22,557 nucleotides of DNA from a virus, in IMG/VR virus record IMGVR_UViG_3300035145_002977, positions 1 to 22,557 of that record; one strand, given 5' to 3'. Below, in pieces: positions 1-22,557 of the stretch. Position 1 is the stretch's first letter; every line of letters begins with the position of its first letter. The position numbers and the translations under genes are program-made. The notes beneath the pieces are model-generated. The model saw nothing but the letters and a program-made list of their open reading frames with translations. It was not told where the DNA came from and searched no databases.

Positions 1-2886
1 GGTGAGGTTCTTCCTTATAGTGCAGAGTCAAACAACGCTGACCTTGGTACAGGGATTTCTACTTCTGTTGATCTCGTTGTTGATGGTAAGGCACTTGCTT
101 CAGCTACCGTTGCAGGTGATAACAAGACTGTCGATGATCTTATTGCAGAAATCAACACACAGGCTGAGGCTGTTTCAGCTTCTTATACCGCCATGTCTCC
201 ATTCGGATCATGGGAAGCAAAGAACAACACATTTAAGTCGTTCGAGTTTAGGTATGTTGGTTCTACAAGTGGCATTTCTGCAACTTTGACAGCTACCATT
301 GACGAAGCAGTTTATGGTAATGCGTCTGCTCTTGCTGGTGACTCTGACCTAGCTGATGTAAATAACTCGACAGGTGTCAATAAAGCGATTCAGACAGCGA
401 TTGAGACTTATGTTACAGGTGATGGAGCCGCAGTCTTTGACGGTCTTGAGATTACAGTAAGTGCTGATACAAGCAACCGACTCGTTTTCTCACTTGTTGG
501 TGTTCCGAATGTTGCAGACGGTGCGGCGGGTAATGACGCTTTTGGCTATGTTGAGTTCATTGGTGCTGATGATAATACCTTCCTATCAGTAGCTGGTATC
601 GACTATGATGTCGCAGGTGGTACTCAGTCTAAGTGGGGTCAGCTACCTGTAGCTTCTAAGGTTTCGACAGCTCTTGGTGGTGGTGCTCTTAGGGATCGTT
701 TGATCCTCAAGAACCGAACCTTTGTAGGTAATAACTACTACCCACCTGTTGATCTTGGCTTGAGCGTCATTACTGGTACTAACCTTGATCTTATGGGTAT
801 TTCACCTACCCTTAATGTCGTAGGGACTCGTACATCAATCCTCGATAAGCCCTCTATCAGACTTACAGTGGGTTGGGACGAGGTTGATGCTAACGGTATT
901 CCTTCAAAGATCTTCTATGACGGATCGGGTCAAGAGTCTGCTAATAATGTTCTTTCTCTTACCATTGACGGAACACCTATTTCGGTGAACCTTGGTGGCA
1001 ATGGGGCAGGGCAGGAGATTTCTATTGAAACGATTGTGGACACTCTCAATCAAGGAGACTTCCAGTTAAACGCTGACGCTTATATTGAAGGGCAGTACAT
1101 TCGTATTGTCAGTAAGTTCAACACCACGACCTCTTACATCAAGGTAGGGTCAGGTTCAGCTAACTCTGCCTTTGGCTTGACCGAGAATACTGTTGTAGCG
1201 ACTAAGGGTCTTTCAGCCCAATCTCTATCAGATGCTCTTATGAGTAGTCTTGAGGCTAATGCTGATCTTAAAGATGCTCTATTCTCTACAGATCAGACAG
1301 CAGGTGCGGCTGATAAGTTTGGTACTAACGCTGTAGCTCTTATCCACACAGACGCTGTTGGGAAGCAGTATCTTGGCTTCGAGTCTCTTTCGGTTGGTGT
1401 TGCGAGTATTCTTGATGTGACCGGTGGTAATGTTGCCACCACTAAGGGAACAGGTCTAAAGATCACCACCGATTCGGGTGCTGTCGGGGAAGCCTCTTAT
1501 CAAGGCTATAACCTCTCATCAAACAATCCTAATGGTACAGGTTCTGCTGGAACTTCTACCCTCAAGGATGGTGTGGGTGCAGACGGCCGTATCAGTCAGA
1601 CTTATGTTGACTCTGTGACAGGGTTCTCAATCACTATCCTTCCAAGAGAGGGTGGTATAGAGTACCCGACAGGTGCTAACGCAACGATGACCTTCAATGT
1701 AAGCTCTAGCATTAAGACTAATGCTAACATTCCACAGTACGCTATTCCAGGTGTCTCATTGGTTGTTTCTAACACCCTTGATACAGCGATTGGTGATAAC
1801 GCACTTGTAGAGACTTTCTACAAGGGTGGTAAAGAGCCTACAATCGGTCAGACTTATTACATCGACTTTACTAGAGATCGTTCGAGCTTCAACACTCGTA
1901 CCTTCTCTAACCTTGCCGATGTGGTTCGTACTTATGGTGAGATTTCTCTTGAGAACACCTTATCAATGGGTGCGTTCCTTGCGTTCTCGAATGGGGCGAC
2001 TGCACTTGCTTGTAAGCAGATCCAGCTTGATGTTAATCAGACTGCCCCTACCGAAGATCAGATGGTGACCGCACTTCAAGAGATTGAGGGTGAGATTGTG
2101 CCAGGTCTTTCACCAAGTGTGATCGTACCTCTCATGCCTGCTTCGACAGCACTACTATCAGCGATTTCTAATCACTGTGATGTTCAGTCATCATTGCGTT
2201 ATCGTTCAGAGCGTAGAGCTGTTCTCGGTTGTGCAGTTGGTACTCAACCTCGTGATGCTCAAGCTCTCGCTCAAGCGACAGGGAACTCTCGTGTATGTTT
2301 GATTTATCCAGACATCGCAAACATTCGTTTCACCGACTCTCAAGGTGTGGCTCAGAGCTACTTCGTAGGTGGTGAGATGATCGCAGTTGCAGTTGCGATG
2401 GCTACTTCTAATCCAGCACTCGACTCGGCTACTCCTTGGACTAACCGATCTGTTAATGGCTTCACTGATCTTGGTCGTATCCTTGATGATGTTGATGCGA
2501 ATACCACAGCGAATGCAGGTATTACTGTCCTCAAGCAGACACCACAAGGCATCCAGGTTCGTCATGGTCTAACCACCAATATGACTTCTGTGTTGACCAA
2601 GACACCGACTGTCGTTCAGATTGCAGACGATGTTCACTTGCGAGTACGCAATCTCTGTAATCGTTATATCGGTCAAAAGTTTGTTCCGAATACGATTTCT
2701 CAGATTGAGGGTCGGGTGAACGGACTCTTTAAGCAGTTGGTTCGAGATCAAATCATCTCGACTTACACAGGTCTTACTGTAGCGACTGACCCTAATGACC
2801 CAACTGGTCTTTTGGTAGATGTGTTCTACAAGCCTGTATATCCTCTCCTTTACATTCAGTTCACCTTTACTGTCCAAGGTAGCTGA
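1..2886 (+). CDS. Tail sheath protein, 5' end outside window
   Basis: The reading frame is open from base 1, so the gene starts upstream; 961 residues are visible. It is recognised as the contractile tail sheath subunit that polymerises around the tail tube and shortens on infection. The support is the C-terminal third. A glycine/alanine-rich stretch (QSYFVGGEMIAVAVAMATSN) is followed by a P-W-x-N-R-x-V-N-G-F segment, then AGITVLKQTPQG, a 'RHGLTTNM' strand, and a helix (ADDVHLRVRNLCNRYIGQ). It ends in the typical sheath tail 'VDVFYKPVYPLLYIQFTFTV'. The long N-terminal part (about 600 residues, Gly/Ser/Thr/Asp-rich, beta-type) is much larger than in T4-size sheaths and probably forms surface insertions. 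Codon use and lack of Cys in most of it fit a virion protein. A large baseplate or other tail protein is the alternative, less likely given the C-terminus. Confidence 0.8.
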   Translation, partial: GEVLPYSAESNNADLGTGISTSVDLVVDGKALASATVAGDNKTVDDLIAEINTQAEAVSASYTAMSPFGSWEAKNNTFKSFEFRYVGSTSGISATLTATIDEAVYGNASALAGDSDLADVNNSTGVNKAIQTAIETYVTGDGAAVFDGLEITVSADTSNRLVFSLVGVPNVADGAAGNDAFGYVEFIGADDNTFLSVAGIDYDVAGGTQSKWGQLPVASKVSTALGGGALRDRLILKNRTFVGNNYYPPVDLGLSVITGTNLDLMGISPTLNVVGTRTSILDKPSIRLTVGWDEVDANGIPSKIFYDGSGQESANNVLSLTIDGTPISVNLGGNGAGQEISIETIVDTLNQGDFQLNADAYIEGQYIRIVSKFNTTTSYIKVGSGSANSAFGLTENTVVATKGLSAQSLSDALMSSLEANADLKDALFSTDQTAGAADKFGTNAVALIHTDAVGKQYLGFESLSVGVASILDVTGGNVATTKGTGLKITTDSGAVGEASYQGYNLSSNNPNGTGSAGTSTLKDGVGADGRISQTYVDSVTGFSITILPREGGIEYPTGANATMTFNVSSSIKTNANIPQYAIPGVSLVVSNTLDTAIGDNALVETFYKGGKEPTIGQTYYIDFTRDRSSFNTRTFSNLADVVRTYGEISLENTLSMGAFLAFSNGATALACKQIQLDVNQTAPTEDQMVTALQEIEGEIVPGLSPSVIVPLMPASTALLSAISNHCDVQSSLRYRSERRAVLGCAVGTQPRDAQALAQATGNSRVCLIYPDIANIRFTDSQGVAQSYFVGGEMIAVAVAMATSNPALDSATPWTNRSVNGFTDLGRILDDVDANTTANAGITVLKQTPQGIQVRHGLTTNMTSVLTKTPTVVQIADDVHLRVRNLCNRYIGQKFVPNTISQIEGRVNGLFKQLVRDQIISTYTGLTVATDPNDPTGLLVDVFYKPVYPLLYIQFTFTVQGS

Positions 2887-2895
2887 TTAAAGGAA

Positions 2896-2937
2896 AGTCC
2901 TCTCTAAGAGCCATTCTCGCAACTCTTAGAGAGGACT
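2896..2937. terminator. Bidirectional hairpin terminator between convergent genes
   Basis: A perfect 15-bp inverted repeat (2896-2910 with 2923-2937, 12-base loop) sits just after the sheath stop codon. Its right arm overlaps the stop codon of the minus-strand gene ending at 2936. No long T tract follows on either side, so it may act as a bidirectional terminator or as an RNA 3'-end stabiliser. Confidence 0.7.
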
Positions 2938-3292
2938 AGGTAGCTGACCATGCTTGGTTTACTGACCGAGCGATCTGATTTTCTCTTTGGCGAGTCAAGA
3001 TAGAGATCAAAAGCTCTTTATCTTGTAGGATCGCTCGTGCGACATCTTTGGCATCAAAAAGACTAGAGTATGACTTTTCTGTCTTGAGTCCACATTGAAG
3101 ATACCATCCTTCTAGGACAAGCTGACCCATAAGGTCTAGCGTGTATTTGGGGTGGCGACATTCCCTGTCGGAAAAGTCTTTATTGATCTCTCCGACTTTT
3201 TCGTTGTTGTGGGAGAGCAGTATGTCCCACCTACGAGTCTTTGGGTTATGAGGACAGCCTTTATTTTGAGCGTTGCTGAACTTGATTGTCAT
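2936..3292 (-). CDS. Hypothetical protein, 118 aa
   Basis: No family recognised. The product is a small soluble protein, basic overall (HNPKTRRWD, RQRENQIAR), with several His and Cys residues in the first half (C13, H15, C46, H47, C67) that are not spaced as a known zinc motif. The start is supported by GGAGAACAG immediately upstream of the ATG. It is the last gene of a three-gene minus-strand run (3998 to 2936) that appears to be driven by the 17-bp promoter block at 4056-4072. It ends inside the terminator hairpin shared with the tail sheath gene. No function is proposed. Confidence 0.75.
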   Translation of the reverse strand: MTIKFSNAQNKGCPHNPKTRRWDILLSHNNEKVGEINKDFSDRECRHPKYTLDLMGQLVLEGWYLQCGLKTEKSYSSLFDAKDVARAILQDKELLISILTRQRENQIARSVNQAWSAT

Positions 3293-3314
3293 TTCTGTTC
3301 TCCATTCGGGAGTG

Positions 3315-3575
3315 TTAGGCGAACTTCCTGTTCACGATTGCTGATGCTAGGGTTTGGGCGAAGGACTCTTGGGTCGCAAGGTTCTGCCGAACAAAGTCCT
3401 TTGCTTCCTTGAGCGTAGGTTGAGCGTAGACTGTGATGTCGCAGTCTTTGTAGTAGTCGATCTCAAGTGCCACATGGTAGTTGCTACCGTACTTCTTGAT
3501 GAACCCCAAGGGAGTGTCGTCAAGGTAGATGTTCCATCGTCCTCTGCGATTTTTTGCCTCGATCTTAAGAGTCAT
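3315..3575 (-). CDS. Hypothetical protein, 86 aa
   Basis: No family recognised. The sequence predicts a short beta-rich fold (IYLDDTPLGFIKKYGSNYHV then DITVYAQPTLKEAKDFVRQN), that is, strands followed by a helix, of the kind seen in small phage accessory proteins. A strong AAAGGAGAAC ribosome binding site precedes the ATG. It is the middle gene of the minus-strand run 3998-2936, with 22 bases to the next gene. The overlapping plus-strand frames have no ribosome binding sites and were left out. Confidence 0.75.
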   Translation of the reverse strand: MTLKIEAKNRRGRWNIYLDDTPLGFIKKYGSNYHVALEIDYYKDCDITVYAQPTLKEAKDFVRQNLATQESFAQTLASAIVNRKFA

Positions 3576-3623
3576 GCTGGTTCTCCTTTCGGGAGGGTTA
3601 TATGTTTCTATAAGGGGCTACGA

Positions 3624-3998
3624 TTATCGGAAGCGAAGCCCCATGAGATCCATCTCAAGAACCTCCCACTGAAGCCATTGATGGTCTAGGGCTTTCTCGG
3701 CATTTTCCTTCCTCTCCTCCTCATCTTGACGCTCCCATACAAGCTCTTGGAGGTCATAGTAGTAGTCGAGGTCAGCCTCATAAGAGGCATCGTAGCGTGA
3801 GAAGATCTCCTCACTCTCTGCCTTACGCTCTGCCTCAAGGATTGCCTCAAGCTCTTGAGCGAGGCTTTCGATCTCAGCGTTGAGGGCATCAAGCCCCTCT
3901 GCAACCCACTTAGCGTGGTTGCGTGGACGAAAGTGGTTAACATCCTTGAAGATGTCGCTGTAGAGAGAGTATGCCTTCTCGAAGTCAGAAAGGTTCAT
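3624..3998 (-). CDS. Acidic coiled-coil small protein sharing modules with two other genes here
   Basis: A 124-residue, very acidic, helical protein with a predicted coiled coil at about residues 38-66. It shares two modules with other genes in the window. Residues 4-46 (F-E-x-A-Y-x-x-Y-S then F-x-P then W-x-x-x-G-L-x-A-L-x-x-E-I-x-x-L) match residues 149-192 of the protein at 18013-18657. Its last 17 residues (W-L-Q-W ... E ... L-M-G-x-R-x-R) match the end of the protein at 10751-11098 without gaps. It is first in its minus-strand run, with AAAGGAGAC upstream of the ATG and the promoter block 57 bases further up. Function unknown; the shared modules suggest a common binding partner, which is inference. 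Confidence 0.85.
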   Translation of the reverse strand: MNLSDFEKAYSLYSDIFKDVNHFRPRNHAKWVAEGLDALNAEIESLAQELEAILEAERKAESEEIFSRYDASYEADLDYYYDLQELVWERQDEEERKENAEKALDHQWLQWEVLEMDLMGLRFR

Positions 3999-4055
3999 TT
4001 TAGTCTCCTTTGGGGGAGTGAGTTTTCGTGAGGTTATCTGCTCCTCACACTAGGG

Positions 4056-4072
4056 TATAGATAAGGGGTTAC
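4056..4072 (-). promoter_or_regulatory. Class I promoter block, minus strand
   Basis: A perfect 17-bp copy of GTAACCCCTTATCTATA reads towards the gene at 3998, with 57 bases from its end to the ATG. It forms an inverted pair with the copy at 4126-4142, so transcription would diverge from here. No separate -35 element is needed to see the motif, which suggests a phage-specific polymerase or sigma factor. Confidence 0.6.
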
Positions 4073-4125
4073 AGTTCTCTTAAAGTCTTGTTTTTCTTGA
4101 GCTTCCCGACAAACTTGCCGATCTT

Positions 4126-4142
4126 GTAACCCCTTATCTATA
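4126..4142 (+). promoter_or_regulatory. Class I promoter block
   Basis: A perfect GTAACCCCTTATCTATA, 41 bases upstream of the ATG at 4184. It is the plus-strand half of the divergent pair with 4056-4072. Confidence 0.6.
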
Positions 4143-4183
4143 GTGATTGTGTAGCCCGACACACTCTTGAAAGGAGAACAACA

Positions 4184-4357
4184 ATGGCTCGCAAGAACAA
4201 AGCACGAAACCTCCACACCGAAACCAAAGCTGCCGCTCGTAAGGCTCACTTCGAGTCGGGTGGCTCATCCTCAAACTGGATGGGTCGGGGTGCTCGCCAC
4301 CAAGACCGCAAGAAGGCAAGCAATAAGAAAGCGTGTCGAAGAAAGGTACAATGGTGA
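4184..4357 (+). CDS. Tiny highly basic protein, 57 aa
   Basis: Translation from the ATG at 4184 gives a 57-residue protein with 17 Lys/Arg and only 3 acidic residues, rich in Ser/Asn/Gly in the middle. It is probably nucleic-acid binding, which is inference from charge only. The start is well supported: AAAGGAGAACAAC precedes the ATG and the class I promoter block lies 41 bases upstream. The stop TGA (4355-4357) overlaps the ATG of the next gene by one base, so the two are probably translationally coupled. Confidence 0.75.
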   Translation: MARKNKARNLHTETKAAARKAHFESGGSSSNWMGRGARHQDRKKASNKKACRRKVQW

Positions 4358-4521
4358 TGAACATCCTAAGACAGATGATCGCTCTCATCGAGAGCAAGAC
4401 AGACCCTAGCATGACACGCATGGAAGCGTGGAAAGCTGTCGAGACTGACCTCAGAAACCTCAACTCCAGTATAAGGTGGGAGTCTTTCAAAAGACTGTGG
4501 ACTGAGTGTCATAACTCGTAA
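4357..4521 (+). CDS. Small hypothetical protein, 54 aa
   Basis: A short helical protein, mixed charge, containing W-K-A-V-E-T-D and W-E-S-F-K-R-L-W. The start chosen is the ATG at 4357, overlapping the previous stop by one base and 10 bases after AAGG (4343-4346). An in-frame ATG at 4351 is possible but leaves only 4 bases of spacing. Its TAA stop (4519-4521) lies inside the next class I promoter block. No family recognised. Confidence 0.65.
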   Translation: MNILRQMIALIESKTDPSMTRMEAWKAVETDLRNLNSSIRWESFKRLWTECHNS

Positions 4522-4534
4522 CCCCTAATCTATA
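4518..4534 (+). promoter_or_regulatory. Class I promoter block (one mismatch)
   Basis: GTAACCCCTAATCTATA, one base different from the consensus, 41 bases before the DNA ligase ATG. Bases 4519-4521 are also the stop codon of the preceding gene. Confidence 0.55.
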
Positions 4535-4575
4535 ACACAACATCAATAACACTCACTCTCTGAAAGGAGAACATC

Positions 4576-5523
4576 ATGCCAAAGGCAATCAATCTAACAT
4601 CATCATGTGGGACTTTTGACTTCCTCCGTCCTCAGTTGGCGAAAGGCTCTCACAAGGGCAAGAATGTCTTGGAGAACATCGCTGGATCATCCCAATGGGT
4701 GGGCGAGATGAAGCTCGATGGACACCGTATGCTCGTGAGCCAAAGCTGTGCGTGGAGTCGCATCGGAAAAGACATCGCTCGTATGGATCACATCCAAAGC
4801 GAGTGTCCTACAGGAACGCTCTTGGACGGTGAGATCCTCCCAAAGCAAGGGGCAGAGGGATCAGATCGTGTCTCTAACCTCCGAGCAGATGACCCGACAG
4901 CTCTTGGGTTTGTGGCTTTCGACATCTTGTACCATGAGGGTCAGTATGTCGGTGATCTCTCTTGGGATAAGCGTAGGGCTATCCTTGAGTCTGTTATCGA
5001 GGACAGCATGGAGCATATCAGCTTGAGTCAGCTCTACTACATGAACGAGTGGACTACAGAACAGCTCATGGAGATCGCTTCTGATAGAGGGCATGAGGGT
5101 ATCATGCTCAAGAAGGTAAACGCTCCATACAAGGCAAACTCACGCTCTGCTTGGGTGAAGCACAAGTTTACCGACACCCATGATGTGGTGATCGTGGACG
5201 CAAACGCAAAGCCTAGCGAGTGGCGAGTCCGACCAGGTGAGGTCTATCGTCAAGATGGGAAGCTCTATCCAGAGGGTCTGCATACTGATCCTTGGCTCAA
5301 GGGATATGTCGGTCTTAACTATGGCTTCTATGATCAGAATGGTACGCTTCGGATCGTAGGCTCACTTGGAGAGACTGGTCCTCGTGAGGATATGGAGCAA
5401 TATGTGGGTCGTGTAGCCGAGATCAAGGCTTATGGACAATACCCTACAGGAGCGTTGCGACACCCTGTCCTAGAGCGTTGGCGAGAGGACAAGCTACCAG
5501 AGGACTGTACCTTTGACTTTTAA
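4576..5523 (+). CDS. ATP-dependent DNA ligase
   Basis: A 315-residue ligase of compact phage type: an adenylation domain followed by an OB-fold domain. It seals 3'-OH/5'-phosphate nicks in duplex DNA through an enzyme-AMP intermediate. Nucleotidyltransferase motifs are in order: motif I E-M-K-L-D-G-H-R with the adenylated Lys46; motif Ia-like S-R-I-G-K (61-65); motif III L-L-D-G-E-I (82-87); motif IIIa V-A-F-D-I-L-Y (113-119); motif IV E-G-I-M-L (174-178); motif V W-V-K-H-K (193-197). The C-terminus R-W-R-E-D-K (301-306) gives the basic motif VI-type segment. No zinc-finger or BRCT domain is present. The ATG follows AAAGGAGAACATC and has its own class I promoter block. An mRNA-capping or RNA ligase is unlikely given motif III and the OB-fold ending. 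It probably acts in phage DNA replication or repair. Confidence 0.93.
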   Translation: MPKAINLTSSCGTFDFLRPQLAKGSHKGKNVLENIAGSSQWVGEMKLDGHRMLVSQSCAWSRIGKDIARMDHIQSECPTGTLLDGEILPKQGAEGSDRVSNLRADDPTALGFVAFDILYHEGQYVGDLSWDKRRAILESVIEDSMEHISLSQLYYMNEWTTEQLMEIASDRGHEGIMLKKVNAPYKANSRSAWVKHKFTDTHDVVIVDANAKPSEWRVRPGEVYRQDGKLYPEGLHTDPWLKGYVGLNYGFYDQNGTLRIVGSLGETGPREDMEQYVGRVAEIKAYGQYPTGALRHPVLERWREDKLPEDCTFDF

Positions 5524-5532
5524 GGAGACTAT

Positions 5533-5829
5533 ATGAAGCCTGGACTTTTAATCGTGAAGAGCCGAGTGAAGATTGACCCGACACTTGAGGATCATGTCGG
5601 GTATCTCGACTTCAGCTTCGCTAACCGAGAATACAAAAAGTTTGAGAACATCTATCTCAAGTCTTTTAATCGTAAGAAGAACCCACCACCAACATTTAGA
5701 GCGAGTCTAACTCAAAGTAAGACAAAGCTCACGAATACCATCTCAATGAGCTTATCCGACTACTCTGGCTTTGATGTGGGGTCTTTCCTTGAGAGCTTAG
5801 AGTCAGTTTTCAATGTGGTCGAGGGATGA
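5533..5829 (+). CDS. Hypothetical protein, 98 aa, cotranscribed with ligase
   Basis: No family recognised. The product is basic in its middle (Y-K-K-F ... N-R-K-K-N-P-P-P) with a Ser-rich C-terminal part. It begins 9 bases after the ligase stop with AAGGAG spaced correctly, so it is in the ligase operon. Its last 27 bases overlap, tail to tail, with the minus-strand gene ending at 5803. A DNA-metabolism accessory role is possible from position only. Confidence 0.75.
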   Translation: MKPGLLIVKSRVKIDPTLEDHVGYLDFSFANREYKKFENIYLKSFNRKKNPPPTFRASLTQSKTKLTNTISMSLSDYSGFDVGSFLESLESVFNVVEG

Positions 5830-6066
5830 CTTAGAGACATATAGGGGAGTGTTCTCACCGAGATATGAACCGAGTACATTGTATTCGTACCACTCCCAAG
5901 CCATCTCCGAGGCTCGTTCTTCATCAGTATCGCAGTCTTGAAACTCTTTTGTCCAGTAAGAAATCATGGCATCGAGGTCATATACTATGGCGTAAGGTCT
6001 TGAAGCTACACCGATGATCATTCCATCAAAGACATTTCTAGGTTCAAGATAGATAAGTTCGTCCAT
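5803..6066 (-). CDS. Hypothetical acidic protein, 87 aa
   Basis: An acidic small protein with an aromatic helix (E-M-A-W-E-W-Y-E-Y-N-V-L-G) followed by G-E-N-T-P-L. This W-x-x-x-N-x-x-G-x-x-x-G-x-x-T-P type ending recurs in unnamed phage proteins as far as I recall, with no known function. AAGGAAC lies upstream of the ATG at a loose spacing through an A-run. It is convergent with 5533-5829 and overlaps its end by 27 bases. Upstream lies the promoter region of the tRNA cluster, facing the other way. Confidence 0.75.
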   Translation of the reverse strand: MDELIYLEPRNVFDGMIIGVASRPYAIVYDLDAMISYWTKEFQDCDTDEERASEMAWEWYEYNVLGSYLGENTPLYVSKSSLDHIEN

Positions 6067-6071
6067 TTTTT

Positions 6072-6154
6072 TTGTTCCTTTCTAGTGTGCTTTTGTATAA
6101 TACCCATGTGAGCGTCAATGGACGCTTGACATTCATCTTTGAAAACTCGTGTGA
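6072..6154 (+). promoter_or_regulatory. Possible sigma70-like promoters for the RNA cluster
   Basis: Two host-type signals lie just before the first tRNA-like element. One is a perfect TATAAT at 6096-6101 with a weak TTGTTC 18 bases upstream. The other is a perfect TTGACA at about 6126-6131 followed after 18 bases by TGTGAT. These look unlike the 17-bp block used near protein genes, so the RNA region may be transcribed by host polymerase early. Judged by eye only. Confidence 0.35.
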
Positions 6155-6164
6155 TCTTAACTTG

Positions 6165-6228
6165 AGTCAAGTCGTTTAACGGCAAGACACCATTTGGTGA
6201 TGTGAGGTTCGAGTCCTCACCTTGGCTT
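6165..6228 (+). tRNA. Abnormal tRNA-Gln(TTG)-like element with shortened anticodon arm
   Basis: The acceptor arms (AGTCAAG at 6165-6171 and CTTGGCT at 6221-6227) pair over 7 positions. The D arm GTTT-AACGGCA-AGAC is canonical (A14, GG). The T arm is perfect (TGAGG-TTCGAGT-CCTCA, 6203-6219). Only 14 bases lie between the D and T arms, where 22-23 are expected. The loop ATTTGGT would carry anticodon TTG, but its stem can be only 2 bp unless D-arm bases are borrowed. Total length is about 64 bases. It is either a decayed tRNA-Gln, a miniature tRNA, or a tRNA mimic. Confidence 0.45.
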
Positions 6229-6231
6229 TAT

Positions 6232-6295
6232 GATCTCCTCTATCTACCTCTTTTACTGGGTGTGTAGGTAAGCGTTGCTGGACAAGGGGAAGATC
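6232..6295 (+). other. Inter-tRNA stem-loop
   Basis: GATCT (6232-6236) pairs with AGATC (6291-6295), followed inward by CC/GG. An inner TACCT/AGGTA pair lies at 6245-6249 and 6266-6270. It fills the whole spacer between the Gln-like element and tRNA-Arg(CCT). Confidence 0.35.
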
Positions 6296-6301
6296 AGTTT
6301 T

Positions 6302-6375
6302 GCACCCATAGCTCAGATGGATAGAGCACCACTTTCCTAAAGTGGGTGTCGCAGGTTCGAGTCCTGCTGGGTGTA
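6302..6375 (+). tRNA. tRNA-Arg(CCT)
   Basis: A full cloverleaf: acceptor GCACCCA/TGGGTGT, D arm GCTC...GAGC, anticodon arm CCACT-TTCCTAA-AGTGG (anticodon CCT, reads AGG), T arm GCAGG-TTCGAGT-CCTGC, discriminator A. CCA is not encoded. The codon is rare in many bacteria, which is a common reason for phage tRNAs. Confidence 0.92.
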
Positions 6376-6382
6376 CTAGGTT

Positions 6383-6436
6383 CTCCCACCATTCCTTTAT
6401 TTTAACTAGGGGAAATTAGGCTTACAATGGTGGGAG
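6383..6436 (+). ncRNA. Structured spacer RNA, 11-bp closing stem
   Basis: CTCCCACCATT (6383-6393) and AATGGTGGGAG (6426-6436) are perfectly complementary around a 32-base AT-rich loop. It begins 8 bases after tRNA-Arg(CCT). There is no T tract after it, so a simple terminator is unlikely. Confidence 0.4.
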
Positions 6437-6443
6437 GGTCTTA

Positions 6444-6490
6444 TCCTAGACAATAACCTTAGAAATAAAGAACCGCTTACAAGTCTAGGA
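6444..6490 (+). ncRNA. Structured spacer RNA, 8-bp closing stem
   Basis: TCCTAGAC (6444-6451) pairs with GTCTAGGA (6483-6490). A competing pair GCTTAC/GTAAGC (6475-6480, 6491-6496) overlaps the right arm, so two alternative folds are possible. A third hairpin, CCCTCA/TGAGGG, follows at 6504-6527. Nothing else is seen up to 6600. Confidence 0.35.
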
Positions 6491-6619
6491 GTAAGCCTGT
6501 AATCCCTCAAAATCTACCATGTGAGGGGTCGCTGTGAGATAATGTGGTGGGGTGATTCTCTCTGACCTAGTTAGTCCAAACTTGAGAGATTTCTATTGAT
6601 AAAATCATGGAGTATAGTC

Positions 6620-6697
6620 ATGGGAAACCCTAACTATCCATCCAAGTCCGGAAACCCAAGTGGTGGTGGACGAGGAAATACCCCGAAGTCTAAATGA
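6620..6697 (+). CDS. Possible micro-protein, 25 aa, Gly/Pro/Asn-rich
   Basis: The ATG at 6620 follows GGAG by 8 bases and opens a 25-codon frame rich in Gly, Asn, Pro, Ser and Lys (G-N-P-N-Y-P then S-G-N-P-S-G-G-G-R-G-N). The composition resembles flexible nucleic-acid-binding tails such as the G-N-P-G-G-R-P-K type start of some phage proteins. It is isolated inside the RNA cluster. It could be chance, or a remnant of a longer gene. Confidence 0.35.
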   Translation: MGNPNYPSKSGNPSGGGRGNTPKSK

Positions 6698-6709
6698 GAC
6701 TTGACAAGA

Positions 6710-6742
6710 TCAACCTTGACCTCTTAAATGAGGTCGTGTTGA
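6710..6742 (+). other. Interrupted hairpin
   Basis: TCAAC (6710-6714) pairs with GTTGA (6738-6742). Inside it GACCTC (6718-6723) pairs with GAGGTC (6730-6735) around TTAAAT. TTGACA at 6701-6706 with TTAAAT 17 bases on could also read as a weak promoter. Confidence 0.35.
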
Positions 6743-6782
6743 ACAACGCCTTGTGTCTTACCCAGACATTCCTTACCCTTTG

Positions 6783-6928
6783 ATCTGTGGGGTAGGCAAA
6801 ACAGATTAGCTCTTTCTTCCTTGGAAGATACTCCCCCTAGTTGTTCCGTAGGGTAGAGCGGAAACGGAACGCTTAATATGTCTGACTCCTCTTGGTGGAG
6901 CTTGTCGGGTTCGACTCCCACAGATGTA
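6783..6928 (+). tRNA. tRNA-like 3' half with long complementary 5' arm (unassigned)
   Basis: A T-loop signature GGG-TTCGACT-CCC (6907-6919) is followed by AGATGTA and then ACTAG, similar to the sequence after tRNA-Arg(CCT). Only 3 bp of the T stem pair. ATCTGTGGG at 6783-6791 is perfectly complementary to CCCACAGAT at 6917-6925, but that pairing would use the T-stem bases. No good anticodon arm was found in the 125 bases between. This may be a decayed tRNA, an interrupted tRNA, or a tRNA-like RNA. Confidence 0.25.
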
Positions 6929-6929
6929 C

Positions 6930-7019
6930 TAGACCCTCATATCTTTTTCATTCTACATATTAACTTAGCTTTTATGTTGAATGGTGTATTGGGATAAAGT
7001 ATGAGTTTTTGAGGGTCTA
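6930..7019 (+). ncRNA. Structured spacer RNA, 10-bp closing stem with inner hairpin
   Basis: TAGACCCTCA (6930-6939) pairs perfectly with TGAGGGTCTA (7010-7019). Inside, CATTC-T-ACATA (6949-6959) pairs with TATGT-T-GAATG (6973-6983), leaving one T-T mismatch. The element ends 5 bases before tRNA-Arg(TCT). The nested, unique-sequence design argues for a folded RNA rather than chance. Confidence 0.45.
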
Positions 7020-7024
7020 ACTTT

Positions 7025-7098
7025 GCACCAGTAGCTCAGTTGGATAGAGCAGTGGCCTTCTAAGCCATTGGTCGTAGGTTCGAGTCCTACCTGGTGCG
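7025..7098 (+). tRNA. tRNA-Arg(TCT)
   Basis: A full cloverleaf: acceptor GCACCAG/CTGGTGC, D arm GCTC...GAGC, anticodon arm GTGGC-CTTCTAA-GCCAT (anticodon TCT, reads AGA), T arm GTAGG-TTCGAGT-CCTAC, discriminator G. CCA is not encoded. It is similar to tRNA-Arg(CCT) at 6302, so duplication is plausible. Confidence 0.92.
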
Positions 7099-7100
7099 TT

Positions 7101-7199
7101 TGCTTGATTGGTATTCAACCTCTTATTGGAGAGCCATCTCTAATAGGGTTGGTGCTTCTTTAAGAGGTTCAAACTCTGGTTCGATTCCAGATCAAGTAA
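7101..7199 (+). tRNA. Abnormal 99-base tRNA-like element
   Basis: The acceptor TGCTTGA/TCAAGTA (7 pairs) and a perfect T arm TCTGG-TTCGATT-CCAGA (7175-7191) are present, with A at the discriminator position. The middle is not a normal tRNA. It holds a rod CTTATT-G-GAGA-GCCA-TCTC-T-AATAGG, and alternatively AACCTCTTA pairs with T-AAGAGGTT across it. A weak arm with loop CTTTAAG would give anticodon TTA (an ochre-reading tRNA), but its stem is poor and I do not claim it. It may be a tRNA with an insertion, or a tRNA-like RNA. Confidence 0.4.
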
Positions 7200-7200
7200 C

Positions 7201-7250
7201 CACTCCCTGTTCCTAATAGGAACTCTTCAAACGGACGCATAGAGGGAGTG
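7201..7250 (+). ncRNA. Structured spacer RNA, 8-bp closing stem
   Basis: CACTCCCT (7201-7208) pairs with AGGGAGTG (7243-7250). Inside is GTTCC-TAATA-GGAAC (7209-7223). The element starts directly after the 99-base tRNA-like element. Confidence 0.4.
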
Positions 7251-7526
7251 GGGAAACAGATAAGCGTTTGCCGAAAGGGTCTTGTCTGGGGGATGCTTAC
7301 GCTTCTGATTGCCACCGTAGATGAAGATGTAGCTCTTGGGGAACTATGGTTTCGCAACATAACCTAACCAAGAGGGGAGTATTCCAAAAATGTTTAAAGG
7401 TGAAGCGAGGGCATTACACCAATGCGAATACGGTATCGGGGAAGTCTGCTCATTCCTCTCGTTCACATCTCGTCTATCTTTGGTAGAAGGGATGTGAGCC
7501 AATCTTATGTCAAAAAGGAATGTGTC
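7251..7526 (+). other. Gene-poor stretch with further stem-loops
   Basis: No convincing gene is seen. Two more bracketed structures are visible. CTCTTGG/CCAAGAG (7333-7339, 7368-7374) encloses a small GTT...AAC hairpin. TCACATC/GATGTGA (7463-7469, 7491-7497) encloses CTA...TAG and ends 30 bases before the ATG at 7527, so it could be the leader of that gene. The sequence between 7251 and 7330 holds weaker pairings (AAGCG with CGCTT). Confidence 0.35.
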
Positions 7527-7799
7527 ATGTCTAAGAGAGTAGAAGATCTAAGAATACTTGTGAACAAGAAAATGAAGCTCGATAAATACTTGAGTATTTG
7601 TGAGGGGCTTCATTATGCTTGTTTTTTCATGGTTATCTTCTATGTAGTCACATTTAAGAATGGAGACACACCTTATTTGATTTCTTGGGCGTTCCTTGCA
7701 CTTATTGGTTGGGTAGCCTCAACAATACTTGAGAAGAAGATAGTCCAGGTAAAACTAGAAATGACATCAGAGTTGTTTGAAAGTAAATCGCAAGAGTAG
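7527..7799 (+). CDS. Small two-helix membrane protein, 90 aa
   Basis: The ATG at 7527 follows AAAAAGGAATGTGTC; the open frame extends further upstream but without a ribosome binding site. The N-terminal 25 residues are basic and helical (S-K-R-V-E-D-L-R-I-L). They are followed by a hydrophobic segment at about 28-43 (with F-F-M-V-I-F-Y-V-V), a short N-G-D-T-P turn, a second segment at about 50-67, and a charged tail. This predicts a helical-hairpin inner-membrane protein. It is the only clear protein gene inside the tRNA region. Its last codons and TAG stop form the acceptor stem start of tRNA-Gly(TCC). No family recognised; a superinfection or host-takeover role is only a guess. Confidence 0.65.
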   Translation: MSKRVEDLRILVNKKMKLDKYLSICEGLHYACFFMVIFYVVTFKNGDTPYLISWAFLALIGWVASTILEKKIVQVKLEMTSELFESKSQE

Positions 7800-7862
7800 C
7801 TCAGTCGGTAGAGCGTCAGCCTTCCAAGCTGAATGTCGCGGGTTCGATCCCCGTCTCTTGCT
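7790..7862 (+). tRNA. tRNA-Gly(TCC)
   Basis: Acceptor GCAAGAG/CTCTTGC, D arm GCTC...GAGC, anticodon arm TCAGC-CTTCCAA-GCTGA (anticodon TCC), T arm GCGGG-TTCGATC-CCCGT, discriminator T. CCA is not encoded. The first 10 bases overlap the end of the membrane-protein gene (Q-E-stop), so tRNA maturation would remove the stop codon from that message. Confidence 0.92.
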
Positions 7863-7865
7863 TTG

Positions 7866-7926
7866 ACCCCAAGTTCATTTCCTTTTTTTCGATTTGAGCG
7901 TTGACCTTTGGGTATGGTCTTGGGGT
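7866..7926 (+). ncRNA. Structured spacer RNA, 8-bp closing stem
   Basis: ACCCCAAG (7866-7873) pairs with CTTGGGGT (7919-7926). The element starts 4 bases after tRNA-Gly and ends 8 bases before tRNA-Asn, filling the whole spacer. The interior contains a T7 run. Confidence 0.4.
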
Positions 7927-7933
7927 TTCTTTT

Positions 7934-8007
7934 GCTCACTTAGCTCAGTTGGTTAGAGCAACGGACTGTTAATCCGTGGGTCCAAGGTTCAAATCCTTGA
8001 GTGAGCG
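7934..8007 (+). tRNA. tRNA-Asn(GTT)
   Basis: Acceptor GCTCACT/AGTGAGC, D arm GCTC...GAGC, anticodon arm ACGGA-CTGTTAA-TCCGT (anticodon GTT), T arm CAAGG-TTCAAAT-CCTTG, discriminator G. CCA is not encoded. Confidence 0.93.
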
Positions 8008-8040
8008 TACCTCCTTTGGTTGGTGGTTAAGAGCAACCAT

Positions 8041-8109
8041 GATCCCTCATGTAAATGGGTTGTGCAAAGATAGCTTCTAGGTTGTTGGTCGCTTCTTTGT
8101 TTAGGGATC
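8041..8109 (+). ncRNA. Structured spacer RNA, 7-bp closing stem
   Basis: GATCCCT (8041-8047) pairs with AGGGATC (8103-8109), 6 bases before the Thr-like tRNA. GGTTG and CAACC copies around 8018-8084 offer alternative internal pairings. Confidence 0.35.
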
Positions 8110-8115
8110 GCTTAT

Positions 8116-8187
8116 GTACCTGTAGCTCAACGAACAGAGCCTCATCGTTGTAGGTGAGAGGTCTAGGTGTAAGTCCTAGTGGGTACA
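8116..8187 (+). tRNA. tRNA-like, possibly Thr(TGT), non-canonical loops
   Basis: Acceptor GTACCTG/TGGGTAC, D arm GCTC...GAGC and T stem CTAGG/CCTAG all pair. The T loop is TGTAAGT instead of TTCRANY. The anticodon arm CTCAT-CGTTGTAG-GTGAG has an 8-base loop, and position 26 is missing. Placing T33 before TGT gives Thr. Length is normal (72 bases). It could be a divergent functional tRNA or a decaying one. Confidence 0.5.
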
Positions 8188-8193
8188 AGTTGG

Positions 8194-8314
8194 AGTTAAG
8201 TAAGTGTCCGCTGTCGGAGGTTCGTTAACATTTCCCTTCCGACAGAAGTCCCCCCATTACTACGCTAGTCGAAACCCACCACATGGGGGAGCGTAAATGA
8301 CATATTACTTAACT
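8194..8314 (+). ncRNA. Candidate three-way-junction RNA, about 120 bases
   Basis: A perfect 10-bp closing stem AGTTAAGTAA/TTACTTAACT (8194-8203, 8305-8314) encloses two hairpins. The first is CTGTCGGA/TCCGACAG (8211-8218, 8238-8245). The second is CCCCCAT/ATGGGGG (8251-8257, 8283-8289). It lies 6 bases after the Thr-like tRNA. No known RNA family was recognised. Confidence 0.5.
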
Positions 8315-8328
8315 TGAGTAGTGATACT

Positions 8329-8357
8329 CTACATATTCCATTTGCTGGAATATGTAG
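8329..8357 (+). other. Perfect 12-bp hairpin
   Basis: CTACATATTCCA and TGGAATATGTAG flank a 5-base loop (TTTGC). No T tract follows, so it is not a standard intrinsic terminator. It could be a processing site or a stable small RNA. Confidence 0.5.
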
Positions 8358-8417
8358 ACTCCTACCCTTACGGGAAGAAATCCTGTGAGCAGTTATACTA
8401 ATGAAAATGTTAGCAAA

Positions 8418-8583
8418 GGGCTTTACGCTGATGGTGGTATGCACTTGGAGGATCTAAGCCCATCCTACCCTGAGACTCATTCAACCCTTATTCGTTTAAG
8501 GGGAGTGTACTCATAGTAGCAATGACTAGAACTGGTCTAGGATTTCCCTAGACCTTACTACTATGGGTAGATTAGGTCTACCC
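8418..8583 (+). ncRNA. Run of stem-loops before tRNA-Tyr
   Basis: In order: GGGCTT/AAGCCC (8418-8423, 8456-8461); CCCTTA-TTCGTT-TAAGGG (8485-8502); CATAGTAG/CTACTATG (8512-8519, 8558-8565) enclosing GGTCTAGG-ATTTC-CCTAGACC (8534-8554); and GGGTAGA-TTAGG-TCTACCC (8565-8583), which ends 5 bases before tRNA-Tyr. No ORF with a ribosome binding site is present in this 230-base stretch. Confidence 0.4.
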
Positions 8584-8588
8584 GCTTT

Positions 8589-8671
8589 GGACAGGTGGTC
8601 GAGTGGTTAAAGACATCAGACTGTAAATCTGACCTCTTAGGAGTACGCAGGTTCAAATCCTGCCCTGTCCA
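8589..8671 (+). tRNA. tRNA-Tyr(GTA)
   Basis: A class II tRNA with a long variable arm: acceptor GGACAGG/CCTGTCC, anticodon stem TCAGA/TCTGA with loop CTGTAAA (anticodon GTA), variable arm around CCTCTTAGGAGTAC, T arm GCAGG-TTCAAAT-CCTGC, discriminator A. CCA is not encoded. It closes the main RNA cluster. Confidence 0.92.
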
Positions 8672-8930
8672 TTATTTTTTTGTTTTTTCCCAAGCATTCG
8701 CCGCCATGTTCAAAAAGAAGATTAGATCCGATATTTTAGCATTTGGGTTTTTTATACCTCTAGTGCTTAACATAGTAAAATCACTTAAAGTCATATCCCA
8801 AAATCCATCTGAGTCTGTGACTTTATTAAGGTCAACCGCTTTAGATGGGATATTTTTTAGCTGTTTTACCCTCAAGTCGGGCGATACGATTTTCAAGTTC
8901 TCTGATGACTTCTGAAGCTGATCTTCTCAT
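8672..8930 (-). pseudogene. SASEV-tagged small protein, frame broken at an A6 run
   Basis: The ATG at 8930 opens with the family tag M-R-R-S-A-S-E-V-I-R-E-L-E-N-R-I-A-R-L-E, then G-K-T-A-K-K-Y-P-I and a stop at 8841-8843. The next frame carries on without a break to 8672 (P-S-K-A-V-D-L-N-K ... A-W-E-K-T-K-K) and has no start signal of its own. Removing one A from the run in GCT-AAA-AAA-TAT would join the two into one 85-residue protein. So this is a frameshifted gene, a +1 recoding or slippage site, or a sequencing error. The leader upstream (GGAGAACTACTT before the ATG) is intact and matches the other tagged genes. The C-terminal part resembles nothing I recognise. Confidence 0.6.
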
Positions 8931-8994
8931 AAGTAGTTCTCCATTGGTTAAGGTTAAAGAGATCACTTATGAGAGATCATAAAGAAACTACAAA
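8931..8994 (-). promoter_or_regulatory. Shared leader of tagged genes, copy 1
   Basis: Read on the minus strand it runs from TTTGTAG past TTTATG-GATCT and GTGATCTCTTTAACC to CTTAACCAATGGAGAA. The same order of words is found upstream of 13099. It probably holds promoter and ribosome binding site. Confidence 0.45.
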
Positions 8995-9966
8995 TCAATC
9001 CTCGTCATCTTCCTCAAGAAGAGCGTAGTTCAACCTAAAATCCCTTGATGTGGTTGCGACTGCCTTGAAGTTGATCAGATCCACATCTTCATCACCATTC
9101 TTAAATTGGTAGTAAAATTCTAGTGTTCCTTCAACCTCAATCTGATTAGGGGCGATTACATCTCTGACTAAAATGTTTTGTAGGAGGTCTAGGCTTATCT
9201 CAACCCTTTCAACCTCAGAGTCGGGATTAAGTTTTTCACACTTAATGTCTTTCCCATCAATGGTGGCAACAAGATCCTCGATGTTTCGCTCATCAATGCC
9301 GTTTGTGATTGTAACATACTCGATCTCAATCTTGCCTTGAAGGGTAGGTATTCCACCACGACTCATTGAAACCACCTTTAGTTTTGTGTCAACTGAAGGT
9401 GATATTGCTTTTCCGTAGTGGTGTTCCACTTCTCCAGAGAAACATATTTCTACGGGATCTTGACTTGCAAGACGAACTCTTTGGCTTTGTTTGTATTCTT
9501 CTTTCTGTCGATTCACCAACCTTTTAAGAACACGATTAACAAGACCATTAACATCTTTCAGATTAGGTACAAAGGTTGGCTCTACCCCGATGTAAAATTG
9601 ACCTTGTGGGTTTGCCTCTTGAATAAAGATCAAGTCGGTGTGCTTAAAATCTTTTGTGAATTCTTCAGTTTCAAAGCTCAAAGCCAAACGAGGTGAAGGA
9701 CCTTTAGTGTCAATCTTAGAAGATACTTCATAGTAAATGCCTTTAAGAACTAAAGATCCATTTATCAGACCATCTCGATCAATGTCTAAGTCAAGAGTAT
9801 CAATAAGACGGACTCTCTTTAAATTTGAAATGATTTCTCTTGTGAGCTTCTTCAAGACTCTTACTTCTTTTTTACCAAAGAAAAAGTCCATCAACCCAGC
9901 ACTCTTTTCGAGTTGGGTGATTCTTGTCTCAAGGTTTCTAATAATCTCACTAGCTGATTTTCTCAT
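8995..9966 (-). CDS. SASEV-tagged protein, 323 aa, unknown
   Basis: The longest of five proteins that share the N-terminal segment (here M-R-K-S-A-S-E-I-I-R-N-L-E-T-R-I-T-Q-L-E-K, residues 1-21), predicted to be an amphipathic helix. A hydrophobic-aromatic G-L-M-D-F-F-F-G follows, then a long helix (about 35-55), and mostly mixed alpha/beta sequence ending in a very acidic tail (L-L-E-E-D-D-E-D). No catalytic motif is seen. AATGGGGAAATC precedes the ATG. It is upstream of the broken tagged gene on the same strand, and divergent from 10035. A packaged or compartment-targeted protein is possible, judged only from the shared tag. Confidence 0.8.
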   Translation of the reverse strand: MRKSASEIIRNLETRITQLEKSAGLMDFFFGKKEVRVLKKLTREIISNLKRVRLIDTLDLDIDRDGLINGSLVLKGIYYEVSSKIDTKGPSPRLALSFETEEFTKDFKHTDLIFIQEANPQGQFYIGVEPTFVPNLKDVNGLVNRVLKRLVNRQKEEYKQSQRVRLASQDPVEICFSGEVEHHYGKAISPSVDTKLKVVSMSRGGIPTLQGKIEIEYVTITNGIDERNIEDLVATIDGKDIKCEKLNPDSEVERVEISLDLLQNILVRDVIAPNQIEVEGTLEFYYQFKNGDEDVDLINFKAVATTSRDFRLNYALLEEDDED

Positions 9967-10034
9967 GTTGATTTCCCCATTGCTTAAGAGTTAAATAAGA
10001 TCAGAGTATAAACAAACTATAAAAAGAGATTCAC
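9967..10034. promoter_or_regulatory. Divergent promoter region
   Basis: The region lies between the tagged gene (minus) and the gene at 10035 (plus). Minus reading shows TTTTTATAG, GTTTATAC, GATCTTATTTAA and CTTAAGCAATGGGGAAA, a diverged copy of the tagged-gene leader. Plus reading shows ACTATAAAAAGAGA just before the ATG. Confidence 0.35.
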
Positions 10035-10295
10035 ATGAGCACAAAAGCTACAATCACACATGGTGATGATTTCCATGTGTACCAAGAGATGTTTGAGGGA
10101 GATAATGTCTACCTCCAAATAGATAAGCATGGTGGGTTCGTTCAGATCATGGGCGATAGGATTACAGTAAGCCTACCTCCAGATCTTTTAGATCAGATCG
10201 CAAGGGGTTGGCTAGAGAACCGAGAAAAGTTCGATACAGAGCCAAATACAGAGCTTAATCTTGAGGGGTTAAAAAAGCTACGGTCAGAGTCGTAA
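10035..10295 (+). CDS. Hypothetical protein, 86 aa
   Basis: A small soluble protein with an N-terminal half of beta character (D-D-F-H-V-Y-Q-E-M-F-E-G-D-N-V-Y-L-Q-I) and a C-terminal helix (L-P-P-D-L-L-D-Q-I-A-R-G-W-L). It looks like a small phage regulatory or adaptor protein, but no family is assigned. The ATG follows AAAAAGAGATTCAC. Its TAA stop (10293-10295) is the TAA of the next class I promoter block. Confidence 0.8.
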   Translation: MSTKATITHGDDFHVYQEMFEGDNVYLQIDKHGGFVQIMGDRITVSLPPDLLDQIARGWLENREKFDTEPNTELNLEGLKKLRSES

Positions 10296-10308
10296 CCCCT
10301 TATCTATA
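10292..10308 (+). promoter_or_regulatory. Class I promoter block
   Basis: A perfect GTAACCCCTTATCTATA, 33 bases before the ATG at 10342, containing the stop codon of the preceding gene. Confidence 0.6.
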
Positions 10309-10341
10309 GCCTAGTGTATCAACAACCACTAGGAGTCAAAT

Positions 10342-10425
10342 ATGAGCTTTGTAATCATGTCCGTCATCTTCGCTGTTGTGTTCGCACCAGCGTTTGATCT
10401 ACACCTCTACTCGAACAAGGTGTAA
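10342..10425 (+). CDS. Micro-protein, 27 aa, single membrane helix
   Basis: The ATG at 10342 follows AGGAGTCAAAT and is preceded by its own promoter block. The first 18 residues are hydrophobic (S-F-V-I-M-S-V-I-F-A-V-V-F-A-P-A-F), followed by D-L-H-L-Y-S-N-K-V. This predicts a small membrane peptide. The stop TAA (10423-10425) again falls inside the next promoter block. A full promoter, ribosome binding site and stop-block arrangement for 27 codons argues that it is expressed. Confidence 0.65.
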   Translation: MSFVIMSVIFAVVFAPAFDLHLYSNKV

Positions 10426-10438
10426 CCCCTTATCTATA
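10422..10438 (+). promoter_or_regulatory. Class I promoter block
   Basis: A perfect GTAACCCCTTATCTATA, 24 bases before the ATG at 10463, overlapping the stop of the 27-residue gene. Confidence 0.6.
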
Positions 10439-10462
10439 TCACTCTTGAAAGGAGAACCTAAT

Positions 10463-10702
10463 ATGTCAGATCACATCAGCCCAATCGTTTGGTCTAAGCC
10501 TGTAGGCAAGGCCGCTGACCCTAACGCATCTCGTATCGCTCGTATCAAGGCATACCGAGATGAGCATACCACCGTCCTTGCGAATGGTGTCCGTCCGATC
10601 CCTAAGATCGAGACTATCCTTAACATCCTCAACTGCCACGATATGTTTGAGGGTAAGTTTGAAGCTCGCCTCATTGTTGAGGTAAATGACTTCCGAGTGT
10701 AA
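10463..10702 (+). CDS. Hypothetical basic protein, 79 aa
   Basis: The start at 10463 is set by AAAGGAGAACCTAAT; the open frame extends upstream into the previous gene and was trimmed. The protein has a basic middle helix (A-S-R-I-A-R-I-K-A-Y-R-D-E-H) and a C-terminal part with K-I-E-T-I-L-N-I-L. No family recognised. The TAA stop (10700-10702) is part of the next promoter block, as in the two genes before it. Confidence 0.8.
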   Translation: MSDHISPIVWSKPVGKAADPNASRIARIKAYRDEHTTVLANGVRPIPKIETILNILNCHDMFEGKFEARLIVEVNDFRV

Positions 10703-10715
10703 CCCCTTATCTATC
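10699..10715 (+). promoter_or_regulatory. Class I promoter block (last base differs)
   Basis: GTAACCCCTTATCTATC, 35 bases before the ATG at 10751, containing the upstream stop codon. Confidence 0.55.
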
Positions 10716-10750
10716 ATCAAGCATCAACCCACTCCCAATGGAGAACAGAT

Positions 10751-11098
10751 ATGAGCTACAACGCTAACAACCACCCCGACATCCACCACTACATCGACCT
10801 CCATAAAGAGGTCTATGGCACAAAGCGTGGGTGTACCTTCCATGTCTCTAAAGAGGCTTTTGAGGCATCTTACGCTTACCTCGTTGAGTATGTGTCTTGC
10901 CCTGTGTACCAAGCAGAGCGAGAGGCCGAGTGGAAGGCACAGATGGAGGAGTGGGAGCGAGAGGAGCGTTTGGAAGTTCAGTACCGAGCCGAGCGTGAAG
11001 CTCGTGAAGCTCGTGAGCAAGCAGAGGCTCTTGAGAATGAGCTTTGGCTTCAATGGCAAGATGAGGAAGATCGTCTTATGGGAGCAAGGGTACGCTAA
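10751..11098 (+). CDS. Glu/Arg-rich coiled-coil protein, 115 aa
   Basis: The N-terminal 50 residues are His/Tyr-rich (H-P-D-I-H-H-Y-I-D-L-H). The rest is a charged helix dominated by Glu and Arg (E-R-E-A-E-W-K-A-Q-M-E-E-W), a probable coiled coil from about 55 to 98. The last 17 residues (W-L-Q-W-Q-D-E-E-D-R-L-M-G-A-R-V-R) align without gaps to the end of the protein at 3624-3998. GGAGAACAGAT precedes the ATG. It is followed after 12 bases by the next gene in the same operon. Function unknown. Confidence 0.85.
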   Translation: MSYNANNHPDIHHYIDLHKEVYGTKRGCTFHVSKEAFEASYAYLVEYVSCPVYQAEREAEWKAQMEEWEREERLEVQYRAEREAREAREQAEALENELWLQWQDEEDRLMGARVR

Positions 11099-11110
11099 AG
11101 GAGAACAGAT

Positions 11111-11506
11111 ATGCCATACGACTTAAACTACAACCACTTCAACTATGTTCGGTCTTTTGAGCGTGAGATCAAGTCTCACCTTGAGAACCCCGACCTCCCC
11201 TTCCTTGCTCGGCAGTTTGCCATGATGGGCTGTGGGAGAAACTTCCTCGATGATGGGACTCTCGTCTGGCCCCATGAGAGCCTTGATCAGCAGTACAACG
11301 AGATGGTTCATCATCTCCTCAAAGAGTATAAGCTCTTAGACACGCTTCGAGGCTTCTTCGAGTATGACTGTCGGTTGTCCGAGGACAATGACTGTAAGGT
11401 GCTTAGTAAGGGGGCTGATGAGGACATCGTGGCTTTCCTTAAGGATGACCCCGACCCACGCTACTTCACACTTCCCGAAGAAAAAAACTTGCAAGGTAGC
11501 CTTTAG
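11111..11506 (+). CDS. Hypothetical protein, 131 aa
   Basis: An acidic soluble protein with no recognised family. It is helical (F-E-R-E-I-K-S-H-L, E-M-V-H-H-L-L-K-E-Y), with Cys at three places and an acidic D-D-P-D-P near the end. Start supported by AAAGGAGAACAGAT. It is the second gene of the operon from the promoter block at 10699. It ends 32 bases before tRNA-Glu. Confidence 0.8.
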   Translation: MPYDLNYNHFNYVRSFEREIKSHLENPDLPFLARQFAMMGCGRNFLDDGTLVWPHESLDQQYNEMVHHLLKEYKLLDTLRGFFEYDCRLSEDNDCKVLSKGADEDIVAFLKDDPDPRYFTLPEEKNLQGSL

Positions 11507-11507
11507 A

Positions 11508-11517
11508 TCATATAAAA
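11508..11517 (+). promoter_or_regulatory. Possible class II promoter word (ATCATATAAA)
   Basis: (G)ATCATATAA or a close form occurs here before tRNA-Glu, at 12528 before tRNA-Lys, at 13164 before the SUMF1-like gene, at 15704 before the lipoprotein gene, and as GTCATATAAT at 19634 before the secreted protein gene. It may be a -10-type element distinct from the 17-bp block. Confidence 0.35.
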
Positions 11518-11538
11518 GACTCACCCCACCACACTTAC

Positions 11539-11610
11539 GGTCCATTCGTCTAGTGGTTAGGACTCCGGCCTTTCACGCCGGCAACACGGGTTCAAATCCC
11601 GTATGGATCA
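11539..11610 (+). tRNA. tRNA-Glu(TTC)
   Basis: Acceptor GGTCCAT/ATGGATC, anticodon arm CCGGC-CTTTCAC-GCCGG (anticodon TTC), T arm ACGGG-TTCAAAT-CCCGT, discriminator A. CCA is not encoded. Flanking CCCACC (11525-11530) and GGTGGG (11614-11619) could pair outside the acceptor stem. Confidence 0.92.
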
Positions 11611-11621
11611 TTAGGTGGGTT

Positions 11622-11666
11622 AAGCCAAGCAGATAGGGTAGATTGAATACCTAGACTGACTGGCTT
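11622..11666 (+). ncRNA. Structured spacer RNA after tRNA-Glu
   Basis: AAGCCA/TGGCTT (11622-11627, 11661-11666) encloses TAGGGTA/TACCTA (11634-11640, 11648-11653, one bulged G). It repeats the bracketed-spacer pattern of the main RNA cluster. Confidence 0.35.
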
Positions 11667-11706
11667 CTAATGCGTATTGCGTACCTACACCTTATGTGAG
11701 TCTATT

Positions 11707-11922
11707 ATGAAAAAAGTTAAGTTCACCAAGAAAGACGGCAAGAAATCATACATCGAGGTCGATCAGTCTTTGCTCAAGAATAAGATCATTTCCCTGTATG
11801 CAGATAACAAGCCCTATTCATTGCAGAGCTTCCTAAGCAATCCCATGTCCTTCTCTGTAGAGCGTGTCAACTATCAGAGGTTCAACTATTCGGACGGGAG
11901 TTTTGAATATAAGGAGATGTGA
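11707..11922 (+). CDS. Hypothetical protein, 71 aa
   Basis: A Lys-rich N-terminus (K-K-V-K-F-T-K-K-D-G-K-K) is followed by a Ser/Tyr/Phe-rich body. The ATG at 11707 was chosen because it gives the natural start of the basic segment, but no good ribosome binding site lies in front of it, so the start is uncertain. The stop TGA shares one base with the ATG of the next gene. It is the first gene of a tight four-gene operon ending at 12513. Confidence 0.7.
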   Translation: MKKVKFTKKDGKKSYIEVDQSLLKNKIISLYADNKPYSLQSFLSNPMSFSVERVNYQRFNYSDGSFEYKEM

Positions 11923-12140
11923 TGTTTAAGGACAAGTGGGTTGAAAAGAGGGATAAAGCTCGTGCGTATAAGGTCTTGTCTTTGAACCACCTCACCGACA
12001 AGGTGGCAGACCCTCAAGATAAAGCTAAACTTAAAGAGCTGATCTCGGTTTATTTAGATGCCCATGACTTTACGACTAGGGTAGGTTTAGAGATCGCTAA
12101 GTATGAAGATAAATACTCTGTTAAAAAGGAGAAAGAATGA
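11922..12140 (+). CDS. Hypothetical charged protein, 72 aa
   Basis: The ATG at 11922 follows AAGGAG (11911-11916) and overlaps the previous stop by one base. It is a helical Lys/Asp/Glu-rich protein (D-K-W-V-E-K-R-D-K-A-R-A-Y-K, then D-P-Q-D-K-A-K-L-K-E-L), with no recognised family. Its stop overlaps the next gene's ATG by 4 bases (ATGA), indicating coupled translation. Confidence 0.78.
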   Translation: MFKDKWVEKRDKARAYKVLSLNHLTDKVADPQDKAKLKELISVYLDAHDFTTRVGLEIAKYEDKYSVKKEKE

Positions 12141-12274
12141 TGTTTGGAGATAGAACGATTTACTGTCCTCGATGTAAGCGAGAGACTTGGGATGGGGATA
12201 CTTGTCCAGCGACTAATAAGACTAAGAAGTGCCTAGACGGTACTCTTGAAAAGACCCAAAAGCCAAAAGCATGA
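12137..12274 (+). CDS. Small zinc-ribbon-like protein, 45 aa
   Basis: The ATG at 12137 follows AAAGGAG. Four cysteines are arranged as C-P-R-C (10, 13), C23 and C32, matching a small four-Cys zinc-binding fold, though the second pair is spaced unusually wide. The C-terminus is Lys-rich. It overlaps both neighbours by 4 bases, so it is inside a coupled operon. It may bind nucleic acid or act as a small regulator; family unknown. Confidence 0.72.
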   Translation: MMFGDRTIYCPRCKRETWDGDTCPATNKTKKCLDGTLEKTQKPKA

Positions 12275-12513
12275 GGTGGTGGTATTTTCAGAGGGTGGGT
12301 GGGAAGCTGAAACTTGCACCCTTAGATTTCTTTACCCATCGCCCTTCTGACGCTACCCCATCGGATAACCCTATGACCCCCTGGTATGACCTCTATAATC
12401 ACATTGATGAGGTTCATGTTCATGTGCAAGCAGAAACTTATGAAATAGCCTTAGCCTTAGCCTACATCATGGTTAAGGAAAAAGACTTGAAAGTCTCTCC
12501 GAGCGAGGTATAA
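12271..12513 (+). CDS. Hypothetical protein, 80 aa
   Basis: The ATG overlaps the previous stop by 4 bases, with no own ribosome binding site, so translation is probably by coupling. The sequence opens with an aromatic, basic stretch (R-W-W-Y-F-Q-R-V-G-G-K-L). The middle is His-rich (D-E-V-H-V-H-V-Q) and the C-terminal part is helical. No family recognised. It ends 31 bases before tRNA-Lys. Confidence 0.75.
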   Translation: MRWWYFQRVGGKLKLAPLDFFTHRPSDATPSDNPMTPWYDLYNHIDEVHVHVQAETYEIALALAYIMVKEKDLKVSPSEV

Positions 12514-12544
12514 AGATACTCCCGATCATATAAGAGTGGTATGA

Positions 12545-12617
12545 GGGCTGTTAGCTCAATCGGTAGAGCACCGGACTTTTAATCCGTTGGTTCTGGGTTC
12601 GAGTCCCAGACGGCCCA
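12545..12617 (+). tRNA. tRNA-Lys(TTT)
   Basis: Acceptor GGGCTGT/ACGGCCC, D arm GCTC...GAGC, anticodon arm with loop CTTTTAA between CGGA and TCCG (anticodon TTT), T arm CTGGG-TTCGAGT-CCCAG, discriminator A. CCA is not encoded. GATCATATAAG lies 8 bases upstream. Confidence 0.92.
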
Positions 12618-12634
12618 TTTCTTAGATCGTAGGT

Positions 12635-13099
12635 TCAATCGAGGTCGTCTTCGTCCTCGTCCCAACCTTCTAGGTTATAAGTAAAGACAATCCTGTTTTT
12701 TTCTAGTCTAAGGTTAGACCCTGTAAATTTTTTCATCTTGAAACCATCTCCGTGAATATCTCTTAGGATAGCTCTAAAATCTTTACGCTTTTCTACTTCC
12801 TCTACCAGTAGAGGAAGCATCCCTTCCTTTTCATCAAGAACCAAGGATAAGTAATGTGGATCAGGATTAGCTATCTGGTTAGCTTTCAAGTTAATGATTA
12901 CTTTACCCACTTCTTTTATTAAAAAATTAAATTCCTTAACTGTCTTGATGGTTTCAAATTCAATGTCAGAACGAGGCCAGTTGTTTTTTGGATAAAGTAA
13001 GTCCAGATCCCCCTTGAGGGTCCCTAGTGAAGATTGTCTTTCAAGACGAGCGACCCTAATCTCAAGGCTTCTGATTACTTCACTTGCAGATCTTCTCAT
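12635..13099 (-). CDS. SASEV-tagged protein, 154 aa, unknown
   Basis: It begins M-R-R-S-A-S-E-V-I-R-S-L-E-I-R-V-A-R-L-E-R, the same segment as in four other proteins of the window. The rest is unrelated to them: a helical charged body with K-D-F-R-A-I-L-R-D-I, then an acidic end (W-D-E-D-E-D-D-L-D) that recalls the acidic end of the 323-residue tagged protein. GGAGAATGAACC precedes the ATG. It ends 18 bases past tRNA-Lys on the opposite strand and is divergent from the SUMF1-like gene. Confidence 0.82.
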   Translation of the reverse strand: MRRSASEVIRSLEIRVARLERQSSLGTLKGDLDLLYPKNNWPRSDIEFETIKTVKEFNFLIKEVGKVIINLKANQIANPDPHYLSLVLDEKEGMLPLLVEEVEKRKDFRAILRDIHGDGFKMKKFTGSNLRLEKNRIVFTYNLEGWDEDEDDLD

Positions 13100-13198
13100 G
13101 GTTCATTCTCCATCGGTTAAGGTTTAAAGAGATCACTTATTGGTGGGTATAAAAGGTCTACAAATCATATAAGTATAGTATCACAAACCTATTCTTGC
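13100..13198. promoter_or_regulatory. Divergent promoter region with shared leader, copy 2
   Basis: Minus reading has TTTGTAGACC, TTTTATACCCACC, GTGATCTCTTTAAACC and CTTAACCGATGGAGAA before the tagged gene. This is nearly the same as at 8931-8994, and TTTATACCCACC also matches the region at 15673-15749. Plus reading has AATCATATAAG at 13164, about 40 bases before the SUMF1-like start. Confidence 0.5.
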
Positions 13199-13213
13199 AT
13201 GATTGGAGATGCA

Positions 13214-14266
13214 GTGGAAAAGATCACTAAATACAGCTTTGAACAAGAGCTACATGGTACGACTGTTCGTGTGACCCTACCCGACTACAAGATCAAAGAG
13301 ATCAGCGAGTCGGAAGGCAAAGACTTTAACCAGTTTTTAAAAGACACCAACGCTAAGGTTGAGGGGTACATCTATGACGACCCATTCCCTAAAGGTGCAG
13401 AACCTCTTACTGTTCACCCCCTGTTAGCTGATACAGAGGGTACGAGCTTCAGTTATGGTAAATGGAATGAGAACCATGTTTACAACATGACTCTTATTCC
13501 TGCTGGTGAGTTTGAAGCACAGAAATCACCTAATCAGTCTAACTGTGAGCGTGATAACCCACATAAGTTTTTGGACTCCATGCCAGATGAACCAGTGAAG
13601 GTGAAGATCACTCGACCCTTTTGGATTGGCACACACATGGTGACTGGAAACTTAATCTCCGAGTATGTGAGGAAGTATCCTCAAGGTAAGCCCTCAAGAG
13701 ATTGGGGAGGCACTTATGGGCATGAGGGGTTTGTGAAGATCTGTAATGACTTGTCTGATGCCTATGGGCTTGAGAGATGTTATTACGGAGAAAAGGACGA
13801 TGTAGACATCAGCAAGAATGGATTTCGTCTACCTACCGAAGCCGAGTGGTACTATGCCGCTAAAGCGAATGAGGATTACATCTACGCAGGTTCTGACCAT
13901 TTAAGCTCTGTTGCTCATTGGAGGGGCAACCACACGCTCAAGTGGTACAACTACAACATTGTAGGTAGACTTAAACCGAACGCTTGGGGTTTGTATGACA
14001 TGAGTGGTAATGGGGTCGAACTTACACACGGATCATTTGGACGACTCAAGGGCAAATACTCATCGGACAAAGAAATCCCATTCCCTCAAGCTGACGATGA
14101 TGGATATGTGGTTGATCCTGTTCATGGTCAAGATAGGTTTATTGTAGGAAAAGGGGGTAGCCATGAGCCTTATGAAAATCAATGGTCTGCTAACACCTGT
14201 CGCATTGACTTTAGAAATACATATGCGTTTCACCCTATGTTTAGACTAGTGAGGAACGCACTATGA
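13214..14266 (+). CDS. Formylglycine-generating-enzyme-like (SUMF1/FGE-sulfatase fold) protein
   Basis: The C-terminal 260 residues show the C-type-lectin-like SUMF1 fold landmarks: M-T-L-I-P-A-G-E-F (97-105, counted from the ATG at 13199), F-W-I-G-T-H-M-V-T-G (141-150), F-R-L-P-T-E-A-E-W (209-217), P-N-A-W-G-L-Y-D-M-S-G-N (260-271), V-G-K-G-G-S (316-321) and the ending F-R-L-V-R-N-A-L. The usual G-N-V-W-E-W is G-N-G-V-E-L. Only one Cys (334) lies where true FGEs carry a copper-binding pair, so oxidation of sulfatase Cys is unlikely and a binding role is preferred. Residues 1-90 are an extra domain of unknown type. Start: GTG at 13214 has GGAG 5 bases upstream; the ATG at 13199 has none. It overlaps the next gene by 4 bases. 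Confidence 0.85.
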   Translation: MEKITKYSFEQELHGTTVRVTLPDYKIKEISESEGKDFNQFLKDTNAKVEGYIYDDPFPKGAEPLTVHPLLADTEGTSFSYGKWNENHVYNMTLIPAGEFEAQKSPNQSNCERDNPHKFLDSMPDEPVKVKITRPFWIGTHMVTGNLISEYVRKYPQGKPSRDWGGTYGHEGFVKICNDLSDAYGLERCYYGEKDDVDISKNGFRLPTEAEWYYAAKANEDYIYAGSDHLSSVAHWRGNHTLKWYNYNIVGRLKPNAWGLYDMSGNGVELTHGSFGRLKGKYSSDKEIPFPQADDDGYVVDPVHGQDRFIVGKGGSHEPYENQWSANTCRIDFRNTYAFHPMFRLVRNAL

Positions 14267-14787
14267 GCGATAAATCTGACCTTAAAATGCTGGTCAAGGT
14301 GGTGAACACCTTACAAGAGGAAGCTGACAATCGTTTCATCAAGGGCATGATTACTCGGATACAGGGATTGATTGGTACAATGGAGCAAGACCTCGATCTA
14401 AAGGTTGAGACTACTGACACCTATGCTCGTAAGGATTACTTTAAAGATTATGTAGTCAACAAGTATAGTCCTATCATCAACCAAGAGGTCTATGCCTATG
14501 AGTTTGTGCGAGGGAAGATTCGTAAGAAGTTTCCAATCGTACTGAAAGAAATCACAAGGGAGATCATTAGGGTGAGTCGTGACGGCTACCTTGCTTCCGA
14601 GCTACCCGAACACAGCTCTTATTGGAGCGACTGCCATTGTGTAGCTGGAGAAGATCCTTATGAGAACCTTGATAACTGTCGTGCTCACTATTGGCGTGAG
14701 TACCGTACAGATAAAGACCCTGTAGAGTGGTGGGCTAAAGAGCCATTCTTAGATCGTAAAATTCGAGTTTGGAAAAAAGACCTATAA
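14263..14787 (+). CDS. Hypothetical protein, 174 aa, coupled to SUMF1-like gene
   Basis: It starts inside the end of the SUMF1-like gene (ATGA overlap), so the two are probably made together. It is helical and charged, with a central basic segment (R-G-K-I-R-K-K-F) and a C-terminal portion rich in Trp, Cys and acidic residues (Y-W-S-D-C-H-C-V-A-G-E-D-P-Y, P-V-E-W-W-A-K-E-P-F). C-H-C plus a later Cys could bind metal, which is inference. No family recognised. Confidence 0.82.
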   Translation: MSDKSDLKMLVKVVNTLQEEADNRFIKGMITRIQGLIGTMEQDLDLKVETTDTYARKDYFKDYVVNKYSPIINQEVYAYEFVRGKIRKKFPIVLKEITREIIRVSRDGYLASELPEHSSYWSDCHCVAGEDPYENLDNCRAHYWREYRTDKDPVEWWAKEPFLDRKIRVWKKDL

Positions 14788-14810
14788 CCTATGTCATAAG
14801 GAGATTAAAT

Positions 14811-14972
14811 ATGACACTACAACTACTAATAACTTTCGCTATCTGCTTCATGTCGGGAGCGATTTTCTTTTCAGACCACAAACTATCTCGTTCAACTTGG
14901 GCTTGGTATGTGGTAGCATTGACTTGTTCACTACCAGCCTTCTCTAAGATCCTTCAACTAACACAAGGGTGA
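14811..14972 (+). CDS. Small two-helix membrane protein, 53 aa
   Basis: The ATG at 14811 follows AAGGAGATTAAAT; the frame is open upstream but lacks a start signal there. There are two hydrophobic stretches, about residues 3-20 (L-Q-L-L-I-T-F-A-I-C-F-M-S-G-A-I-F-F) and 30-45, joined by S-D-H-K-L-S-R-S-T. This resembles small phage membrane proteins of holin-like size, but nothing in the context points to lysis. The stop is followed after 4 bases by the next gene. Confidence 0.72.
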   Translation: MTLQLLITFAICFMSGAIFFSDHKLSRSTWAWYVVALTCSLPAFSKILQLTQG

Positions 14973-14976
14973 TGAT

Positions 14977-15156
14977 ATGAATGAAGTGAATCTGTACGCT
15001 ATTTTGTCGGACAAAGGTGAGGTGGTTAAGACCTCACATGGCTTGTACTACTTTACGAGGTCAAAGGCTCGTGAAGCTCGCAAAGAGGTTGAGGGTAAGG
15101 CTCGCATTGTGAAGCGTTCTTATAACTCGACTTCGACATGGACTACTGCTAAATAA
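14977..15156 (+). CDS. Small basic protein, 59 aa
   Basis: The frame from the ATG at 14977 gives a 59-residue protein with Y-A-I-L-S-D-K-G-E-V-V, then a basic helix (F-T-R-S-K-A-R-E-A-R-K-E-V), then K-A-R-I-V-K-R-S-Y. The beta-beta-helix-beta pattern looks like a tiny compact fold. A weak AAGGGTGATGAT site precedes it, overlapping the previous stop. It ends 9 bases before tRNA-Leu. No family recognised. Confidence 0.7.
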   Translation: MNEVNLYAILSDKGEVVKTSHGLYYFTRSKAREARKEVEGKARIVKRSYNSTSTWTTAK

Positions 15157-15165
15157 GTCGTAGTT

Positions 15166-15247
15166 GCCTAGATGGTGGAATTGGTATACACAGGAGACTT
15201 AAAATCTCCCGACTTCGGTCTTGTGGGTTCGAGTCCCACTCTAGGCA
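15166..15247 (+). tRNA. tRNA-Leu(TAA)
   Basis: A class II tRNA: acceptor GCCTAGA/TCTAGGC, anticodon arm GGAGA-CTTAAAA-TCTCC (anticodon TAA), variable arm CGACTTCGGTCTT, T arm GTGGG-TTCGAGT-CCCAC, discriminator A. CCA is not encoded. Confidence 0.92.
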
Positions 15248-15252
15248 TTTAA

Positions 15253-15326
15253 GGGCCTTTAGCTCAGTTGGTTAGAGCACCCGGCTCATAACCGGGCGGT
15301 CCTGGGTTCAAGCCCCAGAGGGCCCA
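15253..15326 (+). tRNA. tRNA-Met(CAT)
   Basis: Acceptor GGGCCTT/AGGGCCC, D arm GCTC...GAGC, anticodon arm CCCGG-CTCATAA-CCGGG (anticodon CAT), T arm CTGGG-TTCAAGC-CCCAG, discriminator A. Paired position 1-72 indicates an elongator tRNA. A lysidine-modified Ile tRNA reading ATA has the same anticodon and cannot be excluded. CCA is not encoded. Confidence 0.9.
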
Positions 15327-15327
15327 C

Positions 15328-15672
15328 TCACATCTTTAATCTTTTCATAAGAGCTTTAAGAGATCGACTGTCAGCAGAAACATCTTCGATAGTGCTACGA
15401 TTTCTACTGTCTATCTTTATGATGCCCCAATAAAGATTTTGAACATTAGCGAGTATATAGGTGTCACCAAGTTTTTGAGCTTTATCTTCGACTGTGATCC
15501 ACTCTGCGTCTAGCTCATCGTCCTCGTCTAACTCGTCCTCAAATTCTTCTTCAAGACGATCAATAAGTTCAAGACGGACTTGATAATCTATCTCATCCCT
15601 AGATGCTTTTCTCTCAAGGCGAGCGATTCTGACCTCAAGATTTCTGATAACTTCGCTTGCTGATCTTCTCAT
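15328..15672 (-). CDS. SASEV-tagged protein, 114 aa, unknown
   Basis: It begins M-R-R-S-A-S-E-V-I-R-N-L-E-V-R-I-A-R-L-E-R-K-A-S. A second helix and a strongly acidic patch follow (E-E-E-F-E-D-E-L-D-E-D-D-E-L-D, about 45-60), then a short mixed segment with N-L-Y-W-G-I-I-K-I and a basic end (M-K-R-L-K-M). Outside the tag it is unrelated to the other tagged proteins. GGAGAGCAGAT lies just upstream of the ATG. It ends 2 bases past tRNA-Met on the other strand, and is divergent from the lipoprotein gene. Confidence 0.82.
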   Translation of the reverse strand: MRRSASEVIRNLEVRIARLERKASRDEIDYQVRLELIDRLEEEFEDELDEDDELDAEWITVEDKAQKLGDTYILANVQNLYWGIIKIDSRNRSTIEDVSADSRSLKALMKRLKM

Positions 15673-15749
15673 ATCTGCTCTCCATTCAAGGCTAAGGTTA
15701 GATCATATAAAGGTGGGTATAAAGAAACTACAACATGAAAGGTGATTGT
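15673..15749. promoter_or_regulatory. Divergent promoter region with shared leader, copy 3
   Basis: Minus reading contains GTAGTTTCTTTATACCCACC, then ATGATCTAACCTTAGCC and AATGGAGAG before the tagged gene. Plus reading contains GATCATATAAAG and GTATAAAGAAACTAC before the lipoprotein gene. Confidence 0.5.
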
Positions 15750-16487
15750 ATGAGGGTCTTATTTTTTTCTGTTCTACTTATGGCCTGTGGCGAGATTGAG
15801 GAGAACGAACCTCCTGTCATAGAGGGGGATAGGTACTTTACAGCTCCCTTCTGTTTGGACTCCGATGGGTACTACCCACCCGCAGATCTCGTTAGCGGAC
15901 AGGGCTACGGTTGTGAACCCACTCGTATTGAGCTTGTTAGCCCATGTAAAGGGGATGAGATCTATACATTCACCACGACACCAGACACCCCATATTTGAA
16001 CCAGTTTGTCTATTGTGAATATGACGCACAAGGTAGACCTACTAGGGAAGTAGGTCTTGGTTTCTCAGCGGCGTATTCGGGATTTGGTCAATGGAGCACC
16101 TATCTTTCTTCCTATAATGATGAGAGGGAAAGACAACGCCCATCATTCAAGGATTACCTTGATTATCGTTGGGATTATGAGTGCGTGTCTCAATGCTATA
16201 CAGATGACCTTTCTAGGCAAGATTACCGAAGTTGTATTGCAGATTGGCAAGAGGACGATTTGCCCTGGTCTTTAGATCGTATTGATGGTTGTGGTGTGGG
16301 TGTTGTTTACTACCTTTATGACTATGATTGGTATGATGACAAGGTGGTTAGATACCTAAGAAACTATCATGTCGGAGAGACAGTGGTTGATGATATGGGT
16401 AATGTCGTCTTAGAGTATGGGGCTATTAACTATGACCAACCTTATGGTTCTGGGATTAACCTACCTGTTGCATTTTACAAGGAGTAA
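15750..16487 (+). CDS. Predicted lipoprotein, 245 aa
   Basis: The ATG at 15750 follows AAAGGTGATTGT and begins a short signal peptide ending in L-L-M-A-C (Cys13), a good lipobox, so the product should be lipid-anchored in the envelope. The ATG at 15735 is in frame but lacks a ribosome binding site. The mature part is Tyr/Asp-rich with about ten more cysteines, suggesting disulfides outside the cytoplasm. It includes Y-C-E-Y-D-A-Q-G-R-P-T-R-E, reminiscent of the Y-D-x-x-G-R repeats found in bacterial surface and RHS-type proteins. A phage lipoprotein commonly blocks superinfection, but that is not shown here. It could also be a gene picked up from the host. Confidence 0.8.
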   Translation: MRVLFFSVLLMACGEIEENEPPVIEGDRYFTAPFCLDSDGYYPPADLVSGQGYGCEPTRIELVSPCKGDEIYTFTTTPDTPYLNQFVYCEYDAQGRPTREVGLGFSAAYSGFGQWSTYLSSYNDERERQRPSFKDYLDYRWDYECVSQCYTDDLSRQDYRSCIADWQEDDLPWSLDRIDGCGVGVVYYLYDYDWYDDKVVRYLRNYHVGETVVDDMGNVVLEYGAINYDQPYGSGINLPVAFYKE

Positions 16488-16492
16488 AAAAT

Positions 16493-16930
16493 ATGAACAC
16501 ATTCGTATCAAAGCTAGGTCGATTTAACTTCACCGTCCATAACTTTATCGCTCACCCTCTTATGGAGATCCTACACCTTGTAGGTCTAACAGAGTGGGGC
16601 AATAAGGTACATGACGCTACCCTTCCCATTCGTGAGGAAGATGATGAACCTCTAACAGCGATTGAGGCAGTGGTCCTTGAGAACCCAGAAGAAATGGAGT
16701 CTGCTCAACCCAAGCCACAATCAGAGGTTTCTGTTGAGCACCATGAGACTATTCGTTTGTTCTCGGAGTGGTGTCAATGTATGGGTGTAGAAATCCCATT
16801 TGACTGGCAGAAGCCCCCACATCAGATCAACGAACAGATGCAACAGCTTGTGGTCGAGTACAAGACGATGGTAGAGCGAGGAACAATCAAAGAAGCTCGT
16901 CAAGCGTTCAAGGACTCTATTAGCCTTTAA
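16493..16930 (+). CDS. Hypothetical protein, 145 aa
   Basis: AAGGAGTAAAAAAT precedes the ATG and overlaps the lipoprotein stop, so the two genes are one operon. The N-terminal segment contains F-N-F-T-V-H-N-F-I-A-H-P-L-M-E-I-L-H-L-V-G, reminiscent of an N-terminal H-N-x-I-x-H-P motif I have seen in unnamed phage proteins. An acidic linker (about 48-80) and a helical C-terminal half (W-C-Q-C-M-G ... L-V-V-E-Y-K-T-M-V-E-R) follow. No function assigned. Its TAA overlaps the TAA of the convergent gene (TTAA). Confidence 0.8.
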   Translation: MNTFVSKLGRFNFTVHNFIAHPLMEILHLVGLTEWGNKVHDATLPIREEDDEPLTAIEAVVLENPEEMESAQPKPQSEVSVEHHETIRLFSEWCQCMGVEIPFDWQKPPHQINEQMQQLVVEYKTMVERGTIKEARQAFKDSISL

Positions 16931-17451
16931 TCAACACAGATAAGGTCGAAGAAGAAGCAATGTGGCCCGAAATGTCTTGCTTCCTGTTGTAAGGCTTGTT
17001 GTGGTTGATGTTGATAGGGTTGATCCCCTTGCCTCTGTTGCTGTCGTTGCTGTCGTTGTTGTTGGAACTGTTGTTGCATTTGGATTCGTTGCTGTAGTTT
17101 TTGAAGGCAAGCCACATCATCTCTACAAGCGAGTCTTTCAGCTTCTTCGTCAGTAAGCTCACATTGAGGGCTGACATAGCTTTCGGGGGGTAAGACCTTT
17201 GGCTCATGGTCGTAGGGGAAACGCTCTGGTACACTCACTTCATACCCATCCTCATAAAGATCCCAAGGATCATCCGACAGCAAGATTTCTAATAGCTCGC
17301 TTGAGGTTGGCTTCTGCTCAAATCTGCATAGGGGGTTTGGGTCATATTCAACTGCCTTACAGCCCCAAGCATCACAAGGTAGTTTTTGAGGGTTAGCCCC
17401 ACAAGATGAGAGGGTTAGAGCTAAAAGCGTAAGAGTTATGACTTTTTGCAT
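16927..17451 (-). CDS. Predicted lipoprotein with Gln-rich tract, 174 aa
   Basis: The signal peptide M-Q-K-V-I-T-L-T-L-L-A-L-T-L-S-S-C-G ends in a lipobox with Cys17. The mature protein has seven to nine further Cys, a Pro-rich middle, and between about residues 115 and 160 a low-complexity tract of Gln and Arg. It closes with H-F-G-P-H-C-F-F-F-D-L-I-C-V-D. AAAGGAAATGTC precedes the ATG. It is divergent from 17512 and convergent with 16493. It is probably an envelope protein made during infection, function unknown. The coding repeat (CTGTCGTTG-type units on the plus strand) is a likely site of length variation. Confidence 0.8.
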   Translation of the reverse strand: MQKVITLTLLALTLSSCGANPQKLPCDAWGCKAVEYDPNPLCRFEQKPTSSELLEILLSDDPWDLYEDGYEVSVPERFPYDHEPKVLPPESYVSPQCELTDEEAERLACRDDVACLQKLQQRIQMQQQFQQQRQQRQQQRQGDQPYQHQPQQALQQEARHFGPHCFFFDLICVD

Positions 17452-17511
17452 GACATTTCCTTTATTGTAGTATCTACTGTTTTATACCCAACAGATTATA
17501 AAGGAACTACA

Positions 17512-17781
17512 ATGAAACCAGACTACGATTATGGTGACATCTTAATCAAGCGAGTAGCTAACGGATGGCTTGTCGTATCTGGATCAGAACACGAAGAAGG
17601 TGCTACACAAGTCTTTGTTTATGAGGACAAAGAGAACCCTAATTGGATAGCCGAGTCTCTTTATAATCTCTTACTCGATCAGTTCGCCCCTTATATGCAA
17701 TCAAAGAGGTCGGCTGGTATTAAAATGAGCTTTTCGCATAAAACGAAGGAGGAAGAAGATGGAGATCACGAGACAAGTTGA
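17512..17781 (+). CDS. Hypothetical protein, 89 aa
   Basis: The ATG at 17512 follows AAAGGAACTACA; a promoter-like TTTTATACCCAAC lies about 25 bases upstream. The sequence G-D-I-L-I-K-R-V-A-N-G-W-L-V-V-S-G, then V-F-V-Y-E-D, then a helix W-I-A-E-S-L-Y-N-L-L-L-D-Q-F, resembles a recurrent small phage protein type. In my recollection these carry a 'V-F-E-D' strand followed by a helix, with no known role. The end is acidic/basic mixed. The next gene starts 23 bases before its stop. Confidence 0.78.
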   Translation: MKPDYDYGDILIKRVANGWLVVSGSEHEEGATQVFVYEDKENPNWIAESLYNLLLDQFAPYMQSKRSAGIKMSFSHKTKEEEDGDHETS

Positions 17782-18016
17782 AGAGTTTGAGGCTGTTCAA
17801 TACATAGGCGATAACGCAGATGAGGTAATCACTTTTATCGGTCTTGAAGCTAAGGTCGATGACAACTGCATTACAGTCATTGACCCTACAGGAGAATGGT
17901 CAGTTTTCGTTGACCAATGGGTCTTGAGGACTCTCGACCAAGAAATCTTAGGTACTGTGGATAAAGATCACTTTTGGGAGAGCTTCGCCACAGTAGATGA
18001 GCCTTTAGAAGATTAG
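17759..18016 (+). CDS. Small phage protein, 85 aa, E-A-V-Q-Y ... F-W-E-S-F type
   Basis: It has a strong site AAGGAGGAAGAAG before the ATG, and overlaps the previous gene by 23 bases. The layout (F-E-A-V-Q-Y-I-G-D-N-A-D-E-V-I-T-F-I-G, then I-T-V-I-D-P-T-G, then D-Q-W-V-L, then D-H-F-W-E-S-F) matches a widespread phage family whose members read E-A-V-Q-W ... G-D-W-I-V ... G-E-F-Y-P ... F. Their role is unknown. The characteristic G-D-W is D-Q-W here. Its stop overlaps that of the convergent gene ending at 18013. Confidence 0.8.
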   Translation: MEITRQVEEFEAVQYIGDNADEVITFIGLEAKVDDNCITVIDPTGEWSVFVDQWVLRTLDQEILGTVDKDHFWESFATVDEPLED

Positions 18017-18657
18017 TAGGTCTTACTAGAAAGGTTCATTAAAGCCCTCTCTCTGTTAAGTCGATCAAGTCTATCTTCGAGCTTCTTGATCTCCTTTTTA
18101 AGAGCGTTCAGTCCAAGAGCCTTCCATCTTGAATACTCACCCTCATCTGGCTCAAAGATTTCGATCTCCTCATAGAGTTTGGAGTATTGATCGTATGCTT
18201 CATCAAACTCTCTCTCGGCATAAGAGTCCATTTCTCTCATCTTGTGATACTCTTCGGGATCTTCCCACTCGGTGCTACCGTAGTCTCGGCTTTCAAGGTA
18301 AGACATATCGAGGTTCTCTTCTCGGAGATCCTTTTTCAAAGCACGATCATTAAAGTGTCGGAAGTGATCTGCTCTTAGGTGCTTCTTTAAGAGGTCGATC
18401 TTTGTGTCCGACTTATCACCTACGATGAACTTTTCAACTTGAGGTCGTCTACCCGACATATCTACAAGAGCGAAAGCGTTATTGATGTAGCTACCTCCTG
18501 GAGACTCGTACATATCGGGAGCTTCGACCTCATATTCAGCACCCACACCAAAGACAACGACATACTCTTGCCCTTGTGAGACAGCGACAACTTGAGGGTC
18601 GATTAAGTCCTCAAATGGCTTTGGTGCGAAGTGCTCCATCTCATCCATTTCCGACAT
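18013..18657 (-). CDS. Hypothetical acidic protein, 214 aa, with shared F-x-P/W-x-x-x-G-L module
   Basis: An acidic protein in two parts. Residues 1-100 are mixed alpha/beta, with Y-V-V-V-F-G-V-G-A-E-Y-E-V. Residues 110-205 are helical, and residues 149-192 align with the first 46 residues of the protein at 3624-3998 (F-x-x-A-Y-x-x-Y-S, F-x-P, W-x-x-x-G-L-x-A-L-x-x-E-I-x-x-L). A coiled coil follows. The start is uncertain: the ATG at 18657 is directly preceded by TAA, has no clear ribosome binding site and lies 54 bases inside the upstream gene, so coupling or a later start is possible. It converges with 17759-18016. Confidence 0.75.
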   Translation of the reverse strand: MSEMDEMEHFAPKPFEDLIDPQVVAVSQGQEYVVVFGVGAEYEVEAPDMYESPGGSYINNAFALVDMSGRRPQVEKFIVGDKSDTKIDLLKKHLRADHFRHFNDRALKKDLREENLDMSYLESRDYGSTEWEDPEEYHKMREMDSYAEREFDEAYDQYSKLYEEIEIFEPDEGEYSRWKALGLNALKKEIKKLEDRLDRLNRERALMNLSSKTY

Positions 18658-18794
18658 TTAAAGTGATCTAGCAAGCGATCAAGACCAAGAACTTGAAGTT
18701 GCTTGAGTTCGCTTCGCTTGTACACATGGTCATAAAATGACTCAAGAGCACTGATGATTTTTTTGGCCACTTGACGATTGATGTTCATATTCAT
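18603..18794 (-). CDS. Small hypothetical protein, 63 aa, overlaps the next gene
   Basis: It begins 6 bases after the stop of 18801-19514, with AAAGAGATGAAT in front. Up to about residue 46 it looks like real coding sequence (A-L-E-S-F-Y-D-H-V-Y-K-R, L-Q-V-L-G-L-D-R-L-L-D-H-F). The G-L-D-R-L-L part recalls the G-L-x-A-L motif in its neighbour and in 3624-3998. The last 17 residues are read through the start of the next gene in another frame, so the end may be non-conserved or the pair may be one gene split by a frameshift. Confidence 0.5.
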   Translation of the reverse strand: MNMNINRQVAKKIISALESFYDHVYKRSELKQLQVLGLDRLLDHFKCRKWMRWSTSHQSHLRT

Positions 18795-18800
18795 CTCTTT

Positions 18801-19514
18801 TTAGACACGGTACTGCAAACGCAGTGCGTTGTAGGTTCGTTGTTCTTGTGTTGATGGTGCAATACCATCACGAGCTTTTAGACCTAAGTCTTTGATTGTT
18901 TCCATGTCCTCACGATTGCCCTCGGATCGAGCCTTGCGATAGAGATCACGCAACTTAGCTACATCGAGAGCGTTTGAGGTTGTAGATCGAGTACGATTAG
19001 CTTTGACAGCCTCAAGGATATAACGCTCTTGGTTAGCCCATAGAACGCTTCCACCTTCAAGGGCATCTCGGCTTTTGATGATCTCCCTATCAGAACCACC
19101 ATTTGGGAGAGAGTCGATCATGCCGAGCCATTTGGCCTTATAACCTGCTCGGTCAGCGATCTTCTCATAAAACTCGTCTTTATCCTCATAGATTGAGATC
19201 CAATGATCGACACCTTTCTTCCAAGTCACTTTCCAGTTCTTAGTGCGTTGGAAGTATTTGCGATCACGAGCCTTACGGTTCAACAAAGATCCATCTACAC
19301 GAGATACAAGGCTGAGGTTCATTGAAGCATTACCTTTAGATACAGAACCACCTGTATCTTTTTGTGTCGATGAGAGCTTCACAGCCACCCGATCAGACAG
19401 ATGGATAAGGTATACACCTGCTTTTCCAGCAACTCGACTCCATGAGCCGAAGCTAGATGAAAGCCAACCTTCAAGGTCTTGTCTGCTGATATTTACATAG
19501 TCTTGCCGAGCCAT
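18801..19514 (-). CDS. Hypothetical basic protein, 237 aa
   Basis: It starts M-A-R-Q-D-Y-V-N-I-S-R-Q-D-L-E-G-W-L, then G-V-Y-L-I-H-L-S-D-R-V-A-V-K-L-S-S-T, then N-A-S-M-N-L-S-L-V-S-R, a basic K-Y-F-Q-R-T-K-N-W-K-V-T-W-K-K-G-V-D segment and helical C-terminal parts. I recall similar unnamed proteins in other phage genomes, but no function. TAGGAGAACAGAGT precedes the ATG and a class I promoter block lies 39 bases further upstream. It is the first gene of the minus-strand run 19514-18013. The charge and abundance of Ser/Asn would suit a virion or DNA-associated protein, which is not shown. Confidence 0.85.
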   Translation of the reverse strand: MARQDYVNISRQDLEGWLSSSFGSWSRVAGKAGVYLIHLSDRVAVKLSSTQKDTGGSVSKGNASMNLSLVSRVDGSLLNRKARDRKYFQRTKNWKVTWKKGVDHWISIYEDKDEFYEKIADRAGYKAKWLGMIDSLPNGGSDREIIKSRDALEGGSVLWANQERYILEAVKANRTRSTTSNALDVAKLRDLYRKARSEGNREDMETIKDLGLKARDGIAPSTQEQRTYNALRLQYRV

Positions 19515-19553
19515 ACTCTGTTCTCCTAAGTTTATTCGTTGGTGGGACTAGTC

Positions 19554-19570
19554 TATAAATAAGGGGTTAC
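19554..19570 (-). promoter_or_regulatory. Class I promoter block, minus strand, with a partial second copy
   Basis: GTAACCCCTTATTTATA (one base from consensus) reads towards the gene at 19514. A partial copy with the same core, CTTATTTATAG, lies upstream at about 19581-19592. Read towards 21221, TTTATTTATAG at about 21261-21270 carries the same core. Confidence 0.5.
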
Positions 19571-19674
19571 GACTATAATCCGACTATAAATAAGTTATTA
19601 AAGTTGTTCGGGGGTAGAGTAAGGGCTGAAGAAGTCATATAATGTACATAGTTCAATCTTTTATGGAGCTACTT

Positions 19675-20373
19675 ATGGTTCACTACTTGTTTTCTTTTAT
19701 CTTCCTATTAACGAGCGTTTCAGCCTATGCACTAGAGTGTGCAGAAGATGTTGAAGTGTTAAATGCCACATCGTCTTGTCAGACCTCGTACTATAAGTAT
19801 GCACCTACCTGTAAGTTTGGTGACGGTCTTTGTCTCTCGCTTGTCCTTCAAGGTCTTGTGTCCAAAAATCTTTTCGACTACCGACCCGACATACGAAGGG
19901 TCTACAACACACCTTTAAAAAGAAAGGTGTTCTCAAGGACAGAGGAGTACAAAAGGCTTTACCGAGCTATGATTTCTGACTTGAGGGAGGTGTCCTCGGC
20001 ATCTTTTTGTGCAACAATGAATACTTACTGGCTTTATGATGTGAACTTTGGCGGATTTACTTTCTTGCCGAACACACTCATACCTAAAGGCAGACTTTAT
20101 CGACTGACCAATATCTCAAAAGTGGCGAACTACGATATTATTAGGACATCCGAGTCCACAGCGACAGACATAGAGTCTTGGGAAACACAGGCTTCAATGA
20201 AGCTGGCTTTCTTCAAGTTGAGTAAGCAAACGAGTGGTTATGTAGATGTTGCTTTAACTCATTTTGTATGGCTTATTCCCACTGTCTCTTATGATTATGA
20301 GGGTGAGATACAGATTTCTTATGAGGAGGGTTGTAGATCACCCTCTTATTATCTTTTTAAGGTAGGTCAATGA
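19675..20373 (+). CDS. Predicted secreted protein, 232 aa
   Basis: The ATG at 19675 was chosen because GGAG lies 7 bases before it and the translation starts directly with a signal peptide (V-H-Y-L-F-S-F-I-F-L-L-T-S-V-S-A-Y-A, cleavage likely before L-E-C). The mature chain has about eight Cys, Tyr-rich segments and no recognised domain. Periplasmic or surface location is expected. CATATAAT lies about 35 bases upstream. It overlaps the next gene by 4 bases (ATGA), so the two probably function together at the host envelope. A superinfection-exclusion role is a guess. Confidence 0.8.
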   Translation: MVHYLFSFIFLLTSVSAYALECAEDVEVLNATSSCQTSYYKYAPTCKFGDGLCLSLVLQGLVSKNLFDYRPDIRRVYNTPLKRKVFSRTEEYKRLYRAMISDLREVSSASFCATMNTYWLYDVNFGGFTFLPNTLIPKGRLYRLTNISKVANYDIIRTSESTATDIESWETQASMKLAFFKLSKQTSGYVDVALTHFVWLIPTVSYDYEGEIQISYEEGCRSPSYYLFKVGQ

Positions 20374-20765
20374 AGAACCAGAATGCAGTCTTTGCAGTTA
20401 TGATGTTGCTTTTGATGTCTATGTTATTCTTCCTAACGAAGAATAACGCACCTAAATATAAGGTAGCTTTATGGAACATACCTTTGTCAAAAGGCTGTGT
20501 GTGGCCTATAAGACAAGTCAAGCACACTAAGACCGAGATCAAGCATATTGTGCCTGTGGCTCAAATCTACAAGTGCTCTTATGATAAGATCCATCGCTTA
20601 GTAAAGGTGAGCACCTTTGACTTTGAGCGAGGGTATCAAATGAAGATACCTACCGAAGAGGTTTTATACGAGTGGGATAAACTTAGGCTAACCCAGTATT
20701 CTATTCGGAAGGCATCTCATGGTAATGGCGAGGTTGATGTAGAAATCTACACACTCCATCGCTGA
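20370..20765 (+). CDS. Single-pass membrane protein, 131 aa
   Basis: It is coupled to the secreted-protein gene by an ATGA overlap; AAGGTAGGTCA is in front. An N-terminal hydrophobic helix (residues 6-22, V-F-A-V-M-M-L-L-L-M-S-M-L-F-F-L) is followed by a basic extracytoplasmic-type domain with two Cys that could pair (K-G-C-V-W-P, Y-K-C-S-Y). It is either a signal-anchor or uncleaved signal peptide. No family recognised. Its TGA directly abuts the stop of the convergent tagged gene. Confidence 0.8.
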   Translation: MKNQNAVFAVMMLLLMSMLFFLTKNNAPKYKVALWNIPLSKGCVWPIRQVKHTKTEIKHIVPVAQIYKCSYDKIHRLVKVSTFDFERGYQMKIPTEEVLYEWDKLRLTQYSIRKASHGNGEVDVEIYTLHR

Positions 20766-21221
20766 TTACTTACGGTTGCAAGGACCGCTTCCACCACCAG
20801 GCTTGGGGCAGATTTTTCTTTGGATCGTGGGTGAGTCCATGAAGTTCTCACGATACTTTTTGTTGTACTTAGCTCTTTCGGGAGAACCAGGCTTGCCCGA
20901 ATTTGCTTTCCCATACTCATGGTGGAGTCGGTAGCAAGTCACTCCGTCACCTGGCTTGCCAAGACCTTCAAGGTTATCTTCGGTGTAGCAGTCAGCTTGG
21001 TTCTTAGGAGCAGGGGGGCTGTTGTAATCTTTTTGATTCCCACCAGCACCATCCCAAGGACGACCTGCCATGAGTTCATCAGCCATGACCATGCCCGCAT
21101 CAATGTCTGCTTGTAGTTCTGCCAAGAATGGGTCTGCATAGCGATTTGAGGATGCTTGCCTTTCAAGGCGAGCCACACGAGCTTCAAGCTCACGAATAAC
21201 TTCTGATGCTAGTCTTTTCAT
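20766..21221 (-). CDS. SASEV-tagged protein, 151 aa, Gly/Pro/Cys-rich body
   Basis: The fifth tagged protein: M-K-R-L-A-S-E-V-I-R-E-L-E-A-R-V-A-R-L-E-R-Q-A-S. The body differs from the others: a helical M-V-M-A-D-E-L-M-A-G segment, then a Gly/Pro/Asn/Lys-rich low-complexity region with C-Y-T, C-Y-R-L-H-H-E-Y-G-K and a C-P-K-P-G-G-G-S-G-P-C end; four Cys in all. AAAGGAGATTGCT precedes the ATG. The 54 bases upstream carry TTTATTTATAG. Role unknown; the tag is the only link to the other four. Confidence 0.82.
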   Translation of the reverse strand: MKRLASEVIRELEARVARLERQASSNRYADPFLAELQADIDAGMVMADELMAGRPWDGAGGNQKDYNSPPAPKNQADCYTEDNLEGLGKPGDGVTCYRLHHEYGKANSGKPGSPERAKYNKKYRENFMDSPTIQRKICPKPGGGSGPCNRK

Positions 21222-21275
21222 AGCAATCTCCTTTGTGTGAATGTCAACACCATAAGACCAACTATAAATAAACTA

Positions 21276-21536
21276 TTAAAGATCTTCTTTAGCCATGTAA
21301 GTCAAAGACTTCATAGATCTTATCTCATCGACAAAGGTGAGAGCAGGTACTCTTGATGTGCGATTAAAGTATTCTCTCTTGAGGTCTTTGAAGGAGTGGT
21401 GCTTTTCAAAGACGAAGATTACTTTGCGACCCTCAAGCTCTGTTTTTAATAGCTCCATACCTGTGGTCTTTAAGTAAGCCGCAAAGTATAGATCAGAAGT
21501 CTTGTATAGAGGTTCTGGCTGTATGTCGGTATCCAT
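21276..21536 (-). CDS. DUF5659-like protein, 86 aa
   Basis: The core Y-K-T-S-D-L-Y-F-A-A-Y-L-K-T-T-G, then a strand V-I-F-V-F-E, then F-K-D-L-K-R-E-Y-F-N, matches my memory of the DUF5659 small-protein family (strands plus helices, role unknown, seen in phages and bacteria). The assignment is from recollection of the pattern only. The ribosome binding site AAAGG lies at the foot of a long hairpin (21551-21588), so translation may be controlled by it. It is second in a minus-strand run with 21591-21812. Confidence 0.8.
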   Translation of the reverse strand: MDTDIQPEPLYKTSDLYFAAYLKTTGMELLKTELEGRKVIFVFEKHHSFKDLKREYFNRTSRVPALTFVDEIRSMKSLTYMAKEDL

Positions 21537-21543
21537 AGTGTAC

Positions 21544-21588
21544 GCCTTTGGTATTAAGGGTGATTTAACGCAACCCTATGATACCAAA
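21544..21588 (-). promoter_or_regulatory. Hairpin covering part of a ribosome binding site
   Basis: CTTTGGTAT/ATACCAAAG (9 bp) with AGGGT/ACCCT further in forms a long stem between two minus-strand genes. On the transcript the AAAGG that serves the gene at 21536 is part of the 3' arm. It could end the upstream transcript or gate translation of the downstream gene. Confidence 0.45.
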
Positions 21589-21590
21589 GA

Positions 21591-21812
21591 CTACTCTAAA
21601 AGAGAGGATAAAGCTGTTTGTGCTTTACGAACACCCTTATCGCTTGAGGGGATTTGAATGAGCTTATCTTTCTTATCCCATTTAGCGATAAGGGGTCGAT
21701 CACCCCATGTGCCTCTTAGTTCATCACCGTCTGTGGTAAGTACACGCCCCTCGAAAGAGGAACGCTTTAAGAAAGCACCGAGAACTTTTTTATCTGAAAG
21801 GGCGATCTTCAC
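21591..21812 (-). CDS. Hypothetical protein, 73 aa, GTG start
   Basis: The only possible start is the GTG at 21812, since an in-frame TAA lies three codons upstream. AGGAG lies 10 bases before it. It is a small basic protein with a beta-type middle (G-R-V-L-T-T-D-G-D-E-L-R-G-T-W-G-D-R-P-L-I-A-K-W) and Lys-rich end segments. No family recognised. It lies between the structural-type gene at 21841 and the DUF5659-like gene. Confidence 0.75.
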   Translation of the reverse strand: MKIALSDKKVLGAFLKRSSFEGRVLTTDGDELRGTWGDRPLIAKWDKKDKLIQIPSSDKGVRKAQTALSSLLE

Positions 21813-21840
21813 CTTATCTTATCTCCTATTGAGTTTATGA

Positions 21841-22518
21841 TTATTGTGCTACGCCAGCACCGTCATATACTACCACATAAGGATCAAGAGTAACATTATT
21901 AACTACTCGACTGCTCTTGAGTCCGAGAAGGTCACCCTGTGCAAGAGAAATCCAGAAGCTAGAGTCCTCTTCAACGATAGGGTTGAAGAAAGCACTAAAG
22001 CTCGATGCTTGATCTGCAACAGAGAGCCACTGAGGAGCATTGTTAATATCCTCAAGGTCATAACCTGCTGGTACTGTAAAGGTCGCACCACCAAGAATCT
22101 GGAGGATGTTATTTACAGTAGCTGTTGAAGCACCAAGACCAATGCCTGTACCAGCAAGACCTGGAAGTAGTGCAATGATCCCATTGATGTCGAGAACTTC
22201 AAGATCACCACCTGTACGCATCTCAGAAATCAAAGCCTCTGCGATAAGGACAGACTCTGCTGGTGTGATGTTTGCACCTAAAGCACCTTGGTCAAAAGTG
22301 ACCAAACAATAAGCGGCAAGACCACTTACAGTGCGAGCAACTACAGTACCATCAAGTACAGGTAGGGTAGGTGTCTCTACAACACGAAGGTAGCGAGGAC
22401 CTTGTGGTGCTGGGTCTACAACAGGGTTAGCTTGTGATCTGTTAGGCCACATATCTTTAACGATGAGTTGACCATTTGAAATAGCTGTATCACGAATACA
22501 AATTACTGGACTAGCCAT
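21841..22518 (-). CDS. Probable virion structural protein, 225 aa
   Basis: An Ala/Gly/Thr/Val-rich protein almost without Lys and with only two Cys, with beta-type repeats (A-T-V-N-N-I-L-Q-I-L-G-G-A-T-F-T-V-P-A-G-Y) and no enzymatic motif. This composition, similar to the sheath gene and unlike the charged small genes around it, suggests a capsid, tail or decoration protein; the exact role is not assigned. AAGGAGATTAACTC precedes the ATG. It lies 12 bases after the end of another minus-strand frame, so it is probably part of a structural operon entering from the right. Confidence 0.75.
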   Translation of the reverse strand: MASPVICIRDTAISNGQLIVKDMWPNRSQANPVVDPAPQGPRYLRVVETPTLPVLDGTVVARTVSGLAAYCLVTFDQGALGANITPAESVLIAEALISEMRTGGDLEVLDINGIIALLPGLAGTGIGLGASTATVNNILQILGGATFTVPAGYDLEDINNAPQWLSVADQASSFSAFFNPIVEEDSSFWISLAQGDLLGLKSSRVVNNVTLDPYVVVYDGAGVAQ

Positions 22519-22530
22519 GAGTTAATCTCC

Positions 22531-22557
22531 TTATTGAATGAGTGAACCATCGTCTGC
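22531..22557 (-). CDS. 3' end of an upstream minus-strand gene (partial)
   Basis: The last 27 bases read on the minus strand as A-D-D-G-S-L-I-Q-stop, ending 12 bases before the ATG of the structural gene and leaving room for its ribosome binding site. Too short to identify. Confidence 0.4.
   Translation of the reverse strand, partial: ADDGSLIQ

What the first reader, a model, noticed from the sequence alone, without database searches (positions are those of the whole stretch)
8931..15749. Tag genes also share their leader DNA
Upstream of 8930, 13099 and 15672 (and more loosely 9966) the same words occur in the same order: TTTGTAG, TTTATACCCACC, GTGATCTCTTTAA, CTTAACC, ATGGAGA, then the start. 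Promoter, leader and tag thus look like one duplicated cassette attached to different bodies, a way to build new cargo genes by recombination.
Basis: seen in the sequence. Interest (0 to 1): 0.55.

Follow-up and report, generated by a model that had tools for sequence, protein, structure and literature searches.

The report
Shared gene-start cassette in giant phage
In a family of very large bacterial viruses, dozens of otherwise unrelated genes begin with the same short stretch of DNA, and comparing related viruses suggests that this shared beginning is where genes are cut and rejoined so that different gene bodies end up behind it.

Summary
The window is a 22.6-kb piece of an uncultured giant tailed phage. 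The "leader" splits in two. TTTGTAG..TTTATA is a general promoter (TAGTTTNTTTAT), also found before 41 of 431 untagged G001 ORFs. GTGATCTCTTTAA-CTTAACC is tag-associated (TTAACCCTTAACC: 8 of 10 sites precede tag genes). Similarity among tag genes stops at the tag's end, and their synonymous codons agree far beyond chance.

Relatives support recombination there. Conserved flanks carry different bodies (17 of 21 tag ORFs lack the body in some relative, against 52 of 262 others). One tandem pair carries a clear conversion tract over leader and tag start. Tag remnants sit at junctions inside fused genes. Three window stretches holding four tag genes are absent from G001. Arrangements recur identically in separate records.

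So leader plus tag behaves as a recombination anchor, like terminal reassortment of secreted effectors or T-even internal proteins. That the tag packages cargo into virions is plausible but untested.

The parts
8841..8930 (-). tag ORF, 29 aa, tag then early stop; body continues in another frame (8672-8896); broken gene
   Evidence: body frame is 57% identical to intact tag gene L069 3327
8931..8996 (-). promoter (TAGTTTCTTTAT, 8990-8979) and leader of 8930
8995..9966 (-). tag gene, 323 aa (body family 40)
9967..10025 (-). promoter (10019-10008) and diverged leader of 9966, next to divergent gene 10035
8676..10031 (.). stretch absent from G001 (13 bp there), between tRNA-Tyr and gene 10035; this slot carries other tag bodies in G008/G028/G030 and G010/G029 and is empty in G001/G016/G012
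12635..13099 (-). tag gene, 154 aa (body family 92)
13100..13165 (-). leader with all five words; promoter version TAGACCTTTTAT (3 mismatches to TAGTTTNTTTAT)
12620..14262 (.). stretch replaced by about 350 bp in G001; in G012 and G010/G029 gene 13199 follows tRNA-Lys with no tag gene between
15328..15672 (-). tag gene, 114 aa (body family 93)
15673..15733 (-). leader and promoter (15730-15719) of 15672
15329..15701 (.). stretch absent from G001 (about 24 bp there); G001 keeps a decayed version of the promoter next to it
20766..21221 (-). tag gene, 151 aa, orthologous in G001, G004, G008, G010, G012, G016, G030 (family 1)
21222..21281 (-). promoter (21275-21264) and unrelated short leader of 21221

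Best explanation
A block of about 130 nt (5' leader, ribosome-binding site and first ~21 codons) recurs at 27 genes of G001 and at tag genes throughout this giant-phage clade, and acts as the homology at which genes recombine. Homologous exchange inside this block, most likely by the phage's own RecA-family recombinase, (i) swaps one body for another at a fixed genomic slot, (ii) lets a body reappear at another place, (iii) converts leader and tag start between copies within a genome, and (iv) sometimes leaves fused genes with tag remnants at the seam. Each gene so made keeps expression from the phage's general (probably late) promoter and the N-terminal tag. Shown by sequence comparison: i to iv as patterns. 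Inferred: the recombinase, the late timing, and that the tag is a targeting signal (most likely into the virion, as in T-even internal proteins), so that body exchange renews a set of delivered proteins.
For: Sharp similarity edges near -70 and +70. Leader more alike among tag genes than among untagged genes with the same promoter (0.65 vs 0.54; pairs >=0.7: 26% vs 1.2%). Identical-codon fraction 0.565 vs 0.312 +- 0.010 expected. Four-way site patterns G001/G019: -250..-73, 104 ortholog-type and 0 paralog-type; -48..+20, 0 and 13; +60..+75, 11 and 0; none of the third kind. 56 pairs of tag genes with conserved flank but different body, 26 distinct family pairs. In 24 representative pairs the fitted change of identity lies between -91 and +51 in 21. 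G004 22903/G010 22780: 0.97 upstream, 0.96 from the stop codon on, bodies different. Control: body missing beside a conserved flank in 17 of 21 tag ORFs, 8 of 35 untagged promoter ORFs, 44 of 227 others (Fisher p 1.9e-8). Remnants: G001 191916 has 22 nt of its own tag end at residue 130 before the old body; G004 46255 and G010 37497 share tag and first body, then GRIARLEKQA, then different second bodies. RecA-family gene in G001, E 2.6e-42. Compared arrangements recur 100% identically in other records.
Against: Some orthologs keep leader, tag and body together: G004 101040/G010 13912 at 0.99/0.99/0.98; family 1 is kept in every relative that covers that stretch. Bodies hardly occur untagged: 310 of 326 body hits are tagged and the other 16 are near-tags, broken copies or fragments, so capture of a wholly new, untagged body was not seen. 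30 of the 56 conserved-flank pairs repeat a family pair, mostly the same virus in several records. Some 'different' bodies may be far-diverged alleles (C-ends LNWRHL and LKWRHRR in G008 39824/G010 6409). In 'body absent' includes plain loss. Leader conservation may partly reflect selection on translation. No prohead protease was found with PF03420 or PF04586 in G001. Polarity (gain or loss) at the window's slots is not settled.
Confidence: 0.72

Rival explanations
1. The leader words are ordinary expression parts: a late promoter, a 5' untranslated stretch and a ribosome-binding site, kept alike by selection because the genes are co-regulated; no cassette.
For: The promoter precedes 41 of 431 untagged ORFs, and untagged promoter genes often pair the DNA just after the promoter with their own ribosome-binding site (own 14.96 vs permuted 11.31 +- 0.41, 0 of 5000 as high).
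Against: Leaders of untagged promoter genes are no more alike than shuffled ones (0.54 vs 0.547). The hairpin test is not met by tag genes (13.8 vs 13.4, p 0.19). Co-regulation does not predict synonymous-codon sharing in the tag or in-genome conversion tracts.
Confidence: 0.15
2. The leader and tag are alike through old duplication and constraint alone; bodies then diverged very fast, without recombination.
For: Tag residues M1, A5, L12, R15 and E20 are invariant in 87 aligned proteins, so constraint is strong; some body pairs are distantly alike.
Against: Bodies of orthologs are 0.86-1.00 alike while the tag between them is 0.71-0.90 in several pairs; flanks of 0.97-0.99 meet wholly different bodies. 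In G001 the first 69 nt of tag ORFs are less conserved than the body (median difference -0.083, n=5) while untagged ORFs show +0.013 (n=190; p 0.0018).
Confidence: 0.08
3. Metagenome assemblers joined unrelated genes at the repeated leader/tag.
For: All records are uncultured assemblies, and leader/tag is a dispersed repeat.
Against: 11 of 11 rechecked unit pairs are 100% identical in another record. Within the window the longest exact match between units is 17 nt, short for an assembler to join on. In some pairs flanks agree on both sides of replaced bodies.
Confidence: 0.05
4. Whole tag genes are carried by a mobile element that inserts at tRNA 3' ends.
For: Three window stretches absent from G001 start 1-3 nt after a tRNA gene.
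Against: In G001 the tRNAs all lie within 173-180 kb while the tag genes are spread over the genome; no attachment repeats were seen at these edges by eye.
Confidence: 0.04

Closest known systems
T-even phage internal protein (ip) genes with capsid targeting sequence (CTS)
   Same: Many different proteins sharing only a short N-terminal sequence; passages read in PMC3012670 call them a highly diverse set of defence proteins with only a conserved CTS, and PMC12373910 says related phages encode at least 10 and that T4 has three in two loci.
   Different: Here 27 copies in one genome at scattered slots and 94 body groups in the sampled records. Likeness to a T4 CTS was not tested; packaging untested; no T4-type protease hit.
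Terminal reassortment of type III effectors (Stavrinides et al. 2006; seen only as a reference in PMC6460904, otherwise recalled)
   Same: N-terminal signal with upstream DNA joined to different bodies; chimeric families (PMC6460904 passages).
   Different: In a phage, with in-genome conversion and internal tag remnants; delivery not shown.
Rhs C-terminal displacement (PMC2935791, listing with start of abstract only)
   Same: Conserved upstream part with exchanged downstream parts (that old ends are left behind is recalled).
   Different: The conserved part is only ~21 codons plus leader, and is multi-copy within one genome.

Membership tests
T-even-type capsid-targeted internal proteins | Short shared N-terminal sequence on unrelated bodies | tested here: met
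T-even-type capsid-targeted internal proteins | Signal removed by a prohead protease of the phage | tested here: inconclusive
   No PF03420 or PF04586 hit in G001; other protease types not searched, cleavage not testable
T-even-type capsid-targeted internal proteins | Protein found inside the virion and injected | not testable with these tools
   needs virion proteomics
Terminal reassortment | Same 5' region and N-terminus joined to different bodies with the junction in or at the end of the signal | tested here: met
Terminal reassortment | Reassorted N-terminus acts as a delivery signal | not testable with these tools
   inferred only
Ordinary late promoter parts | Same words before many untagged genes | tested here: inconclusive
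   Met for the promoter (41 of 431 untagged ORFs) and the ribosome-binding site; not met for the leader half (2 of 10 TTAACCCTTAACC sites are not before tag genes)

The most novel reading that the evidence does not exclude
A phage 'plug-in' system: a multi-copy leader-plus-tag block serves at once as expression start, virion-delivery signal and recombination handle, so that a giant phage keeps some 27 delivered proteins whose bodies are reshuffled among slots and relatives faster than the rest of the genome.
Probability: 0.4. Interest if true: 0.78.

Novelty: new variant of a known kind. Interest (0 to 1): 0.62.

Why it matters
It gives a measured case, in a phage, of genes being remade by recombination at a shared gene start, with a conversion tract, swapped slots and fused remnants all visible. 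If the tag is a virion signal, it names dozens of likely injected proteins per genome, most without a known family, and makes their turnover testable.

Tried and rejected
The leader as a conserved RNA hairpin in tag genes: rejected for tag genes, though the same test found hairpins at untagged promoter genes. Tag in named phages: no hit in the phage collection. Tag in bacterial genomes: 0 stretches for the exact degenerate pattern. Known body functions: of 87 representatives, 8 Pfam families (E<=0.01), each in one member, among them Cupin_8/JmjC and WGR; 16 PHROGs, nearly all of unknown function. Recombinase: RecA family found, Rad52 family not. Structure of the family-1 protein: low confidence (mean pLDDT 49.6), residues 2-25 a helix at 74-80; no fold search was made. 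Papers: two searches for a shared N-terminus or gene conversion of this kind in phages gave nothing like it in their listings; Repoila 1994 was not held.

Rows dropped: A1 holds 87 of 89 representatives (two short ones left out by me). A2 holds 37 of 41 (three crossed piece borders, one left out for length). The 94 body groups include truncated copies that cannot be grouped, among them window 8930 (29 aa), G021 6308 (24 aa), G003 115667 (31 aa) and L009 111 (contig end). The swap pairs that rest on L009 111 are artefacts of this kind, and G005 9373/G021 6308 compares a gene with a broken one. The 24 pairs were picked by me from the 56: one per family pair, leaving out L009 111 and two pairs with G004 18468, and adding one repeat (G004 19067/G010 19008). 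One search left out G016, G017 and G024 as the same virus as G001. ORF calls are from my own simple caller, not a trained gene finder.
Full report
What the window is. The window is a complete virus record of 22,557 bases with a tail sheath gene (PHROG 2839). Its sheath is distantly like those of an uncultured 485-kb phage (39.6%), Tunturiibacter phage Tunturi_5 and Bacillus phage G. A tag pattern scan of viral contigs gave 88 stretches, many in one 375,691-bp record (G001) whose sheath is 94% identical in its best segment. G001 was read whole in pieces. Matching ends suggest it is nearly complete.

The observation. Word by word, only 13099 has all five; 8930 has four, 15672 two, 9966 none exactly; 21221 is a fifth tag gene with the promoter only. 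Six-frame search found 27 tag genes in G001 (one more weak match). Among 32 tag genes of G001 and the window, identity is background (about 0.25) above -80, rises at the promoter, is high through the tag, and falls to background at +70.

Two halves of the leader. TAGTTTNTTTAT has 76 sites in G001 against 9-10 in shuffles. It lies 20-75 nt before the start of 41 of 431 untagged ORFs and is present (<=1 mismatch) at 19 of 27 tag genes. The untagged proteins scanned (37 of the 41) include matches to baseplate, tail lysozyme, endolysin, spanin, ribonucleotide reductase and homing endonuclease families, so this is a general promoter, probably late. The rest of the leader is tag-linked: TTAACCCTTAACC has 10 sites, 8 before tag genes and one before an untagged ORF at 194762. 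From promoter to start codon, tag leaders are 0.65 alike on average, untagged ones 0.54, shuffled ones 0.547. ATGGAGA holds the ribosome-binding site.

DNA kinship of the tag. At codons with the same amino acid, 56.5% of codon pairs are identical, against 31.2 +- 1.0% from genome usage and 37% in bodies (25 of 27 G001 tag genes used). So the tags share DNA ancestry and not only protein constraint.

Gene presence. Against G001 the window has no match at 8676-10031, 12620-14262 and 15329-15701 in collinear position, and these stretches hold four of the five tag genes. Each left edge lies 1-3 nt after a tRNA. At the third, G001 retains a decayed promoter stretch without the gene. In relatives the slot beside gene 10035 holds family 20 (G008, G028, G030), family 38 (G010, G029), family 40 plus the broken 8930 (window), or nothing (G001, G016, G012).

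Recombination. From 47 records and pieces (1.90 Mb), 180 tag genes (130 distinct by the first 300 nt) fall into 94 body groups. In homologous pairs with bodies >=0.85 alike, 62 are identical and 30 differ. Among the latter, G001 145303/G019 20357 (upstream 0.97, leader 0.81, tag 0.77, body 0.96) and G001 145958/G019 21013 (0.98, 0.85, 0.86, 0.94) show leader and tag replaced between conserved sides. Four-way site patterns give 104 ortholog-type sites before -73, 13 paralog-type from -48 to +20, 11 ortholog-type from +60, and no other pattern: a conversion tract. Counter-example: G004 101040/G010 13912 keeps everything. The nearest leader+tag relative with another body lies in the same virus for 28.5% of 130 units against 7.8% permuted, 0 of 5000 as high; recent duplication could add to this.

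Swapped bodies. 56 pairs have a conserved flank and different bodies (26 distinct family pairs), 27 have the same body with no flank match, 107 have both conserved. In 24 chosen pairs the fitted change point lies between -91 and +51 in 21; the other three fits lie further up (-199, -176, -194), and for the last of these, G008/G010, the alignment shows the change only after the tag. In 9 of the 24 downstream homology of 60 nt or more was found, cleanest in G004 22903/G010 22780, where it starts at the stop codon; the two window comparisons among them are short (62 and 66 nt). Control: 17 of 21 tag ORFs, 8 of 35 promoter ORFs and 44 of 227 other ORFs lack the body beside a conserved flank in some other record (p 1.9e-8; against promoter ORFs 2.9e-5). 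Absence there includes plain loss as well as replacement.

Seams. G001 191916 carries 22 nt of its own tag end at residue 130, directly before the body that G010 and G012 have soon after their tag. G004 46255 and G010 37497 share tag and first body (99.3% over 419 nt), then GRIARLEKQA, then different second bodies; G004 has a further full tag inside. These are what exchange at the tag's end would leave.

Artefact check. 11 of 11 rechecked unit pairs are 100% identical in another record; some of these samples may be related. The longest exact match between window units is 17 nt.

Function. The tag is predicted as a helix (residues 2-25, pLDDT 74-80 in a poor model), and M1, A5, L12, R15 and E20 are invariant in 87 proteins. 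Passages read in PMC3012670 and PMC12373910 describe T-even internal proteins as diverse bodies behind a shared packaging sequence, some of which counter host restriction; passages of PMC6460904 and the listing of PMC2935791 point to like processes in type III effectors and Rhs. That the tag here targets the virion is inference; SPN3US-type cleavage is at A-X-E (PMC5694885 passage), and the tag contains ASE, which alone proves nothing.

Noticed in passing
G001 (L137-L155), e.g. before ORFs 67345, 11335, 256381, 249403 in G001 coordinates: Untagged genes with the promoter often have DNA right after it that is complementary to their own ribosome-binding site, as if the mRNA began with a hairpin hiding it (14 of 41 with a strong stem; own vs swapped 14.96 vs 11.31).
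   Followed up: partly
window 4130, 4522, 10296, 10426, 10703 (+) and 19566, 4068 (-); G001 55 sites: A second promoter-like repeat, GTAACCCCTTATCTATA; 46 of 55 G001 sites of its core lie within 120 nt before an ORF start.
   Followed up: partly
window 8672-8930: Tag gene broken by a frame change after the tag; an intact relative exists at L069 3327.
   Followed up: partly
window 13199-14266: Gene with a PHROG match labelled 'kinase' (E 2e-11), directly after tRNA-Lys in G010, G012 and G029, missing in G001.
   Followed up: partly
window 15812-15905: ARAGORN tRNA-Gly call lying inside ORF 15735-16487, probably false.
   Followed up: no
G001 209761 (-), 341201 (+), 211531 (-), 67345 (+): Proteins whose N-termini look like shortened tags (for example MSILRNLEMRVARLERQAATKS), perhaps tag relics.
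   Followed up: no
window 21841-22518; G001 186163-188314: Gene with tandem diverged copies (29-33% identical to it) in G001.
   Followed up: no
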